The notes beneath the pieces were generated by a model that saw only the letters and a list, made by a program, of their open reading frames with translations, was not told the origin of the DNA and did not search any database. The translations under genes were made by a program, and so were the position numbers. A DNA stretch of 64,000 nucleotides from Lentisphaerae bacterium GWF2_49_21. GTDB lineage: Bacteria > Verrucomicrobiota > Lentisphaeria > Victivallales > GWF2-50-93. Shown here in pieces: positions 1 to 64,000 of this stretch; position 1 is the first letter of the stretch, and each line of letters opens with the position of its first letter. The DNA is taken from assembly GCA_001804805.1 (NCBI GenBank), contig MHBH01000067.1, positions 35,829 to 99,828 of the forward strand, read 5' to 3'.

Positions 1-1034
1 AACTGCTGCCTTTTACTAATAACCCGGCTGATCTTTTCAGTGTTATTGGTAATGCTCCCGTCGGAAAGCTGTGTGGCAGGCATCTCCCCGTCAAGGACAA
101 GATTTATGTCCTTGATGAGATCATCCCAGCTCAGTTGACGCGCCTCCCTTTTTTTCGCCATCATTATCTGCACCAGGACTTCACACGGCTTGCTTACAGA
201 AGGATTGAGCGAATGCAGGAGCGGCGGCGCATCGGTGAGATGCTTGGTCATGACAGCTATGGAGCTCTTGGCGTCGAAAGGAACCTTGCCGTCAAGCATG
301 TGGAAGAGTGTCACTCCAAGCGAATACAGATCTGAACGGAAATCAATCTCATCTTCGGCGGAAACCTGCTCCGGGCTGATATAATGCGGCGTGCCCATGA
401 TGGTTCCCGCCATGGTCATGGAAGCATCCTCTGAAAGGCTTTTCGAGACACCCATGTCCATCAGCTTCGGTTCACCGTTCTTGTCAAGCATTATGTTTGA
501 AGGCTTGATGTCACGGTGGATCATCTGATAGTTTTTCCAGGCATAGTTCAGTCCGTTCGCAACGGCGCAGATGATCTTCAGGGCTTCCTTCTCGGGAATT
601 TTACCGGCGCGGTGGATCCTGTCCTCAAGAGATTCCCCGTCGACATATGACATTGCAAGATAGTATATGTCTCCGGCGACTCCGGCATCGAAGGCGGTGA
701 CGATGTTGTTGTGCTGGAGCCTGCCGCTGTTGCGGACTTCGCGCATGAACTGGTCGACAAACTCAGGATCGCGGGTGAGGTTCGGGGAAAGTATTTTCAG
801 GGCGACCTTGCGGTCCATTCTGGTCTGATGAGCGAGCCATACTTCTCCCATGGCTCCTGCTCCAAGCTTGCGTTCCAGCAGGAATCCGCCGATATCGAGA
901 CCTTCATGGAGACCCTGTCTCGGGACCATCAGTGAGGCGCCGCAGCTCGGGCATTGGACTGCGCTGCCCGCCATTCCGGCATCGCATTCGATATTCACAT
1001 TGCAGTTCGTACAGGTAAAGGAAAGATCCGGCAT
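1..1034 (-). CDS. Zinc-ribbon Ser/Thr protein kinase (3' end outside window)
   Basis: Cytoplasmic Hanks-type Ser/Thr kinase that would phosphorylate protein Ser/Thr residues. Read from 1034 leftwards, 344 codons are present and the frame leaves the window. The N-terminus has a two-knuckle zinc ribbon (C8-x2-C11 and C28-x2-C31). Next come the Gly-rich loop GAGAMGEV (58-65), the VALK lysine (K80), HRDIKPSN (173-180, catalytic D175), DMG (193-195) where most kinases have DFG, and SPE (220-222) for APE. The start is the ATG at 1034, preceded by a GGGGG tract about 10 nt upstream; a TATAAT box lies on the same strand at 1081-1076. The missing C-terminus may hold a membrane segment or sensor domain. 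The kinase family is certain; its targets are unknown. Confidence 0.93.
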   Translation of the reverse strand, partial: MPDLSFTCTNCNVNIECDAGMAGSAVQCPSCGASLMVPRQGLHEGLDIGGFLLERKLGAGAMGEVWLAHQTRMDRKVALKILSPNLTRDPEFVDQFMREVRNSGRLQHNNIVTAFDAGVAGDIYYLAMSYVDGESLEDRIHRAGKIPEKEALKIICAVANGLNYAWKNYQMIHRDIKPSNIMLDKNGEPKLMDMGVSKSLSEDASMTMAGTIMGTPHYISPEQVSAEDEIDFRSDLYSLGVTLFHMLDGKVPFDAKSSIAVMTKHLTDAPPLLHSLNPSVSKPCEVLVQIMMAKKREARQLSWDDLIKDINLVLDGEMPATQLSDGSITNNTEKISRVISKRQQ

Positions 1035-1144
1035 ATCTGATTACCCCCTCAGCACCAATCATTTCAAATAAATACATTATACAATATATATATTCAACAC
1101 TTTAAATCAAGCATTTTGGAATACAATAAGTTGATGTGTGCTGA

Positions 1145-1340
1145 CTGTCCCGGCTGGGACAGGATGAGAATAGGCAGGGGCTTCAGCCCCTGTTGAATGG
1201 ATTATATGTATTTAGGCGTACCGTAGGCACGCCATGAAAACCATAGAACCGAGACATTAACATCGCGTACCTATGGCACGCGAACACAACCACGGCAATA
1301 AACAGGGGCTGAAGCCCCTGCCTATTTCCATTTCGTCCCT
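1145..1340. repeat. Four-hairpin palindromic intergenic repeat
   Basis: The 680-bp gap between the kinase and the first pseudopilin holds a large nested inverted repeat. Left arm 1169-1194 and right arm 1301-1326 are exact reverse complements, and each arm is itself a hairpin (CAGGGGCTTCAGCCCCTG). Outside them lie weaker hairpins, TGTCCC/GGGACA at 1145-1160 and GTCCC/GGGAC near 1335-1350. Inside are GGCGTACC/GGCACGCC-type half sites. No gene is visible in 1035-1700. It resembles a BIME-like composite of REP elements. Confidence 0.75.
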
Positions 1341-1540
1341 CTGGGACTCAAGCCTGCAGAGATATTTCTTATATGCAAATATGCGTATAGCAGACAGGGG
1401 CGTCAGCCATGGGACATGTGTGGAATAAAACATATCCAGATCCCCCGCAGGGCGGCGACATTGAAGGAATCACCTGAAAGGCAAGCTGATTATCCACTGA
1501 AGCAATCGCAACAACGGCAATCATGTGTTTTATTTCAAAT

Positions 1541-1714
1541 AGCAGTTAAACACAAATATTCAGCTTTTTATTACATTGTGCGAAATCCCTGTTTATGATA
1601 TACTTATTGACAGTTAAAGACAAAAGGTACGTATTCAGCAAACTATGTCGTTTGCATAAAATGTAAATATTTACCATTTGACTGGCTTGGGGGCAGGCAG
1701 GCAGGGCAGGCAAT
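1541..1714 (+). promoter_or_regulatory. Promoter and structured leader of pseudopilin operon (copy 1)
   Basis: Likely sigma70-type promoter TTGTGC (1576-1581), 17-bp spacer, TATACT (1599-1604), then a leader of about 105 nt to the ATG at 1715. The leader holds a hairpin GCAAAC-TATGTC-GTTTGC (about 1636-1653) and the block ATGTAAATATTTACCATTTG. The whole segment is a diverged duplicate of 21205-21410, which also precedes a pseudopilin pair. The second hairpin of that copy is missing here. Confidence 0.6.
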
Positions 1715-2485
1715 ATGAAGGCTGAAACATATATTTTTTCCGGACGAAATAAATATTTTACGCTTATCGAACTGTTGGTGGTGATAGCGATCATCTCGAT
1801 TCTTGCAGCGCTCCTCCTTCCCGCGCTACAACAGGCCAAGGAGATGGCGAACTCCGCCGTCTGCAAGAGCAACCTCAAGCAGATCGGGACCGCCGACCTG
1901 TGCTATGCCGCGGACTTCAATTACATCGTTCCAGGAGACATCTCCTACTATCCCGATGAGACATGGACATGGTATGAGTTCTTACAAGGATCCGTTCCCG
2001 ATGCGCCAAATTACATCTTGAACTCCAAAGTCTTCACATGTCCAAAGATGACTGGAGGCACCTATGGAGCTTACAAGGCCGCTTCTTCAGGCGCCGGCAA
2101 TACTGAAAAGTTCAATGTCCGTACCACGATGGCTCCTGGAAAGGATTTTTTCGGGATTAACATGCAGAAAGTGCCAAACCCGGATTTTATCGTGATGATA
2201 GCCGATACTTCGGCTGGAGACGGGACGCCTGGAAAATTGAAATACACCGTCGGAACATATACATTCTCCACCGGCTCCTTTACATCCGGATCAAATGACA
2301 ACGTAAGAGGCGTCTGGATGGCTCACGGCACGGCGAACTGCCTTTTCGTGGACGGACATGTCGAGGACTGCACACGGAGCGGTCTTCTCAATATTGGCAA
2401 CTTCAATTCCGGCTGCCCTACTGTGCCAAAACATGGCATTTCGGCATTCAAGGACAAGAATGGAGCCGCATACGATCTCTTCTGA
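1715..2485 (+). CDS. Pseudopilin-like secreted protein, H-X9-DG family
   Basis: 256-aa protein with a prepilin-type N-terminus. The motif [12 protein letters not shown] starts at F15, followed by a hydrophobic helix ending in [11 protein letters not shown], so it should sit in the inner membrane as a type II secretion/type IV pilus-like subunit. The C-terminal part has the HG...CLFVDGH signature of the prepilin-type processing-associated H-X9-DG family. Residue -1 is Tyr, not the Gly expected by prepilin peptidase. The start is the ATG after a GGCAGG-rich tract, a weak Shine-Dalgarno. It is followed 55 nt later by a second family member. Role is unknown; from context it is probably linked to secreting or displaying carbohydrate-active enzymes. 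Confidence 0.88.
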
Positions 2486-2540
2486 GATCATGTCAAGACA
2501 GTTTTTTTTCAGCTGACAATAAAATATTGGGGGGATTTGA

Positions 2541-3458
2541 ATGGCAAGAGAAATTGAATCAAAAGAAAGTGATACTGGTTGCTGGATGCAAGATGCAGGA
2601 TGCGAGATGCCGGATCCCGAATGCAAAAACCTGTCATCTGCCGTCTGTCGTCAGTCGTCTGCATTCACACTTATCGAACTCTTGGTAGTTATTGCGATCA
2701 TCGCAATCCTGATCGCGCTTCTGCTTCCTGCCCTTAAAAAGGCGAAGGACATGGCGAAGACGGTCATGTGCCTCGGCCACCAGAAGCAGTGCGGACTTGC
2801 ACTGGCCTCATATGCGGGGGACTACGACGGCGTAATGATCTCAGCTTGGGAGAACGCCGGCGGCACACTGCATCTCTGGCCTCTTTTCATCGCCGGCACC
2901 CAGGCTTCCCAGGGAAGCGGAGTCGGAGATGACGGACCAGTCTATATTCCTGAAAGAAATCCCGTTTTCGGCTGTCCGGCAAATCCGGTTTATGACAAGA
3001 TGGTACCGAAGCATGGAAGAGATTGGACCGGTAGATTCGCCTATGGGATGTACAATGCCAGCGACAATGGAATGTCATTGGGCAACTTCGCCCAGCACAA
3101 GAACGTCCTTGATGAAAATTTCGCGGAAGCCGTCTATCCGGAAGGCGGTCCCAGGCCCGGCATACAGCTGCATCGGCTGCTGCGCGTCAGGAAACCGGCG
3201 AACATTGTCTGGCTTGCGGACATGTCATCGACCAGGAACTGGGACGGCAATCCGACGGACAACCGCTATGTCTCAACTTTTTACCGCGCCTCTTCCGGGG
3301 GCTGGAGCCAGGCGATCCATCTCCAGCACAACAACAGGGCAAACTGCCTGTTCTACGACGGGCACGCGGAATCGCAAAACAAGTCGGATCTGCGCAGCGG
3401 CGGATCGCAGATAACGACGATGTTCATGCAGAATTTCCAGCTGCTGGTATTGCCGTAG
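2541..3458 (+). CDS. Pseudopilin-like protein with repeat-derived N-terminal leader
   Basis: 305-aa member of the H-X9-DG pseudopilin family. The [12 protein letters not shown] motif begins unusually late, at F42, after a hydrophilic Cys-rich leader. That leader is encoded by repetitive DNA (a GATGCAAGATGCAGGATGC tract at 2584-2612, then a CTGTCATCTGCCGTCTGTC tract), also seen in part at 39740-39800. The start ATG has a strong Shine-Dalgarno (GGGGGGAT, 5 nt away), so the long leader is probably translated. The C-terminus carries [16 protein letters not shown], a good H-X9-DG match. Residue -1 of the prepilin motif is Ala. It follows gene 1715-2485 in the same transcription unit. A leader of this length could alter or block prepilin processing. 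Confidence 0.85.
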
Positions 3459-3473
3459 TTAAAAACAAAGAAC

Positions 3474-3580
3474 ATATTCTCGCACAAAGGCACAAAGACG
3501 CAAAGGATTAAAAAGGAAAAGTTTTCGGAAAAGAGTCAAAAGTATTCTTTGTGCCTCAGCGGCTTTGTGAGAGGAATAAT
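3474..3580. repeat. CACAAAG-type inverted repeat
   Basis: The gap before the GntR gene holds CTCGCACAAAGGCACAAAG (about 3479-3497) and, inverted, CTTTGTGCCTCAGCGGCTTT (about 3547-3566). A related copy is at 44836-44866. ORFs through it translate the repeat and are not genes. Confidence 0.6.
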
Positions 3581-3604
3581 CAATTATTTTTCCCGGATTG
3601 CATC

Positions 3605-3643
3605 TTGACAGGCCCGGCATTTGGACTATAATGATATATATCA
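3605..3643 (+). promoter_or_regulatory. Promoter with TGATATATATCA operator (GntR gene)
   Basis: TTGACA (3605-3610), 16-bp spacer, TATAAT (3627-3632). A perfect 12-bp palindrome TGATATATATCA (3632-3643) overlaps the last base of the -10 box and extends to about the transcription start, where a repressor would block initiation. The same arrangement occurs at 4969-5007 before the next gene. The nearest regulator, encoded 16 bp downstream, is the obvious candidate ligand (inference). Confidence 0.75.
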
Positions 3644-3658
3644 ATACAAGGACACAAA

Positions 3659-4798
3659 ATGGCAGATAAATCAGGAAAATCACCTCTCAACGGGCGCGGG
3701 GACGGTACAACGCTTCGCACGCAGATCAAGGAATGGCTCATAAAGGAGTTCTCCAGCTACCAGCTTGAGGACAAGCTTCCTACCAACCGGGCCCTTGCAA
3801 AGCAGCTCAAGGCCTCGCTGATGACAGTCCACAACGCCATGAACGAGCTCTGCCGCGAGGGATATGTCACGCGCCGCCAGGGGAAGGGCACTTTCCTCTC
3901 GTCGCGGGAAAGGCAGGTCGTGAACGAAGCCAGCGGCAATGCCAGGACGAAGAACGGGAAGATCATAATAGCATGTCCCAATTATTTCTCCTCGGAATAC
4001 TGGAACAGGGTAGCCGACGCAGAGGAGCTGGCCGTTAAAAACGGCTTCGACCTCGTTGAATTCAAGATGAATCCCGACACGAAATACGAGAACCTGATGT
4101 CCATGGCGGAAAGGGAGGAGAATCTCAAAGCGGTACTGATAGTTCCGGTCAGAGGCTCCCTCACGCGCGCAATCTTTGACAAGCTGGACTCGCTTGAAAT
4201 TCCAGTAATCCTCCTGTCCCAGTGCCAGTTCATCAGTTTTGGCAAGAATGTGGTTTCAATATGCGGCGACCGTTTCAAGGTGGGATACAAGCAGATGAAG
4301 CATCTGCTTGACAACGGACACAGGAAGATAGGATATATCAGCAACGAGCCTTCCGAGAAGGAAATAAACCTGAGCCTGAACGGGCAGAAGCAGGCATTGC
4401 TGGACTATGGTCTTTCCACTGGGAGCCTGATACAGACACGCAAGACCATACAGCCATGGGGGAATTCTGCGAATTTCGCATACGAGCTCACCGGGGAGAT
4501 ACTGAAGAAGCATTCCGTCACCGCCCTGATCTATGCATCTTCGAGCGGCGCGCTTGCTGGCCTCCGCAAGCTGAGGGAGCTCAAGCTGCGCGTACCGGAT
4601 GACGTCAGCATTGTGTCCACCAGGGGCAACTGGATCATCGATGAATATGCCCCGCCTCCATTGACCGTCGTCGGTACACAGCACAAGAAGGAGATGGAAG
4701 CCGCCTTCGAGCTGATCAAGGGGGAAAGCAAGCTTATGTCGAAGGTAATCCTCTTCGAGCCGGAACTTATCGAGAGGGAGAGCGTGAGGAGGATCTGA
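3659..4798 (+). CDS. GntR/LacI-hybrid transcriptional regulator
   Basis: 379-aa cytoplasmic DNA-binding regulator. Residues about 19-80 form a GntR-type winged helix-turn-helix (LPTNRALAKQL, then the wing RRQGKGTF). Residues about 100-379 resemble the LacI/GalR periplasmic-binding-protein-like sugar sensor, with GYKQMKHLLDNGHRKIGYI and DDVSIVSTRG. This is the AraR-like domain order. The start ATG is preceded by AAGGACAC. The promoter contains the palindrome TGATATATATCA, repeated before the subtilase and toroid genes and as variants before the SGNH gene, so autoregulation and control of the surrounding saccharolytic genes are likely (inference). The ligand is unknown, probably a mono- or oligosaccharide. 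Confidence 0.88.
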   Translation: MADKSGKSPLNGRGDGTTLRTQIKEWLIKEFSSYQLEDKLPTNRALAKQLKASLMTVHNAMNELCREGYVTRRQGKGTFLSSRERQVVNEASGNARTKNGKIIIACPNYFSSEYWNRVADAEELAVKNGFDLVEFKMNPDTKYENLMSMAEREENLKAVLIVPVRGSLTRAIFDKLDSLEIPVILLSQCQFISFGKNVVSICGDRFKVGYKQMKHLLDNGHRKIGYISNEPSEKEINLSLNGQKQALLDYGLSTGSLIQTRKTIQPWGNSANFAYELTGEILKKHSVTALIYASSSGALAGLRKLRELKLRVPDDVSIVSTRGNWIIDEYAPPPLTVVGTQHKKEMEAAFELIKGESKLMSKVILFEPELIERESVRRI

Positions 4799-4890
4799 GG
4801 GTACGTATTAAGTAAACTATGTCGTTTACTTAATCCGTACTAAAGTAAATATTCACTGAAGGACATACTTCAGCGAATATTTACCTCGGT
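4799..4890. repeat. Double-hairpin repeat with conserved TATGTC loop
   Basis: Starts at the GntR stop codon. Hairpin 1 is ATTAAGTAAAC-TATGTC-GTTTACTTAAT (4807-4834). Hairpin 2 has 17-bp arms with one mismatch (4845-4884) around GACATA. It is nearly identical to the leader at 21287-21376 and related to 1627-1687. Here it may act as the 3' end of the GntR transcript or as part of a leader for 5063. Confidence 0.75.
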
Positions 4891-4916
4891 GAGAGCGCCC
4901 TACCTTTAGAAATAAA

Positions 4917-5007
4917 GACTGACGCATTACCCGGCTATAAATTTTTTAATTTTTCCAGCGATCACAGCTTGACAAGCCCCTCTTGCGGGCTATAATGATA
5001 TATATCA
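4917..5007 (+). promoter_or_regulatory. Promoter with upstream element and TGATATATATCA operator
   Basis: TTGACA (4969-4974), 16-bp spacer, TATAAT (4991-4996), palindrome TGATATATATCA (4996-5007) overlapping the -10 box. GACTGACGCATTA (4917-4929) lies 52 bp before the -35 box; the identical 13-mer lies 54 bp before TTGACT at 16901. This suggests a second regulator site shared by two promoters. Drives the gene at 5063. Confidence 0.75.
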
Positions 5008-5062
5008 ATATTAATATTCTATATATTGCATTATATCATTTACGGGCAACACGGAGGTTTAA

Positions 5063-6793
5063 ATGTCAGCATTCAAGGAAGCATCAATGGACCAGGAATA
5101 TCCGCAGATGCCCGGGGACAATCAGATGATGGAGCAGCCATTGCAGGGGCAGGATACATACGCTCCGTCCTATGAGGAGATCATGGCGGCCCAGAAGATA
5201 ACTTTCGCGGACATCAAGAGACATCTTACAGGACCAGTCCTTTCTTTCATAGGCCACATAATCATCATATCCCTGCTCTGTTCGCTGATGGTCTACAATG
5301 ACAAGCCTGAAACGCGCGAAGTGCAGGTGACCGTGATGGAGATCGACAGCAGGGAGCTTGAGAAGATGCCTGAACCTCCCCCTCCTCCGGAGGAACCTCC
5401 GCAGCAGGTCGATCAGAACATAGAAATAGACAGGCCCGCCTCCAATACCGTGTCCACAGAGGTGAACGTGACGGTCAGCAGCGAAGCCACCGGCCAGATC
5501 GGCGGCGATGTCATCGATGGCCCTTCGGTGCAGCTGCCGAACGTGCTGATGGTAGCTCCTTCTAGCTCTTCGCTGATAATGCCCGGACTGATGGCAGGAA
5601 GAGGCACTGCCGGAAGGAAGGCGGCCCTCGGAAAATACAACCGCGGAGGAGCCGCGGCAAGCTCGATCGAGAGATCTACGACCAAGGGTCTGAGCTGGCT
5701 CAGGGACCATCAGAACGCGGACGGTTCGTGGGGTGACAATGCCGGACATTCACCTGCGATGACCGCTCTCGCGACTCTCGCATTCCTCGCCCACGGCGAA
5801 ACTCCAAGCTCGCAGGAGTATGGCACATGCGTGCTCAAGGCGATCAGGAAGCTCATCGAATTTGGAAACAGCGGCAAGGGCGACGGCCTCATAGCGAATC
5901 CCGGCGCCGGATACGGTCATGGGATGGTTGCATATGCGCTTTCCGAAGCTTATGCTCTGACAAAGATCCCGATGATCGAAGAGGCCATGAACAAAACCGT
6001 CGCGAAAATTGTCACCGGACAGAACAATCTTGGATCATACACTTATAACTACAAGAACGATCCCGAAAAGGAAAGCGGAGGTTATCCGAGAAGTGATCTT
6101 TCCGTAGGCGGCTGGCAGTATCAGGCCCTGAAGGCGGCATTTGCCGCCGGCTGTACGGTGAAGGGGCTTGAAACCGCGATTGAAGTCGGAAAGAATGTCG
6201 GTCTCAAGAAGACGCATTACGTCTCAGGCGGGGGGTTCTGCTACAGTGGATCTCCGACAGGAGGGAAAGGGGCCAGCGAGACATTGACTCCGGTAGGGAC
6301 GCTCTGCCTCCAGCTGTTCGGTGACGGGAAGTCGAAGGAGGCGCTTGAAGGGCTGAGATGGATCGAGACCACCCAGAATGGAAAGTACATGAAGTGCAAC
6401 TGGCAGGAGCCCAGGGGACATTCCCTCTACCAGTGGTACTACCAGACGCAGGCGCTTTTCCAGGGATATTCCGGAAGCGGCGGCGGCTGGGACATCTGGA
6501 ACAAGGAATTCCAGACCGCGCTGATGAAGGAGCAGGAGTCCGATGGACACTGGTCGTCCCCGATGGAGAAATACGGGCCGGCGAACAAGGGCGGCGGAGA
6601 GACCAACGAAAAGCTGAAGGGGATAGATCTCTTCGTGTATTCAACCTCCTTGTGCTGCCTGATGCTGGAAGTATATTATCGTTATCTTCCGACCTTCAAG
6701 GTCACGGAAACAGTTGCGGCCGCACCGGGAGCCGAAGCGGGAAAATCCGCTTCTGCAATGAAAGATCAGAAGGATGAACTTAAAATAGAATAA
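5063..6793 (+). CDS. Membrane-anchored squalene-cyclase-fold (alpha/alpha toroid) protein with TonB-like N-terminus
   Basis: 576-aa protein. Residues 1-55 are hydrophilic and probably cytoplasmic. Residues about 57-78 form one membrane segment. They are followed by VQVTVMEID and the Pro-rich stretch PEPPPPPEEPPQQ (103-115), which resembles the TonB periplasmic stalk. From about residue 205 the protein has prenyltransferase/squalene-oxidase-type toroid repeats with QW-like motifs, e.g. WLRDHQNADGSWGD. The terpene-cyclase DxDD motif is not visible, so it is probably not a cyclase; a periplasmic glycan or protein-binding role is a guess. Start ATG has GGAGG 7 nt upstream. It is first in an operon with the GH at 6808 (14-nt gap). 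A second toroid protein (24639) lies beside the paralogous GH. Confidence 0.8.
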   Translation: MSAFKEASMDQEYPQMPGDNQMMEQPLQGQDTYAPSYEEIMAAQKITFADIKRHLTGPVLSFIGHIIIISLLCSLMVYNDKPETREVQVTVMEIDSRELEKMPEPPPPPEEPPQQVDQNIEIDRPASNTVSTEVNVTVSSEATGQIGGDVIDGPSVQLPNVLMVAPSSSSLIMPGLMAGRGTAGRKAALGKYNRGGAAASSIERSTTKGLSWLRDHQNADGSWGDNAGHSPAMTALATLAFLAHGETPSSQEYGTCVLKAIRKLIEFGNSGKGDGLIANPGAGYGHGMVAYALSEAYALTKIPMIEEAMNKTVAKIVTGQNNLGSYTYNYKNDPEKESGGYPRSDLSVGGWQYQALKAAFAAGCTVKGLETAIEVGKNVGLKKTHYVSGGGFCYSGSPTGGKGASETLTPVGTLCLQLFGDGKSKEALEGLRWIETTQNGKYMKCNWQEPRGHSLYQWYYQTQALFQGYSGSGGGWDIWNKEFQTALMKEQESDGHWSSPMEKYGPANKGGGETNEKLKGIDLFVYSTSLCCLMLEVYYRYLPTFKVTETVAAAPGAEAGKSASAMKDQKDELKIE

Positions 6794-6807
6794 AAGGAGA
6801 GAAAATA

Positions 6808-8106
6808 ATGTTAAATGGAATTAGAATCTTTTGTGGAACACTTCTTTTTTCTGCAGCGGCTTTAACTGGTCCGGATGTGCTTTCCGCCGATCTTCCCGAC
6901 ATGACCGTGCCGAACGGATGCGGGATGCAGATCAAGCCGAACTGCAGTTCCATAGAAGATCTTGATGACTTAAAGGCTCTCGGATTCAAATTCGTCAGGC
7001 GCGGATTCCTGTGGAACGGGATAGAAAAGGAGAAGGGTGTCTATGATTTCAGCGCCCATGACGAGATCATGAAGAACCTGAAGGAACGCGGCATCAGGGT
7101 GATCGGAGTGATCGGACTTAACAGCAAAATACACGGCCACCCGAAGGACCAGCCCGCACGGGGAGAATATGCGAAGTTCGCAGCGGCCCTAGTGGAAAGG
7201 TATAAGGACCATGACGTGATATGGGAGATGTGGAACGAGCCGAATACTATGCACTTCTGGGGCAAGCACGGCAACAAGGGGAACACAGAGCAGTACGCGA
7301 AGGAGTACGTGGCGCTGGTCAAGGAGGCCGTCCCGGCGATGCGCAAGGTCGATCCGAACTGCTACATTCTCGCGGGCTCCGTATCATGCCTATGGGAACC
7401 GTCGTTCAACTGGACTGAATTCTGCTTCAAGCAGGGGATATTGCAGACCGGCATAACCGGATGGTCGGTGCATCCATACGGATTCAAGCTGCCTGAGGAC
7501 TATACCGAGGCCTACGCGGTGGTCCGTGATATTTTTGCGAAGAACAATGTTCCGAAGGATTTTCCTATGCTCAACACTGAAAGGGGATTTTCTCTGAGCG
7601 GGAAGAATGTCGAGACCTGGGCCGGCGGCGACGAGAAGATGGCGGACCAGTTCCAGGCATGGCATTTCGTGCGCCAGTACATGATAGACATGATGAACGG
7701 CATCAGGGTCACGATCTGGTACGAGTGGAAGGACGGACAGCAGGAATGCGAATTCATAAAGAGCGGTGTGAAGCGCCCCGCCTATGAAGCCGCAAAGGTG
7801 ATGCTCGGACAGCTCAGCGGATACCGTCTTGTGAAGAGGATGCCTCTGGAATCCCCGCAGGACTACCTTCTCCTTTTCGAAAAGGCAACGGGTGAACAGA
7901 AAATAGTCGCATGGTCCTCTCCTCCGCCGAAAGAGACGCCTGACAAGGTAAAAGTCCATCAGGTCGACGTTGAAGTGAAAGTGCAGGGAGCCGTAGAAGT
8001 ATATGACGTCAACGGAAAAAAGAGTTCCGTCGAGTCAAAGGACGGGAAGATCAGCATTTCCCTCAGCGGAAGTCCGCAGTATGTAGTGTCAGCAGGAAAG
8101 AAATAA
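6808..8106 (+). CDS. Secreted clan-A (TIM-barrel) glycoside hydrolase, GH39/PslG- or GH5-like
   Basis: 432-aa secreted enzyme with an N-terminal signal peptide (hydrophobic 9-20, processed near ADLP). The (beta/alpha)8 barrel has the acid/base glutamate in WNEPN (E144) and the likely nucleophile in NTERG (E258), the retaining clan-A arrangement. WSVHPYG (219-225) lies between them. The PslG/GH39-like assignment comes from motif spacing and WEMWNEPN and is tentative. It is strongly similar throughout to the lipoprotein at 23118. The C-terminal ~90 residues look like a beta-rich domain. Start ATG has GGAGA upstream; it is cotranscribed with 5063 and 8133. Substrate unknown. Confidence 0.82.
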   Translation: MLNGIRIFCGTLLFSAAALTGPDVLSADLPDMTVPNGCGMQIKPNCSSIEDLDDLKALGFKFVRRGFLWNGIEKEKGVYDFSAHDEIMKNLKERGIRVIGVIGLNSKIHGHPKDQPARGEYAKFAAALVERYKDHDVIWEMWNEPNTMHFWGKHGNKGNTEQYAKEYVALVKEAVPAMRKVDPNCYILAGSVSCLWEPSFNWTEFCFKQGILQTGITGWSVHPYGFKLPEDYTEAYAVVRDIFAKNNVPKDFPMLNTERGFSLSGKNVETWAGGDEKMADQFQAWHFVRQYMIDMMNGIRVTIWYEWKDGQQECEFIKSGVKRPAYEAAKVMLGQLSGYRLVKRMPLESPQDYLLLFEKATGEQKIVAWSSPPPKETPDKVKVHQVDVEVKVQGAVEVYDVNGKKSSVESKDGKISISLSGSPQYVVSAGKK

Positions 8107-8132
8107 TCATATATAATTAAGGAGAAGGTACT

Positions 8133-8693
8133 ATGAAAATGAAATCGGTGATCAGTGTAATTGTTATAGGTTTTGGAATCTTGGCATTTCAACATTTTGC
8201 ATTTGGGCAGGATGCCGCAAAGGCCGATGATTCGTGGCTTAAGGACGCTACGAAATGGAAGTTCAGCAACGGGCAGGAGATAAATGGAGGGGCTAAGGGC
8301 GGATTTTCAGTTGCAGAAGTTGATGGCAAAAAGGCCGGAAAAATTGATTTTGACTTCTCGGCAGGCGGAGGATATGTCATGGCGTCCTGCGAATTTGTCG
8401 GCGGAAATGCTTTCTCCAGCATAAAAATATCCGTGAAATCCGAGACCAAGGCGGCGTTGCTTGTCAGGATCAAGGATGCTGCCCAGGAAACCTACCAGTA
8501 CAAGCTGAAGTACACGACGCCGGGCCAGTGGCAGGAGCTCACCATAGACCCGAAGAGCCCGTCGGCGAAGTTCGGCGGCGACGCGAACGGGACATTCGAT
8601 TTTCCCGCGAAGAAGTTTGCAATTGGCGTAAGCAAGGGAAAAGATGCGGACAAGGGTGTATTGTATTTCTCGGCAATCCAAGTTGTCAAGTAA
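8133..8693 (+). CDS. Small secreted CBM-like domain protein
   Basis: 186-aa protein with a signal peptide (about 1-27) and one beta-rich domain. Its layout (WKFSNGQEINGGAKGG, then AGGGYVMAS, then LLVRIKDA and W-QELTI) matches the N-terminal domain of the 1277-aa GH at 26861 (WGFGNGPEFKGAAGK, TAGGGYVQTS). It is probably a carbohydrate-binding or jelly-roll module. Start ATG has AAGGAGAAGG upstream, 26 nt after the GH gene, so the same operon. No catalytic residues are evident. Confidence 0.7.
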   Translation: MKMKSVISVIVIGFGILAFQHFAFGQDAAKADDSWLKDATKWKFSNGQEINGGAKGGFSVAEVDGKKAGKIDFDFSAGGGYVMASCEFVGGNAFSSIKISVKSETKAALLVRIKDAAQETYQYKLKYTTPGQWQELTIDPKSPSAKFGGDANGTFDFPAKKFAIGVSKGKDADKGVLYFSAIQVVK

Positions 8694-8716
8694 TATAAAT
8701 TACATTCAAAAAATAT

Positions 8717-8760
8717 GGCGGTTTTTAAACCGCCAGTTAATCGTCGGGTTAAAACCCGAC
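8717..8760. repeat. Twin-hairpin repeat (copy 1)
   Basis: Two adjacent palindromes, GGCGGTTTTTAAACCGCC (8717-8734) and GTCGGGTTAAAACCCGAC (8743-8760), followed by ATACTT. The same twin design with changed but still paired stems occurs at 37868-37915 and 51477-51528. It lies between genes and may also attenuate transcription before the sulfatase. Confidence 0.75.
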
Positions 8761-8834
8761 ATACTTATAATGAGTTGCTATATCTATAAAAGCTAAATTA
8801 TAGTATAATAAGCAGGTAACAGGGAATAGATGGA

Positions 8835-10181
8835 ATGAACTACCAGTTTGACAGGCGTGATTTTCTGAAGGCCGGCGTTGCGGGCATGGCGTTCTTTGCC
8901 GTGCCCCGCTGGCTGGAATCCGCCACTGCCGCAGCCGGCCGGAAACCGAACATCATATTGCTACTGGCCGACGACTACGGGATACCCGGAGTCGGATGCT
9001 ATGGAGGGGAATTCAAGACGCCCAGCCTGGATGCGATGGCCAAGGGGGGAGTGCGTTTCGAGCATTGCTTTTCGGAACCGCTGTGCGCCCCGTCGCGTGT
9101 TATGCTGATGACCGGGCGCTTCCCTTTCCGCACCGGTGCCGTCAGCAATACCGGAAAGGCGATTACGCCGCAGAAGGAGACGATCATCCCGAAGGTGCTC
9201 AAGGAGGCCGGATATGCGACTGCGCTGGCTGGCAAATGGAGCCAGATGGCCTTCATGGATACGGCGGAGGAAGGCAAGGCCTGGGGCTTTGACGAGTTCC
9301 TCACCTGGGACGGCTCCGAGGGAGGCCGTTACTGGAAGCCGGCATTGTGCAAGAACGGACAGGCTGTAACGGTCACCGACAAGGATTACGGTCCGGACAT
9401 GCTGAACGAATATGTAATGGACTTCATAAAGCGCAAGAAGGATGAGCCGTTCTTCGTATATTATCCGATGACGTTCATACACAGCCAGCTTTATCCGACA
9501 CCGGACGGCACCAGCGGCAAAGGTATTCTCGCCGACAACATACTGTACATGGACAAGCTGGTCGGCAAGCTTCTCGCAGAACTCGACAAGCTCAGGCTGA
9601 GTGAGAACACTCTTGTGCTGTTTGCCGGCGACAACGGACTCGGACTCGACTGCAAGATAAACGGCAAGGGGATCAGCGGGAACAAGGGGTCAATGCTGGA
9701 AGGCGGGAGCCGTGTGCCCCTGATCGCAAGCTGGAAGGGTGCGATACCTGCCGGGAAAGTCGTGAAGGACCTGGTGGAGTTTTCTGATTTCTACGCCACC
9801 ATTGCGGAACTTGCAGGCGCGAAGATGCCTGAAGGCGTAAAGATGGACAGCCAGAGTTTCGCCCCGCAGCTCAAGGGTGAGGTTGGAACTCCGAGGGACT
9901 GGGTGTTCATACAGCTGCAGGAAGAATGGTACGTGCGCGATCAGCGTTGGAAGCTTACGCAGGCTGGAGCTCTTTTCGACATGAAGGAGGCTCCGTTCAA
10001 GGAGATTCCCGTTCCGGCGGATTCGAAGGATCCCGAAGCTGTTGCCGGAAGGAAGAAACTGCAGGAGGTTCTTGACGATCTCAAGCCTACCTCGTCGAAA
10101 AACGGCGATCATGCCGGAGCAGGCGGTGAAAAGGGCGGTGGGAAAAAGAAGGAAAAGAAGGCCGACAAGAAGAAACAGTGA
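8835..10181 (+). CDS. Tat-exported sulfatase
   Basis: 448-aa type I sulfatase (alkaline phosphatase superfamily) that would hydrolyse sulfate esters on glycans after Cys-to-formylglycine activation. The activation motif CAPSR starts at C84. [11 protein letters not shown] (39-49) supplies metal-binding Asp residues, and GDNGLG near residue 265 supplies further ligands. The N-terminus [11 protein letters not shown] is a twin-arginine signal, so it would be exported folded. The C-terminal tail is low-complexity Lys/Gly-rich. The ATG at 8835 is chosen because the one at 8830 hits a stop at once. The next gene starts 11 nt after the stop. No maturase gene is seen in the window. Confidence 0.92.
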
Positions 10182-10192
10182 GGGAGTTCTTT

Positions 10193-11167
10193 ATGAAAGC
10201 ATTCTTTATTGCCAATTTGAAATTCGAAAATAAAATCGGAAATCGGAAGTCGGAAATTGGAAATGTATTCACGCTTATCGAGCTCCTGATGGCCCGTTCG
10301 ACAAACTCAGGGCGACGAGTGCTTTTTTCTCTGTTTACCCTTATTGAATTACTCGCTTGCCAAGGCGTAGCTCAAAGAGCGAAGCGCTCATCAGCGTTTA
10401 CGCTGATAGAGCTCCTGGTCGTAATTGCGATCATCTCGATCCTTGCCGCGCTCCTGCTTCCCGCATTGAAAATGGCCAAGGAGACGGCGAAGAAGATCGT
10501 CTGCGTGAACAACCAGAAGCAGCTTGGAACCCTCTTCGCCTGCTACCAGAGCGATTTCAACTCCCACTCTCCCGGCAGTTCAAGCGCATGGGGGGACGGC
10601 ACTTATACGTACTGGTATAATTTCATAGACGGCGACGCAACGACTGGTGGCGGTTCGATAGATGACAGTTATATGACAGGCAATGTATACGGCGATGGAA
10701 GCGTCTTCAGGTGCTCGAAGAACAAGCAGACCGGCACTGCGGGCAGCGTATACGGTGTTTACGACTCAAGACGGGCAGGCTCGGAAGACATGAATTTCAT
10801 GATGGAGACAACATGGCAGGCAGGAGGAAAGCTCTGCACCTTCGCAATGACAAAAATGAACAAGCCTTCCTCCTTCATCATGCTGAGCTGCTCTCTTGCA
10901 AGCCTCGACGGATCAAAAACATTCTGCGGGAATGGAACACTGAAGTTCCGCAGGGAGTCTGTGAATTCTGATTCTCCTGTCAATACCACCCATGGACTCT
11001 GGCTGGCGCACATCAAGCACGGCAACGGACTTTACGGCGATTCGCATGTGGAAAGCCTCGGTCAGGCGGAGCTGTTTTCAGCCAGGAACGGTTACAAAAC
11101 TGATGCGGACACCGGCATCCGTGCCTGGAAAACGGAAGAAGGAGTGGAGATGGACGTTTATCCATGA
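10193..11167 (+). CDS. Pseudopilin-like protein with triplicated prepilin motif
   Basis: 324-aa H-X9-DG family protein. The FTLIELL motif occurs three times, at F26, F48 and F69; only the last is followed by the full hydrophobic helix ([21 protein letters not shown]). The segments between copies are encoded by small palindromic repeats: a TTCGACAAACTCAGGGCGA element (about 10298-10316) and a GGCGTAGCTC/GAGCGAAGC element (about 10362-10385). The leader before F26 is encoded by an AAATTTGAAATTCG-type repeat. The ATG at 10193 (AGGGAG 7 nt upstream) is preferred over an upstream GTG that overlaps the sulfatase stop. It overlaps the next gene by 4 nt (ATGA). Which motif copy is processed is not predictable. 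Confidence 0.85.
10285..10407 (+). repeat. Two palindromic elements inserted in frame in the pilin signal
   Basis: Lies inside the pseudopilin gene at 10193. Element 1 contains TTCGACAAACTCAGGGCGA; element 2 contains GGCGTAGCTCAAAGAGCG. Each is followed by a fresh copy of the FTLIEL codons. The last junction forms the hairpin ATCAGCG-TTTA-CGCTGAT (10390-10407). Total inserted length keeps the reading frame. Confidence 0.75.
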
Positions 11168-12021
11168 AATCGAAACATTTCACTTTAATCGAATTGCTCG
11201 TGGCTGTGCCCGCCATAGCTGCCCCGCGTCCGCGGGGAGCGACGGCGAGAGTAGCTCGATTTACTTTAATCGAGCTACTCGTGGTCATAGCGATAATCGC
11301 AATTCTGATTGCACTGCTTCTGCCGGCATTGTACCAGGCCAAGGAGACTGCCAAGAAGGTCGTCTGCATGGGCAACCAGAAGCAACTGGGTCTTTTGCTT
11401 GGTTCATATCAGCTTGATTTCGAAATGTATTCTCCGGGTGCCGTAAGCACAATCGACTACAATGCAGTCTACTATTGGAGCAGATACATCGACGGTTCTG
11501 GTGACGCAATCGTGGACAGCTATTACGAGGGGGATGCCTATACGGCAAATACCATCTTCAGATGCCCCAAGAACTTCCAGACGGACACCGATGAAAGCAA
11601 TATATACGGCATGTACTACAATGGAAGATACGGTTCCGAAGACACACGTTTCATGGAGGAATATGCTCCTGTAGATGGAACAAGGTACTATCATTTCGTG
11701 ATCACCAGGATGCCCTCCCCTGCGACCTTCCTGATGCTGGGATGCACATTGAAGGGAGCAAACCCCGCACATATTTCATACCTGAGGGGATCTCCAAAAT
11801 TTTATCGGGAGGCCGTCAAATCCACACCTCCGGTCAACACAATGTACGGTCTCTGGTTTGCACATAAGACTTCCTGCATCGGCCTCTTTGCGGACGGGCA
11901 TGCGGCCCAGCTCGGTGCCGGTGAACTGACGTCCACCAGGAACGGCTACATATCCGATGTTGACACCGGAATCCGCGCCTGGAAGCTGTATAACGGTACC
12001 GAGATAGACCTATATCCATGA
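11164..12021 (+). CDS. Pseudopilin-like protein with duplicated prepilin motif
   Basis: 285-aa H-X9-DG family protein, paralogous to the preceding gene (shared [38 protein letters not shown]). FTLIELL occurs at F6 and F33; only the second leads into the full hydrophobic helix. The 27 residues between are encoded by a palindromic element with a CGCCATAGCT...AGCGACGGCG core and a perfect hairpin GAGTAGCTCGA/TCGAGCTACTC (11249-11280). Start ATG overlaps the previous stop (ATGA), indicating translational coupling. Residue -1 is His (first copy) or Arg (second copy), not Gly. Confidence 0.86.
11206..11280 (+). repeat. Palindromic element inserted in frame in the pilin signal
   Basis: Element core CCGCCATAGCT ... 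AGCGACGGCG with an inner CCCCGCG/CGCGGGG hairpin (11222-11237). Arms GAGTAGCTCGA (11249-11259) and TCGAGCTACTC (11270-11280) enclose the start of the second FTLIEL copy. Relatives of the core lie at 44543-44576 and, inverted, at 58267-58298. Confidence 0.75.
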
Positions 12022-12074
12022 AAAGTAAACCTTAAGGTCATAAGTTTTATCTACAAATATACAGGAGGTTTGAA

Positions 12075-12923
12075 ATGAGGAAGTCGTTCATACTTGTGTT
12101 TGCGCTCATGCTGGGGCTGTCCGCCTTGATCTCACAAGCGAAGGATGATGACAATCAAAAGGCCAAGGATAAAAAGGAGGCCAAAGCTAAAAAAGGTGAT
12201 GACGACAAGGCTGTCGATAACAAGGACATTGTCGTCGCCGGTGACAGATCCAAGAACGTGGTATTCGCCGGGAAGGAAGCCGGCAAAGGCAAAGGTGTCC
12301 GTCTATTCATTCTTTCCGGACAGTCGAACATGGCGGCACTTGACCATAAGCTTTCATTCGTACCCGCGATCGAGAAGGCCTTTCCTGACGACGAACTGAT
12401 CTTCGTGAAGGATTCGCAGAGCGGACAGCCGATCCGCCGTTGGACCAAGGATTGGATCAAGCCGGAGGGATGGGATGATTCAAAAAACAGGTTCAAGATC
12501 GGCAAGAACGATCTTTACCAGCGTCTTATGGAGTCGGTGAAGAAGACAGTCGAAGGAAAGAAGCTTGATTCAGTTTCTTTCATATGGATGCAGGGAGAGG
12601 CCGATGCCAAGGGAGGAACCGCCGGAACATACGAGGATTCTATGAGAAAGCTGGTCAAGCAGGTGCGCGATGACATGGGCAGGCAGGATGTCACCGTGGC
12701 GATAGGCCGTATCAGCGACCACTTGAAAGGCGACAAGGACTGGGAGATTGTCAGGGCCGCCCAGGTCAAGGTCGCAGAAGAAGATCCTCTTGCCGGATGG
12801 ATTGACACTGATGAATGCAATGGCACTGCAAACGGCCTCCACTGCGACGCCAACGGATATAAGAAGATGGGAGAGGCGTTCGCCGCAAAATTGACCGAAC
12901 TGATAAAGAAACAGAAGAAATAA
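12075..12923 (+). CDS. Secreted SASA-type (CE6/sialate O-acetylesterase-like) esterase
   Basis: 282-aa secreted esterase, probably removing O-acetyl groups from polysaccharides. It has a signal peptide (1-22, ...LISQAKD), then a highly charged Lys/Asp linker to about residue 50. The SASA domain starts near 75 with LFILSGQSNM (nucleophile S84 in GQSNM), continues with FIWMQGEADA, and ends with the His-containing LHCDANGYKKMG, the layout of CE6/SASA enzymes. Start ATG has AGGAGG 7 nt upstream. It stands between the pseudopilin pair and an alpha/beta esterase, supporting de-esterification of a decorated glycan. Confidence 0.85.
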   Translation: MRKSFILVFALMLGLSALISQAKDDDNQKAKDKKEAKAKKGDDDKAVDNKDIVVAGDRSKNVVFAGKEAGKGKGVRLFILSGQSNMAALDHKLSFVPAIEKAFPDDELIFVKDSQSGQPIRRWTKDWIKPEGWDDSKNRFKIGKNDLYQRLMESVKKTVEGKKLDSVSFIWMQGEADAKGGTAGTYEDSMRKLVKQVRDDMGRQDVTVAIGRISDHLKGDKDWEIVRAAQVKVAEEDPLAGWIDTDECNGTANGLHCDANGYKKMGEAFAAKLTELIKKQKK

Positions 12924-12952
12924 ATAATCTCCGGACGGAGATTCTTTATAAC

Positions 12953-13852
12953 ATGAAAAGGGCAGGAAATATGCTAAGATCCAGCTGTATTTTATTCATT
13001 TTTCACGCATGTCTTGTTTCATTTGCACAAGTCCAGGCGCCTGAAACGGAGGGAAAAACGGTGATAGAAGGTCCTGTAAAGAACGACGCCAAGGGCATTC
13101 AGGTGTTCACGGTGGCAAGCCCGTATACCGGCGGAAAGAACGCGGTGGAGGTTCTTCTTCCCGACAAGATGGAAGCGGGCCGGAAATACCCGGTGCTGTA
13201 TGTCCTGCCGGTCGGCGGGGATTTTGGCGGCCAGTACGGCGACCAGATCCAGGAGGTCCGCAAGAGCGACGCGCACAACCGCTACGGGGTGATCTGCGTA
13301 AGCATGGCGTTCGACAAGGTCCCATGGTATGGAAGCCATGCCACTGACAAGGGAATCCGCCATGACGAATACATAAAGCTTGTAATCGTGCCGCTGATCG
13401 AAAAGAGTTTCCCAGCTTCGCAGGAACCGAAGGATCGCCTTCTGATAGGATTCAGCAAATCGGGATGGGGCGCTGTCTCGCTGTTTCTGCGCAATCTCGA
13501 TTTCTTCGGTGCCGCATGCGCCTGGGATGCGCCGCTTATGATGGATGAGAAAAATCTGAAATGGGGAAGCGCGAAACATTTCGGCACTCCGGAACAGGCC
13601 GCTCCGCATGTTCCTGTAACGCTCGTGAAGCAGCATGCCGCGGAACTGGCCGGAAAACCTCCACGCCTGGCTATTGTGGGCTTTAACCTCTATGGTGCAG
13701 ACACGAAGGCGTTCCACAAGCTCCTCGACGAGCAGAAGGTGCCACATCTATATGATGATACCCTGAAATCCAAGCACCACTGGGAATCCGGATGGCTGCC
13801 AAAGGCGCTGGACCTGTTTTTAAAGCAGAATGTAAAGACAGAGGGGAAATAA
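12953..13852 (+). CDS. Secreted alpha/beta-hydrolase esterase
   Basis: 299-aa protein with an N-terminal signal (hydrophobic 11-25, cleaved near AQVQA). The fold matches the putative esterase (feruloyl/acetyl xylan esterase D-like) family: AVEVLLPDKMEAGRKYPVLY, then the nucleophile elbow GFSKSGWGA (S168), and a C-terminal KHHWESGW that could provide the catalytic His. The elbow reads GFSKS rather than strict GxSxG. The start could be 12953 or the ATG at 12971; the former is kept because GGAG lies 11 nt upstream. It follows the SASA esterase by 29 nt. Confidence 0.78.
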   Translation: MKRAGNMLRSSCILFIFHACLVSFAQVQAPETEGKTVIEGPVKNDAKGIQVFTVASPYTGGKNAVEVLLPDKMEAGRKYPVLYVLPVGGDFGGQYGDQIQEVRKSDAHNRYGVICVSMAFDKVPWYGSHATDKGIRHDEYIKLVIVPLIEKSFPASQEPKDRLLIGFSKSGWGAVSLFLRNLDFFGAACAWDAPLMMDEKNLKWGSAKHFGTPEQAAPHVPVTLVKQHAAELAGKPPRLAIVGFNLYGADTKAFHKLLDEQKVPHLYDDTLKSKHHWESGWLPKALDLFLKQNVKTEGK

Positions 13853-13861
13853 TCCCGCAGG

Positions 13862-13935
13862 ATTTCAGATGGATTGCTGGATGACCCGCCTACGCTGAGA
13901 AGCTGCGGCGTGGCAAGATGGATGATTGGGATGAA
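13862..13935. repeat. GGATGATTGG repeat interrupted by a palindromic element
   Basis: ATGGATTGCTGGATGA ... ATGGATGATTGGGATGA is split by CGCCTACGCTGAGAAGCTGCGGCG (about 13891-13914), a palindrome of the GTAGC/AGCGG class. Unsplit relatives occur at 51373-51402 and 52206-52318. It supplies the region just before the sulfatase start. Confidence 0.55.
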
Positions 13936-13938
13936 TGA

Positions 13939-15390
13939 ATGAGAAACAGACCAAACATAGTATTTATCCTCGCCGACGACCTCGGCTACGGGGATCTGAA
14001 CTGCTATGGCGCCGATGAAGAGCACATAAGAACTCCGAACTTAGACCGTATTGCCCGCCAAGGCGTAAGGTTCACTGACGCTCACTCTCCGAGCTCGGTA
14101 TGCACGCCGTCCCGTTATAATTTCATGACCGGGAGATACTGCTGGCGCACTTGGGCAAAGACTGGCTGCATCTGGGCGCACGATCCCTGTCTCATCGAGG
14201 AGGATCGCCCGACAGTCGCATCAGTCCTGCGCAGCGGCGGCTATGCTACGGGGATGGTCGGCAAATGGCATCTTGGATTCGGCGCTCCTGGCGCTGGGAG
14301 CTGGGACGACATAATCGGACCGGACTACAACAGGCCCCTGAGCCATGGCCCTCTCACCTGCGGTTTCGAGACGTTCTACGGCGTACCCCACATCGGGCAG
14401 AGGCCTCACTTCTACATCGATGGCAACATGGTGAAGGATCTCGAGAGTGGAGATCCGATCCGAATCATTCCCGATCCGCGTCCAGAGTTCCTGAAAAAGT
14501 TTTTTGAACGCCCCCGCACCTGCAATCCGAACCTGAAGGTGGAAGGAGGGAAGCGGGCAGAGTACCGCCACGAGGAGGTTGCCGTCCATCTTACGGAAAA
14601 GGCGGTGGACTGGCTTGAGGCGCAGACACGCCAGCCTTTCTTCCTCTACTTCGCGCACCGCAACGTCCACGCTCCGCTCATTCCCCACCCCCGGTTCAGC
14701 AACACCAGCGCAGTAGGCGACTATGGCGACTTCATACATGAGCTCGACTGGTCGGTCGGGGAGATCCTCAAGACGCTGGATCGTCTCGGCCTCTCTGAAA
14801 ATACAATCGTCTTCTTCGCCAGCGACAATGGTGCCACGGAGCGGCACCGGCCGACTCTGCACGTCGATTACAATGGACACAGGGCGAATGGAGTCCTGCG
14901 CGGACAGAAGACCGAGGTATACGAGGGCGGACACCGCATTCCCTTCATTGCGCGCTGGCCCGGCCGCATTCCTGCAGGAACGACCTGCGGGCATCTGCTT
15001 GCGCTCACCGACATCCTTGCAACTTGCGCGGAACTGGCGGGCATAGGCATACCGCAAGGTGCGTCGCCGGACGGCGTCAGCTTCGCCGCCTCGCTCCTCG
15101 ACCGAAACGCGAGGCCGGCGCGCGAAACACTGATTCACGACAGCATGATGAAGGCGATGTTCGCAGTGCGGCACAGGGAATGGAAGCTTATCATCGGACA
15201 GGGTGGAGGGGGCATAGGCTACGGATGGCCGGGTGTCGAGTCCGTTGAGCATTTCACCGGCGCAGATCCAAAGGGCCAGCTCTTCAACCTTGCAGGGGAC
15301 CTCGGGGAGGAAACCAACCTTTACGATAGGCATCCCGACATTGTGTCTGAATTGTCATCATTGCTCGAAAAGGAAAAACAAAGGAGCTGA
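13939..15390 (+). CDS. Sulfatase without export signal
   Basis: 483-aa arylsulfatase-type enzyme. RPNIVFILADDLGYGDLNCYG (4-24) carries the first metal-binding Asp pair. CTPSR (C55) is the formylglycine motif. KWHLG and SDNGATERH are further family hallmarks. The protein starts directly with the catalytic core and has no signal peptide, so it is either cytoplasmic, acting on imported sulfated oligosaccharides, or its start is misplaced; no upstream in-frame signal was found. The start lies in a GGGATGAATGAATG repeat that supplies the ribosome-binding site. It is followed by another unsignalled sulfatase 65 nt downstream. Confidence 0.92.
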   Translation: MRNRPNIVFILADDLGYGDLNCYGADEEHIRTPNLDRIARQGVRFTDAHSPSSVCTPSRYNFMTGRYCWRTWAKTGCIWAHDPCLIEEDRPTVASVLRSGGYATGMVGKWHLGFGAPGAGSWDDIIGPDYNRPLSHGPLTCGFETFYGVPHIGQRPHFYIDGNMVKDLESGDPIRIIPDPRPEFLKKFFERPRTCNPNLKVEGGKRAEYRHEEVAVHLTEKAVDWLEAQTRQPFFLYFAHRNVHAPLIPHPRFSNTSAVGDYGDFIHELDWSVGEILKTLDRLGLSENTIVFFASDNGATERHRPTLHVDYNGHRANGVLRGQKTEVYEGGHRIPFIARWPGRIPAGTTCGHLLALTDILATCAELAGIGIPQGASPDGVSFAASLLDRNARPARETLIHDSMMKAMFAVRHREWKLIIGQGGGGIGYGWPGVESVEHFTGADPKGQLFNLAGDLGEETNLYDRHPDIVSELSSLLEKEKQRS

Positions 15391-15455
15391 GCCGATTTAA
15401 AAACACTGGATTCTTCAAAGTTTTGAAATCGGTTCATCCATAGAAAGGTAGTGAA

Positions 15456-16796
15456 ATGAAATCGAATTTCCTGATATTGATGTCTGACGAGCACAATCCT
15501 CTATTTTCCGGGCCTTATGGCAACACGAAGGTAAAGACCCCGAACATGGACCGTCTTGCGGAAAATGGTACTGTCTTTGAAAATGCATACTGCCCTTCGC
15601 CGCTATGCATGCCATGCCGGTCCTCATTCATAGCCGGACGCAGGGTCCATGAGCTCCAGACCTACAGCAACTGCAATGTCAATCTTGATCCCTCGCCGTT
15701 GTCCTTCGGCAAAGCGCTTGCCGACCAGGGGGTATTCTCGGTTTTCATCGGAAAGTGCGATGCCTATGCCCCGGCAAAGGATCTTGGTTTCAGCGCTGTG
15801 ATGAGGCCCTGGGACCGCAAGCTTCCCGGTGACACCAGCCACAGGCGGAATCCGATGACAATAAGGATGGATGCGGCCGGGCGTTCGTTCGGATACGGCC
15901 CGAAGGAAAACGCTGGTGCCGGCGATGCAAAATGCGTTGACGATGCGGTGGAATGGCTGAATTCCAGCGCGAATTCCCTGAAGACGCCATGGGCGCTTGT
16001 GGTCAACATTTCAAATCCGCACTTCCCTCATTTTTCCTCGCAGGAGCTGTGGGATATGTATCCGGACGACGGGGATCTGCCGGAACACGGCCCGGAACTT
16101 GAATCGGGACGGCATCCATATGCTGAAGCCCTCAGGAAACATTTCCAGACGGAAATGTTCACGGAAGAACAGATGCGCGGCCTGAGACGTGGCTATCTGG
16201 CATGCATAACATTTGTCGATCGCCAGCTTGGAAGGCTGATGTCCGCTCTCGAGTCGTCCGGACTAAAAGATACAACTAATATCGCCTACACCTCGGATCA
16301 CGGCGAGATGCTCGGTAAGTTCGGCATGTGGTGGAAATGCAGCCTCTATGAGGACTCGGTCCGTGTTCCCATGATTGTGTCCGGTCCGGAATTCTCCAAG
16401 GGGAAACGTATCTCGACTCCTGTGGACCTCCACGATCTGCGTGCCGGAGTTTTTGAGTCAACTGGAGCACTCCAGCCTGAAGGATTCCTCGGATCTCCGC
16501 TTCAGTTCATAAAGGACAAGGACGAAGAAAAGGTCGTTTTTTCCGAATATCATGGGCACGGAACCCCTGGCAGTTCATACATGGTACGCAAGGGCAGATG
16601 GAAATATGTATGGCACTCGGGCGCACCGGACCAGCTCTTTGATCTTGAGAACGATCCGGAAGAACTTGCGAATCTCGCAGGACAGAGGAAGGAGATCGCA
16701 AAGGACATGGAAGCGGAGCTCAGGAAGATCTGTTCTCCTGAAAAGGAGAACGGCCGCGCCGAGGACTTCATTGAGAGTCAGCTTTCAGCAATGTAA
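15456..16796 (+). CDS. Sulfatase without export signal, CMPCR motif
   Basis: 446-aa sulfatase. NFLILMSDEHNP (4-15) replaces the usual LADD with SDEH. The activation motif is CMPCR (C51), the Cys-Pro-Cys-Arg variant of C-x-P-S-R. TSDHGEMLGKFG (around residue 285) provides metal ligands. There is no signal peptide. The divergence from the other two sulfatases suggests a different subfamily and sulfate position. ATG with GAAAGG 8 nt upstream. A CACAGGCA hairpin follows the stop directly. Confidence 0.9.
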   Translation: MKSNFLILMSDEHNPLFSGPYGNTKVKTPNMDRLAENGTVFENAYCPSPLCMPCRSSFIAGRRVHELQTYSNCNVNLDPSPLSFGKALADQGVFSVFIGKCDAYAPAKDLGFSAVMRPWDRKLPGDTSHRRNPMTIRMDAAGRSFGYGPKENAGAGDAKCVDDAVEWLNSSANSLKTPWALVVNISNPHFPHFSSQELWDMYPDDGDLPEHGPELESGRHPYAEALRKHFQTEMFTEEQMRGLRRGYLACITFVDRQLGRLMSALESSGLKDTTNIAYTSDHGEMLGKFGMWWKCSLYEDSVRVPMIVSGPEFSKGKRISTPVDLHDLRAGVFESTGALQPEGFLGSPLQFIKDKDEEKVVFSEYHGHGTPGSSYMVRKGRWKYVWHSGAPDQLFDLENDPEELANLAGQRKEIAKDMEAELRKICSPEKENGRAEDFIESQLSAM

Positions 16797-16815
16797 CACA
16801 GGCATCTTGCCTGTG
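16797..16815. repeat. CACAGGCA hairpin
   Basis: CACAGGCA-TCT-TGCCTGTG directly after the sulfatase stop. The same hairpin, inverted, ends the RAYT region at 63685-63703; a degenerate copy is near 44673. It may double as a terminator, but no T-run follows. Confidence 0.6.
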
Positions 16816-16846
16816 ATCTTCTTGAATTGAAATCATTTTCCAGATG

Positions 16847-16962
16847 GACTGACGCATTATGCGGCACGATGAATTTATCCTATTTTTCATAAAACTGCGC
16901 TTGACTTTGAAATTTTGAATGATATATATTAATAAATTAATTGTTATATTTGATATATTTCA
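16847..16962 (+). promoter_or_regulatory. Promoter region with two TGATATAT operators (SGNH gene)
   Basis: GACTGACGCATTA (16847-16859) is identical to 4917-4929. TTGACT (16901-16906) is a likely -35 box, with a TATATA-type -10 after 16 bp. TGATATATATTA (16920-16931) and TGATATATTTCA (16951-16962) each differ by one base from the TGATATATATCA palindrome, making a two-site operator. Confidence 0.65.
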
Positions 16963-16987
16963 TTCAATAAGAAGCCGGGAGAACCAG

Positions 16988-17746
16988 ATGATACGCAGGC
17001 TTGGGACACAGTTGAAAGACTTAATTCCGCTTGGGCTCTCCGCCGCCTGCTCCGCGTTAATTGCCATTGCCATCCTTGCTGCCGCCACCGCATACGGAGC
17101 TCCCGCCGGGAAGGACGGCCCCTTCGTGAAAAAAGGTGACATCATCGTCTTCATGGGCGACTCCATCACGGTCGCCTCAACCTCGGCGAATGGTTTCGCG
17201 ACACTCATCGGAGAATCCCTCAAGAAGAACCTGCCGGACGGCAATGTCCAGATCCATTCAGCCGCAAAAGGCGGCTGCGGCATCAAGTACCTGCACACGA
17301 TATTCGATTCGAAGGTGGCCGTGCACAAACCGTCGATCGTGGTCATCCTGATTGGAATCAACGATGTCCGTCTCCAGGACAAGACTGGCGCTGATCCTGC
17401 GGAGTACCAGGCCCTGTTGAAGAAGCTTGTTGACCGCTGCAAAGGGATTGGCGCGAAAACGGTCATCTGCTCCCCGATCATGCGCGGGGAAAAGACCGAC
17501 GGAAGCAACCAGTATGACAAGCTGATCGGCGAATATGTCGAAGCCGGCAGGAAGGTCGCGGGCGACAGCTCCTCCATCTTCGTGGATCTGCGTGCGCTGT
17601 TCATGGAGCGACTGAAGGCCGTCAACAAGGAGAACAAGGAGGAAGGCAATTTGTCGAAGGACGGCGTCCACCCGAACGCCGCAGGGAACGAGCTGATCGC
17701 AAACGCCATCCTGCAGGCATGGTCGGTCCCGGCAGCCAGGAAGTGA
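16988..17746 (+). CDS. Secreted SGNH/GDSL hydrolase
   Basis: 252-aa esterase-type SGNH hydrolase, probably a glycan O-acetylesterase. Signal/anchor helix at about 15-37. Block I FMGDSI (S59), block III LIGIND (N125), block V DGVHPN (D225, H228) are all present; G99 of GGCGIKY may be the block II residue. The ATG at 16988 follows GGGAGAACCAG. An in-frame ATG at 16919 lies inside the promoter/operator and is rejected. Operators of the GntR-type palindrome lie upstream. Confidence 0.87.
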   Translation: MIRRLGTQLKDLIPLGLSAACSALIAIAILAAATAYGAPAGKDGPFVKKGDIIVFMGDSITVASTSANGFATLIGESLKKNLPDGNVQIHSAAKGGCGIKYLHTIFDSKVAVHKPSIVVILIGINDVRLQDKTGADPAEYQALLKKLVDRCKGIGAKTVICSPIMRGEKTDGSNQYDKLIGEYVEAGRKVAGDSSSIFVDLRALFMERLKAVNKENKEEGNLSKDGVHPNAAGNELIANAILQAWSVPAARK

Positions 17747-17773
17747 GCCCGGCCCGTTTTTTTTGAAGCTGAA

Positions 17774-17785
17774 TGATATATATCA
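17774..17785 (+). promoter_or_regulatory. TGATATATATCA operator before the subtilase
   Basis: Perfect 12-bp palindrome in the short gap after the SGNH gene, in context AATGATATATATCAAT as at 3632 and 4996. No clear -35 box; promoter position is uncertain. Confidence 0.6.
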
Positions 17786-17845
17786 ATTTTATATGAATTG
17801 CTAATGTTATATATGAGAGAAGCAATACAAAGGAGGGAAATGACG

Positions 17846-20644
17846 ATGAAGACAGGTATTTTCGGATCGACACTTAAAGGTTCCGGAGAAAATGCAATCT
17901 CTTCCGGAAGAATGAACTTTCTGAAGCTGAGCCATGTCCAGATGAGGAAACATCTCCGTTCCAGCCTCATGCTCCTTGCCGCAGTTCTGATTGGAAATCC
18001 AATGTTTGCCCAGTCGGCGCCTCCCGCCGGGGAAGAAGGCACGGCTCCACAGATCCTCGTCGTTCCCGATCAGGTCATTGTCAAATACAAGGCGGGTGCA
18101 AATAAAGCCTTAAAGACTGCCGCAGTTCATAACCGGCAGGGCACCGCCGTCAAGCGGAAGCTTTCAAAGCGTCTCGGACTTGATCTGCTTTCCCTTCCCA
18201 AGGGAGCGGACATGGCGAAGGTGCTGGCCAGCTTGAACAGTGATCCCGATGTCGAGTATGCGGAGCCTGACTACATAGTATCGTGCACCGCAATGCCCGA
18301 TGATCCGTATTTCACGGACGGGAAACTCTGGTCGATGCACAACACGGGGCACTACATTGCCGTCGAGGATGCCGACATCGATGCCCCCGAGGCCTGGGAT
18401 ATCCGGACCTCCGCGAAGGACGTGGTTGTGGCCGTGGTGGACACAGGCATCTTCTACACCCATAATGATCTCAAGGACAACATCTGGGTCAATTCCGGCG
18501 AGATCCCGGGAAACGGGATTGACGACGATGGCAACGGGTACATTGATGACGTCCACGGCATCAACGCAATCGTCCCCCAGGAAACCGCCCAGGCCGGAAA
18601 CCCCCTGGACGACCACAAGCACGGCACCCATGTCGCCGGCACCATAGGCGCATCGGGCAACAATTCGACCGGAGTGGCCGGTGTTGTCTGGGAAGTCAAG
18701 CTCATGGCAGTCAAGTTTCTCGACCGCACCGGTACGGGAACTACCTCGGACGCAATCCAGGCTGTTGACTATGCCAGGCAGATGGGCGCTGACATCATAA
18801 ACTGCAGCTGGGGCGGCGGTGGATATTCCCAGTCACTGCAGGATGCCTTCCGGGCATGCAATGAAAACGGCATCCTGGTGGTCTGCGCGGCCGGCAATAC
18901 GAAAAACGACAACGACCAGTCTCCATACTATCCGGCCAACTATCAGCTGGGAAATTTAGTAACGGTCGGCGCCACTGACAATCAGGACCTGCCCGCCTCT
19001 TTTTCCTCCTACGGCCGCAAGACGGTCGATCTCTTTGCTCCCGGCGTAATGATCTATTCGTCATTAAACAACCAAAACTCATACACCGCTATGAGCGGTA
19101 CATCCATGGCAACCCCTCACGTTTCTGGGGCTCTGGCCATGCTCCGTGCGCAATTCCCCCAGGAATCGCCATACGCGGCGGTAAACCGGATCATCAGCGG
19201 GGTTGATCACCTGGACAAATTAAGCTCCAAATGCTATTCCGGCGGGCGGTTGAACCTGTACAATGCGCTGGCAGCGTCAAGCCCCCGTCCGCGCAACGAC
19301 AATTTTGCCAATGCCATATTCCTGGGCAACGTCGGCGGAGCGCTCGTGCGAGGAAACAACGGCGGGGCCACGGTGGAACCTGGCGAACCTGTCCATTCGA
19401 ACGGAAGCGGCAAGACAGTCTGGTACAAATGGAAGGCTCCTGCAAGCGCTCCGGCGTTCATCAATACGCTCGACAGCGGATTCAACACAATAGTGAGCAT
19501 ATACAAGGGAACCAGTCTCGCCAAGCTGACTCTGGTCGCCAGCAACGATGATGATCCGCAGGGCTTTTCCACGAGCTGGATTGATTTCAACGCCTCCGCC
19601 AATACGAACTACTACATCGCCGTAGATGGAGCGAATGGAGCAGAGGGCGGCATTACCTTTGAAGTCGCCCAGCCGCCGTCGAACAGCAACTTCGCCAATG
19701 CGAGGGAGATTACGACCGCGGAATTCCATGACATCACCCACAACTTCTCCGCCGGTTACGAACAAGGAGAACCGAACCACGCCGGATCCCCTGCCAGTAA
19801 CTCCATCTGGTACCGTTGGACCGTGCCTGCCACCGGGATGTACAGGATTGATACCCATGGATCCCCAATCGACACCCTCCTGGGTATTTACCGGGGTGAC
19901 AGCGTCGGCAGCCTGACGGAAGTCTGTTCCGCGGACGACATGATCCTGGGCGTTATCCGGACGGGGCAGGTGCTCATTTCCGCCCAGAAGGACGAGGTCT
20001 ACCATATCGCCGTGGACGGCTGGGAAAGCGCCACTGGCACCATCAAGTTCAATATCATCGGTGGGGATGAATTTGCCCCCGTCGGAATCGGGAGTACCGA
20101 TGCCATGGTGACAGTCGACGGACCGAGCGCCTACACGATCGGGAAGAATAAGGGAACTCTTACCGCGAAGACTGCGTTTGACAATGCCTGCGCCCTCATG
20201 CGCGTCGCGGAAGGCGAAGGGGAACTGGTCATGTGCGTCAACAGCGTCCAGCAAACCGGCGCCGGCGGTGAAATCGGCCTCATGATCCGTCAAAGCCTCG
20301 ATGATTCAAGCAAGCATTCCACCATATCCCTTTTCAACAACGGCACCGTCTGGAATGCGCGCTTCATCAACCGTTTGGCATCGGAAGGCATCACCTCCAT
20401 TGTCACGGACGACGAGATATTCGCCGCTCCCACGTTGATGTGGCTTAAGCTGCGGTTCCAGGCAGGTGATCTCACCGCCTATTTCTCCACTGATGGAAAC
20501 AACTGGACGCAGATCCGCAAGCGGGTCTTTGATTTCACCGGTCCGTTCTATGTCGGGGTAGTTGCCGTGGGCAACAACAACAAGAACGCTATCACGGCCT
20601 CTATTGACAACCTGGAGTATATCTCCTATACGGACGGCCAATAA
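17846..20644 (+). CDS. Secreted subtilisin-like (S8) protease with PPC-type and C-terminal beta domains
   Basis: 932-aa extracellular serine endopeptidase. An unusually long N-region precedes the signal peptide at about 33-56 (MRKHLRSSLMLLAAVL...FAQ). I9-like propeptide about 70-145 (VIVKYKAG ... VEYAEPDYIV). Catalytic triad: D199 (VVDTGIF), H259 (HGTHVAG), S420 (SGTSMATPH), with oxyanion N351 (AAGN). Two PPC-like repeats follow (about 485-600 and 600-725, each with NDNFANA/NSNFANA and W-KWKAP/W-RWTVP). A C-terminal DUF1349-like domain with TAYFSTDGNNWTQI ends the protein. GGAGG 9 nt before the ATG at 17846 favours this start over 17840 or 17798. It is followed by a 13-bp-stem hairpin and a small propeptide-like gene. 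Confidence 0.9.
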   Translation: MKTGIFGSTLKGSGENAISSGRMNFLKLSHVQMRKHLRSSLMLLAAVLIGNPMFAQSAPPAGEEGTAPQILVVPDQVIVKYKAGANKALKTAAVHNRQGTAVKRKLSKRLGLDLLSLPKGADMAKVLASLNSDPDVEYAEPDYIVSCTAMPDDPYFTDGKLWSMHNTGHYIAVEDADIDAPEAWDIRTSAKDVVVAVVDTGIFYTHNDLKDNIWVNSGEIPGNGIDDDGNGYIDDVHGINAIVPQETAQAGNPLDDHKHGTHVAGTIGASGNNSTGVAGVVWEVKLMAVKFLDRTGTGTTSDAIQAVDYARQMGADIINCSWGGGGYSQSLQDAFRACNENGILVVCAAGNTKNDNDQSPYYPANYQLGNLVTVGATDNQDLPASFSSYGRKTVDLFAPGVMIYSSLNNQNSYTAMSGTSMATPHVSGALAMLRAQFPQESPYAAVNRIISGVDHLDKLSSKCYSGGRLNLYNALAASSPRPRNDNFANAIFLGNVGGALVRGNNGGATVEPGEPVHSNGSGKTVWYKWKAPASAPAFINTLDSGFNTIVSIYKGTSLAKLTLVASNDDDPQGFSTSWIDFNASANTNYYIAVDGANGAEGGITFEVAQPPSNSNFANAREITTAEFHDITHNFSAGYEQGEPNHAGSPASNSIWYRWTVPATGMYRIDTHGSPIDTLLGIYRGDSVGSLTEVCSADDMILGVIRTGQVLISAQKDEVYHIAVDGWESATGTIKFNIIGGDEFAPVGIGSTDAMVTVDGPSAYTIGKNKGTLTAKTAFDNACALMRVAEGEGELVMCVNSVQQTGAGGEIGLMIRQSLDDSSKHSTISLFNNGTVWNARFINRLASEGITSIVTDDEIFAAPTLMWLKLRFQAGDLTAYFSTDGNNWTQIRKRVFDFTGPFYVGVVAVGNNNKNAITASIDNLEYISYTDGQ

Positions 20645-20650
20645 CTGAAA

Positions 20651-20683
20651 TGGCGCGCCCCCGCCTGGAACGGGGGCGCGCCA
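20651..20683. terminator. Strong hairpin after the subtilase
   Basis: Arms TGGCGCGCCCCCG (20651-20663) and CGGGGGCGCGCCA (20671-20683) pair perfectly around a 7-nt loop, 6 nt after the stop. No T-tract follows, so termination may be partial or the hairpin may protect the mRNA. Confidence 0.6.
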
Positions 20684-20761
20684 CATACCTATCAAGACAT
20701 GAACATCGAACATTCAACTTTGAACTTCCAACATCGAATGGGAAAAAAGGAGAAGCAACAC

Positions 20762-21109
20762 ATGGAAAGGAATTGCGTCATGAAAATGAAAACCTTTGTC
20801 TTCAGCATCCTGGTTTCCCTGTTCTGCATCAGTTGCGGAGCTGCGGATAATACGACTAGCTCCATGCTGATTGTGCGCTTTGTGGACGGGGTTTCCAAGG
20901 AAAAGGCCAAAGAAAAAATTGAAGGCGTTGGAGCTTCGATGGTCGAAATCGTCTCCGCAGAGCGAAGCACATACCTTGCCAGATGCACGACATCCTCCGC
21001 ATGCGACAAGGCAGTCAGACAGCTTCAGAACGACAAACAGGTCAAATACGCTGAAAGGGAAAATGTCTATGCGGCAGACCAGAAGAAACAACAATTGAAA
21101 CAGGAGTAG
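20762..21109 (+). CDS. Stand-alone I9-like propeptide/inhibitor protein
   Basis: 115-aa exported protein with a signal or lipoprotein-like leader (FSILVSLFCISCGAAD; the Cys box is non-canonical). The rest reads SMLIVRFVDGVSKEKAKEKI, ..., VRQLQNDKQVKYAERENVY. This matches the order and ending of the subtilase propeptide (QVIVKYKAG ... LNSDPDVEYAEPDYIV). It is therefore likely an inhibitor or intermolecular chaperone of the protease encoded 118 nt upstream (inference). An ATG at 20699 is in frame, but the first 21 codons come from a repeat (ATGAACATCGAACATTCAAC class), and AAGGAG precedes 20762. Lys/Gln-rich C-terminus. Confidence 0.75.
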   Translation: MERNCVMKMKTFVFSILVSLFCISCGAADNTTSSMLIVRFVDGVSKEKAKEKIEGVGASMVEIVSAERSTYLARCTTSSACDKAVRQLQNDKQVKYAERENVYAADQKKQQLKQE

Positions 21110-21111
21110 CC

Positions 21112-21204
21112 ATGTCGATATTGAAAAGGAATCTGATCGGACCGCTGGTACTGATTGAAGGAATCCCTGCTTCACCCTTCACCACGGAGGAAACCATGCC
21201 ATAG
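21112..21204 (+). CDS. Possible 30-aa peptide
   Basis: ORF starting MSILKRNLIGPLVLIEGIP with AGGAG overlapping the previous stop (5-nt spacing), so translational coupling to the propeptide-like gene is possible. It ends where the duplicated promoter segment begins. No homologue recognised; it could equally be a truncated gene remnant. Confidence 0.3.
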   Translation: MSILKRNLIGPLVLIEGIPASPFTTEETMP

Positions 21205-21410
21205 CAGTTAAATACAACTTTTCAGCTTCTAAATACATTGTACGGACCTCCTGCCTGCATTATAATTAGACAGTTAAAGACAAAAGGTACGTATTAAGTA
21301 AACTATGTCGTTTACTTAATCCGTACTAAAAATGTAAATATTTACTGAAGGACATATTTCAGTGAATATTTACCATTTGACTGGCTTGAATACAAGGCAG
21401 GGCAGGCCAT
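21205..21410 (+). promoter_or_regulatory. Promoter and double-hairpin leader of pseudopilin operon (copy 2)
   Basis: TTGTAC (21238-21243), 17-bp spacer, TATAAT (21261-21266), then a leader of about 138 nt. Leader hairpin 1 has loop TATGTC and arms ATTAAGTAAAC/GTTTACTTAAT. Hairpin 2 pairs GTAAATATTTACTGAA with TTCAGTGAATATTTAC around GGACATAT. The segment ACCATTTGACTGGCTTG before the gene is shared with 1670-1689. Confidence 0.65.
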
Positions 21411-22232
21411 ATGAAATCATCATCATATAATTTTTCTTCTCCGCAGGAGAAAAAAAATATATTTACCTTAATCGAACTGCTCGTGGTAATTGCGATCATC
21501 GCAATCCTCGCCGCCCTTCTTCTTCCAGCCCTCCAGCAGGCGAAGGAACATGCCTGGCTCACCCTCTGCCTCAGCAACAAGAAACAGATGGGCGCGGTGG
21601 TAAGCATGTATGGGTTGGACAATAATGACATACTCGCCACCGGGGGCCAGACCTATGATACAGTCGGCAACGACTGGGATCCTCTCTACTGGAGATCCTT
21701 CTACTGCCCCGATTATCTTCCTGTCACCCGTGAAAGCCTCAGAATTACCGGATGCCCGAAATACAAAAGTCCTAATCTGACCACGGCCAACAGCCAAAGC
21801 GGGCAGGATGCGATATATTCAACACTCGGCGGGGGCAATTCGAGTTTCTGGGAATGGGATGCCAGGGTGGAAGTGGATACGCCAGTCGCAAATTTCTTCA
21901 AGGGGACAAACTTGAAGAAGCTGCGCTATGCATCCACCACGATGCTGATCGCCTGCCATAATTCCTCAATGGCCAATTCGCCGAATCACATCGGCGGCGG
22001 CTCGACGTTCCGCTACAACGGCAGCACGACCTATGGAGGCGGACTATATACCTGGCCATGGCTGGCACACATGAACCGCATAGGGTCCGTGTTCTATGAC
22101 GGACATGCCGAAGGCTGCAACATGTCCCAGATAACAAACGATGTTTCAAACGCCCTGAAGAAGAACTATTCAAGTACCGGAATCCAGGAATTCATCGACA
22201 AGAACCGGATCGTGATCTCGGTGGTGCCATGA
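21411..22232 (+). CDS. Pseudopilin-like protein, H-X9-DG family
   Basis: 273-aa protein with prepilin motif [16 protein letters not shown] from F18, a membrane helix, and C-terminal [16 protein letters not shown], an exact H-X9-DG. Residue -1 is Ile. Upstream sequence duplicates that of 1715. The start ATG has only a weak GGCAGG ribosome-binding site. It overlaps the following family member by 4 nt (ATGATG at the stop), so the pair is translationally coupled like 10193/11164. Confidence 0.87.
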
Positions 22233-23080
22233 TGAGTATTTTAAAACTTAAATCAACTGAGGCAAGAATGAATCACTTTGAAAAAATCCGATTTACCTTA
22301 ATCGAACTCTTAGTCGTCATTGCGATCATCGCAGTCCTCATAGCGCTTTTCCTTCCCGCCCTGCAGCAGGCCAAGGAGTATGGCTATCAGACCTTCTGCC
22401 TAGGCAGCCAACGTCAGATCAGTATGGCGCTGAACTTATATGCCGTCGACAATCAGGGCATGATCTTTGGAGCCGCCTCATCCAGCTATCCATCGAGCTA
22501 CCGGCATATGTGGTACTACTTCATAAACGGCAGATATGGTGATGACTACATAGGAAGCGGCTATAAAACCGGGGGCGAAGAAAAAGTGCTCAGGTGTTCC
22601 AAGATTAATAACAATAGCGGTTATTATGGCATGTATGGCAGCAAGGATTGGGCTACTGCGGCCGACCACAAGTGGATGTTTGACAGTGAGCCGTTTCCCG
22701 ACGCGACCGCATATGGCGGCGAGGCGGTCTGGCCCTACTACATACCGGGCCAATGCCCGGAACCGGGGAGAACTGCCTTAGTCGCTTGCACCCGTGACAA
22801 GAGCGGGACCGGATACTGGTCATTCAACGGCCGTGACACCAATGCCGGGGGGCAGGTCACCTACAAGCCGGCCGGCCCCTGGCTCGCACACCCTAACAGC
22901 TGCAATATTCTCTTCGTGGACGGTCATGTTGCCCCTCAACACCCCGCAGATCTCAATATACTTGCCAACCAAGGCAAGTACCATGTGACATCAGACACCC
23001 CCCCGTATGGCATATACGCCTATATCCTGAAGAACGGTCTCGGCTACAACTATCGTACCGGCGCCTACACCACTCCGTAG
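22229..23080 (+). CDS. Pseudopilin-like protein, H-X9-DG family
   Basis: 283-aa protein. Prepilin motif [16 protein letters not shown] from F22 (residue -1 Arg), then [19 protein letters not shown]-terminal [16 protein letters not shown] gives a good H-X9-DG match. Coupled to the previous gene by a 4-nt overlap; the lipoprotein GH follows after 37 nt. A second in-frame ATG (residue 14, MNHFEKIRF) would give the more typical short leader and could be the true start. Confidence 0.87.
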
Positions 23081-23117
23081 CAAAGAAGATTCAAACAAAT
23101 ATTAAGGAGATAATTAT

Positions 23118-24578
23118 ATGCGCAATACAGCAGTTCTCATCATCTTGACGGCGTTACTGATCGGCGGATGTACAGAGTCGGTCATCCAGCAGCCCCCTGC
23201 CCCTGTGCCGCAACCTGCCGAGATTGAAAAACCCAAGGAACAAGTAAAACAGGAAACCCCAAAAGCAATGGAACAGGAGAAACCCAAAGTGGAACCGGAA
23301 AAAAAGAAGATCAGCGGCGGACAGCCGGGGAAATTCCCGGAATTGACTGTGCCGATGTCACTCGGCATGCAGTTAAAGCCGAAATGCTCCACTACGGAAG
23401 ACATCAAGGAGGTCGGCTCACTAGGTGCAAAGTTCATCAGGCGTGGATTCTACTGGGGCGGCGTTGAAAAGGAGAAGGGGAAATACGATTTCACCGAATA
23501 CGATCGCATCCTGAAGGACGCCGATGACAACGGGCTCCGCGTGCTGGCCTGTCTTTTCGGAGACAACAAGCTCTATGATTGCCGTCTGCCCAAGAAGCAA
23601 GGAGGGATCCAGACCGAAGAGGGAAGGAAGGGATATGCGAACTTCGCAGCCGCACTTGCCGGACACTTCAAGGGGCGTGGAATAATCTTTGAAATCTGGA
23701 ACGAGCCGAACGTGAGGACATTCTGGCGGAAAGATGGAATGCACAACTCTCCCGAATTCGCCGAAGAATATACCGCACTTGTGAAGGAGACCGTCAAGAC
23801 GATGCGTGCGGCAGATCCTGACTGTCTCGTGGTCGCAGGTTCGGTCTCATGTTTCTGGGATCCTTCCTTCAACTGGACTGATTCCTGTTTTTCCAAGGGG
23901 ATGCACCAGACCGGAATAAGCGGTTGGTCCGTCCATCCTTACGGGCTCAAGAGCCCTGAGGAATATACTGCCGGCTACGCGAGGATGCGCAGCATCATGG
24001 AGAAATATGGTGTCCCGAAGGACTTCCCGATGCTTAACACTGAACGGGGATTTGCCGTCACGAAAACAAAGAGCTGGGAGGGAAATCCTGAAAGCGAAGG
24101 CTGGGCCGGAGGGCCCGAGGGGATGGCTTTCCAGTACCAGGCCTGGCATATCGTGCGCCAGTACATGATAGATCTGATGAATGGAATATGCCTGACCAGC
24201 TGGTACGAATGGGCGGGAGAGGAGTTTGCGATCGCCAGCAAGGACAAGAAGCGGCCCGCATACTACGCATGCCAGAACATGATAAAACAGCTCGACGGCT
24301 ATTCCCTCAAGGAACGCATCAAGACCGCATCGGACCTGGATTACATCCTGCTCTTCGAGAACAAGGCAGGCGCGAGGAAGCTGGTCGCGTGGACTTCTCC
24401 TCCGCTCAAGGAAACTCCCGAGAAGGTGAAGGAGCATGAAGTTACGGTTCCAGTTGAAGCGTCAGGCTCTCTGTCAATTATGGATCTGATGGGAAAAGAG
24501 TCCGCCGTTGAAGCGGTGAACGGAAAATTATCACTTAAACTTTCGGGCGCCCCTCAGTATGTCACTTTGAAACGCTGA
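23118..24578 (+). CDS. Lipoprotein clan-A glycoside hydrolase, paralogue of 6808
   Basis: 486-aa protein. The lipoprotein signal ends in LLIGGC (C18), so the enzyme should be membrane-tethered. A Pro/Glu/Lys linker spans about 20-75. The TIM barrel follows with acid/base E196 (WNEPN) and nucleophile E309 (NTERG), and GWSVHPYG between. It shares long stretches with the 432-aa enzyme at 6808 (KFIRRGFYW, GSVSCFWDPSFNWT, VPKDFPMLNTERGF). ATG with AAGGAG 9 nt upstream. The toroid gene follows, mirroring the 5063/6808 pair. Confidence 0.85.
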   Translation: MRNTAVLIILTALLIGGCTESVIQQPPAPVPQPAEIEKPKEQVKQETPKAMEQEKPKVEPEKKKISGGQPGKFPELTVPMSLGMQLKPKCSTTEDIKEVGSLGAKFIRRGFYWGGVEKEKGKYDFTEYDRILKDADDNGLRVLACLFGDNKLYDCRLPKKQGGIQTEEGRKGYANFAAALAGHFKGRGIIFEIWNEPNVRTFWRKDGMHNSPEFAEEYTALVKETVKTMRAADPDCLVVAGSVSCFWDPSFNWTDSCFSKGMHQTGISGWSVHPYGLKSPEEYTAGYARMRSIMEKYGVPKDFPMLNTERGFAVTKTKSWEGNPESEGWAGGPEGMAFQYQAWHIVRQYMIDLMNGICLTSWYEWAGEEFAIASKDKKRPAYYACQNMIKQLDGYSLKERIKTASDLDYILLFENKAGARKLVAWTSPPLKETPEKVKEHEVTVPVEASGSLSIMDLMGKESAVEAVNGKLSLKLSGAPQYVTLKR

Positions 24579-24638
24579 AGTCCATGATAAATCTAGAGTG
24601 GTATTTTTAAATTTAGTATTAATCGAATGGAGCTTTTT

Positions 24639-26708
24639 ATGAAATTTACCGGGCTTTCCTTCGCGATAGTGTTCTTCCTTGCAGGAAGCATGATTGGTTT
24701 CTGCGCAGAAGAGGAAAACGAAACGACTCTCGAAGCGGCAGATGTCAAAATGGCTGAAAAGGAGAAGGCTCCTGAGCCCGCAGGCGCTGTCCAGGCCCAG
24801 CCGGCAGCTGCAGAGGAGTCCAAGACGCCGGAAAAAAAGAAACTCACTGATCTGGAACTGCGCGTCGCGCTTGAAAAGGCCGCGTCGTTCCTCCGCCAGC
24901 AGGCGGAGAAGGATGATGAAAAATGGTTCCTCCCTCCGGCGCGGACGAGGACCATCACCGGCTACGACAACAAGCTTGTCAGATATTCGAAGAAGATTGT
25001 CGATGAGCCGGTCTACGAGTGGGGTACGCGGAAGGAGATGGTCAATGTCAAGCAGGGGGATTCCGTGAATTCGACCACCGTCCTCAAGGAGATCGAGAGG
25101 AAGTTTCCCATAAAGCAGATCGGAACCAAGAAAGTCGAAAAGCTCGTAAGGGATCCTAATGGCGACATCGAGAAATATGAGAAGTTTCCGGTATTCGGCG
25201 AAGGCGGGCCCGACTACTGGAAACAGAACCAGCTGGGACAGAACGCCCTTGCGGCATTCGCGATGATCAGGGCCGGAGCGGAGCACAGTGATCCTGTTGT
25301 CGCAAATGTGGCGAACAATATCGCCAGCATTGCCGAAGTCTACGGCCTTCCTGACAACACCTGGGATCTGGTCTGGGCTACAGCCCTCTTCTCGTCCCTT
25401 CCTGTTGACAGGTACAGGGAACTTGCGCAGGAGGCGGCGGGAAAGCTTCTTGACGGCCAGCTTGAGAATGGTCCGGGCATCGGTTTCTGGGGCCCTGTAT
25501 GCCTCAATCCGAAGCTCCTGGCGGCGGGCATGAAGCTCAAGCTGCTGACCTTCGACAAGGCTGATGAGGACAAGGACGACAGGAAACACGCGAAGAAGGA
25601 CGACAAGAAAAAGGATGAAGAGGTAAACAACAAGGAGGACAAGCAGGCGGCGGTCGCCGATGTGATGAACAGGGTGAACAGGCAGCTCCGCGCCGTGACG
25701 ATGCTCGGAATGAACACCGCTTCGATAGAGGACGAAGTGACTCTCAAGTCCGACATCATCCATCCGGTGACATTCGTCGGATTGCCCCAGTTCATATTCA
25801 ACCAGACTTCATCGGACCTGCAGAGCACCTCGCTTGCACTGTACGGGCTCAGTGTCGCAGCCGGGAACAAATGCCTTCCTGCGACCACGAGACATCCGAA
25901 GAACGAGAAGAAATCCCCCCTGCTTCCTGACCTGAAGGCATCGGCGATCCTCCAGCGCACCATAGATTCCGTTGTAAAATACCAGGCCAAGGACGGATCC
26001 TGGACCGAGATGAACTCCCACCAGCCCGTGACAGAATTCTCCGGCTTCAATTTCCGCGGGATTCCGGTCAAGTCCAGCACCTTCACCGCCCTTCCTTCCG
26101 AAACTAATTTCGCCAGCAATGTCCATGGGCTTTCATGCCTTTCCGACCTGGGCCAGATCTTCGGCGCAGCCACGACCGCAAAACTCGATAAGAACTTCAG
26201 CCTCTCCCTCAGCTCCGTTAAAAAAGCGTGCGATGACTTCAGGACGATGAAGGACGACTCTGGAACCGTACCCCCCTTCGACCTGTACTTCTGGATCCTC
26301 CGGGCATTGAAGAACAAGGATCTCCCGGACGCCAAGGCTGCGGCCATTTCCATCGCGGCTTCCTTCTATTCGAGGCAGAACGGCGACGGATCCTGGGCAT
26401 CACATTCTGAAAAGCCATTCTATTTGTCGACAAGCCACCGCGCGAGGATCGACAAGCTCCCGGTACTGCCTGAACACGCTAGGGAACGGAAGGACTTCGA
26501 CTGGTGCGCCGCGCATGTGCCTGACAATTCAAAAGCCAAGGTCCTGGAAAGGAAATACGGCATCGACACGACACTCGTGTCGACCGCCTTTGCAGTGCTC
26601 GCGATTGTAGACGGCATGAACCTGTTTTCGGAAAACCCGACGGACGTGAAAAATCCCGCCAAGGATTCAGGAAAACCGGCAGCGCCTGCAAAGCCTGCCA
26701 CAAAATAA
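24639..26708 (+). CDS. Secreted alpha/alpha-toroid (prenyltransferase/squalene-oxidase repeat) protein
   Basis: 689-aa secreted protein with signal peptide MKFTGLSFAIVFFLAGSMIG...CAEE, an acidic linker, then toroid-type helical repeats from about residue 70 (ALEKAASFLRQQ). QW-like motifs include YQAKDGSWTEM and SRQNGDGSWASH. A charged insert rich in Asp/Lys (DEDKDDRKHAKKDDKKKD) sits near residue 315. The DxDD cyclase signature was not seen. ATG 24639 is preferred to 24627 because GGAG lies 6 nt before it. It follows the lipoprotein GH by 60 nt and probably works with it in the cell envelope. Function unknown. Confidence 0.78.
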   Translation: MKFTGLSFAIVFFLAGSMIGFCAEEENETTLEAADVKMAEKEKAPEPAGAVQAQPAAAEESKTPEKKKLTDLELRVALEKAASFLRQQAEKDDEKWFLPPARTRTITGYDNKLVRYSKKIVDEPVYEWGTRKEMVNVKQGDSVNSTTVLKEIERKFPIKQIGTKKVEKLVRDPNGDIEKYEKFPVFGEGGPDYWKQNQLGQNALAAFAMIRAGAEHSDPVVANVANNIASIAEVYGLPDNTWDLVWATALFSSLPVDRYRELAQEAAGKLLDGQLENGPGIGFWGPVCLNPKLLAAGMKLKLLTFDKADEDKDDRKHAKKDDKKKDEEVNNKEDKQAAVADVMNRVNRQLRAVTMLGMNTASIEDEVTLKSDIIHPVTFVGLPQFIFNQTSSDLQSTSLALYGLSVAAGNKCLPATTRHPKNEKKSPLLPDLKASAILQRTIDSVVKYQAKDGSWTEMNSHQPVTEFSGFNFRGIPVKSSTFTALPSETNFASNVHGLSCLSDLGQIFGAATTAKLDKNFSLSLSSVKKACDDFRTMKDDSGTVPPFDLYFWILRALKNKDLPDAKAAAISIAASFYSRQNGDGSWASHSEKPFYLSTSHRARIDKLPVLPEHARERKDFDWCAAHVPDNSKAKVLERKYGIDTTLVSTAFAVLAIVDGMNLFSENPTDVKNPAKDSGKPAAPAKPATK

Positions 26709-26768
26709 ACATCCAGGAACAGAGGTAATTTCAAAACATAAGAATTGCTAAAGGATCTTGTTTGTGGT

Positions 26769-26826
26769 TAACGCAATATTGCGTGTTCTTAATTACTGAA
26801 TACACAGCCAATAATGGCTTGACTAC
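26769..26826. repeat. Hairpin repeats before the 1277-aa GH gene
   Basis: CGCAATATTGCG (26769-26780) and a 25-nt block containing AGCCAATAATGGCT (26802-26826). The same 25 nt occur inverted at 32273-32297. A stem-changed relative, ACTCAATAATGAGT, is at about 32316-32330. Confidence 0.65.
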
Positions 26827-26860
26827 CAACTAATATAAATAATTGAAACAAGGAGTGGAA

Positions 26861-29800
26861 ATGAGAATTCAGAAGATGTTCTTGTTAATATTCGCCATGA
26901 TGGCAGCCAGTTGTATCTCATATTCAGACGAGGCCAAACTCTTCGATCCGGCTGAAAAGAAACTGAGCTGGGGATTCGGGAACGGACCCGAGTTCAAGGG
27001 CGCCGCCGGAAAGGTGTCAGTGGAAGAAGGGGTTTCGAAGGATGGAAAACCGGCGCTCAGGCTCGATGCGGATTTCACTGCCGGCGGAGGATATGTACAG
27101 ACCAGCAGGAAGATACCGGTCGAACTCGATGTGAAAAATCTCTCCTTCATGCTCAAGCTGCCCGGAAACGAGATCCTGAAGATAAGGCTGATCGACAGCG
27201 CCGACACCTGCCATCAGATCGAGTTCAAGATAAAGAAGTCCGACGACTGGCAGCTTGTGAACTTTCCAATCGATGGATTCTTCTCAAAGATGGGAACCCC
27301 GGACGCACTCGATATAATTGCAAAATATCAGGCTTGGCCCAAGGAAAAGGACAAGAGCGTAAAATGGAAGGCCCCTCTCAAGGACGTGATCTTCCTGCTT
27401 ACAAAATCCGCGTTGCCCAATGACAAACCAGCCGGCTCGCTCTGGCTTTCAGATGTGAAGGCCGAAGGTGTGAAAGCGGAGCTTGTCGAGAAGGGTTCAT
27501 TCATGGAGGATTTCGAGAATGCTGCGAACTTCGCAAAGAAATGGGAGGTGAAGGGGACCGGCGCTGGGACATTGTCGAAAAACAATCCCTACAAGGGCAC
27601 GTCATGCCTTCACTTCGAGCGGACAGTCGACAAGGGAAATGAGGAATGCTCGGTCACAAGCTCGTTGTTCGAGGCGAAAGAGGGAGAATGTGAAATATCC
27701 GGAGCGGTGAAATCTGAACTGAATTCGCCGGACAACTCCTACCAGGGCACAATATTTGTCGAGTTCATGAACGACAGCGGCAAGGTGCTGGAGAAAAAGG
27801 AAACGCTGATACAGACAGGGAACAGTCCGTGGAAGACTTTCAAGAAGACGCTTCAGGCTCCTGCCGACACCGGCAAGGCGAGAATGAATATCTCACTGAG
27901 GAAGACCTGGGGCTCGATGGACATCGACGAGCTGGCTTTCACCAGCAGCGGAAAATCCGTGCCGAAGACCATCGAGAGCGTTAGGATCTCCAGCGATTCC
28001 CCTGGAAATCTTTTCCTGCCGGAATCCAAGGTTCTCTTCCATGTTGTGGTCGAAGCGGTCAAAGTTCTAAGTGAAAAGGAGGAGACCGCCATCTGCACCG
28101 TGCGGGATTACTGGGGTTCCGAGCTTGGCGCACCTGCGAGCCTCAAGTTCAGCAAGGAAAGCATGAAGGACAAGAAGTTCGTATACAAGGCGGACCTGGA
28201 TCTGAGTTCCTTGAATCCGGAGATCGGGAAATATTATGAACTGCATGTGAAGATCCCTCTCGAAACTGGCGTTGAATACAAGGAGTTTTCCGGGTTTACA
28301 CGCCTCCCTGAGGCTGTGACAAAAAAATATAAACCGGAAGAAATTCCCTTCCTCAGCAGGAACTGGGACAACCGCGTGAAGGAATATTACACACTTTCCG
28401 ACAGGATAGGGGTAAGAATCATAGGCCTCTGGTCCAGCATCAGCGCCGTGCCACCATACAAGCCGGTCGCGAACAACGCCGATCTCTGCCAGCAGCTCGG
28501 AGCAAAATGGGTTGTTATGTCCAGGGCGAGCGCAGTTGAAAGGGGCAATAAGGAATATACCGACAAATCCCTTCGCGAAGGGATGAAGGAGTTCCTGGAG
28601 AACTTCGCTGGCAAAGGGATCGGATATGTATGCCTTGGCAACGAGCCGCATGGCGATATTGAGCAAGTCAAACTGAACGTCGCGGCCTACAAGGCGGTCT
28701 ACGAGACCATAAAGGCATTCAACAAGGACATTCCGGCGATTTCAACAGCTGTCGAGCCAAATGAAAACTATTTCAAGGAAGGATACCAGAACTATCTCGA
28801 CATCTATGATTTCCACGTCTACGGCTCATACGAGACCATCCGCAAGACGATCCGCGAGTACAAGGAGCTGATGAAGAAATATAATGCCGTGAAACCTATC
28901 TATTCCACGGAGATAGGTTTGAACAGCCAGGGCATGCCCCGTCTAGCGGTAGCTTCAGATCTTGTGAAGAAGGTCACTTCGTTCTTCGCCGCGGGCGGCG
29001 AGAAGATCTCATGGTTCGGAATCAACTATCCGGATCCGAAAGGCGGCGCACGCGGCACCTTCGGCGATGCGCACAACGTCTTCGACTGCAAGTACAGCCT
29101 CTACAATCCCAAGCTGGACGCCATCGCCTACTACAACATGGTCAACTCGATCTGCGTGAAGAAATTCGCGGAGGAGAAAAAATACGGCGATGACATCTTT
29201 GCTTTCCTCTTCAAGGACTCTGACAACAACTGCCTGCAGGTGCTCTGGAAGGACAAGGGCCGCGCCGACATCATGCTGCCGCTTGCCGGTGTCGCTTCAG
29301 CAAAGGTCGTATACATCGACGGTTCAAGCTCCGAACTTGTCCCTGTCGACGGAGGAATAACTATCACTGCCAGTCCGGAAACCGTCCTGCTCCTATACAA
29401 GCAGGACAAGCCTGCACTTGCGGAAAAACTCGGTGCTCCGGTGCTGTCATTGGCTTCGCCGCCCTCCCCGATCGTGAAAGGCGGAGCCAGTACGTTGCCG
29501 CTAAAGCTTGACAAGATCAGCGCAGATTCCGTGAAGGTCGAAGTGCCGTCGTCGTGGACTGCGAAATTCGCAGACGCGTCCGCATCTACGCTAAACTGCA
29601 TGCTGAGTGCACCACGCGAGACCGAGGCCCGCGAAGGCAGGATCGTCATCAGCAGCGGAAAATCAGCGGAGATAGTCGTTCCGGTAAAAATAAGCAGCCG
29701 TGTCACCGCAACCGTCTCGCCGAAACCTCCCAGGGAGAAGGGACAGGGCATTGTATCGCTGAGCCTGAAGAACAATGGTCCTGCGAAGGAGGAGGTGTCA

Positions 29801-30694
29801 TGGAAGATGGAGGTCAAGAGCGAATATCCCATGCTCGCCGGCAGCTACAAGCTCGGGGAAGGTTCTCCTTCGAAGGCGACATTGTCATCCCCTGCGGAAG
29901 GCGAGGAATCACTTTCCGGCGGCGCTGAAAAGACCATGGATATCGTGCTTGACAAGATCGAACCTTTCACGCTCTACAGGATAATGACGACCTTGAAGGA
30001 TTCCGAGGGGAACATCGTCGAGCAGGAACGTCTCGTCTCAGGATTCATTCCGGTCCGCAAGACCGACAAGGCTCCCGCTGTCGACGGAAAGATGGACGAG
30101 GCCGTCTGGGGCAAGGCGGAATCAACAAAGGTGATCGACAAGAACAATTATGCCCTGTTCAAGAGAAGCGACAAGTCACATGAATGGGACAATCCCGAGG
30201 ATCTTTCCGCGGACGTCCGCTTCCTCTGGGACGACAAGTGCCTGTATGTCGGCATGAAGGTCACCGACGATGTGATGAGCTTTGTCAACGAGGATGCAGC
30301 GATATGGAATCAGGACGGCCTGCAGCTGATGATCGATCCGTACCGTGATTCCGACAGCAAGCCCGGCAAATACGAGTATGGCGCGGCCATCGGCAAGAAA
30401 GGTCCCCAGATGTGGTGCTATTCGGTGGCCGACCAGGACATCAAGCTCGGAGAGATGAAGGATGTGAAATTTGCGATTGTCGCAGATGAGAAGAACAAGA
30501 ATGTCCTGAACTATGAAATTGCCATTCCCTGGACGCATCTCGCGCCGTTCAAGCCCGGTCCCGGCAAGGATCTCGGATTATCGGTGATGATAAACGAGGA
30601 TGACGGTTCCGGCAGGAAGTCGGTCATGGGCTTCTTCGGCGGCGTCCATCTCAAGCAGGTGGACATGGTAGGGGACCTGATTCTGACAGAATGA
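26861..30694 (+). CDS. Large multidomain glycoside hydrolase with binding domains
   Basis: 1277-aa exported protein with signal MRIQKMFLLIFAMMAASC, possibly a lipoprotein at C18. Domain order: CBM-like domain (about 25-205, similar to 8133), second jelly-roll domain (about 215-370, NPYKGTSCLHFER), a linker, then a TIM barrel at about 480-790 with likely acid/base E595 (LGNEPHG) and nucleophile E684 (YSTEIG). Beta-rich domains follow, and a C-terminal CBM9-like domain (about 1055-1277; PAVDGKMDEAVWGKAE, DDKCLYVGMKVTDD). ATG 26861 has AGGAG 6 nt upstream; an upstream TTG in frame is rejected. The GH family is not resolved; GH39-like is possible. It is followed by an FAD oxidoreductase. Confidence 0.82.
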   Translation: MRIQKMFLLIFAMMAASCISYSDEAKLFDPAEKKLSWGFGNGPEFKGAAGKVSVEEGVSKDGKPALRLDADFTAGGGYVQTSRKIPVELDVKNLSFMLKLPGNEILKIRLIDSADTCHQIEFKIKKSDDWQLVNFPIDGFFSKMGTPDALDIIAKYQAWPKEKDKSVKWKAPLKDVIFLLTKSALPNDKPAGSLWLSDVKAEGVKAELVEKGSFMEDFENAANFAKKWEVKGTGAGTLSKNNPYKGTSCLHFERTVDKGNEECSVTSSLFEAKEGECEISGAVKSELNSPDNSYQGTIFVEFMNDSGKVLEKKETLIQTGNSPWKTFKKTLQAPADTGKARMNISLRKTWGSMDIDELAFTSSGKSVPKTIESVRISSDSPGNLFLPESKVLFHVVVEAVKVLSEKEETAICTVRDYWGSELGAPASLKFSKESMKDKKFVYKADLDLSSLNPEIGKYYELHVKIPLETGVEYKEFSGFTRLPEAVTKKYKPEEIPFLSRNWDNRVKEYYTLSDRIGVRIIGLWSSISAVPPYKPVANNADLCQQLGAKWVVMSRASAVERGNKEYTDKSLREGMKEFLENFAGKGIGYVCLGNEPHGDIEQVKLNVAAYKAVYETIKAFNKDIPAISTAVEPNENYFKEGYQNYLDIYDFHVYGSYETIRKTIREYKELMKKYNAVKPIYSTEIGLNSQGMPRLAVASDLVKKVTSFFAAGGEKISWFGINYPDPKGGARGTFGDAHNVFDCKYSLYNPKLDAIAYYNMVNSICVKKFAEEKKYGDDIFAFLFKDSDNNCLQVLWKDKGRADIMLPLAGVASAKVVYIDGSSSELVPVDGGITITASPETVLLLYKQDKPALAEKLGAPVLSLASPPSPIVKGGASTLPLKLDKISADSVKVEVPSSWTAKFADASASTLNCMLSAPRETEAREGRIVISSGKSAEIVVPVKISSRVTATVSPKPPREKGQGIVSLSLKNNGPAKEEVSWKMEVKSEYPMLAGSYKLGEGSPSKATLSSPAEGEESLSGGAEKTMDIVLDKIEPFTLYRIMTTLKDSEGNIVEQERLVSGFIPVRKTDKAPAVDGKMDEAVWGKAESTKVIDKNNYALFKRSDKSHEWDNPEDLSADVRFLWDDKCLYVGMKVTDDVMSFVNEDAAIWNQDGLQLMIDPYRDSDSKPGKYEYGAAIGKKGPQMWCYSVADQDIKLGEMKDVKFAIVADEKNKNVLNYEIAIPWTHLAPFKPGPGKDLGLSVMINEDDGSGRKSVMGFFGGVHLKQVDMVGDLILTE

Positions 30695-30753
30695 TGAGTA
30701 ACTCGGGCACTTGTCCCGTCGAATGACTGGGATTCCTGCCCGAGAGGAATTAT

Positions 30754-30827
30754 AAAGTAGGTACGTGCTTTAGCATGTACCATCTTAATTCCTAAGAATG
30801 GGACAGGCTAAAGCCCGTCCCTACTTT
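30754..30827. repeat. Paired-hairpin repeat (GTACGTGCTTTAGC family, copy A)
   Basis: Hairpin GGTACGTGCTTTAGCATGTACC followed by GGGACAGGCTAAAGCCCGTCCC, flanked by AAAGTAG and CTACTTT. Reverse-complement relatives: 41491-41558 and 58188-58315, the last with further elements in both loops. Confidence 0.8.
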
Positions 30828-30849
30828 AAGAAAATACTTTTGAAAGGAT

Positions 30850-32196
30850 ATGAATATGAAAACAACGTTGAAAGCAAATATCCCTGTTCATGCAGCCTGG
30901 GACGTAATTGTAGTCGGCGGAGGACCCGCCGGATGCACGGCCGCCGCGGCCGCTGCGCGTGAAGGGGCGAAGACCTTGCTGATCGAGGCGACCGGATGCC
31001 TTGGCGGAATGGGCACGAACGGACTTGTCCCATGCTGGTGCCCGTTCTCCGACAAAGATAAAATAATCTACCGCGGCCTGGCGGAGAAAGTTTTCAACGC
31101 GACGAAGGCCGGAATGCTCCATGTCGACAAGAAGGCCATGGACTGGGTTCCAATCGATGCCGAACTCCTGAAACGCGTCTACGATGATCTTGTCACTGAA
31201 GCCGGTGCAAAGATCCTTTTCCACACGATGCTATCGGGAGTGAACGTTGAAAAAGGCAAGGTTACTGAGATCATTGTGTCTAACAAGGAAGGATTGAGCG
31301 CCTACAGGGCAAAAGTTTTCATTGACTGTTCCGGTGACGCCGACCTGTCGGCATGGGCAGGAGCCAAATTCCAGAAGGGCGACAAGAAGGGCAAAGGGCT
31401 GATGCCTGCGACTCACTGCTTCATGATAAGCAACGTTAACTATTACGCCTACAAGCACGGCGAGGCCCTATTCTGCGCAAATCCCAAAAGTCCCATCTAC
31501 GACATACTCAAATCCAAGAAGTATCCGCATATCCCCGACTTCCATATCTGCAACTGTCCAACAGGCCCGGGAACTGTAGGTTTCAATGCGGGACATCTCT
31601 TCAATGTCGACAGCACCAATCCCGAAGATCTTTCGAAGGCGATGATTCTCGGACGCAAGATCGCGTCCAACTTCCGTGATGCGCTCGCGGAATATAGTCC
31701 GGCCGCATTCGGAGATTCACATCTCGTGGCGACAGGTTCACTCATGGGAATCCGCGAATCCCGCAGGATCATCGGGGATTATTTCCTGACCTATGATGAT
31801 TTCCTGCAGAGGAAGAGCTTCCCTGACGAGATCGGCAGGAACTGCTATTACATCGATGTCCATAACAAGAGTTCAAAGACCGCGATGACGCACAAGGACT
31901 GGCTGAAGATGGAATCCGATCCAACGAAGAGATACAAGCCCGGCGAATCACATGGCATTCCCTACCGCTGCCTGACACCAAAGGGCTTGAAGAACGTTCT
32001 TGTAGCCGGACGATCAATATCCTGCGACCAGACAGTCCAGGGAAGTGTGCGCGTAATGCCTGTCTGCCTGATGATGGGTGAAGCCGCAGGACTCGCCGCT
32101 GCAATGGCGATGAAGGCGAACAAGCCGGATGTCCATGCAGTCAATACGGACCTCCTGCGGAAACGCCTGAGGAAATACGGCGCATACCTTCCATAA
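30850..32196 (+). CDS. FAD-dependent oxidoreductase (FAD_oxidored family)
   Basis: 448-aa flavoprotein. The N-terminal Rossmann motif VIVVGGGPAGCTAAAAAAREG (about 18-38) and LLIEATGCLGGMGTNG define the FAD-binding family common beside glycan-degradation genes in PVC and Bacteroidetes. FIDCSGDADLSAWAG and a C-terminal VAGRSISCDQTVQGSVRV...GEAAGLAAAMA complete the FAD site. No signal peptide, so cytoplasmic. The substrate is unknown; oxidation of a sugar-derived intermediate is a guess. ATG with GAAAGG upstream; a paired-hairpin repeat separates it from the GH. Confidence 0.85.
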   Translation: MNMKTTLKANIPVHAAWDVIVVGGGPAGCTAAAAAAREGAKTLLIEATGCLGGMGTNGLVPCWCPFSDKDKIIYRGLAEKVFNATKAGMLHVDKKAMDWVPIDAELLKRVYDDLVTEAGAKILFHTMLSGVNVEKGKVTEIIVSNKEGLSAYRAKVFIDCSGDADLSAWAGAKFQKGDKKGKGLMPATHCFMISNVNYYAYKHGEALFCANPKSPIYDILKSKKYPHIPDFHICNCPTGPGTVGFNAGHLFNVDSTNPEDLSKAMILGRKIASNFRDALAEYSPAAFGDSHLVATGSLMGIRESRRIIGDYFLTYDDFLQRKSFPDEIGRNCYYIDVHNKSSKTAMTHKDWLKMESDPTKRYKPGESHGIPYRCLTPKGLKNVLVAGRSISCDQTVQGSVRVMPVCLMMGEAAGLAAAMAMKANKPDVHAVNTDLLRKRLRKYGAYLP

Positions 32197-32228
32197 TTTT
32201 TTTCTTCGCAAAAAATTATAACTATTTA

Positions 32229-32345
32229 GTTGGAGTTCACAGCTTTAGCGTGTCTTGAATTTAGTTTAGTTCGTAGTCAAGCCATTATTGGCTGTGTTTT
32301 TTTATTAAAGGAAGATATGACACTCAATAATGAGTTAACTACCAG
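32229..32345. repeat. Cluster of hairpin repeats after the oxidoreductase
   Basis: A 29-nt block with TTCACAGCTTTAGCGTGTC (32229-32257) recurs at 54515-54543 and, diverged but still paired, at 58123-58150. The block at 32273-32297 is the inverse of 26802-26826. ACTCAATAATGAGT follows. Confidence 0.65.
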
Positions 32346-32396
32346 CAGGAACAAATGCTTGATTACTTTCCGTGAATAGCCTATTTTAGCCGCATT

Positions 32397-33167
32397 ATGA
32401 AATTCAACACAGTCGAAATCATCGCACACCGGGGCGCGTCGCATGATGCGCCGGAGAACACCGTGTCCTCCTTCAAGCTTGGCTGGCAGCAGAACGCCGA
32501 CGCTTGCGAGCTTGACATCAGGCTCAGCTGCGATGGCAGGATTGTCGTCATTCACGATACCGGCACCAAGCGGACGGCCGGAGTCGACAAGAAAGTATCC
32601 GAGCAGACATTTGATGAACTTCGTACACTTGATTCAGGTTCATGGAAAGGATCTCAGTGGAAGGGAGAGAAAATTCCAACTCTTGCGCAAGCTCTGGCAA
32701 CCATCCCGGACGGTAAAAGGTTTTTCATCGAGATAAAATGCGGTGCTGAAGCACTGCCGGAAATGGAAAAGGTAATCAAGGCATCCGGCAAAAAGCCCCA
32801 GCAGCTGCCCTTAATAACATTCTACCCGGATGTCGCAAAACAGTCAAAACAGAAATTCCCGGACCATGATGTGTTGCTGTTATATGACTGGAAGCCTGAC
32901 AAGATTACCGGCAAAACACTCTCTGTGGACGAATTAATTGCCAAGGTCAGGGAAATGAAGCTCGACGGCGTAGATGTCAAAGACGATCCCATCATTGATG
33001 CAGGACTCGTGAAGAAGTTCAAGGACGCGGGGCTGAAGTTCTATGTATGGACAGTTGACGACGCAGAAGCCGCCAAAAAGCTTGTTTCCTGCGGCGTCGA
33101 CGGCATCACTACGAACCGTCCCAGCTGGCTCAGGGAGCAAATATACCGAGTTGCATTCAAAGAGTAA
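32397..33167 (+). CDS. Glycerophosphodiester phosphodiesterase
   Basis: 256-aa GDPD-family enzyme that hydrolyses glycerophosphodiesters to glycerol-3-phosphate and an alcohol. Motifs: IAHRGASHDAPENT (catalytic H with GA..ENT), CELDIRLSCDGRIVVIHD (metal Glu/Asp and second His), FIEIKCG (metal Glu) and VWTVDD near the C-terminus. TIM-barrel length is normal. No signal peptide, so cytoplasmic (UgpQ-like). Weak ribosome-binding site. It runs towards the minus-strand GH gene, convergent. Confidence 0.92.
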   Translation: MKFNTVEIIAHRGASHDAPENTVSSFKLGWQQNADACELDIRLSCDGRIVVIHDTGTKRTAGVDKKVSEQTFDELRTLDSGSWKGSQWKGEKIPTLAQALATIPDGKRFFIEIKCGAEALPEMEKVIKASGKKPQQLPLITFYPDVAKQSKQKFPDHDVLLLYDWKPDKITGKTLSVDELIAKVREMKLDGVDVKDDPIIDAGLVKKFKDAGLKFYVWTVDDAEAAKKLVSCGVDGITTNRPSWLREQIYRVAFKE

Positions 33168-33207
33168 GGCGGTTTCCTGCCACGCCAAATGGCTGTGGTT
33201 AAATCTT

Positions 33208-36200
33208 TCACTTTACCAGCAGCACATCCCTGTATTCATGCGGATTGCCATACGGTTCCTTGCCTTTCGGTGACAGAGTCAGGCCGATCTTTCGGCCCTT
33301 GCCGTCGTTGTCGTTCACCAGCAGGGAGAATCCGATGTCGCCGGATTCTGCGAGTTTCGCAGCCGGAATGCATTTTGTCTTCGGGAAGATCATTTCATAG
33401 ATGGTCTTGCCGTCCTTGCGCTGGATCGAGAGCTGGACATCTACATCGTTCAATCCTTCCGCCTTGTTTGCAGCTCCCTTGAAGTTGCCTTCCGCACCCT
33501 TGTCAATCCATGCCATAGGCTTGCCTCCGATCTCGCATATAGTGTAGCTTACGTCATCCGCTGTGCGCTGGGTTGCCGCGTCGCTTGCATCGTTCAGAGG
33601 ATCGAAATAGACCTGAATGCAGTCTCCTTCCCAGCCGACACGTTCAGATTCCGCCGGCTTATGGATATCATCACTCACCTCCGCCGCCAAGGCGAAATAT
33701 TCAGCATTCCAGCCGCATGCGAGACGTGCAGAAAGATCCTTTTCCCCGTCACGCTTGAGGTTCGGATTGAAATCCTTGGAAAGATTGTTCTCGTCAAGCT
33801 TTATCCAGACGGCATCCTTCCATTCCGACAGGTTGCAGTCGGCCTTGACATCAGTGATCTTTTTTGCGAATATCGGGCGAATGACTAGTTCCTTTCGGAC
33901 AAATTCAGTTCCTGATTCGGCCATGAGCGAAATTGGATATTCACCCAGGTTCTCAACTTTCATGGTGTCAAAATCAAAATTGACGCTGCTGCGTTTTCCC
34001 GGGGCGAGATCCCTGAACTCCGCCTGCATGTTCAAAGTTTTCCAGCCTTCCGGCACGGACATCAATTTAATTGTACCGTTAAGAGGTTTGTTGCGGCAGC
34101 TAGTGATCATTGCCGTAATACGTTTTTCACCTGTGACAGCCATATCGATCTTGAAAGGTTCGCCAAGCCCAATCACATCCGCCTTGCCGAGAGCTGTCTT
34201 AATGGAATCCACGGACGTACCGGTTTTATAGCGGATATAAGTCGGATCAACGGCTACTCTCAACCCCTTTTTCCTTTCCTCGGCCGAATATGTATTCCCC
34301 ATTATGTCGTATGCCTGATATTCGCCTTCAAGCATCATAGACGCTTCCACCTTCTCAAGCGGTGTCCATATCGCGAGAAGAGGTCCTTCCTTCGCAACGG
34401 GAAAGATCATGGCTGTCAAAGACGGTCCCATTTCAATCTCCTCGCCCTTTCCGGCAGTGACAAGGAACCGTGTCGCCGCATTGTATGCTGAAAAGAAATC
34501 ATAAACCAACATGGCATTTTCCGGACCTATGTTGAAAATAGTGCCTCCGGGATTGAAGGCGCAGTATGGAATGCGTTCGGCGGCATTTGTTATATAATGG
34601 ATGATTGAGCGTCCGGCAGTCTGCAGCTCCTGATTGTACGGCAGGTAATAGCCTCTGCGCGTCTCCTCGTATCCGGCCCTGTCGTAGAACAGATTGCATC
34701 CATAGTATTTCTCACTGTTGACAATCGGCTTCTTGAATCCGAATTTCGCCAGTGTCGCCCGAAGTTTCACGGCTTCAGGATAAACATTTGTCCATGCATA
34801 TGGGTGGAAGGAGAAGATATCCATGTATTCCCCTCCTCCGAGCTTCATCCATTCCTCGATCCAGTCCTGCGGCAGATTGTTCAATGCGTTACAGACTACG
34901 ATCATATTCGGATCGATCTTCTTGATGGTCTTGAATGCGAGCTTCTGGAATTCAAAATATTTCTTCGGGTACATAGTAGGCTTGCCCTTGTCTGCTCCGC
35001 TGCCAGCGCGCCATAGGTTCGGTTCGTTGAAGACCTCCCAGTATTTGATCTCCGGCTTGAGGGCCGTCACGTATGCCCCGAGATATTTCCCGAAGTTGTC
35101 AAGATCCTTCTGTTCAGGCATGTTGAGATTTGCACACGCGTTGGATGTTTCCTTGGGAAAAATATCGAAGCATGGCAGGAGATCGACGCCTGCTTCACGG
35201 AAAGGTTTACACTTCGCCAGAAGATCTGCGGTGAAATCATCGGGGATCGGCAATGGCATGTCCGGAGGCACTGATGCAAAGAAACGATTCAGGCGCACTC
35301 CGAGATCAGTATGTATCTTTGCGTGATCCTCGCATAGCCAGACAGGGAAGTTGAAGCTTTCCTGGCAGACTCCGAACAGGCCCAGGTTTCCGGGCGATGT
35401 CTCCTGCAGGACAGGCTTGTCAATGATCGCATATCTGGAAATTCCGATTCCCCCGACTTTGCCATCTGTTTTCGCAGTCAGATCCACATGGAAGGTGCCA
35501 AGCTTGTCGGATGGAAGATCGATTGGAACTATGGTAGTCTCATTAAGCGGAGCTTCAAGGGTCTTCTTCCAAACCTCACGCTTCCAGGCGTCTTTCGCCA
35601 CAACTTCAATTGAAGCTTTTCCTTCCTTCTTCACTCCGGGCACTATCTTGAGCTGCATTTTTGCCTGGTCGCGTCCACGCAAGAAATATGGAAGCCGGTC
35701 GGAGACAAGACCGAGCATGACAGGCGGAGCCTCATATTCCTTGAGATCCCCTTCTACAACCTGCATGCGGTCCACCAGCACTCCTTTTTCGCTGTCGATC
35801 CTGAAATATCCGCGTTTCTGGATATTGTTCTTCTCCCATTTCACAGTCCAGCTGTATCTCTGCCATTTGTCGCCGGGAATGCCTGTGACTTTCTTCCAGA
35901 GCACTCCATTCCATTCAGAGTCGAAGGAGTATGCCATGGCTTCTGTGCTGTTCTGTCCTTCAGGCGCCCTGAGATCTACAGAGAAAGTATATGTCTTGCC
36001 GGTGACAGCCGGAAAGCAGTATGCGCGCAGTATTGCGCCTTGGACAAGAGCACAGGTTCCGCCATCGACACCTTTGCCGTTCAGGAGGAGAGTTCTCCTG
36101 CTGGCACGCACCGGCTGGTATTGCTTGTATTCCTTCGGCCAGGAATAGTCATAGAAATAACCTGTGCCTCCGAGTTCAAAATCAGGATTGTATATCATGT

Positions 36201-37179
36201 TCCTTCCGGGTGCACCCTGCCATCCGGCAGATGTCTCGTCAACTCCTCCTTCGGTCGTCTTCCCATTCGGGTACCATATGACTTTTGCATCTGCAATCTC
36301 AATGGAACCGTTGACATTCGCATCGAGCCGCACAAAGAAGAATTTCTTCTTGCCATCCGAAGGGACAGGGAGTTTCGCAGTTAGTTCCTTCCATGTCTCA
36401 AGCACCTGTCCTCCTCCTTCTACGCGCGGACTCCATCCGTCGCAGACGACATGCATTGTGAGGTCCGCCTTTGATGCGCTCGAACGGACCCAGGCGGTGA
36501 ACACGATTTCGCCTTTGCATGGAAGAGGCATCGAATGCGATGACAAGATCGCCGCTTCCTTGTCCTTGGAAGTCAGACGCAGAATATTCTTCCCTGTGCG
36601 GAACGATGTGTTCTTGACAAGGGAATATTGTTCTGCAGGAAGTTCCTTTTTCCATTGCCAGCCTGTCGGAAGTTCGCCTGCAGTCCCTTTTTCCCAGTCA
36701 CCATTGACCAGCCAGTTTTCTCCGCCCTTTTCAATATCGACCTTAGCGATCTTGATTTTCCTGAGGAGGATTTTCGCTCCGTCGGCGGCATTCTGGAAAT
36801 TTCCAAACCTGGCAATGAACTTTTCCTCCTTGTCAATGATGAAATAAACGAACATTGGAGACCAGCCTGATGATGCCTGATACATTTCGTAGCCTGAGAG
36901 CTTTGTCTTGAAATCCGTCTCCATCACATCGACTGCGAATTTGCCTAGGGGTACAATCCCTTCGGTACGATATTCCGCTTCCAGACGATAATATCCGGCC
37001 GGCATCGCCTTTGTCGCCTCGAGAACTCCCTCCTTTTTGTCCTTTCCGAGCGCAAGCTCATCTCCGCCAATCTCAAATGCACGGCTGACCTTGAGACAGT
37101 CCGCTTCGAAAGGAGCTGCAAAAAGAGAGGATGCGAGAAATCCCGAAATAAAAAATGCGGATAATTTCCAATAGTTCAT
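33208..37179 (-). CDS. Very large secreted glycoside hydrolase with binding domains
   Basis: 1323-aa secreted protein, signal peptide MNYWKLSAFFISGFLASSLFA. Several jelly-roll/CBM-like domains occupy about 25-560 (e.g. NLVNGDWEKG-type starts and MIYNPDFELGGTGYF). A TIM barrel spans about 600-930 with acid/base E719 (EVFNEPN) and probable nucleophile E823 (IVNSEKYYG). Beta domains follow, and the protein ends in a CBM9-like domain (about 1110-1323; DCNLSEWKDAVWIKL). It resembles the 1277-aa enzyme at 26861 in layout. ATG 37179 (AAAGGATG upstream) is preferred to 37197. It is last gene of the GntR-SBP/pseudopilin/GH5/pseudopilin operon. GH family unresolved, clan-A like. Confidence 0.82.
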   Translation of the reverse strand: MNYWKLSAFFISGFLASSLFAAPFEADCLKVSRAFEIGGDELALGKDKKEGVLEATKAMPAGYYRLEAEYRTEGIVPLGKFAVDVMETDFKTKLSGYEMYQASSGWSPMFVYFIIDKEEKFIARFGNFQNAADGAKILLRKIKIAKVDIEKGGENWLVNGDWEKGTAGELPTGWQWKKELPAEQYSLVKNTSFRTGKNILRLTSKDKEAAILSSHSMPLPCKGEIVFTAWVRSSASKADLTMHVVCDGWSPRVEGGGQVLETWKELTAKLPVPSDGKKKFFFVRLDANVNGSIEIADAKVIWYPNGKTTEGGVDETSAGWQGAPGRNMIYNPDFELGGTGYFYDYSWPKEYKQYQPVRASRRTLLLNGKGVDGGTCALVQGAILRAYCFPAVTGKTYTFSVDLRAPEGQNSTEAMAYSFDSEWNGVLWKKVTGIPGDKWQRYSWTVKWEKNNIQKRGYFRIDSEKGVLVDRMQVVEGDLKEYEAPPVMLGLVSDRLPYFLRGRDQAKMQLKIVPGVKKEGKASIEVVAKDAWKREVWKKTLEAPLNETTIVPIDLPSDKLGTFHVDLTAKTDGKVGGIGISRYAIIDKPVLQETSPGNLGLFGVCQESFNFPVWLCEDHAKIHTDLGVRLNRFFASVPPDMPLPIPDDFTADLLAKCKPFREAGVDLLPCFDIFPKETSNACANLNMPEQKDLDNFGKYLGAYVTALKPEIKYWEVFNEPNLWRAGSGADKGKPTMYPKKYFEFQKLAFKTIKKIDPNMIVVCNALNNLPQDWIEEWMKLGGGEYMDIFSFHPYAWTNVYPEAVKLRATLAKFGFKKPIVNSEKYYGCNLFYDRAGYEETRRGYYLPYNQELQTAGRSIIHYITNAAERIPYCAFNPGGTIFNIGPENAMLVYDFFSAYNAATRFLVTAGKGEEIEMGPSLTAMIFPVAKEGPLLAIWTPLEKVEASMMLEGEYQAYDIMGNTYSAEERKKGLRVAVDPTYIRYKTGTSVDSIKTALGKADVIGLGEPFKIDMAVTGEKRITAMITSCRNKPLNGTIKLMSVPEGWKTLNMQAEFRDLAPGKRSSVNFDFDTMKVENLGEYPISLMAESGTEFVRKELVIRPIFAKKITDVKADCNLSEWKDAVWIKLDENNLSKDFNPNLKRDGEKDLSARLACGWNAEYFALAAEVSDDIHKPAESERVGWEGDCIQVYFDPLNDASDAATQRTADDVSYTICEIGGKPMAWIDKGAEGNFKGAANKAEGLNDVDVQLSIQRKDGKTIYEMIFPKTKCIPAAKLAESGDIGFSLLVNDNDGKGRKIGLTLSPKGKEPYGNPHEYRDVLLVK

Positions 37180-37212
37180 TATTTCATCCTTTATCATATG
37201 CTTAGGAATTGA

Positions 37213-37815
37213 TTAATCCTTCTTATATGTGAACATCGCATTGGTGAAATCCGGACTCTGCACATGTTCGATATGTCCGTCGATGAAAAGTGTGTTCACT
37301 CCCAGTTTGCCATGTGTCCCCTGTGATATGCGCGGTTGTACTGCATAGGGAAGGTTCCCGTTCCAGGTATATGACCAGCACCAGTTTTCCCTGGCATCCA
37401 CAAGCAGAACTGTCTGCGGATAGATTGTTTCAAGCCCCCTGCCCTCTATACCCTGCCAGCCAAGGGCGTTGAAAAGATAAGAACGTCCCAGCATGCCACG
37501 CGAAAGGAATGTCGGACATTGCAGCCGGTAGTCCCTGGGGCTGACCGATGCGGGATCGGTCGGGATGGAAGTATACTGTCCCGCATCAAGCGCCTCGCTC
37601 CACTGGGGATCGGACTGTCCCGGAAAACATTGGTGATCCATTATATACAGCATGAATCCGGTGTGCATCTGCCTCATATTGCTGGCGCATACCGCCTGAC
37701 GCGCCTTCTCCTTTGCCTGGTTCAGAGCAGGAAGCAGCATGCATACCAGGATTGCGATGATCGCAATTACGACCAACAGTTCGATCAATGTGAATTGCTT
37801 TGTTCTATTTTCCAT
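37213..37815 (-). CDS. Short pseudopilin-like protein
   Basis: 200-aa pseudopilin with motif [24 protein letters not shown] from F8 (residue -1 Gln). The C-terminal [17 protein letters not shown] replaces the strict H-X9-DG. It belongs to a short subfamily with the gene at 39135: both share [43 protein letters not shown] and QPRIS. It lies 33 nt before the large GH gene in the same operon. The paired short pseudopilins alternate with GH genes, suggesting a specific link between each. Confidence 0.87.
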
Positions 37816-37867
37816 AAGCCATATTTCTTGGTAAGCGTTAAGCTAGTAACTTCTGCCTCATAAGTAA

Positions 37868-37915
37868 GGTGGGTTTTAATCCACCTGTTTAAGAATTGTC
37901 GGGCTAAAGCCCAAC
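37868..37915. repeat. Twin-hairpin repeat (copy 2)
   Basis: GGTGGGTTTTAATCCACC (37868-37885) and GTCGGGCTAAAGCCCAAC (37898-37915), followed by ATACTT as in 8761-8766. It lies in the 134-bp gap between GH5 and the short pseudopilin. Confidence 0.75.
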
Positions 37916-37949
37916 ATACTTTTGTCGTACAAAAACCTTTTTATCCTTA

Positions 37950-39098
37950 TCACTTCTTCCTCATGTATTTCTCCAGTATCTTCAGCTGGGGCCGGTCCTT
38001 CCTGGCGGTGCGATCAGCCGGATCCTTCCAGCCCTGGGGTTCGATAATGCCATTGCTCCCTGGTGTCCAGCATGTGCCGGCGGACCAGAAGGTGCTGGGA
38101 AGGCAGTTCTCGTCCATGAAGGCGACCGTGTTTTCAAGTGTCACCATCCATCTCTCGTCCACGCCCGGATTTGCAGGAGTGCTGTATTCACCTATGAATC
38201 CCTTCACCTTGTGCTTCTTCAGCCATTCAACGAATGGACGGATGCGGTCGACGCCGGTATTGGGGCCGACACGGACCTCGGGACCGTCCTTGCGGGTGAT
38301 TTCCTTATCATATGAATTCTTGTATGTACCACTGTTGTCATGGTCGAAGTATGTGTGAAGTTCAAAACGCAGCATGTTTGATGGATCTTTCAGGACTGAC
38401 GGATCCGGAATCCTTATGCTTTTCTCAATGAACTCAGCCAGATCGCCCTTTGCGCGGGTGGCGGACCAGCCGGCATAGTCATTGGCAACAAATATTTTTG
38501 TCTGTTTGTCAACAGTACGGATTGCGTCGATTGCGGCCTGTACGGCCTTCGCCCAGTCGCATTTTCCGGGTTCGTTCATCAGGCCGTAGCCCCAGACTGC
38601 AGTGTCATTGTTGAATATCTCCGCGAGACGGCGCCACAGATCTGCGAATGCCTCTATCGGTAATTCCTCGGATCCAATCAGGTTCTTCTTGTATTTGGCA
38701 TAGTTGTGGACATCCAAGATGACCAGCATGTCCCTGTCGCGGATCAGCTTGACGGAATTTTTCAGCGAATCGCAGTAGGTCTTGTCGAAATCCTTCTTCA
38801 GTTCCGGCTGGAGGCGCTCCCAGAGGAATGGAAGACGGATCAGGCGCACCCCCTTGGCTTTCCAGTAGTCCAGACTTTCCGCAGTCGGCCACCCGAAGTT
38901 CTTCCCCTCGACTCCAGGAAGGGAACCGGGTGCGAATTCCGCACCGGCCCAGTTGACGCCGACCATGTATTCGCAGTCCTTGTTTCCGCATCTTTTACAA
39001 GCCTGTTCATTGCTTCCGGTGGAAGTCTCTCCCAAAACTGAAACTGCCATAAAGGTCAAAACTGAAAATCCGATCATCATCCGTTTCCAAAAACTCAT
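37950..39098 (-). CDS. Secreted GH5-family endoglucanase-like enzyme
   Basis: 382-aa GH5-type retaining beta-glycanase. Signal peptide (about 1-23, ...VSVLGETST), then a short Cys-containing stretch (CKRCGNKDC, 34-42). The barrel has VNWAGAEF, RLIRLPFLWERLQP, VILDVHNYAKY, the acid/base E176 in YGLMNEPG and the nucleophile E304 in GFIGEYS, all typical of GH5 cellulases. The C-terminal ICWTPG-like Trp region closes the active site. It lies 36 nt after the pseudopilin gene 39135 in the GntR-SBP operon. Substrate could be beta-1,4-glucan, mannan or related. Confidence 0.92.
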   Translation of the reverse strand: MSFWKRMMIGFSVLTFMAVSVLGETSTGSNEQACKRCGNKDCEYMVGVNWAGAEFAPGSLPGVEGKNFGWPTAESLDYWKAKGVRLIRLPFLWERLQPELKKDFDKTYCDSLKNSVKLIRDRDMLVILDVHNYAKYKKNLIGSEELPIEAFADLWRRLAEIFNNDTAVWGYGLMNEPGKCDWAKAVQAAIDAIRTVDKQTKIFVANDYAGWSATRAKGDLAEFIEKSIRIPDPSVLKDPSNMLRFELHTYFDHDNSGTYKNSYDKEITRKDGPEVRVGPNTGVDRIRPFVEWLKKHKVKGFIGEYSTPANPGVDERWMVTLENTVAFMDENCLPSTFWSAGTCWTPGSNGIIEPQGWKDPADRTARKDRPQLKILEKYMRKK

Positions 39099-39134
39099 AA
39101 GTCTCCCCTTCCATATTATTAACTTATTTTCGGT

Positions 39135-39833
39135 TCAGTCCTTGTTCCCTGTGAACATGGAATGTGTGAAATTAATACTCGGGACCAGTTCGACATGTCC
39201 GTCTATGAAAAGTGTGTTGACCCCGAGTTTCCCATGAGTTCCGGGAGATATGCGGGGCTGTGATCCATATGGAAGGTTTCCGTTCCATGTGTATGCCCAG
39301 GACCAGTTCTCCCATGGTTCCGTAAGAAGCACTGTCTGCGGATTAAGCTTATCGACAGCCCTTCCTCCGGAAAGACCCTGTCCACCTAGGCCGTTATACA
39401 GATATGAACGGCCCTGCTTATTGCGCAGGATGAATGTCGGACATTGAATCCTGTAATCCTTCGGGCTGACGGAAGCGGGATCTGAGGGGATCGGCGTATA
39501 TCCGTTGTCGTCGAGGGCCGCGCTCCATTGCGGAAATTGCTGGTCGGGATAGAACCTCTGATCATCTATATATAGGAGGAACGACAGATGGAGCTGCTTC
39601 AGATTTCCAGTGCATATCGCCTCACGCGCTTTTTCCTTTGCGTTCTGCAGCGCCGGCAGGAGCATCGCCGCAAGAATTGCGATGATCGCAATTACGACGA
39701 GTAGTTCAATGAGAGTAAACGCTGACGACGGATGACGGATCCTTCGACTTTGCTCGGGACAGGCGACAGACGACAGATTCTGGCATACTGCATCTGTTTT
39801 GTCGAATTTCAAATTTCGAATTTTGAATTTCAA
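39135..39833 (-). CDS. Short pseudopilin-like protein with repeat-encoded leader and TTG start
   Basis: 232-aa pseudopilin closely related to 37213. The motif [12 protein letters not shown] begins at F39. Its leader reads [10 protein letters not shown]... and ...[13 protein letters not shown], the translations of two kinds of small genomic repeat. The start is TTG at 39833: a near-perfect AGGAGG lies 6 nt upstream, and no ATG exists between it and the motif. This suggests that the original start region was replaced by repeat DNA. It begins 20 nt after the GntR-SBP stop. C-terminal [17 protein letters not shown]. Confidence 0.84.
39716..39832 (-). repeat. Repeats inside the 5' end of the pseudopilin gene
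   Basis: On the minus strand: TTTGAAATTCAAAATTCG-type repeat, then CCTGTCCCGAGCAAAGTCGA (encoding PEQSRR), then TCAGCGTTTAC at the FTLIEL junction. That same junction is found at 10391-10401. Related GTCGA elements occur at 10298, 55529 and 58206. Confidence 0.7.
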
Positions 39834-39853
39834 ATTCCACCTCCTGCTGGTTT

Positions 39854-41287
39854 TCAGACCAGGCTGCGGTCGTTTTCTATTTCCGTCTGTATCTCTCCAA
39901 TCTCCTTGATTCTCGAAACAGCCTCGTCGATCGTGATCTCACCCTTGAGCGCCTTGTCAAAATAAATCCTCATGATCTTCATGATGCCATGCTGGACCGG
40001 ATGGTCGCAGCGCATCGTCCCTGTGCTGATGGACTGCATGAACGGTGCGTATTGCTTCTGTTTCTGCTGTTCGGCAAATACTTCCTTGTTGATCGCGATG
40101 CCGAAATAATCCTCCACCAAACGACGCTGGCTCCCGCTGTTGCAAGTCAGATGCCTGATGAAATCCCAGCCGGTGATGGTCGCACCGTTTGTCTTTCCTG
40201 TTTCACTCACTATCCCCATGCCCACGGAGCTCGTAAGGGAAAATGGGCTGGTGTTTTCATCCGAGGGGGGAATTGGACATAACTTGAGACGGAAATCCGG
40301 GAAGTTCCGTTTCTGCTGCAAGATCCATGAGCCTGCCCTGAATGCAAAAAGGATGTTCCCGTTGAACAAGGGCGACACATCAGAATGCTCTGTCTCAAGG
40401 AATATCTGTCCGGTCTCGTGGCAGCGATGGAAGAAGTCCAGCCATTTGCGTCCGGAACTGAAGTCCAATGCGACGTTGCCATCCTGGTTCGTTATGAAGT
40501 TCTTCCCGGCTGAGGCTGCTATATAATATGAGAGGGGAGGTGCATGGTTCATTTTTTTCCCTGTAGCTGATAGAAGTCCGCCGTATACATCCGTACCCTT
40601 ATTCCTGAGCTTCTTGACTTTCTCCAGCCACTTTATGATCTCGTCCCAGTCCCTGGGAGCCGACTCACCGATTCCCGCCTTCCTGGCAAGATCACCGTTC
40701 CAGGCGAAGACTTCCGTATCAATGAAAAGAGGGATCGAGTAGCATCTCCTCTGTCCATCGCGGGACTCGTTCCACTCGATATAGCTGCTGTTGAGGAAGC
40801 TCAGGCAGTTGGTGAACCCGTCAAGCTCATTCAGCGGCATAAGCATTCCGGTCGATGCACGATATCCGAAGTTCGGGGCGAAGATGATCTTTATTCCAGG
40901 ACGGCTCCTGACGGTTTCAACGAGTTCACTGGACTCAATACGGAGGATCCTTATGTCAGCCTCTTCCTTCTCCTCCATGAACCTTTTCGCCTCGTCCTCG
41001 AAATATGACTGGAGCTGGGGGGCGGTCCCGACACATATGAACCATATGAGATGGCAGCGCTTCTTAGCAGTTATGAACGTGCCTCTTCCGACCTCCCTGG
41101 AGATCAGCTTGCCGTCTTCAAGATCCGCAAGGGCCTTCCTGACCGTCGTCCTGCTTGCCTTGTACATCGTGCAGAGGTCGCGCTCGCTGGGAATTCTTTT
41201 GATATCGCCCTGGAAAACTGTCAGGAGCTCATCCTTGAGAAGCTCGAACTTGAAGCGTTTTTTGATAGATACCATAAAAAATACCAT
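39854..41287 (-). CDS. GntR regulator fused to an extracellular-solute-binding-type sensor
   Basis: 477-aa cytoplasmic regulator. Residues about 8-75 form a GntR winged helix ([22 protein letters not shown], wing REVGRGTF). The rest (about 80-475) resembles an ABC-importer family 1 sugar-binding protein rather than the usual UTRA/FCD/LacI sensor: [56 protein letters not shown]. No signal peptide. Start ATG at 41287 or 41275. The promoter contains TACCAATATGGTA. It heads the operon of two pseudopilins, GH5 and the 1323-aa GH, so it probably senses their oligosaccharide product (inference). Confidence 0.85.
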
Positions 41288-41342
41288 TTAATGCTAATTT
41301 ACGTCTGTCTCTGCAAAAAATGAGCTTATTTATTAATTCTAG

Positions 41343-41375
41343 TACCAATATGGTATCTAAATTAAAAAAGTCAAG
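41343..41375 (-). promoter_or_regulatory. Promoter/operator of the GntR-SBP operon
   Basis: Minus strand: TTGACT (41375-41370), 17-bp spacer, CATATT (41352-41347). The palindrome TACCAATATGGTA (41343-41355) covers the -10 box. Two ATACCAT half-sites recur at the start codon. Likely autoregulatory. Confidence 0.6.
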
Positions 41376-41461
41376 CGCCTTCCTGAAAATATTAATAAGA
41401 TTTCTGCATGCGGGCAGCTTGTCGGACTTAGAGATAAGTTCAAAAACACCTGGATTCGCTC

Positions 41462-41581
41462 GTAGTAGCGCATGTTTGCGCGTTCTTACAGTAGGGATGG
41501 GCTTTAGCCTGTCCCATTCTTAGATTAGGATGATACATGCTAAAGCACGTACCTACTTAACGCGCAAACATGCGCTACTAC
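41462..41581. repeat. Nested palindrome: 23-bp inverted repeat enclosing paired-hairpin copy B
   Basis: Outer arms 41462-41484 and 41559-41581 are perfect reverse complements (ends GTAGTAGCGC/GCGCTACTAC). They enclose 41491-41558, a copy of the 30754 family (GGGATGGGCTTTAGCC, then ATGCTAAAGCACGTACC). The convergent gap 41288-41653 holds nothing else except the promoter above. Confidence 0.8.
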
Positions 41582-41653
41582 AAGCAAATTCACTCGCAGC
41601 TACGCTCTTTCTAAGACCAACAGGCCTCTTAGTTTGACGACTGTCATTCCCCC

Positions 41654-44365
41654 TCACTTCAGATTCAGCGAAAAATCGTCCAAAAAGAACGACGTCTTGT
41701 CCGTCGCATTGCTTATGAATCCTACCCACGTCAGTTTTACAAAATCCGGATTGCTGTACGGAAGATCCTTGTATTCGCGCGGTTCCTGGCCGGACACTTT
41801 CACCGTAAGCGTCCACTTTCCGGCATTCCCCTTCCCTGCAACACCGGTTACCCCGAAATGCACCCATTGCCCCTCGGGCAGATCTAGAGATATCCCGTTG
41901 TCCAGTTTCAGTTTTGCGTCACGAATTGCGAAATGAGCAGCGGTCTTGTAGTTGCCTTCGCTCCAGTCACGCCACTCGAAATCAACCATCGACGCTTTCT
42001 CCACGCGAAGATAAAAGCTGTTTTCAATGTTTCCTTTTGCATAGTCGACCTTCCAGCAGAGGTGCGGATTCCAGCTGTTCTTCAGACCTGGAGCATCTGT
42101 GATCTTTACAGAACGACGTCCTTCCGCCGCCGTCTCCTCAGTGACAACGATCGAATCGCCTTTCTTCTCAGTGTGCACTTCGGGACCTGATGGCGGCTGT
42201 CCGACCGCGTCGTGCTCAAAGTTGTCGTTCACAGGAACCGGTTCCCTCTCCGGCGGAAGCTCCAGAGGCGGATATTTGACCTCCTTCGCCTTTGCAATCC
42301 ACGCTTGGTTTCCATACACACCCGCCTTCGTGCAATCAAATGGCTTGAATCCCTGTTTGAGCACTGGAGAGTCCGGCTTAAAACGGAAGTCGCGGCGTTC
42401 TGGATTCTCGAAGAGAGGATCGACGATCGAAGATCCTTTTTCGTGTCCATCCTTCTGCCAGTCTTCGAGTGATTTGCCTGTAAACTGCACCTTTGCGCCG
42501 GAACTGTTCCAGTACCAGTTGTTCCGGGTTTCCACCTTGACCTTGTCCCACTGTCCAGCAAGCGCCGGTCCCGTGCTCCAGAATATGATATTGTTCTCGA
42601 ACGTGAACGAAAGATGCGGTTCGACACGGGTCACCTGGATCTGATGTTCCTTGCTGAAGCATAGGATGTTGTTGCGGATTATGTTCTCCTTGCCGTAATG
42701 CTGGTGGAAGCTGCCGGTCTTTGTGTCGTAGACCAGATTGTTCTCGAAGAGGATTCCCGAACTGCCTTCGTCAGTATACATTCCCCAGCCGCCGTAGGAA
42801 TACGCATAGATGTCATGGAATACGTTGTTCGACACCACCGTCCCTTCCGACGGTCCCAGAGTGTAGATGCCTCCCATGTCGCTGAGCAGTCCCTTGCCGA
42901 TCTGATGCACATGGTTGGAACTGATCTTGTTTCGTTTGCAGGTGCTTTCATCGTAGCCCCAGCGCCATCCGACAGAAATGCCCGTGTAGAAAAGGTCTGC
43001 GATCTCGTTGTGCATAATCATGTTGTCCGGGCTGAATCCAATCCAGACACCGACGGCGCATGGGAATATGTATCCACCGTGACGGATGATGTTGTTGTCA
43101 ACAATCACGCGGCAGGTCTGCTCCGCCTCGTTCTTGGTCATGGACAGTTCACCGATGCGTATCCCTCCGGCGCCGAAATCGAACAGATTGCAATGCCTCA
43201 CCAGAATGTCGCGGCATCCCTTCCTAAACCATATCGCATATGTGCCGATGTGTCCGATCTCGCAGTCCTCGAACCCGATATTGAGAGCTCCGTCAGCCAT
43301 CATGACCGCATCGATCGGAGACGCCGCCTGGGACGGCTCGAATCCTTTCGGAGGAGTAATCCACTGGGCATGATGGAAGGTCAGCCCCTTGAAATTCACG
43401 TGCTCGACATATTTCTTCGCAGCCGGATCACCCTTCAGGACTATGAACTTCTCCGCCACCGGGGCGACTGCTTCGATCTTGCCTATCTCCTCGCCCGGCA
43501 GGGGAATATAATAAATGGTGCCGTCGCGTGACAGGAACCATTCGCCCGGGACGTCAAGGGCGCTTCTGAAGTTCTCGAACACAATGGTCGATTCCTTCTT
43601 CCAGGGATTCCATGGCTTCATGGCTTCACCGCTTGTCGTTACGGTATGTTCCTTGGGATCGATCGAATCGATGAAGCGGCGCGTGTTGTCCCAGTTGTGG
43701 TAGACGATCTGGTTGACGTCCTTCAGTTCCTCGGGCGTCAGCTTTTCAAGACATGCGAAATCCGCAGGGCGCAGCCAGACCGTCTGCCTAGCCTCCTTGG
43801 CGCGCTTGGCGTTCTTGTCCACAGAAAGTTTTTCTTCAAAGACCTTTAGTATATTGAACCAGAATTTATTCGGAGTGCGTGCGCGCACTGCCCGCCGTCC
43901 ATTGACGAAAAGCTGTTCGAAATACCATTTTCCGGCTGCGACTTCCGGCACTTTCGCCGTCCATACGCCATCAGCTCCGGCAGTCCAACCGGTGATGGGG
44001 CGTCCACCGCTGAAAACGGGCCGTGCGCCCTTGGCGGCCTCGTATGAGATTGGCGCCTTTTCAGTTCCGCTGTCCTCGGGACTCAGGACAAGAGGCTCGG
44101 TAATTGTGTAGTGACCGTCGGCTACGAGGATGCGCACTGGCTTGTCAGGTGCTTTGCCGGCGAAACGCTTCCGCAACGCATCGCGCGCACCGGTAAGTGA
44201 TGCCAGCGGACCGTCGGTCTTTCCAGCATTCGGCTGGGCAAGTGTTCCGGACCAAGAGTCATTGCCATTGGGAGCGACATGTAATTCCATGGTATCCTCG
44301 GCGGTTAAATTGATTGTGAGAGAAAATTGACAGAGCGCAAATAGGAAGCAGGCAAATCTTCGCAT
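41654..44365 (-). CDS. Secreted right-handed beta-helix enzyme, GH141-like
   Basis: 903-aa secreted protein with signal MRRFACFLFALCQFSLTINLTAED. LHVAPNGNDSWSGTLAQPN and the following GPLASLTGARDAL mark the N-terminus of parallel beta-helix polysaccharide-active proteins such as GH141 (fucosidase/xylanase). Repeated beta-helix turns (NNIIRHGG, MIMHNEIADL, NNVFHDIYAYSYGG, LFENNLVYDT) fill about 380-640. A C-terminal jelly-roll domain (about 710-903; ENSFYLRVEKASMVDFEW) is probably carbohydrate-binding. Transcribed alone, with AAAGGAAAAGC before the ATG. Substrate is uncertain; pectin-like or fucosylated glycans are possible. Confidence 0.83.
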   Translation of the reverse strand: MRRFACFLFALCQFSLTINLTAEDTMELHVAPNGNDSWSGTLAQPNAGKTDGPLASLTGARDALRKRFAGKAPDKPVRILVADGHYTITEPLVLSPEDSGTEKAPISYEAAKGARPVFSGGRPITGWTAGADGVWTAKVPEVAAGKWYFEQLFVNGRRAVRARTPNKFWFNILKVFEEKLSVDKNAKRAKEARQTVWLRPADFACLEKLTPEELKDVNQIVYHNWDNTRRFIDSIDPKEHTVTTSGEAMKPWNPWKKESTIVFENFRSALDVPGEWFLSRDGTIYYIPLPGEEIGKIEAVAPVAEKFIVLKGDPAAKKYVEHVNFKGLTFHHAQWITPPKGFEPSQAASPIDAVMMADGALNIGFEDCEIGHIGTYAIWFRKGCRDILVRHCNLFDFGAGGIRIGELSMTKNEAEQTCRVIVDNNIIRHGGYIFPCAVGVWIGFSPDNMIMHNEIADLFYTGISVGWRWGYDESTCKRNKISSNHVHQIGKGLLSDMGGIYTLGPSEGTVVSNNVFHDIYAYSYGGWGMYTDEGSSGILFENNLVYDTKTGSFHQHYGKENIIRNNILCFSKEHQIQVTRVEPHLSFTFENNIIFWSTGPALAGQWDKVKVETRNNWYWNSSGAKVQFTGKSLEDWQKDGHEKGSSIVDPLFENPERRDFRFKPDSPVLKQGFKPFDCTKAGVYGNQAWIAKAKEVKYPPLELPPEREPVPVNDNFEHDAVGQPPSGPEVHTEKKGDSIVVTEETAAEGRRSVKITDAPGLKNSWNPHLCWKVDYAKGNIENSFYLRVEKASMVDFEWRDWSEGNYKTAAHFAIRDAKLKLDNGISLDLPEGQWVHFGVTGVAGKGNAGKWTLTVKVSGQEPREYKDLPYSNPDFVKLTWVGFISNATDKTSFFLDDFSLNLK

Positions 44366-44955
44366 AGCTTTTCCTTTGATTCACGTGGGAGGTACGCGCA
44401 TACATTAAGCTGTATGATGAGGCCCTCCCGGTAAATATTTTGGACTTTATGTAGCATTGAAAATAGTTCAGAACCGGTGAAAAAGCAAGAAAAACACTCT
44501 CATTCATCCACCTTCGATATTCTGTCTCCGTTTGTAGCCTGTCCGCCATAGCTTCTTAGCGACGGCGGATCAAGCTCGCAAGAGTTGTTCTTGATTATCG
44601 GAGCGCTGGCACTTGTCTTGGCGTAGCATCTTAGCGAAGCCAGATCTCGCCGGCAACTCTTACCAATGTAGCACAGGCGTCTCGCTTGTAATTAAGTTCC
44701 AAGTTCCAAACCTCCAAATTCCAGACAAGCTCCAGTATTCAAACAAAGAAATTTCCAAACTATACACGTAAACAATTCAATCAAGAACATCCGCCTTGGT
44801 GGATTAACTACAAACGAATTCATAGGAATCTCCCTTTGTGCCTCCGTGACTTTGTGCGAGAATGCTTTTTCTTCAAGATTTCTACATAGCCTAACCCGGG
44901 TTAGGTATAGCAATGTCCGGTCATTATCGAGCGTTATAAAAATCACCAATACTCC
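44366..44955. other. Repeat-filled intergenic region without a convincing gene
   Basis: Holds GTCCGCCATAGCTTCTTAGC (44542-44561) with its GACGGCGGA partner, a CAAGAGTTG/CAACTCTT inverted pair (about 44580-44663), GGCGTAGCATCTTAGCGAAG (44624-44643), a degraded CACAGGC hairpin (44673), a CCAAGTTCCAAACCTCC tract (44698-44714), a CTTTGTGCC-type element (44836-44866) and the perfect palindrome CCTAACCCGGGTTAGG (44891-44906). ORFs across it translate repeats. Confidence 0.6.
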
Positions 44956-44984
44956 TTGAAATGTACATTCATTAGATGTACACT
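44956..44984 (+). promoter_or_regulatory. Toxin-antitoxin promoter with TGTACAT operator
   Basis: TTGAAA (44956-44961), 17-bp spacer, TACACT (44979-44984). Inverted repeat TGTACAT (44962-44968) and ATGTACA (44976-44982) lies between and over the boxes, fitting a ribbon-helix-helix repressor. Transcription would start almost at the ATG at 44991, so the toxin mRNA may be leaderless. Confidence 0.6.
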
Positions 44985-44990
44985 GCTCCC

Positions 44991-45272
44991 ATGAGATATG
45001 AATGGAATCCAGAGAAAAATGAATTGCTCAAGAAAGAACGCAAGATCTCTTTTGAGAAGATAGTATTCCACCTTTCAAAGGGTGATCTATGGAAAGTTTC
45101 GGAGCATCCCGACAAGGATAATTATCCTGAACAGAAAATATTCTTTGTCATTGTGGAAGGATATATATACCTGGTTCCTTATGTGGTCGGAAGGGAAATA
45201 ACATTTTTAAAGACAATCATCCCCAGCAGGAAGGCGACAAAAGCGTATAGAAAAGAAAAAAAGGAGAGCTAA
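44991..45272 (+). CDS. BrnT-type toxin (DUF497-like)
   Basis: 93 aa from the ATG at 44991 (98 aa from 44976, which lies inside the operator and is rejected). MRYEWNPEKNELLKKERKIS followed by FEKIVFHL is the DUF497/BrnT start (F-W-x2-K-N...H-G-V-S-F-E), and the protein ends in FLKTIIPSRKATKAY, as in BrnT ribonuclease toxins. Bacterial BrnT enzymes cleave RNA and are neutralised by a downstream ribbon-helix-helix antitoxin; the next gene, 1 nt away, fits this. Some catalytic residues may differ from canonical BrnT, so activity is uncertain. Confidence 0.75.
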   Translation: MRYEWNPEKNELLKKERKISFEKIVFHLSKGDLWKVSEHPDKDNYPEQKIFFVIVEGYIYLVPYVVGREITFLKTIIPSRKATKAYRKEKKES

Positions 45273-45273
45273 T

Positions 45274-45546
45274 ATGAAATATGATAACGAGGAGAAAGCC
45301 ATTATAGATGCGTATGAAAGCGGAAGAATGAAGCTTTCAAAGCCCACAAAGGCTGAAATTGCATCTATCAAGTCGGCCGCAGACAACACCTTCAAAAAGG
45401 ACAAGCGTGTTACCATACGCCTTTATGAACACGATTTCACTGGAATACAGGTAAAGGCAATGGAAATGGGCATCCCCTATCAGACACTCATATCCGGAGT
45501 CATCCACCGATACGTTGAGGGCGATCTTAAGATTAAAGCCGGATAA
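45274..45546 (+). CDS. CopG/BrnA-type ribbon-helix-helix antitoxin
   Basis: 90-aa protein. The C-terminal part KRVTIRLYEHDFTGIQVKA then GIPYQTLISGVIHRYVEGD is the conserved ribbon-helix-helix dimer of CopG-like antitoxins; the N-terminal half (residues 1-45) would bind and block the toxin. It begins 1 nt after the toxin stop with GGAGAGCT upstream. It probably represses the pair through the TGTACAT repeats before the toxin gene. Confidence 0.83.
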   Translation: MKYDNEEKAIIDAYESGRMKLSKPTKAEIASIKSAADNTFKKDKRVTIRLYEHDFTGIQVKAMEMGIPYQTLISGVIHRYVEGDLKIKAG

Positions 45547-45605
45547 CGATTCCCATTCGGCCAATCAGCCACGGCAAATGGATGATAGAGAGGCGGAAAT
45601 TGTAT

Positions 45606-46472
45606 ATGCCAATCATAAGAAAAGAAGCAAAGGATACATTGACAGCGGTCGAGATGGACCGCGGGGATGTGCTGGAGTTCACGCTCAGATCCGGAAGCGT
45701 TGTCCGGATGGAACTCGTCAGCACCAAGGCCGAGATATTCCGCACTACCCTTAAGCAGATCAAGATCGAGGAGCATCTTGCCAGGACAGACTACCGTTTC
45801 AAATGCAGGCTTAAAATCAACGGAAAGGAAGTTGAGTTAGAGCGGGAAGTGTCAACACAGAAGAGTTTCTACGAGCCTTGGACCATCGGCGGACTCCAGA
45901 TCTGGTTCGATGCGGTCGATGACATCTTTGAATTTCTCACCGACACCCACGGCGGATGCCGTCCGGGCAAACATGCGAGATTCGCAATCCAGGATCCGAC
46001 TATGCGGATATGTCCGGTAAAGCTGCATCCGTGGTGTCCACTGCCGGAACCTGGACTGAAGATCGAGAACTGCTACACAGGCGAGGACTGCTGGATGGGT
46101 GCCTACTTCGGAACGTCGGCTCACGGCGGACTCGACATCAACCATCCGCGCGGGACTCCGCTCTGGGCGCCGATTGACATCCATGATCATTTCTTTTTCA
46201 ACAGTCTTGAGATGGGGCACAACAACAACCGCTGGCGCGGGATCCACCACTGGGAGAACGGGGCCGAATGGATCCTCCAGGCGCATCACATGACTTCTCT
46301 TGCAGTACCTGAGCATCGTCCATTGAAGAAGGGCGAGCAGTTTGCGAATGGCGCGGGTGTGCTTTCAGGTGAAGTCGACCACAGCCATTTCGTCTTCAAG
46401 ATCCATGATGAAGGGGAGACAATTCTTCTTGATCCGTGGATACTATTCCGTCAGATGTATATTGAAAAATAA
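45606..46472 (+). CDS. M23/LytM-fold metallopeptidase-like protein without signal peptide
   Basis: 288 aa from the ATG at 45606 (AGGCGGA 8 nt upstream); an ATG at 45582 adds 8 residues. The N-terminal half is beta-rich. The C-terminal half has HGGLD (H173, D177) followed by WAPIDI and, about 80 residues later, HSH (H259, H261) in DHSHFVFKI. This is the H-x3-D plus H-x-H zinc-site pattern of M23 peptidases. There is no export signal, unusual for enzymes that cut peptidoglycan. Homology to known M23 enzymes appears distant, and function may be carbohydrate-related given the neighbours. It ends in a hairpin terminator. Confidence 0.6.
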   Translation: MPIIRKEAKDTLTAVEMDRGDVLEFTLRSGSVVRMELVSTKAEIFRTTLKQIKIEEHLARTDYRFKCRLKINGKEVELEREVSTQKSFYEPWTIGGLQIWFDAVDDIFEFLTDTHGGCRPGKHARFAIQDPTMRICPVKLHPWCPLPEPGLKIENCYTGEDCWMGAYFGTSAHGGLDINHPRGTPLWAPIDIHDHFFFNSLEMGHNNNRWRGIHHWENGAEWILQAHHMTSLAVPEHRPLKKGEQFANGAGVLSGEVDHSHFVFKIHDEGETILLDPWILFRQMYIEK

Positions 46473-46490
46473 AAATTTATTTTTCAATAT
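46459..46490 (+). terminator. AT-rich hairpin terminator
   Basis: ATATTGAAAAATAAA and TTTATTTTTCAATAT form 15-bp arms that include the stop codon of the M23-like gene. It separates that gene from the LacI promoter and could work in both directions. Confidence 0.6.
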
Positions 46491-46493
46491 CAC

Positions 46494-46522
46494 TTGACAA
46501 AATAATATTAACGTTAATATTA
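46494..46522 (+). promoter_or_regulatory. LacI gene promoter with 20-bp palindromic operator
   Basis: TTGACA (46494-46499), 17-bp spacer, ATATTA (46517-46522). The perfect palindrome TAATATTAACGTTAATATTA (46503-46522), with a LacI-family-like central CG, fills the spacer and the -10 box. Autoregulation of the downstream operon is likely. Confidence 0.75.
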
Positions 46523-46544
46523 ACTCGAAACGGAGATTGTCTTC

Positions 46545-47600
46545 ATGATTAATACAATACAGAAAAATGTCACCCTGAAAGAAATAGCCAGCGCATGCGG
46601 CGTCACTCCGCAGACAGCAAGCAGGATCCTCAACAGCACCCAGGGGAACCTCTACCGGAAGGAGACCCGGGAGCTTGTATCGAAGACCGCCAGTGAGATG
46701 GGATACCGTCTGAACACTTCGGCGCAGGCGATGAGAAAGGGAAGGCACAGATGCATAAGCCTGCTTGGCAGTCCATTCTCCTGGAACACCCTTTTTTCAG
46801 GTGAAATACTGCTTTCGATCCAGAAGACTCTTTCATCTCTCAAGTACAACATAATAATCAATGTACTCCCTGGAGAAAAAACAAAGGCCGGAGAAGAGCT
46901 CCCCGTGATCTTCAGGGAGAATTCAGTCGACGGCGTCCTGGTAGGCATCACCCATATCATTCCCGAATGGCTGGAGTCGATGACAAGCAACATGAACGTG
47001 CCTGTGGTCTGGCTGGGGTCAAAACATAAAACTGACTGCGTCCATCACGACGACTTCGATGCAGTCTACAGGATAACAAAGCGCCTTATCATGGGAAACC
47101 ACAGGAAAATCGCATATGTCGACTACGGAATCGGCATTGATGAGGCCATCCCTTCCAAATGCCATTTCAGCGTGCTTGACAGGATGAACGGATACAAGAA
47201 GGCGATGGAGGAGGCCAAATTTGAACCTGTTGTGATAAGGACCAGGACTCAGACTCCTCTAAATGAACGCGTCGCCTACACCACTGATCACCTCCTGAAA
47301 AATATCAAGCCCTCTGCGATTATCACATATGACATGCACTTCACAGGAACACCGGTCTTGTATTCAATCTACAGGAACGGACTGAAAGTGCCGGATGACA
47401 TTTCATTTGTCTCCTTCTGCCCTCAGGAATGGGTGGAGAACGACCTGGCCATTTCAAGCTATATACCGTCGAGGATGAACGTCGCGGAAATCGCGGCCCG
47501 CCTGCTCTATGACAAGATCAACAACGGGGGGCAGCCAACGAAGCCGGTGGTCATCCCATTCGACTTTGTCGAAGGAAACACCATCAAGGAAATGAGGTAG
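46545..47600 (+). CDS. LacI-family transcriptional regulator
   Basis: 351-aa repressor-type regulator. N-terminal LacI helix-turn-helix (about 9-35: [22 protein letters not shown]) with hinge-helix region about 55-66. The sensor domain resembles periplasmic sugar-binding proteins ([34 protein letters not shown]). GGAG lies about 9 nt before the ATG. It heads an operon with pseudopilin 47605 (4-nt gap), GH16, GH130, a binding-domain protein and GH50, so a galactan- or glucan-derived sugar is the likely inducer (inference). Confidence 0.92.
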
Positions 47601-47604
47601 GGGT

Positions 47605-48456
47605 ATGAAAGACATCGAATCTAATTTTTTCTTTTCGGGGAAAAGAAAAAATAAATTCACGTTAATCGAGTTACTCGTGGCCTGCCAGCCGAAGTTACCC
47701 GTCAGGGGACGTAGGCCAATTCAAGCAAAGTTTACTTTGATTGAATTGCTTGTGGTAATCGGCATCATCGCAGTACTTGTCTGCATGCTTCTTCCGGCGA
47801 TCAAGAATGCGAAGGATACTGCAATCATGGCGATGTGCAGATCAAACATGAAGCAGATGAGCTCAGGCTTCATCATGTATTCACTGGACAACGAGACTTA
47901 TTTCCCTCCTGACACCGTCAATCTCCTGGAATTGACCTGGGAGGGAGTCTATCGCGGTCCCGGATTTGGAACCACGGCCGCGAGCGGCGTCTGGGTTCCA
48001 TGGTATTCGGCAATACTTGCCGGGCAATATTTCGACCAAAAACACATCTGCTGTTCAAACTTCAGTCCACAGCAACAGCTCCCATCGAACCAGGTTGTAT
48101 ACTGTCCCGGATGGGACAGGCAGTACTATGGTGCGTCAAGAGTGCAGACCGGCATCGGCTACAACAACAACGACTGGCCGTTCCCGAACTTCACGTCGGG
48201 CATCGACTACAAGCAGGATCCTGCGGTAGTGGCAAAACCGTTCCAGCCTACACTCTCCGTATCAAACGCATCAAAACTTGTCACCTTGGTTGATACCAAC
48301 GGTGGAAGCATATGGGGCAATCTCACCACCAGCAATGTGAATTACCGGCACTTGAGAACCTGCAACATCGCCTTCATGGACGGACATGTCGGAGGTTCGA
48401 AGAACGCCTACAACGACATGGTCGATGGAACAATACACACACAGATGAAAAAATAA
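47605..48456 (+). CDS. Pseudopilin-like protein with duplicated prepilin motif
   Basis: 283-aa H-X9-DG family protein. FTLIELL occurs at F18 and F43; only the second continues into the hydrophobic helix ([17 protein letters not shown]). The intervening [18 protein letters not shown] is encoded by a palindromic element nearly identical to the one in 56293. C-terminal [16 protein letters not shown]. Residue -1 is Lys in both copies. It starts 4 nt after the LacI stop and precedes GH16 by 12 nt. It shares body motifs ([25 protein letters not shown]) with 54708 and 55472. Confidence 0.87.
47674..47756 (+). repeat. 83-bp cassette: palindromic element plus FTLIEL copy (copy 1)
   Basis: 82 of 83 bases match 56386-56468 (difference at 47725 versus 56437). 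It contains TGGCCTGCC ... GACGTAGGCCA, and the hairpin CAATTCAAGCAAAG-TTTA-CTTTGATTGAATTG (47717-47748), whose right arm is the second FTLIEL coding stretch. Confidence 0.85.
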
Positions 48457-48468
48457 AAAGGGAGCAAT

Positions 48469-50379
48469 ATGAAACTGAAATCTTTATTCACTGGATTCTT
48501 TGTCTTTGGTCTTCTTTCACAGGGATTCGCTGCTGCCGCTCAGGACAAGGTGCTGATCGATTTCAAACAGCAGGGTGTCGAATCACGGATAAAAGACAAC
48601 GGTCCTGACACCAAGTTCGCGATCGTCGGCGGTCTGAACGGGAATGTCCTGGAAGTCACGAACACACCCGGTACTAATGGATATCCAGGTGTGAAGATCG
48701 CGCCTGATGGAGCAGTATGGGACCTGTCGCAGAACAGCCGCGTGGAAGCGGATATCACCAACCTGTCCGATACGAATATCACGATATGCCTGAGAGTTGA
48801 CAATCCCGGAGACTGGCAGACAAATCCGTGGAACGGGGAGAATCTCTCCCTCGCCGCAGGCAAATCCGGAACAGCAAAGGTCAATTTCGGATATTCCTGG
48901 GGCAATCCCGGATTCAAGCTCGATCCGTCCAAGGTGTCCATGGTGATGCTCTTCACGACGAAGCCGAAGAAGGAGATCAAGTTCCGCGTCGATGCTATAC
49001 GCGCCGCCGGAAAGGCCGGAGAAAAGCCCAAGGGATCGATTGAAAAAGTCAAACCGAAGGACGGCGTAATCCTTGAATTCACCAAGGGATTCTCTGAAAA
49101 TCAGATTGATAACCGCGGATCAAAGACGGTAATAGCCGGAAATTCCGCGCAAATCACATTCTCGACCGAGCCCAAGGACAAATGGCCGGGCGCCTTCTTC
49201 AAAACTCCCGAAGGCGTGATCTGGGATCTTTCCGGCTGCAACCAGGTGGAATTTACAATAACCAATAATGGTTCGAAGCCTGCCAGGATCTTCTGCAGGG
49301 TCGACAACAACAACGCCGACGGAAAAAAGCACTGCGCGAATGCGGACGCCACCATCGAGGCAGGCGCCAAAAAGACGGTCATAGTTCCGTTCGTCACCGA
49401 CAAGATCTGGGACGGTGAGGTCAAGAACTCAGGTTTCGTTTTCTCAAGCGCCGATGTCAAAGGCTTCCTGGTATTCGTGGAGCAGAACGGCGAGGAGAAG
49501 AAGATCACCCTTGATCCGGTGAAGGCTGTCGCTGCCAAGGGGCCGACAATGCCCGAATGGCTTGGAAAGAAGCCACCGGTGGATGGAAAATGGACGCTGA
49601 CATTTGAAGATAATTTCGATGGAACCACACTTGATATGACAAAATGGACATTGCCCAACATAAGGGAGAACATCACAGAGGATACTTTCCCCATCGAGAT
49701 AGAAGGCGAAAAGAGCTGGTGGGGGAGCCCTTCGGTACACGTCGCAAAGAACGCGTCAGTTGAAGGCGGATTTCTGAAGCTGAAGACGGACAAACCGAAG
49801 GAAATCCCGGAAGCACTCCCGAAATTCAAGGACATAAAATACACCACGACAGTCGTCACCACCTTCGGCAAGTTCACGCAGAAGTATGGATATTTCGAGT
49901 CGAGGATGAAGCTCCCGACGACAGTTGGCATGTGGCCTGCGTTCTGGCTTATGCCTGATCGCGGCAAGGATGCAGGAATATGGTGGAAACGACAGGACAC
50001 GACCAACGGCGGGATGGAATTCGACATCATGGAATATCTTGTCCGTTACGGAGCCTACCACTACAATGCCGCTTTTCACTGGGACGGCTACAAGGAGAAA
50101 CACAAGTCCATCGGCACGGAAAGCATTTATTTCTATACCGACAAGGATGGCTTCCTGACCTCCGGTCTTCTCTGGGAACCCGGCAAAATCACGCTCTATT
50201 GCAACGGCAACGTGGTTGGAACATGGAAGAACGACCGCATCGCCAGTGTGCCGGAATACATCATGTATACGATGCCCATCGGCGGATGGGGGGCCGGATG
50301 CAATGTCGATGACAGCAAGCTGCCGGCATATTTCACGGTTGACTATGTAAGAGTATGGCAGAAGGACGAATGGAAATAA
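48469..50379 (+). CDS. Secreted GH16-family beta-glycanase with two N-terminal binding domains
   Basis: 636-aa enzyme. Signal peptide about 1-23 (...SQGFAAAA). Two related beta-sandwich domains follow (about 25-185 and 200-350), each with WDLS and RVDN motifs; the same domain stands alone at 51595 and leads GH50 at 52332. GH16 catalytic domain about 370-636: WTLTFEDNFDGTTLD, then the retaining motif EFDIME (nucleophile E517, D519, acid/base E522), flanked by GMWPAFWLM. The family cleaves laminarin, agar, porphyran or carrageenan; pairing with a GH50-like enzyme makes agar/porphyran plausible. ATG with GGGAG upstream. Confidence 0.93.
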   Translation: MKLKSLFTGFFVFGLLSQGFAAAAQDKVLIDFKQQGVESRIKDNGPDTKFAIVGGLNGNVLEVTNTPGTNGYPGVKIAPDGAVWDLSQNSRVEADITNLSDTNITICLRVDNPGDWQTNPWNGENLSLAAGKSGTAKVNFGYSWGNPGFKLDPSKVSMVMLFTTKPKKEIKFRVDAIRAAGKAGEKPKGSIEKVKPKDGVILEFTKGFSENQIDNRGSKTVIAGNSAQITFSTEPKDKWPGAFFKTPEGVIWDLSGCNQVEFTITNNGSKPARIFCRVDNNNADGKKHCANADATIEAGAKKTVIVPFVTDKIWDGEVKNSGFVFSSADVKGFLVFVEQNGEEKKITLDPVKAVAAKGPTMPEWLGKKPPVDGKWTLTFEDNFDGTTLDMTKWTLPNIRENITEDTFPIEIEGEKSWWGSPSVHVAKNASVEGGFLKLKTDKPKEIPEALPKFKDIKYTTTVVTTFGKFTQKYGYFESRMKLPTTVGMWPAFWLMPDRGKDAGIWWKRQDTTNGGMEFDIMEYLVRYGAYHYNAAFHWDGYKEKHKSIGTESIYFYTDKDGFLTSGLLWEPGKITLYCNGNVVGTWKNDRIASVPEYIMYTMPIGGWGAGCNVDDSKLPAYFTVDYVRVWQKDEWK

Positions 50380-50399
50380 AACTTGCGGACGCAAGTTTT
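50378..50399 (+). terminator. Hairpin after GH16
   Basis: AAAACTTGCG/CGCAAGTTTT (50378-50387 and 50390-50399) overlaps the GH16 stop and ends in TTTTA. It may be a weak intrinsic terminator or a 3'-end stabiliser inside the operon. Confidence 0.5.
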
Positions 50400-50452
50400 A
50401 TAATTTAAAGGAGCGCTGGCCTCCGGCCGGCAACAGTAATAAGGAGTTTTAA

Positions 50453-51370
50453 ATGCCGATCATCCATCCAAAGAAGCAGATACTGAAACGATATGCCGGA
50501 AATCCGATCGTCACGAACGACATAATGCCCTTCAGCTGCCGCGGAGTCTACAACAGTTCCGCCGTGAAGCATAAGGGGAAATATGTGATGGTCCTCCGGG
50601 CCGAGGGCTACAACCTTATCGACAGCTTCTGGCTGGCGCACAGCGATGACGGCTACGCATGGAAGATCGGCGACATGATTCCGCTTCCTGACACCAAGGA
50701 ATACCGGGAATACGGAGCAAACCAGTACGATCCGCGCATTACGAGAATCGGCAACATCTACTACATCACCTTCTGCGTCCATGGCACTGATGTAAGGATG
50801 GGTTTGATGAGCACAAAGGACTTCAAGAAATTCTCCTGGGAAGGATTCATCACGGGAAGCGGATTCCGCAACACAGTGCTGTTCCCGGAAAAAATCAACG
50901 GTCTCTACACCGCACTGGAGCGGCCGAACGAAATGGGAGATATATGGCTGACACAGTCCCCTGACCTTCAATTCTGGGGGAATCATAAAAGAGTCCTGCG
51001 TCACAACGACGTGCCCTGGGCCTGGGGCAAGATCGGCCCCTGCGGCACACCCATCCGGACTTCCAAAGGATGGCTTATTATTTTCCACGGCGTACAGCTG
51101 GTCTGCACGCACGAATCAGTCTATCACGCTGGCATCATGCTTACGGATCTGAAGGAGCCATGGAAGATCATCCGCGTGGGGAACGAGCCGATCCTCACCC
51201 CGGAAACTTCCGAAGAGGTAGCAGGACATGTGCCGACAGTCGTTTTCGCGTCCTCGCAGATCGTCGAAGAGGACGGTTCCGTGAAAGTGTATTACGGGGC
51301 CTCCGACCGGTATCAGTGTGTGGCGGACACTACTATTGATCTGCTGCTGGAAGCGGCGCTGAAGAGATGA
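50453..51370 (+). CDS. GH130-family beta-glycoside phosphorylase/hydrolase
   Basis: 305-aa cytoplasmic protein (no signal). The five-bladed propeller starts with RYAGNPIVTNDIMPF and SCRGVYNSSAVKHKGKYVMVLR; YDPRIT contains the catalytic Asp expected in GH130, and GHVPTVVFASSQIVEEDG...YYGASD is the family C-terminal signature. Members phosphorolyse or hydrolyse beta-mannosides or related disaccharides. It would process imported oligosaccharides released by GH16/GH50. AAGGAG 6 nt before the ATG. A hairpin and GGCC repeat separate it from GH16. Confidence 0.9.
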   Translation: MPIIHPKKQILKRYAGNPIVTNDIMPFSCRGVYNSSAVKHKGKYVMVLRAEGYNLIDSFWLAHSDDGYAWKIGDMIPLPDTKEYREYGANQYDPRITRIGNIYYITFCVHGTDVRMGLMSTKDFKKFSWEGFITGSGFRNTVLFPEKINGLYTALERPNEMGDIWLTQSPDLQFWGNHKRVLRHNDVPWAWGKIGPCGTPIRTSKGWLIIFHGVQLVCTHESVYHAGIMLTDLKEPWKIIRVGNEPILTPETSEEVAGHVPTVVFASSQIVEEDGSVKVYYGASDRYQCVADTTIDLLLEAALKR

Positions 51371-51594
51371 AAACGGATGGATGGATTGCTGGATGATTGG
51401 GTCTTAACCAATTAGAGATTTTGAAATAAGGTTACTAATAGTCTCGAAATAGAATGGAGTTCAAAAACAAAGGAGGGCGGGTTTTCTTACCCGCCATAGA
51501 AAGAATGCCGCGGGTTGGAAAACCCGCGCTCCGTTGAAGAGGAAATGCGTCGAGACTATTATGAGACGATTAGTAATATAAAGGAATCTTGAAG
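51371..51594. repeat. Stacked repeats between GH130 and the binding-domain gene
   Basis: GGATGGATTGCTGGATGATTGG (51376-51397), then an outer inverted pair around TAATAGTCTCGA (from about 51436) and TCGAGACTATTA (to about 51561). It encloses twin-hairpin copy 3: GGCGGGTTTTCTTACCCGCC (51477-51496) and CGCGGGTTGGAAAACCCGCG (51509-51528). The nesting suggests successive insertions. Confidence 0.7.
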
Positions 51595-52170
51595 ATGATG
51601 CCGAGGAAAACCATGGCTGGAATCGCTTTCATTCTCACGCTTGGAATTTGCGCGGGCGCCCAGGACGACAAGCTCGTGGTCGACTTCGCCCAGAAGGGTA
51701 TTGAAAAGCAGATAAGGGGGAACGCCCCGAACAATACTAAGGAAGGCGCTGAATTCATTATCTCGGACGGCGCCAAGGGAAAGGTGCTTGATGTGAAATG
51801 CATCCCAAACAGCCTGCATGTATATCCCGGGGTGTCCATTGATTTCGATCCTCCTTTGGATTTTTCGAAGTTCGGCAGGATCGAAGTGGATCTGACGAAC
51901 TACAGCCAGGAAGAGATAATTTTCTGCCTCAGAGTAGACAACGCCGGCTACTGGCAGACCGAACCATGGAACACCGAACAAAAGATCATTCAACCTGGCA
52001 GGTCAGGCACCGTCGCCGTGCATTTCGGATATTCCTGGGGTAAACCGGGCTTCAAGCTTGATCCGTCGAAAATAGTTTCACTTATGTTGTTTGTCTCCAA
52101 GCCGAAAACCGAACGGTTTTTCCGTATTGAAAGGATCCGCGCCACCGGAAAACCGGGGGATAAGCCTTAA
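51595..52170 (+). CDS. Stand-alone secreted binding-domain protein
   Basis: 191-aa protein: signal peptide about 1-22 (...LTLGICAGAQD) and one beta-sandwich domain with KLVVDFAQKGIEKQIRG, FCLRVDNAGYWQTEPWN and HFGYSWGKPGFKLDPSK. It closely matches residues about 25-185 of GH16 (CLRVDNPGDWQTNPWN, NFGYSWGNPGFKLDPSK). Probably a carbohydrate-binding module. ATG 51595 follows AAGGA by 10 nt; an in-frame TTG at 51589 is rejected. Could be a surface glycan-binding protein doing a SusD/SusE-like job (guess). Confidence 0.78.
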   Translation: MMPRKTMAGIAFILTLGICAGAQDDKLVVDFAQKGIEKQIRGNAPNNTKEGAEFIISDGAKGKVLDVKCIPNSLHVYPGVSIDFDPPLDFSKFGRIEVDLTNYSQEEIIFCLRVDNAGYWQTEPWNTEQKIIQPGRSGTVAVHFGYSWGKPGFKLDPSKIVSLMLFVSKPKTERFFRIERIRATGKPGDKP

Positions 52171-52205
52171 AAATAGTTGGAATTATGAGATTTTTTTCAA
52201 AAAAC

Positions 52206-52318
52206 ACGATTCCGGATGCTGGATACAAGAGGATGGATGGCTTATTGGATGTTTGGATGATTGGGTTCAAATTCTGGAATGCAACCATCAATCAATCCAA
52301 TCATCCATGGTATTAAAA
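52206..52318. repeat. GGATG/TTGGATGATTGG low-complexity repeat
   Basis: Tract of GGATGCTGGATACAAGAGG, GGATGGATGG and TTGGATGATTGG units, ending with inverted CAATCCAATCATCCATGG. Same class as 13862-13935 and 51376-51397. It fills the gap before GH50. Confidence 0.55.
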
Positions 52319-52331
52319 TGAAAGGTTTAAA

Positions 52332-54455
52332 ATGCTGATAATCTCAAGAAGAAAACTGGCTGCAATCGCCATTGGCTCTTTGTTCTCCGCTGGAACACTC
52401 ATGTCTGCCGACACACTCCCTGTCCAATTCCCGGACAAGGACGGGAATCTTGTGGTCTTCAGTCCTTCCTATGACACCGCCGCTGTAAAAAAGAACGGAG
52501 CCGACATACAGAACTCCGGCACTGAAAAAGCGCCCTCCGTTAAAATCACGACCTTTGCAAACAAAGGATGGCCTGGTGTCAACATCCCGGCACCGGGAGG
52601 TTCCTGGGATCTTTCCAATTACGAGTTCATCACCCTGGATGTGCGTAACATCGACAAGCATGACATAGATCTGTTCGTCAGGATCGACAATCCCGGCGCA
52701 GACGGCCACAAGAACTGCATGACCGAACGTATAGGCATCCAGCCCGATCAGCGCGTCACCATGAGCATACCTTTGAAGCGGAAGAACACTACGGACATCA
52801 AGCTTTTCGGGATGAACGGTTATCCGCAGGGCCTTTTTGAGAGCGGAGGAATTGAACCGTCAAAGATCATTGCCGTGACCATATTCACAGCAAGCACTCC
52901 CACTGACAATACCGTTGAAGTTTCGAACATACGCGCATTCGGCAAATATGAGACTCCGAAATGGGCGGGCATGACCAAGAATGATTTCTTCCCTTTCATC
53001 GACGAGTTCGGGCAGTTCATCCACAAGGACTGGCCGGGAAAGGCAAAGTCCCTTGAGGACATGCAGAAGCGCAGGGACGAGGAGACGAAGCAGCTCGAAG
53101 CTGATCCGGGTCCGAAGGAATGGAACAAATGGGGCGGCTGGGCGAACGGCCCGCAGCTGAATGCAACCGGAAATTTCCGCACCGAGAAACACAACGGCAA
53201 ATGGTGGCTGGTGGATCCCGATGGCAAACTTTTCTTCAGCACAGGACTCTGCTGCGTCAACATGAATTCCGGATCGACGATAATCGCGGACAGGGACACA
53301 TGGTTCAAGGATATGCCCGCCAAGGATTCTCCCCTGGGCAAATTCCGCTTCAAACACTGGAAGATCTATTCTGGCTACTATAACGGCAAGGAACCGGAGG
53401 CATTCAATTTCTCGGAGGCGAACATAATGCGCAAATATGGCGAAGACTACAAGAACATATATCCGGACGTCGTCCACCGCCGTCTCCGCAGCTGGGGGAT
53501 CAACACGATCGCGAACTGGTCGTTCCACGGTATTTACCTGCAGAAAAAGACTCCCTACACTGCGACGTTCTGGTATTCCTCCCCGAATCTCAGGGACAAC
53601 AAGATGAAATTCCCGGACGTATTCGATCCGGAGTTCTCAAAGGTAATCGACCAGCGCGTGAAGGAATGGCTGAAGGCCACGCATGACGATCCCTGGTGCA
53701 TCGGATACTTCATCGACAACGAGATGGAATGGGGCGGAGACGAAGCGCTCGGAAGGAACTCGCTGGCCTCGCCGGCGAAGCAGGCCGCGAAACAGAAGCT
53801 CGTATCCTTCCTCAAGGAACGTTATCCTGATATCGCCGCCTTAAATACGGCATGGGGAACGTCTTTTGCGGACTGGGATGCCTTGGCGGCCGAAACTAAA
53901 TCAAAACCGAACACTGAGAAGTCCCAGAAGGATCTGGTGGATTTCACCGGCCTTACCGCCGATGTCTATTTCAAGACGATCAAGGAGATAATCAAGAAAT
54001 ACGCGCCCAACCGCCTCTATCTCGGCTGCCGCTGCGTGGGAGGCTCCTCAAATGTGATAGAAGCCGCCGTGAAATACTGCGACGTGGTCAGCTACAACCG
54101 CTACTGCGCTTCGGTGCGCGACATAGCGCTTCCCGACAAGAGGGACGCTCCGGTCATCATCGGTGAATTCCATTTCGGAGGGATGGACAGGGGATTGTTC
54201 TGGGGAGGGCTGTTCACGGCCGAGTCCCAGTCGGACCGCGCAAAGAAATATGCGGCGTATGTTGAAAGCGCGCTGGACAATCCGCAGATCGTCGGTGTCC
54301 ATTGGTTCCAGTACCAGGATGAGGCGACCACAGGCCGCAACGATGGTGAAAATGCGCAATGCGGATTTGTGGACATCTGCGATACGCCATATGCTGAGAC
54401 CGTCAAGTCCGCCCGTGATATGGCTGAAAAAATGTACCAGATCAGAGGGAAGTGA
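52332..54455 (+). CDS. Secreted GH50-like beta-agarase with N-terminal binding domain
   Basis: 707-aa protein. Signal peptide about 1-27 (...FSAGTLMSAD). Beta-sandwich domain about 28-205, related to those in GH16. Catalytic barrel about 240-705: GKWWLVDPDGKLFFSTGL, RRLRSWGINTIANW, the acid/base candidate E464 in YFIDNEMEWGG (the GH50 hallmark DNE-x-WG), and the nucleophile candidate E612 in IIGEFHFG, then GVHWFQYQDEATTGR. GH50 enzymes cut agarose/neoagarose chains. With GH16, GH130 and sulfatases, this argues for marine-type or sulfated galactan use. AAAGG 8 nt before the ATG. Confidence 0.87.
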   Translation: MLIISRRKLAAIAIGSLFSAGTLMSADTLPVQFPDKDGNLVVFSPSYDTAAVKKNGADIQNSGTEKAPSVKITTFANKGWPGVNIPAPGGSWDLSNYEFITLDVRNIDKHDIDLFVRIDNPGADGHKNCMTERIGIQPDQRVTMSIPLKRKNTTDIKLFGMNGYPQGLFESGGIEPSKIIAVTIFTASTPTDNTVEVSNIRAFGKYETPKWAGMTKNDFFPFIDEFGQFIHKDWPGKAKSLEDMQKRRDEETKQLEADPGPKEWNKWGGWANGPQLNATGNFRTEKHNGKWWLVDPDGKLFFSTGLCCVNMNSGSTIIADRDTWFKDMPAKDSPLGKFRFKHWKIYSGYYNGKEPEAFNFSEANIMRKYGEDYKNIYPDVVHRRLRSWGINTIANWSFHGIYLQKKTPYTATFWYSSPNLRDNKMKFPDVFDPEFSKVIDQRVKEWLKATHDDPWCIGYFIDNEMEWGGDEALGRNSLASPAKQAAKQKLVSFLKERYPDIAALNTAWGTSFADWDALAAETKSKPNTEKSQKDLVDFTGLTADVYFKTIKEIIKKYAPNRLYLGCRCVGGSSNVIEAAVKYCDVVSYNRYCASVRDIALPDKRDAPVIIGEFHFGGMDRGLFWGGLFTAESQSDRAKKYAAYVESALDNPQIVGVHWFQYQDEATTGRNDGENAQCGFVDICDTPYAETVKSARDMAEKMYQIRGK

Positions 54456-54514
54456 CAATGTTGAATAGAACTGATTTTAAAATAGATAAAATGCTTGTTG
54501 CAGAAGTGAATCTT

Positions 54515-54575
54515 GTTGGAGTTCACAGCTTCAGCGTGTCTTGGTATTCAGAGAGTTATCACTCTGAAGCAGTTT
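54515..54575. repeat. TTCACAGCTTCAGCGTGTC repeat
   Basis: Copy of the 32229 family followed by a CAGAG/CTCTG hairpin (about 54550-54567). The 250-bp gap 54456-54707 holds this and no gene; an AATTAAGGAG ribosome-binding site ends it. Confidence 0.55.
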
Positions 54576-54707
54576 ACCCCAACATAAGAGATCAGCTCAA
54601 AAGCGGCAATTTTGCGTTAAAGCTTGTGTTTTGAAAGTAAATTTGATATAATTGGCCTTGGGGAGATGAGGGGGCAGGGTCAAGGCATTACGAATTAAGG
54701 AGATGCC

Positions 54708-55475
54708 ATGAATCGTGCTGGGAACAAATCTGAGCTTGCCATGAAGAAATTGGCAGGGGGGTATTTTACGCTCATTGAGCTGTTGGTCGTAATTGCGATC
54801 ATCGCAATACTCGCCGCCCTGCTCCTGCCGGCGTTGAAGAACGCCAGGGATATGGCCTGGGGAGCCCTATGCGCCTCAAACATGAAACAGCTGGGAAGCG
54901 CCTTCAACATGTATGAGCAGGACTTCGACAACTACTATCCGCCAAGCTCCGGAATGTTCTCCACATACACATGGAAAGGGGTGACTAGAACCGCAAATCC
55001 CCTGTATATACCATGGTTTTCAAACATCTATCTCGGCCAATATGTCAACAACAATACTATTGGCTGTACCAACTTCTCGGAAGAGGAACAAAAGCCCTCG
55101 AATGCGGTTCTTTATTGCCCTACTTTCATAAATGCATACAAAGGTTCTTCTAAAGTCGCGCTGGGCATAGGTTATAACAGGACCGCATGGCCCATCCCTG
55201 ATTTCAATCCGGCGATCGACTTCAGGACCGATCCCGCGACTCACTCCACTTACAAGAAGATCGTCCTGGGCCGCTTGTTCGACAAGGTCCTGGTACTTGC
55301 GGAGGTGGATGGGGGCTCCTCCCTGAAACATTGGAATCCGGCCGCAGGTGAATACAATGGAACCCTCCCCCATCTGAGGTCTGCAAACATCCTGCTGATG
55401 GATGGACACGTGGGCACTACGAAGAATTACGGCAATTCATATAACAACAAGGAATTCTACGTGCAATTGAAATGA
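54708..55475 (+). CDS. Pseudopilin-like protein, H-X9-DG family
   Basis: 255-aa protein. Prepilin motif [16 protein letters not shown] from F20 (residue -1 Tyr, preceded by Gly-Gly), helix ending [11 protein letters not shown], and C-terminal [16 protein letters not shown]. No inserted element, so it may represent the ancestral N-terminus of this cluster. AAGGAG 6 nt before the ATG. First of three genes coupled by 4-nt and 1-nt overlaps. Shares WYPPSSG/WKGVTR and [12 protein letters not shown] with its neighbours. Confidence 0.88.
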
Positions 55476-56293
55476 ATAACAAAACAACATTTCATTCTTT
55501 TACTCTCATTGAGCTGCTAGTGGCCCATTCGACAGGTTCGGCATGCTCAGGGCGACGAGTAACTCGTTCGAAATTCACGTTAATCGAGTTACTCGTCGTA
55601 ATTGCGATCATCGCAATTCTTGCGTCTCTTCTTCTCCCGGCGCTGAAAAATGCCAAGGAGATGGCATGGGATACTCTCTGCAGGTCAAACATGAAGCAGG
55701 TAGGGACGGGCTTTCTCATGTACTGGAATGACCACAACAGTTATTTCCCGCCAAACGGCCTCCATCACACAACATATGTCTGGAACGGTGTGACACGTGA
55801 CGCTTGGATACCCTGGTACTCTGCAATATTCATGGGGCAATACGTTGGAAACACCCGTATCTGCGCATCCGCCTACAGTCCGCAGGAACAAGTTCCTTCC
55901 AATCAGGCGCTCTACTGTCCGGCCTGGTTCAAGCAGTATTCGGGATCTTCACTGGTGAACACGGGATTTTCCTACAACAACAGTGACTGGCCCTTTCCGA
56001 AATTTACCTCTTGGGCAAGTGATTCCGGGAGCGGATGGTCCTTTTCCAAAACCTATGTACCCGTCACAGACAGATTAATATCCTCATGGAAACCGACAAA
56101 AATCATTCTGATCATCGACAGCAACGGGGGCACAAATTTTGGAAATCTCACCACAACGAATGTCAACTACCGGCATCTGGATCATGCGAACCTGCTTCTG
56201 ATGGACGGACATGTGGACTACACGAAAAACGCCCAGGGCGACACATCCGACACTCCTTCTTCTTCAAAACCTTTTGCCAAGGCAATGTATTAA
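55472..56293 (+). CDS. Pseudopilin-like protein with duplicated prepilin motif
   Basis: 273-aa H-X9-DG protein. FTLIELL at F10 and F35; the second leads into [17 protein letters not shown]. Between them [18 protein letters not shown] is encoded by a TTCGACAGGTTCGGCATGC element. The hairpin GAGTAACTCG/CGAGTTACTC (55557-55594) spans the second motif. C-terminal [16 protein letters not shown]. Starts at the ATGA overlap with the previous stop, and its own TAA overlaps the next ATG by 1 nt. Confidence 0.88.
55525..55594 (+). repeat. Palindromic element inserted in frame in the pilin signal
   Basis: CCCATTCGACAGGTTCGGC ... GCTCAGGGCGACGAGT, related to 10293-10320 (CCCGTTCGACAAACTCAGGG CGACGAGT there). 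Its right end pairs with the second FTLIEL copy through GAGTAACTCG/CGAGTTACTC. Confidence 0.75.
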
Positions 56294-57171
56294 TGCATAC
56301 CTCGAAAGAAAATATCGTTACATGCCTGATGGAGCTAATGAAGAGAAATCGGACTGTAGCAACTTGTTTCACGTTAATAGAACTGCTCGTGGCCTGCCAG
56401 CCGAAGTTACCCGTCAGGGGACGTAGGCCAATTCAATCAAAGTTTACTTTGATTGAATTGCTTGTGGTCATTGCGATCATCTCGATTCTCGCCGCATTGC
56501 TCCTGCCTGCGCTGAAAATGGCCAAGGAGGAGGCCAGATTGACTAATTGCATTTCCAACCATAAGCAGATCATACTGGGCATGATTCAATATACGATGGA
56601 TTTCAATGAACGCCTGCCTCCGGTATTGCAGACCTTTGCCGCAGATGCCGCTTATCCTTATAACGGCAACTATCCTTGGTACTCCAACCGCTTTATCGGA
56701 CAGTACATAGGCAATACTAGATTGAACACGACAGATAACAATGCGTATACCGCGCTGTGCCCGTCACTGATAACGGCCCCGAGCTGGGACAGGCTTGGCA
56801 TCGGCTACAACAGCTGCTGGGACACGAACATCCGTTCAGTTCCCTATTCAAGCTTCTTAAAAACTGAAAAGACTATCATCCTCGTTGACACCACCCTCAA
56901 CAATATTGCCGGGCAGTGGGATTATGTCGCCCCGAACGGACACAAGGCCTATGAGTGGTCGCAGCTATATAAGTTTGACGATGCACCCCGCGACAACATG
57001 AAATATACACGCTGGGTCATGTACCGGCACAACAGGCAGACTTCGGTTTCATTCGCCGATGGACACAGCGAGCCGTTCCGCAGCTCCAAGCCTGACAACC
57101 TGTCCAACCAGTTCAACGAAGGCCTTCATGCAGCCTACCTGCGCGGAGAAGTGAAATACAAGGCCAAATAG
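56293..57171 (+). CDS. Pseudopilin-like protein with duplicated prepilin motif
   Basis: 292-aa H-X9-DG-type protein starting at TAATG overlapping the previous stop; a longer upstream frame overlaps gene 55472 completely and is rejected. FTLIELL at F26 and F51; the intervening [18 protein letters not shown] is the same cassette as in 47605. The helix reads [22 protein letters not shown]-terminal [16 protein letters not shown]. The body differs clearly from 47605, so the cassette moved separately from the gene. Last gene of the three-pseudopilin operon. Confidence 0.88.
56386..56468 (+). repeat. 83-bp cassette: palindromic element plus FTLIEL copy (copy 2)
   Basis: 82 of 83 bases match 47674-47756. 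Here the terminal hairpin CAATTCAATCAAAG-TTTA-CTTTGATTGAATTG (56429-56460) is perfect (14-bp arms). Confidence 0.85.
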
Positions 57172-57281
57172 CGGCAGGGGCCTATGTTGGCAAAGACACC
57201 TGGTAACCGTGAAAAATATTCTTCCTGCAGTATATTATAGAATTTACCTTGTAAATTTTATTACTGAAAGGAATTTTTATC

Positions 57282-58070
57282 ATGGAATGGGACAAGATCA
57301 CCTCTCCGGATTTTGCAAAGGCCGTGAAAAAGACAAACGGAGTATGCCTGCTGCCGATCGGATGCATTGAAAAGCACGGCGGACATCTTCCTCTCGGAAC
57401 CGACATCCTCTTCATCCACAAGCTATGCTGCCTTGCCGCGGAAAAGGAGCCGGCCGTAGTGTTCCCATATTTCTACCTGAGCCAGATATCCGAAGCCAGG
57501 CACCAGCCCGGAACTGTCGCCCTGAAGTTCGACCTCCTCATGCCCCTCCTCGAGAACATCTGCGACGAGATCGGAAGGAACGGCCTCAGGAAGATCATCA
57601 TCGTCAATGGCCATGGCGGCAATCTCGCCTTCCTCTCCTTCTTCAACATGATGTTCAACGACAAGAAAAGGGATTATACTGTTTACGGAGTAACACCTTT
57701 CATGACAGCCAACTGCGCAGGACTGAAGATCATGAAGGCGAAGAAGGACGGACATGGAGGAGAGAAGGAGACCAGCCAGATCATGTATTTCTATCCGGAA
57801 CTTGTCAAAACTCCGGCACCGATCGGAAATGGCATGCCATTGAAGCGCCTTCAAAAGCTCCAGGAGGACAATATTTCAACTGGAATAGACTGGTACTCGA
57901 ACTATCCGGACCACCTTGCGGCCGACAAGACGCCGGGCAGCCGTGAAAAAGGCAAAATCCTGGTTGAAATGCAGGTTAAAAAACTCGCCAGCCAGATCCG
58001 CCTGATAAAAAAGGACAGGACAGCCCAGTCCCTCTTCCGTGAATTCCACGGGAAAACGACTTCGCATTAA
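57282..58070 (+). CDS. Creatininase-family amidohydrolase
   Basis: 262-aa cytoplasmic metal hydrolase of the creatininase/creatinine amidohydrolase fold. PIGCIEKHGGHLPLGTD supplies metal ligands (E, H, D); NGHGGN and HGGEKETS supply the remaining His/Glu ligands. The family includes creatininase, formamidopyrimidine-type hydrolases and mycofactocin MftE; here the substrate is unknown. GAAAGG 9 nt before the ATG. It stands alone after the pseudopilin operon and may belong to sugar amide or lactam metabolism (guess). Confidence 0.88.
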   Translation: MEWDKITSPDFAKAVKKTNGVCLLPIGCIEKHGGHLPLGTDILFIHKLCCLAAEKEPAVVFPYFYLSQISEARHQPGTVALKFDLLMPLLENICDEIGRNGLRKIIIVNGHGGNLAFLSFFNMMFNDKKRDYTVYGVTPFMTANCAGLKIMKAKKDGHGGEKETSQIMYFYPELVKTPAPIGNGMPLKRLQKLQEDNISTGIDWYSNYPDHLAADKTPGSREKGKILVEMQVKKLASQIRLIKKDRTAQSLFREFHGKTTSH

Positions 58071-58122
58071 CCGTTGAGCGGATTTCAAAATACAATAAAA
58101 CGGTTGCCATGGAAATATGCCC

Positions 58123-58315
58123 GTTGGAGTCCAAACTTTAGTTTGTCTTGATTTTGCTGGTAGCAGCGCAATTAATTGCGCGTTCTTAAAGTAGGGACGG
58201 GCTTTCCTGTCCTGAGCTTGTCGAAGGAAGCCTGTCCCATTCTTATGGTCAAGATGGTACATGCTTCCGCCGTCGCAAAGAAGCTATGGCGGACACGGGA
58301 AGCACGTACCTACTT
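58123..58315. repeat. Compound repeat with elements inserted in hairpin loops
   Basis: 58123-58150 is a TTGGAGT..CAAACTTTAGTTTG hairpin of the 32229 family. GCGCAATTAATTGCGC follows (58166-58181). 58188-58315 is a copy of the 30754/41491 family in which the first apical loop carries CCTGTCCTGAGCTTGTCGAA (about 58206-58228) and the second carries CCGCCGTCGC...GCTATGGCGG (about 58267-58298). Confidence 0.8.
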
Positions 58316-58429
58316 GGAGTAACGGCGTATAAATTCGCCGACAAATTCCTGACCGCAAACACCAAGATCAGCGACAGCATCGTCGACAAGCTGATCAGCA
58401 TGGGCGGAAACAACAACGCGGCCGAATGA
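58316..58429 (+). pseudogene. C-terminal remnant of a lost gene
   Basis: In-frame stretch GVTAYKFADKFLTANTKISD continuing IVDKLISMGGNNNAAE and a TGA at 58427, with protein-like composition but no start. It begins right where the compound repeat ends, so the 5' part was probably lost at the repeat boundary. No match among neighbouring genes was noticed; family not recognised. Confidence 0.4.
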
Positions 58430-58493
58430 TATTCAGAAAAACTGTTTCTTTCGATGAATTACTATCTTATTGAGAATGAGCAATGGTTCGTAG

Positions 58494-59129
58494 TTAAGTC
58501 TTTTTTATTTCCTCGAAGAGTTTCCTTATCTTTGCATGATCCTTGATCCCGGGGGACGATTCCACCCCGCTGCTGAGATCAATTCCAAAAGGCCGGACTT
58601 GCCCTACAGCTTCTGCGACATTCGCAGGACTGAGCCCGCCTGCGAGGATGACCGCTACGCCAAGTGCCTCAACTGCGAATTTCGCAAGTTCCCAGTCGGC
58701 TGTAATTCCAGTCCCTCCATAGGCATTGCCGCTGGAGCTGTCAATCAGGAATTTTGATGCAGGAAACCCTTTGAATTTCAAAACATCATCCTTGGTCTTT
58801 GGCCGTATGGCCTTCCAGACTTCTGCGGACTTCGCAGTTTTTTCCGCGAACTCCGCAGTTTCATCGCCGTGGAGCTGGACAACGCCGGCTCCGGCATCGA
58901 TGTATTTTGCAACCTCGTCGGAAGTGGGATTGACAAAGACCGCCACCTTCAGGATATTTCCGGGGACTTCCATCATTATTTTTCCTGCGGAGGAAACTGG
59001 GATGAAGCGGAGGCTTTTTGGATAGGCGATGAAACCAAGCGCCGCAGCTCCGCATTCCGACGCGAAAACAGCGTCTTCTTTACGGATGATGCCGCATATT
59101 TTCACAAAAAGCCCTCCTTGCCCTGTCAT
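58494..59129 (-). CDS. trpF: Phosphoribosylanthranilate isomerase
   Basis: 211-aa TIM-barrel enzyme of tryptophan synthesis; converts N-(5-phosphoribosyl)anthranilate to CdRP. VKICGI (catalytic Cys), GFIAYPKSLRFI, VAVFVNPT, VVQLHGDE, FLIDSSSGNAYGGTG (catalytic Asp in LIDS) and the phosphate-binding ILAGGLSPANV...GIDLSSGVE are all present. GAAGGAGAAAA precedes the ATG at 59129. No other trp gene is in the window, so it is detached from the pathway. Residue 5' end MTGQGGLF is short and normal. Confidence 0.95.
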   Translation of the reverse strand: MTGQGGLFVKICGIIRKEDAVFASECGAAALGFIAYPKSLRFIPVSSAGKIMMEVPGNILKVAVFVNPTSDEVAKYIDAGAGVVQLHGDETAEFAEKTAKSAEVWKAIRPKTKDDVLKFKGFPASKFLIDSSSGNAYGGTGITADWELAKFAVEALGVAVILAGGLSPANVAEAVGQVRPFGIDLSSGVESSPGIKDHAKIRKLFEEIKKT

Positions 59130-59312
59130 TTTTCTTCTCCTTCAAAATTGCAGACAATTCGATTGTGCATATTATGGAAACCTTTGAAAACTAGCATATG
59201 GCGCGCAAAAGTAAATTATGGATGGACGACAAGTAACAAAAATACGCCGAATGCTAATCTTTAGAGGTTCCCTTGTATTTTCCAATAGAAAAATTAGGTT
59301 ATTCAGTTCAGA

Positions 59313-59336
59313 TTTCAGGATGAGCTTTCCCTGAAA
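59313..59336. other. Hairpin in the trpF/phosphatase divergent region
   Basis: TTTCAGG and CCTGAAA pair around a 10-nt loop, about 48 bp before the phosphatase start. The 254-bp divergent region 59130-59383 has no gene; it should hold both promoters, but none is clear. Confidence 0.35.
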
Positions 59337-59383
59337 ATGGCGGTTGCCGTCATTCTTGGGCATCGGGATCTGCACAATATATT

Positions 59384-60823
59384 ATGTCAGACATGCATTT
59401 TAAAATTGTTCTCATAATCCTGCTGATCATTGCGGCAGGCTATATCTTCCATCTCAGATTCAAGAACTTCAACCTGAGAAGGCTCTTGGACGACACTCTC
59501 CACAAGAAGGCGGAAATAGGCAATTTCCTCAGCATATTCTCGAAGAACCTGAAGACTGTCGAGGAAATTGAGGATTCCATGAACATGACAGCCCGTTATG
59601 TCGCGGATCTGGTGGGTGCGAGTTCGCTTTGCATTTTCACGCTGGAGGAGGACGGATTTCTCAAGGCCGCAGGCATTGCCGGGGCGTTCCCTCCGCTGCA
59701 CAAATCGACGGAATATGTACTGACCAAGCCCCGTTTCATCCTTGAATCCCTGCGCAGGGAGAAGATCAAGGTCGGGGACGGGATCATCGGTGAAATCGCC
59801 CAGAACCGGGAATCGCTCCTACTCGAGGATGCCGCGGAGGATCCACGCATCGCCGCCACTGGCGCTGTAATCCCCATAGAAACACTGATGGCCGTGCCGA
59901 TGGTGAAGGAAGGGAAGCTGATCGGCGTGGTATGCGCAGTCAACAACAGGGAGGATGGGAAACCTTTCTCACCGGAACAGTTCAGCTCGTTGAAATTCAT
60001 GGCAGGACAGGTCGAACTTGCATATAACATCGTGAAAGTCTATTCAACCCTGAGCAAACAGCAGAGGATCAACCAGGAACTCGAATTCGCCAAGCAGCTT
60101 CAGCATTCGCTCCTTCCGAAGGAGTTTCCAGAATGGGGGCAGTTCTCGGTGCACGCCTTTTCCAAATCCGCCAAGGAGGTCAGCGGCGACTTCTATGACT
60201 TCGTCGAGATCGACAAGGACCGCCTGCTGGTGATCATCGGAGACGCCTGCGGCAAGGGAATTCCCGCATGCCTGCTGATGTTCATGGCGAGGAGCTTCAT
60301 CAGGGCGAACATTGAAAGATATACCACTCTGAACGAACTCATGCAGGATCTGAACAACAACCTCTACAGGGACACAAGCGCCGAACGATTCATTACTATC
60401 GCCTGCTGCGTGCTCAACAGGAAGGAGAACACTATAGAATACGTCAGGGCGGGACATACGGAACTCCTCATATTCGTACCCTCCCACCACCACTCGCTGA
60501 GGAAGATATTCACCCAGGGGACCGCGCTCGGACTCATGCCCGGCGACATGGTGGATGAATTCGAGACGTTCACATTCTCCTTCCAGAAGGATCTGTCAAT
60601 CCTGCTTTATACCGACGGTATCACCGAGGCGCTGAACAAGAACGACGAGGAGTTCGGCATGGATAGGCTGAGGGATAATTTCATGGCATCCTGTGAAACC
60701 AGAAGCTCACCGCAGGAGACTATAGAAAAGATGCTCCGCTCCGTCGACATGTTCGTTGAAGAGACCCCGCAGTCCGACGACGAAACTCTCGTGGTCATAA
60801 AGCACCGTGAAAATTTCGTATAG
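59384..60823 (+). CDS. Membrane GAF-SpoIIE (PP2C-type) serine phosphatase
   Basis: 479-aa signalling phosphatase. One membrane segment (about 6-25), short coiled coil (26-50), GAF domain (about 50-215: SMNMTARYVADLVGASSLCIF ... LIGVVCAVN), then a SpoIIE/RsbU-like PP2C domain (about 235-475) with ELEFAKQLQHSLLP, VSGDFYDF, GDACGKGIPA (metal Asp), GHTELL and LLYTDGITEA. Such enzymes dephosphorylate anti-sigma antagonists in partner-switching pathways. No anti-sigma partner is nearby. The stop is 5 nt before the next ATG, with the ribosome-binding site overlapping it, so the two genes are coupled. Confidence 0.92.
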   Translation: MSDMHFKIVLIILLIIAAGYIFHLRFKNFNLRRLLDDTLHKKAEIGNFLSIFSKNLKTVEEIEDSMNMTARYVADLVGASSLCIFTLEEDGFLKAAGIAGAFPPLHKSTEYVLTKPRFILESLRREKIKVGDGIIGEIAQNRESLLLEDAAEDPRIAATGAVIPIETLMAVPMVKEGKLIGVVCAVNNREDGKPFSPEQFSSLKFMAGQVELAYNIVKVYSTLSKQQRINQELEFAKQLQHSLLPKEFPEWGQFSVHAFSKSAKEVSGDFYDFVEIDKDRLLVIIGDACGKGIPACLLMFMARSFIRANIERYTTLNELMQDLNNNLYRDTSAERFITIACCVLNRKENTIEYVRAGHTELLIFVPSHHHSLRKIFTQGTALGLMPGDMVDEFETFTFSFQKDLSILLYTDGITEALNKNDEEFGMDRLRDNFMASCETRSSPQETIEKMLRSVDMFVEETPQSDDETLVVIKHRENFV

Positions 60824-60828
60824 GAGCA

Positions 60829-62583
60829 ATGATGCCCTGCAAAAAGACAATCCTGCTGGTCCTCCTCTTCTGCGCGTTCCATCCCTGTCTCTTCTGCGAC
60901 GAGGCCGTAGGTCCAATCAGGCAGTCCGTCAATCCTCCCCTGGTCGAATCAAAGATCGGATACCTTACGGCCCTGTCCGACCTCGATATCGAGCCTGACA
61001 GCACCAGGATTTTCATCGCCCCCCAGACAAGGCTTCCAATAATGCAGGATTCCGGCGACTTCTATTATTTCCTTGTTAAAATAGACACCAGCGACGTCTG
61101 CTGCAAAATCCCGAAGTACCAGAAGTATATGATCCTCATGGATCCTTCAAAAGACAAATCCTACATGTATTTCCGGGGCGGTATCGAGGCCGAAATAGTT
61201 CCATTCCTGATCAGCTCCGGAGAGGAGATGCCTATACTCAGTTCCAATGACAATTACTTCTTTGTCGCAGTGAAAAGGCGTGGATTCAGCGCGACTATAA
61301 AAATCCCCAGGGACAGCAAGGGAGTCTCCATCAGCAGGGAAAGCGCCTTCGCGAAACTCTCGGTCGAACAGAAAAAGAAAGGTCTTGAATATTTCAATGG
61401 GAGCTGGATGACGCCCGCCAAGGCCCAGGAGCTGCGGAATTCGCAGCTCGACAAGGAAACATTGAGGCAAAAGAGATGGGATGCCCTTAAAAAGCAGGCG
61501 GGTTCAGGAATTCTCATTTTGAAGGATGGAAGGATAATCCATGGAACCTACAGGGGCGGAGACAAGGTTTCGATATTTTTCGAGTCACAGGGGGATACCC
61601 TTCAGTATCGAATTGAAGATGTCGCCGACATCGACTACGAAAAGGCTGTCTCCATGGGGAATCTTGATTCCGCCGCCACTCTTGTCGCACAGGCAAAGGG
61701 CCGCGTGGACGAATATCCAGGACATGCGAGGCGTTTTCTTGAACAGGCGCAGTCCTTCCTGATAAAGGTCAATCCGTCATTTACTGAGCTCATGGGCAAG
61801 GCGATGGATCTTGGAGCGCAGGTCAAGAGCATGAACGAAGGCATTGACAGCTCCCTGAAGAAGAAAAATCTCGCCATCTACAACTATGAAGTCTTCCCTG
61901 CAGCCATTCTGGACTACCATCTCAAGAGCGGACACATCCTGGCGGGAAAATCATGGATAAATCCAGAGCAGCTATGCAAGAGATGTTCCGGCGGTGGGGA
62001 GATCTCCTGCGCTAAATGCCAGGCCGCAGGGAAAGTCAACAAGAAATGCCCGAAATGCGATAACGGAAGGATCGCCTGCCATTTGTGCGAAGGAAGCGGC
62101 CACAAGGTCTGCAACATCTGCGGCGGACTTGGAGAATTCCTAAGAACCTGCACAAGGTGCGGGGGAAGTGGAGTGATCTCAGGCTATTATTCCTATCCTT
62201 GCGGACCGTATCTTTATCTTTCAAGCGGCGCTGTGATGGTTGTGGGGACAGTCAGCCCGTTCTATTATTACCCCAACTATGCGACGAGAACATGCCCTGC
62301 ATGCAATGGGACCGGCAGAATGAGCACCGTCTGCTCATACTGCGGCGGTATCGGCAAGATGGTATGTCCGAAAACCGAGAAATGCGACCTTTGCAACGGC
62401 GTCGGCTTCACAAAAGTCATGTGCCCTGACTGCGAAGGCCGTGGCAAGGTCACCTGTCCGGACTGCAAAGGCAAAGGTTTTTCCGGAGCTGCACAGAAAG
62501 CTCCCGGCGAAGATGAGAAATCCCCTGCCCCCTCCGGCGCCGCTCCTGCCAGCGGCGGAAAATCCCAGACAATGGTGCCGTAA
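60829..62583 (+). CDS. Secreted Cys-rich (DnaJ zinc-finger-like) protein
   Basis: 584-aa protein. Signal peptide about 1-23 (CKKTILLVLLFCAFHPCLFC). Middle part about 25-370 contains SH3-like/LSTDGRIIHGTYRGG-type beta segments. The C-terminal part (about 380-560) has at least ten CxxC knuckles in CxxCxGxG style (CKRCSGGG, CHLCEGSG, CNICGGLG, CTRCGGSG, CPACNGTG, CSYCGGIG, CDLCNGVG, CPDCEGRG, CPDCKGKG), like DnaJ zinc fingers but more numerous. There is no J domain. Coupled to the phosphatase gene. It may be an envelope zinc/redox or protein-folding factor; function unknown. Confidence 0.8.
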   Translation: MMPCKKTILLVLLFCAFHPCLFCDEAVGPIRQSVNPPLVESKIGYLTALSDLDIEPDSTRIFIAPQTRLPIMQDSGDFYYFLVKIDTSDVCCKIPKYQKYMILMDPSKDKSYMYFRGGIEAEIVPFLISSGEEMPILSSNDNYFFVAVKRRGFSATIKIPRDSKGVSISRESAFAKLSVEQKKKGLEYFNGSWMTPAKAQELRNSQLDKETLRQKRWDALKKQAGSGILILKDGRIIHGTYRGGDKVSIFFESQGDTLQYRIEDVADIDYEKAVSMGNLDSAATLVAQAKGRVDEYPGHARRFLEQAQSFLIKVNPSFTELMGKAMDLGAQVKSMNEGIDSSLKKKNLAIYNYEVFPAAILDYHLKSGHILAGKSWINPEQLCKRCSGGGEISCAKCQAAGKVNKKCPKCDNGRIACHLCEGSGHKVCNICGGLGEFLRTCTRCGGSGVISGYYSYPCGPYLYLSSGAVMVVGTVSPFYYYPNYATRTCPACNGTGRMSTVCSYCGGIGKMVCPKTEKCDLCNGVGFTKVMCPDCEGRGKVTCPDCKGKGFSGAAQKAPGEDEKSPAPSGAAPASGGKSQTMVP

Positions 62584-63030
62584 ATAATTCCGCTGATGCG
62601 GAATTATGATGAGTGAAACTGGGAATGGAATAAAGTCAATTGCGAAAACGTAACCCCAAAAACCTCTTTATATTCCCATTCCCGATAACAGGAAGTTGAA
62701 ATCCGCATCCGTATTACGATGCCGCAGGCATCCGCTGGAGTGCGCAGACAAAGTCTGCGCTTTCTATTTGACGCGATGCGTCTTTGGTCTGCTACAAATA
62801 AGAAATGAAAGCGGTGACTCCGTCACACGCACTCCATCGGATTCGTGCGCCGGTGGCCACGAATCGTAAGAATATCATTCAAATATTGGGATTTATTCCT
62901 GTTCCCATGTCTTACGATGCGAAGCATCCGCTGGAGTGCGCAGATGAAATCTGCGCTTTCCATTTTTGCCAGAACCGCAATCCGTCAATTAGTAAAATGC
63001 AGTTCATACCATTATAGTTTCGTAAAAAAG
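62584..63030. repeat. REP-type hairpins upstream of the RAYT gene
   Basis: Two copies of a REP: ATCCGCTGGAGTGCGCAGAC with GTCTGCGC (about 62728-62760, GCGCAGAC-AAA-GTCTGCGC) and its relative at about 62926-62956 (GCGCAGA-TGAAA-TCTGCGC). A GCGGTGACTCCGTCAC element (62811-62826) lies between. AATTCCGC-TGAT-GCGGAATT (about 62586-62605) follows the previous gene. Confidence 0.75.
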
Positions 63031-63039
63031 GGAAACCTT

Positions 63040-63570
63040 ATGTCCGACTGGCCGCATTCGCCGCCACACCGTATTTTCGAGCCCGGCTCCTACATGATCA
63101 CGGCAGGCACCTACAAGAAGACACTTATCTTCAACTCTCCTGAAAAGCTTTCTCTTCTCACTGACAAACTTCTTAATCTTACTTCGGAATTTGAAATTCC
63201 TCTCCCGGCATGGGCAGTCATGTCCAACCATTACCACTTTGTCTGTTCACCGGGAAAATCTCCAGAAAAGATCAAGAATCTCCTTTACCGGCTTCATAAG
63301 GAGTCTGCATTGAGGATTAATGAAATTGACAAGATGCCCGGACGTAAGGTCTGGTTCCAGTACTGGGACAGGCGAATCGCAAATCAGAAATCCTATTATG
63401 CGAGATTAAAATATGTCCACAACAATCCAGTACATCATGGGATTATTCCTGTCGCAGAGAATTATGACTGGTGTTCAGCTGCATGGTTCAAGTTGAATGC
63501 TCCATCCGGATTTAAGCGAATGATTGATACCTTTAAGACAGACAAATTGAATGTCTTCGATAGTTTTTAG
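63040..63570 (+). CDS. REP-associated tyrosine transposase (RAYT, Y1/HUH)
   Basis: 176-aa single-strand transposase of the IS200/IS605-related RAYT group. AWAVMSNHYHFVC contains the HUH metal site (H-Y-H). The catalytic Tyr is one of NQKSYYARLKYVHNNPVHHG, the RAYT C-terminal signature. RAYTs recognise and process REP hairpins, and REPs lie on both sides. The ATG at 63040 (AAAGGGAAA upstream) is chosen; the longer in-frame ORF from 62845 runs through REP DNA and is rejected. It probably is, or was, the mobiliser of part of the window's palindromic repeats (inference). Confidence 0.9.
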   Translation: MSDWPHSPPHRIFEPGSYMITAGTYKKTLIFNSPEKLSLLTDKLLNLTSEFEIPLPAWAVMSNHYHFVCSPGKSPEKIKNLLYRLHKESALRINEIDKMPGRKVWFQYWDRRIANQKSYYARLKYVHNNPVHHGIIPVAENYDWCSAAWFKLNAPSGFKRMIDTFKTDKLNVFDSF

Positions 63571-63599
63571 CGATTAGCTACGACATAAACTGCTAACAA

Positions 63600-63712
63600 A
63601 TCTAGCGGTGACTCTGTCACCGCACTCCGACGGAACGCTGCCGCGTTCGTAATACCATGAGTAGCATCCATGGGAGTGAAAAGACACAGGCAAGATGCCT
63701 GTGCTAGATTCC
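63600..63712. repeat. Repeats downstream of the RAYT gene
   Basis: GCGGTGACTCTGTCACCGC (63605-63623) matches the element at 62811 upstream; ACGCTGCCGCGTTCG follows. CACAGGCA-AGA-TGCCTGTG (63685-63703) is the 16797 hairpin in inverse orientation. Confidence 0.7.
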
Positions 63713-64000
63713 TTACTTCGAATTCAATATCTCCTGGATGACCAGATCAAGGCCAGCAACCACGCGTGCCATGCTGTCATAGTCCAGCTTGTCTGGATTG
63801 TCAGAGGACGAATGGTAATAGGGATATCGGAAAGGCGCAGTGTCGGTGACCATCAGTGCAGGATATCCCATCTCCCAGAATGACCAGTGGTCCGACCATC
63901 CGACCCCGGGAATGCTGGAAAGAAGGGCAGCTCCTTCGCTTGGAAATTTCACTTTCTTCCTAAAGATACTGGCCGATTTCCTTATGAGGCCGATCGATGA
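63713..64000 (-). CDS. M28-family metallopeptidase, C-terminal part
   Basis: 96 codons of the C-terminus; the 5' part lies beyond the window. WSDHWSFWEMGYPALMVTD and PYYHSSSDNPDKLDYDSM match the end of M28 zinc aminopeptidases: Asp-His before the WSF segment, and the final zinc-binding His in YYH. The frame is open from the window edge to TAA at 63713. Cellular location cannot be judged without the N-terminus. Confidence 0.88.
   Translation of the reverse strand, partial: SSIGLIRKSASIFRKKVKFPSEGAALLSSIPGVGWSDHWSFWEMGYPALMVTDTAPFRYPYYHSSSDNPDKLDYDSMARVVAGLDLVIQEILNSK

Follow-up and report, generated by a model that had tools for sequence, protein, structure and literature searches.

Elements of 23 and 33 nt in the apical loops of several REP families of a Lentisphaerae genome

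Introduction

In a 64,000-nt stretch of the Lentisphaerae bacterium GWF2_49_21 genome (hereafter "the window"), one copy of an inverted hairpin repeat carries additional sequence in both of its loops. How do such short elements come to lie at the tips of another repeat, and what might have put them there? A first-pass annotation, made from the sequence alone, had proposed that two different elements were inserted at the loop tips, leaving the stems undisturbed, by a mechanism acting on folded DNA in the manner of HUH/RAYT enzymes. To our knowledge there is no settled account of the movement of REPs and of similarly small repeats. The small dispersed repeats of cyanobacteria treated by Elhai in 2008 are said to be very small mobile repeats in bacterial genomes, like the two elements considered here.

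Results

The composite at 58191-58313 is an inverted pair of hairpins; in each, GTAG stands at the outer foot and the stem is 9 bp long (Table 1). Loop 1 reads GGGACGGGC-TTT(CCTGTCCTGAGCTTGTCGAAGGA)A-GCCTGTCCC and loop 2 reads GGTACATGC-T(TCCGCCGTCGCAAAGAAGCTATGGCGGACACGG)GAA-GCACGTACC, the inserts standing in parentheses; both elements proposed earlier are present, one of 23 nt (58206-58228) and the other of 33 nt (58266-58298). They are called the G and C elements below, and their host here family A. The family-A stems are GGGACGGGC/GCCTGTCCC on the left and, read from its own end, GGTACGTGC/GCATGTACC on the right, and the empty tip is TTTA or TTCA; the two window relatives previously taken as intact do read with TTTA at their tips. 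On DNA folding, empty hairpins form a 9-bp stem with a 4-nt loop and filled ones a longer stem.

Table 1. Positions of the repeats and inserts in the window (plain numbers), and of related genes, hosts and sites elsewhere in the genome (contig:position).
Feature	Position	Strand	Remarks
Left arm of host REP pair (family A)	58191..58238	+	GTAG at 58191-58194
Left-arm stem, window copy	58194-58202 / 58230-58238	+	tip residue TTT 58203-58205 and A 58229
G element, 23 nt, CCTGTCCTGAGCTTGTCGAAGGA	58206..58228	+	left tip, between TTT and A
Spacer separating both arms, ATTCTTATGGTCAAGAT	58239..58255	.	common to paralogue L063
Right arm of host REP pair (family A)	58256..58313	-	GTAG at 58310-58313, minus strand
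Right-arm stem, window copy	58256-58264 / 58302-58310	-	
C element, 33 nt, minus strand CCGTGTCCGCCATAGCTTCTTTGCGACGGCGGA	58266..58298	-	right tip, between TTC and A
Outer REP hairpin left of family-A pair	58160..58190	+	GTAG, GCGCAATTAATTGCGC at 58166-58181, then GTTCTTAA
Outer REP hairpin right of family-A pair, GGCGTATAAATTCGCC	58324..58339	-	CTAC end lost
Family-D hairpin, empty, GTTGGAGTCCAAAC TTTA GTTTGTC	58123..58149	+	other members of the family have the C element at the tip
Family-A REP pair, empty	30754..30827	-	TTTA tips
Family-A REP pair, empty	41491..41558	+	TTTA tips; inside outer REP pair 41462-41484, 41559-41581
Y1_Tnp gene	C9:37025-37336		family-A hairpins directly on both sides; Pfam match
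RAYT gene	C20:82k		flanked by family D
RAYT gene	C32:183.6k		flanked by a relative of family D
RAYT gene	C32:8k		flanked by GTAGCGCATGTTTGCGC
RAYT genes	C67:22.8k, C43:33.8k		flanked by E types
Y1 gene	C32:36.8k		flanked by GTAAGGCGGGCTTTCCAGCCCGTC
Host family A			13 G, 33 C; assigned by sequence in the insert-based census
Host B1, TGTCGGG../..CCCGAC			6 G, 4 C
Host B2, GGCGGTTT../..AAACCGCC			3 G
Host D, GGAGTTCACAGC.. and relatives			4 C
Host E, CACAGGCGAGA../..GCCTGTG and relatives			5 G
Unrelated 12-bp hairpin	C77:703		1 G
C sites with half a host hairpin	C53:9263, C67:28747, C42:59402, C35:16021		
E sites with opposite orientation	C5:148591, C72:49630		CTAC visible

The REP composite is directly followed by a gene remnant (58340-58429; 3' end, ..KFLTANTKISDSIVDKLISMGGNNNAAE*), and it is at the junction with this remnant that the CTAC end of the right outer hairpin is missing. 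At the orthologous site of the congener G001, an intact gene of about 300 codons, with no REP, follows a creatininase gene and precedes a trpF-like gene, the next conserved one; the composite in the window therefore marks the deletion of most of that gene. Having no REP, the G001 site is uninformative on the tip inserts alone.

Filled and empty copies could be compared as paralogues within the one genome, the direction of change being inferred from majority state and recurrence. A paralogue of the window copy (L063, C30:7860-7960, against L107) has the same spacer and flanks, with TTTA and no G element at its left tip. A second pair is formed by L048 (C17:11.7k), whose right arm carries a C element, and the empty L081 (C43:48.8k, with a TTCA tip); apart from the insert the two have 140 of 148 nt in common, and their comparison fixes the right-tip C junction. 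A target site duplication, the mark of a MITE moved by a DDE transposase, is absent from these filled/empty pairs.

Searches of the 5.9-Mb, 91-contig genome with the exact outer ends of the pair gave 68 and 70 matches, against 0-1 for the reversed control; these controls rule out a chance origin of the pattern. The stretches around the matches yielded 198 readable family-A arms, of which 159 have a 4-nt tip and 37 are filled, in every case with a G or a C element. The 12 tips of 27-28 nt all contain a G element and the 21 tips of 36-38 nt all contain a C element; three further arms have a C element with its partner strand damaged or missing, and one more, L133, is chimeric across a C tip. The insert lies between the third and fourth loop nucleotides, with no target duplication: the third base, T or C, varies among empty copies and this variation is kept when they are filled (TTT|CYG.., TTC|CCG..), so the junction is TTY|A and no bases are duplicated. 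Neither element was found within a stem in any of the 198 arms, which bears out the proposal that insertion spares the stems; the test named in the first-pass annotation, which took insertions spread along stems and flanks as a refutation, thus did not refute loop targeting. The tips of the same 198 arms contain no inserts other than G and C, and none of the genome's other REP families; the trait thus belongs to G and C.

Family A has the form of a GTAG REP, with GTAG, a 9-bp stem and a loop (a TTYA tetraloop when empty) in 198 arms; the arm pattern itself included GTAG, but a BLAST search, too, returned copies with an intact foot. Ninety-six pairs are inverted with GTAG outward, the REPIN/BIME arrangement. 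Of these pairs, 31 lie inside a second, outer pair of GTAG-outward REPs (58160-58339 and 41462-41581 in the window), which together with the tip inserts makes three levels of nesting. An insertion pure and simple does not account for the outer nesting: the 26-nt spacer of the five empty outer pairs is not just interrupted in the filled ones but has given way to other sequence.

Starting instead from the inserts, the genome has 62 matches to the G element (up to one mismatch) and 64 to the C element, against 0-1 for controls, as befits high-copy imperfect palindromes. Flanks were obtained for 48 G and 64 C sites, joined and folded, and a site counted as a tip where 7 or more base pairs closed the apical loop holding the junction. 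This was so at 28 of the 48 G and 38 of the 64 C sites, well above background (p < 1e-20). When the junction is displaced by +2 to +6 nt, the tip count drops to 1-4 (G) and 2-3 (C); a shift of -2 nt still scores high because the loop is that wide. The loose fold criterion has a background of 11-14%, and a stability threshold of -5 kcal/mol yields the fairer figure: 25/48 G and 31/64 C against 2.95% of window positions. With identical stem contexts collapsed, 18 of 41 G and 16 of 49 C contexts are at tips (p 3e-17 and 4e-13, respectively). Since family-A flanks base-pair among themselves, a shuffle control came out too high, and the shift control and window background were used in its place. 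About 40% of the G and C sites in the genome have no recognised tip.

One C element in the window (44540-44569) lies off a tip, with GTTTGTAGC on one side and a REP (TCAAGCTCGCAAGAG..) on the other; the genome has four more sites that resemble it, making this a second recurrent context.

Among the hosts assigned by sequence (Table 1), families A, B, D and E and the C77:703 hairpin all have different stem sequences. The junctions observed are TTT|A, TTC|A, GAGA|C and AAGA|T, with 5' sides CTTT|, CTTC|, GAGA|, AAGA| and TTTT|. The sequence TTT|A fails as the sole target rule, since inserts occur as well at the GAGA|C and AAGA|T junctions of E-type loops; such a rule may hold for A, B and D, which have TTYA loops in common. 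Each host loop has a fixed insert orientation. This orientation is uniform with respect to GTAG in A, B and D, and opposite in the E sites with a visible CTAC, so the choice of strand is not simply set by the tag. The sharp peak at the unshifted junction, together with recurrence in two further species and in hairpin families unrelated to one another, upholds the loop-targeted insertion proposed from the single window copy.

What are the inserts themselves? The inserted strand of both runs TGTCC...GGA with 2-3 unpaired bases ahead; the 5' tags are CYTGTCC and CYGTGTCC, and GTAG is absent. The G element alone folds weakly, and the C element is an imperfect palindrome with an unpaired 5' tag. 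One mismatch in the C stem is kept by change on both sides (A.C in 30 of 64 copies, G.A in 29) and a second is invariant (A.G, 64/64): the keeping of a non-standard mismatch suggests that the irregularity itself is recognised. E. coli TnpAREP requires a bulge in the stem (PMC8266576), to which the C mismatches bear a resemblance that is suggestive at most.

The genome has 20 Y1_Tnp matches. Host families flank their own RAYT-type Y1 genes (Table 1), and a gene with its own hairpin family on both sides is the REPtron arrangement of TnpAREP (PMC8266576, PMC6006769); the hosts are thus REPs. A RAYT dedicated to G or C was sought and not found: by pattern scan none of the 20 Y1 genes is flanked by either element (17, all but L138, L142 and L145, were also read through frame and flanks), and among 119 stretches from other genomes no Y1 gene was seen near a G element with a motif scan that misses 3 of 12 known ones.

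Around the family-A RAYT gene, single family-A hairpins are arranged in tandem at 40-41-nt spacing (C9:35.5k-44.4k, L155). Two RAYT-like genes, at C67:22.8k (L146) and C76:60.2k (L143/L144), have in-frame repeats, with TGVSPV/TGRRPV near both ends and a repeated SRAGARRSQEEMEI.

In the congener G001 there are 297 matches to the family-A tip pattern, and nine fills read by eye comprise eight C and one G, most of them in family-A arms. Another congener, G002, has a C element in a family-D-like hairpin, GGAGTCCAGCC-TTT|A-GGCTGTC, and no match to the family-A pattern. Among 388 genomes searched in the phylum, none outside the genus has the tip-filled C pattern; a looser C pattern does find matches in other genera, and in G004 one such match (L358) occupies an E-type loop.

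The G element is present in many bacterial phyla, where its link to tips is weak. Of 127 sites outside the genus, 15 (12%) are at a stable tip against a 3% background (p = 6e-6), and a looser test places 37 at tips against a shuffled mean of 22 and maximum of 32. Loop targeting was accordingly rejected as a universal property of G, the foreign tip share being just 12%, far below the rate in the present genome. The clearest signal among the 127 sites is of G inside another G-like element (13 sites: 5 inverted and 8 direct, against shuffled means of 0.8 and 1.7). A 22-nt core, CCTGTCCTGAGCNNGTCGAAGG (L210-L328), has a very wide phylum range, isolates included, and is sometimes found within another CTGAGC..GTCGAAG-like element or its inverse.

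Discussion

On balance, we consider it probable that the G and C elements are non-autonomous, REP-like mobile hairpins that insert into the loops of resident REPs. Miniature elements of 23 and 33 nt would thus enter, precisely and with no target duplication, the apical loops of families A, B, D and E and a few others, most likely while the host hairpin is single-stranded, for example on the lagging-strand template. The joining may be done by an HUH Y1 enzyme (RAYT or IS200-type) working on single-stranded DNA, and the host's own RAYT might then copy filled REPs onward along with the host REP. The simplest account is that the elements enter single-stranded DNA at a loop, which explains the tip, the indifference to stem sequence and the absence of duplication, and also why the orientation is fixed for each host. 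We regard loop targeting as well supported; for the catalytic step we infer HUH/RAYT, an HUH Y1 enzyme being the first suspect because REP enzymes act on folded single strands.

The earlier appeal to HUH/RAYT enzymes therefore stands in part. It holds for the hosts, which are REPs with cognate RAYT genes, and is conjectural for enzyme action on G and C themselves: these are without GTAG and flank none of the 20 Y1 matches, they have no common target tetranucleotide (the fixed tetranucleotide 5' of the element expected of the IS200/IS605 type is replaced by varying junctions), and in other phyla G is mostly off hairpin tips.

Some filled copies, notably right arms with an identical C insert (seven in one stem context), are probably copies of one event, and RAYT-driven spread of the near-identical right-arm C-filled REPs is likely. 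Independent insertions are accordingly well below the number of filled tips; by our count, at least a dozen combinations of host family, arm and insert remain. A more specific proposal, which we hold to be somewhat less likely than not, is that elements of 23-33 nt target a structure rather than a sequence, strand-specifically and about 1 nt before the 3' side of the apical loop, and ride with RAYT-copied REPs.

Recombination between hairpins clearly happens as well. In one chimera (L133, C89:12.3k), the 5' half of a left arm is joined through a C tip to the 3' half of a right arm, and at four C sites there is only half a host hairpin, broken exactly at the edge of the C element; REP pairs in general are mosaic. 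Could tips then have been exchanged by gene conversion or template switching between homologous stems, with no insertion of a unit at all? This we consider unlikely: conversion requires homology and cannot create the first filled tip of each family, the same elements with the same ends occur in stems sharing no sequence (A, B, D, E and C77:703), and the host loop bases are kept on both sides of the insert.

Another possibility is that G and C insert anywhere, and that only insertions at tips leave a recognisable, copyable REP, a few of which are amplified by RAYT. The many identical right-arm C copies would fit such a bias among survivors, as would the roughly 40% of sites off tips and the location of the family-A RAYT among its own hairpins. 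We nevertheless regard it as distinctly improbable, in view of the census that took the elements rather than intact hosts as its starting point: about 60% of sites are at tips (about half with the stability cut) against 3-5% of window positions, and the enrichment persists after collapse to distinct stem contexts. Survivor bias would also have to supply each of the dozen or more host-family, arm and insert combinations, and it has trapped no other REP family in the tips of the 198 family-A arms.

It is barely credible that G or C tips were the original state of REPs and that a precise deletion in the loop gave rise to TTYA, even if the filled form is itself a stable hairpin and deletion of an inner palindrome is a known type of replication error: parallel origins would have to be assumed for two different inserts, each with fixed ends, across several unrelated families, G and C also occur away from host hairpins in this genome (and G in many phyla), and TTYA is the majority state.

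If G and C are indeed mobile hairpins entering REP loops, how do they compare with known systems? The GTAG REPs and REPINs with their RAYT/TnpAREP proteins in E. coli, S. maltophilia and P. fluorescens (PMC8266576, PMC3116915, PMC2817692) are like the present hosts, with which they share a GTAG 5' foot, a 9-bp stem, a short loop, inverted pairs and hairpin-flanked Y1 genes. G and C differ from them in having neither GTAG nor a flanking RAYT, and in being located inside the loops of other REPs. With CGTC REPs (Di Nocera 2013, PMC3733652) they share the short palindrome, the unpaired 5' tag and the lack of a dedicated transposase found, and they contain TGTC, a listed CGTC variant; the stems of CGTC REPs, however, start with A-T pairs, their loops are of 4-5 nt and their tails are CCA, and G and C fit none of these in stem start, loop or tail.

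Short repeats within other palindromes have been noted briefly in T. roseum, A. variabilis and H. neapolitanus (PMC3733652). In T. roseum, GTAG-23 lies in small palindromes, the target palindrome being present in hundreds of copies, and in A. variabilis dimers of GTAG-15 lie in long palindromes; in both, unlike G and C, the insert bears GTAG, the host is not reported as a REP, and the descriptions include neither filled and empty counterparts, nor a range of host families, nor a rule for the junction. Like G and C, the insertion sequences IS1397, ISKpn1, IS621 and ISPsy8 target REPs, and ISPsy8 does so at the point about which a predicted REP hairpin is symmetrical (PMC1525189). These are full elements, belonging to IS3, IS110 and other families and each having a transposase of its own, as against 23 and 33 nt here, and ISPsy8 makes a 3-bp duplication, whereas G and C make none. 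Insertion of ISs in REPs, once at the hairpin axis (PMC1525189), and repeats within palindromes (PMC3733652) are thus known already; for elements of 23-33 nt in the loops of several REP families, with both filled and empty copies, we found no report in the open-access literature searched.

Several REP families, their RAYT genes and two inserts that mark loops together provide a natural record of insertion in folded DNA. The host hairpin, the insert and the junction are defined substrates with which a resident enzyme could be tested, and the presence of the G element in many phyla makes the question a general one.
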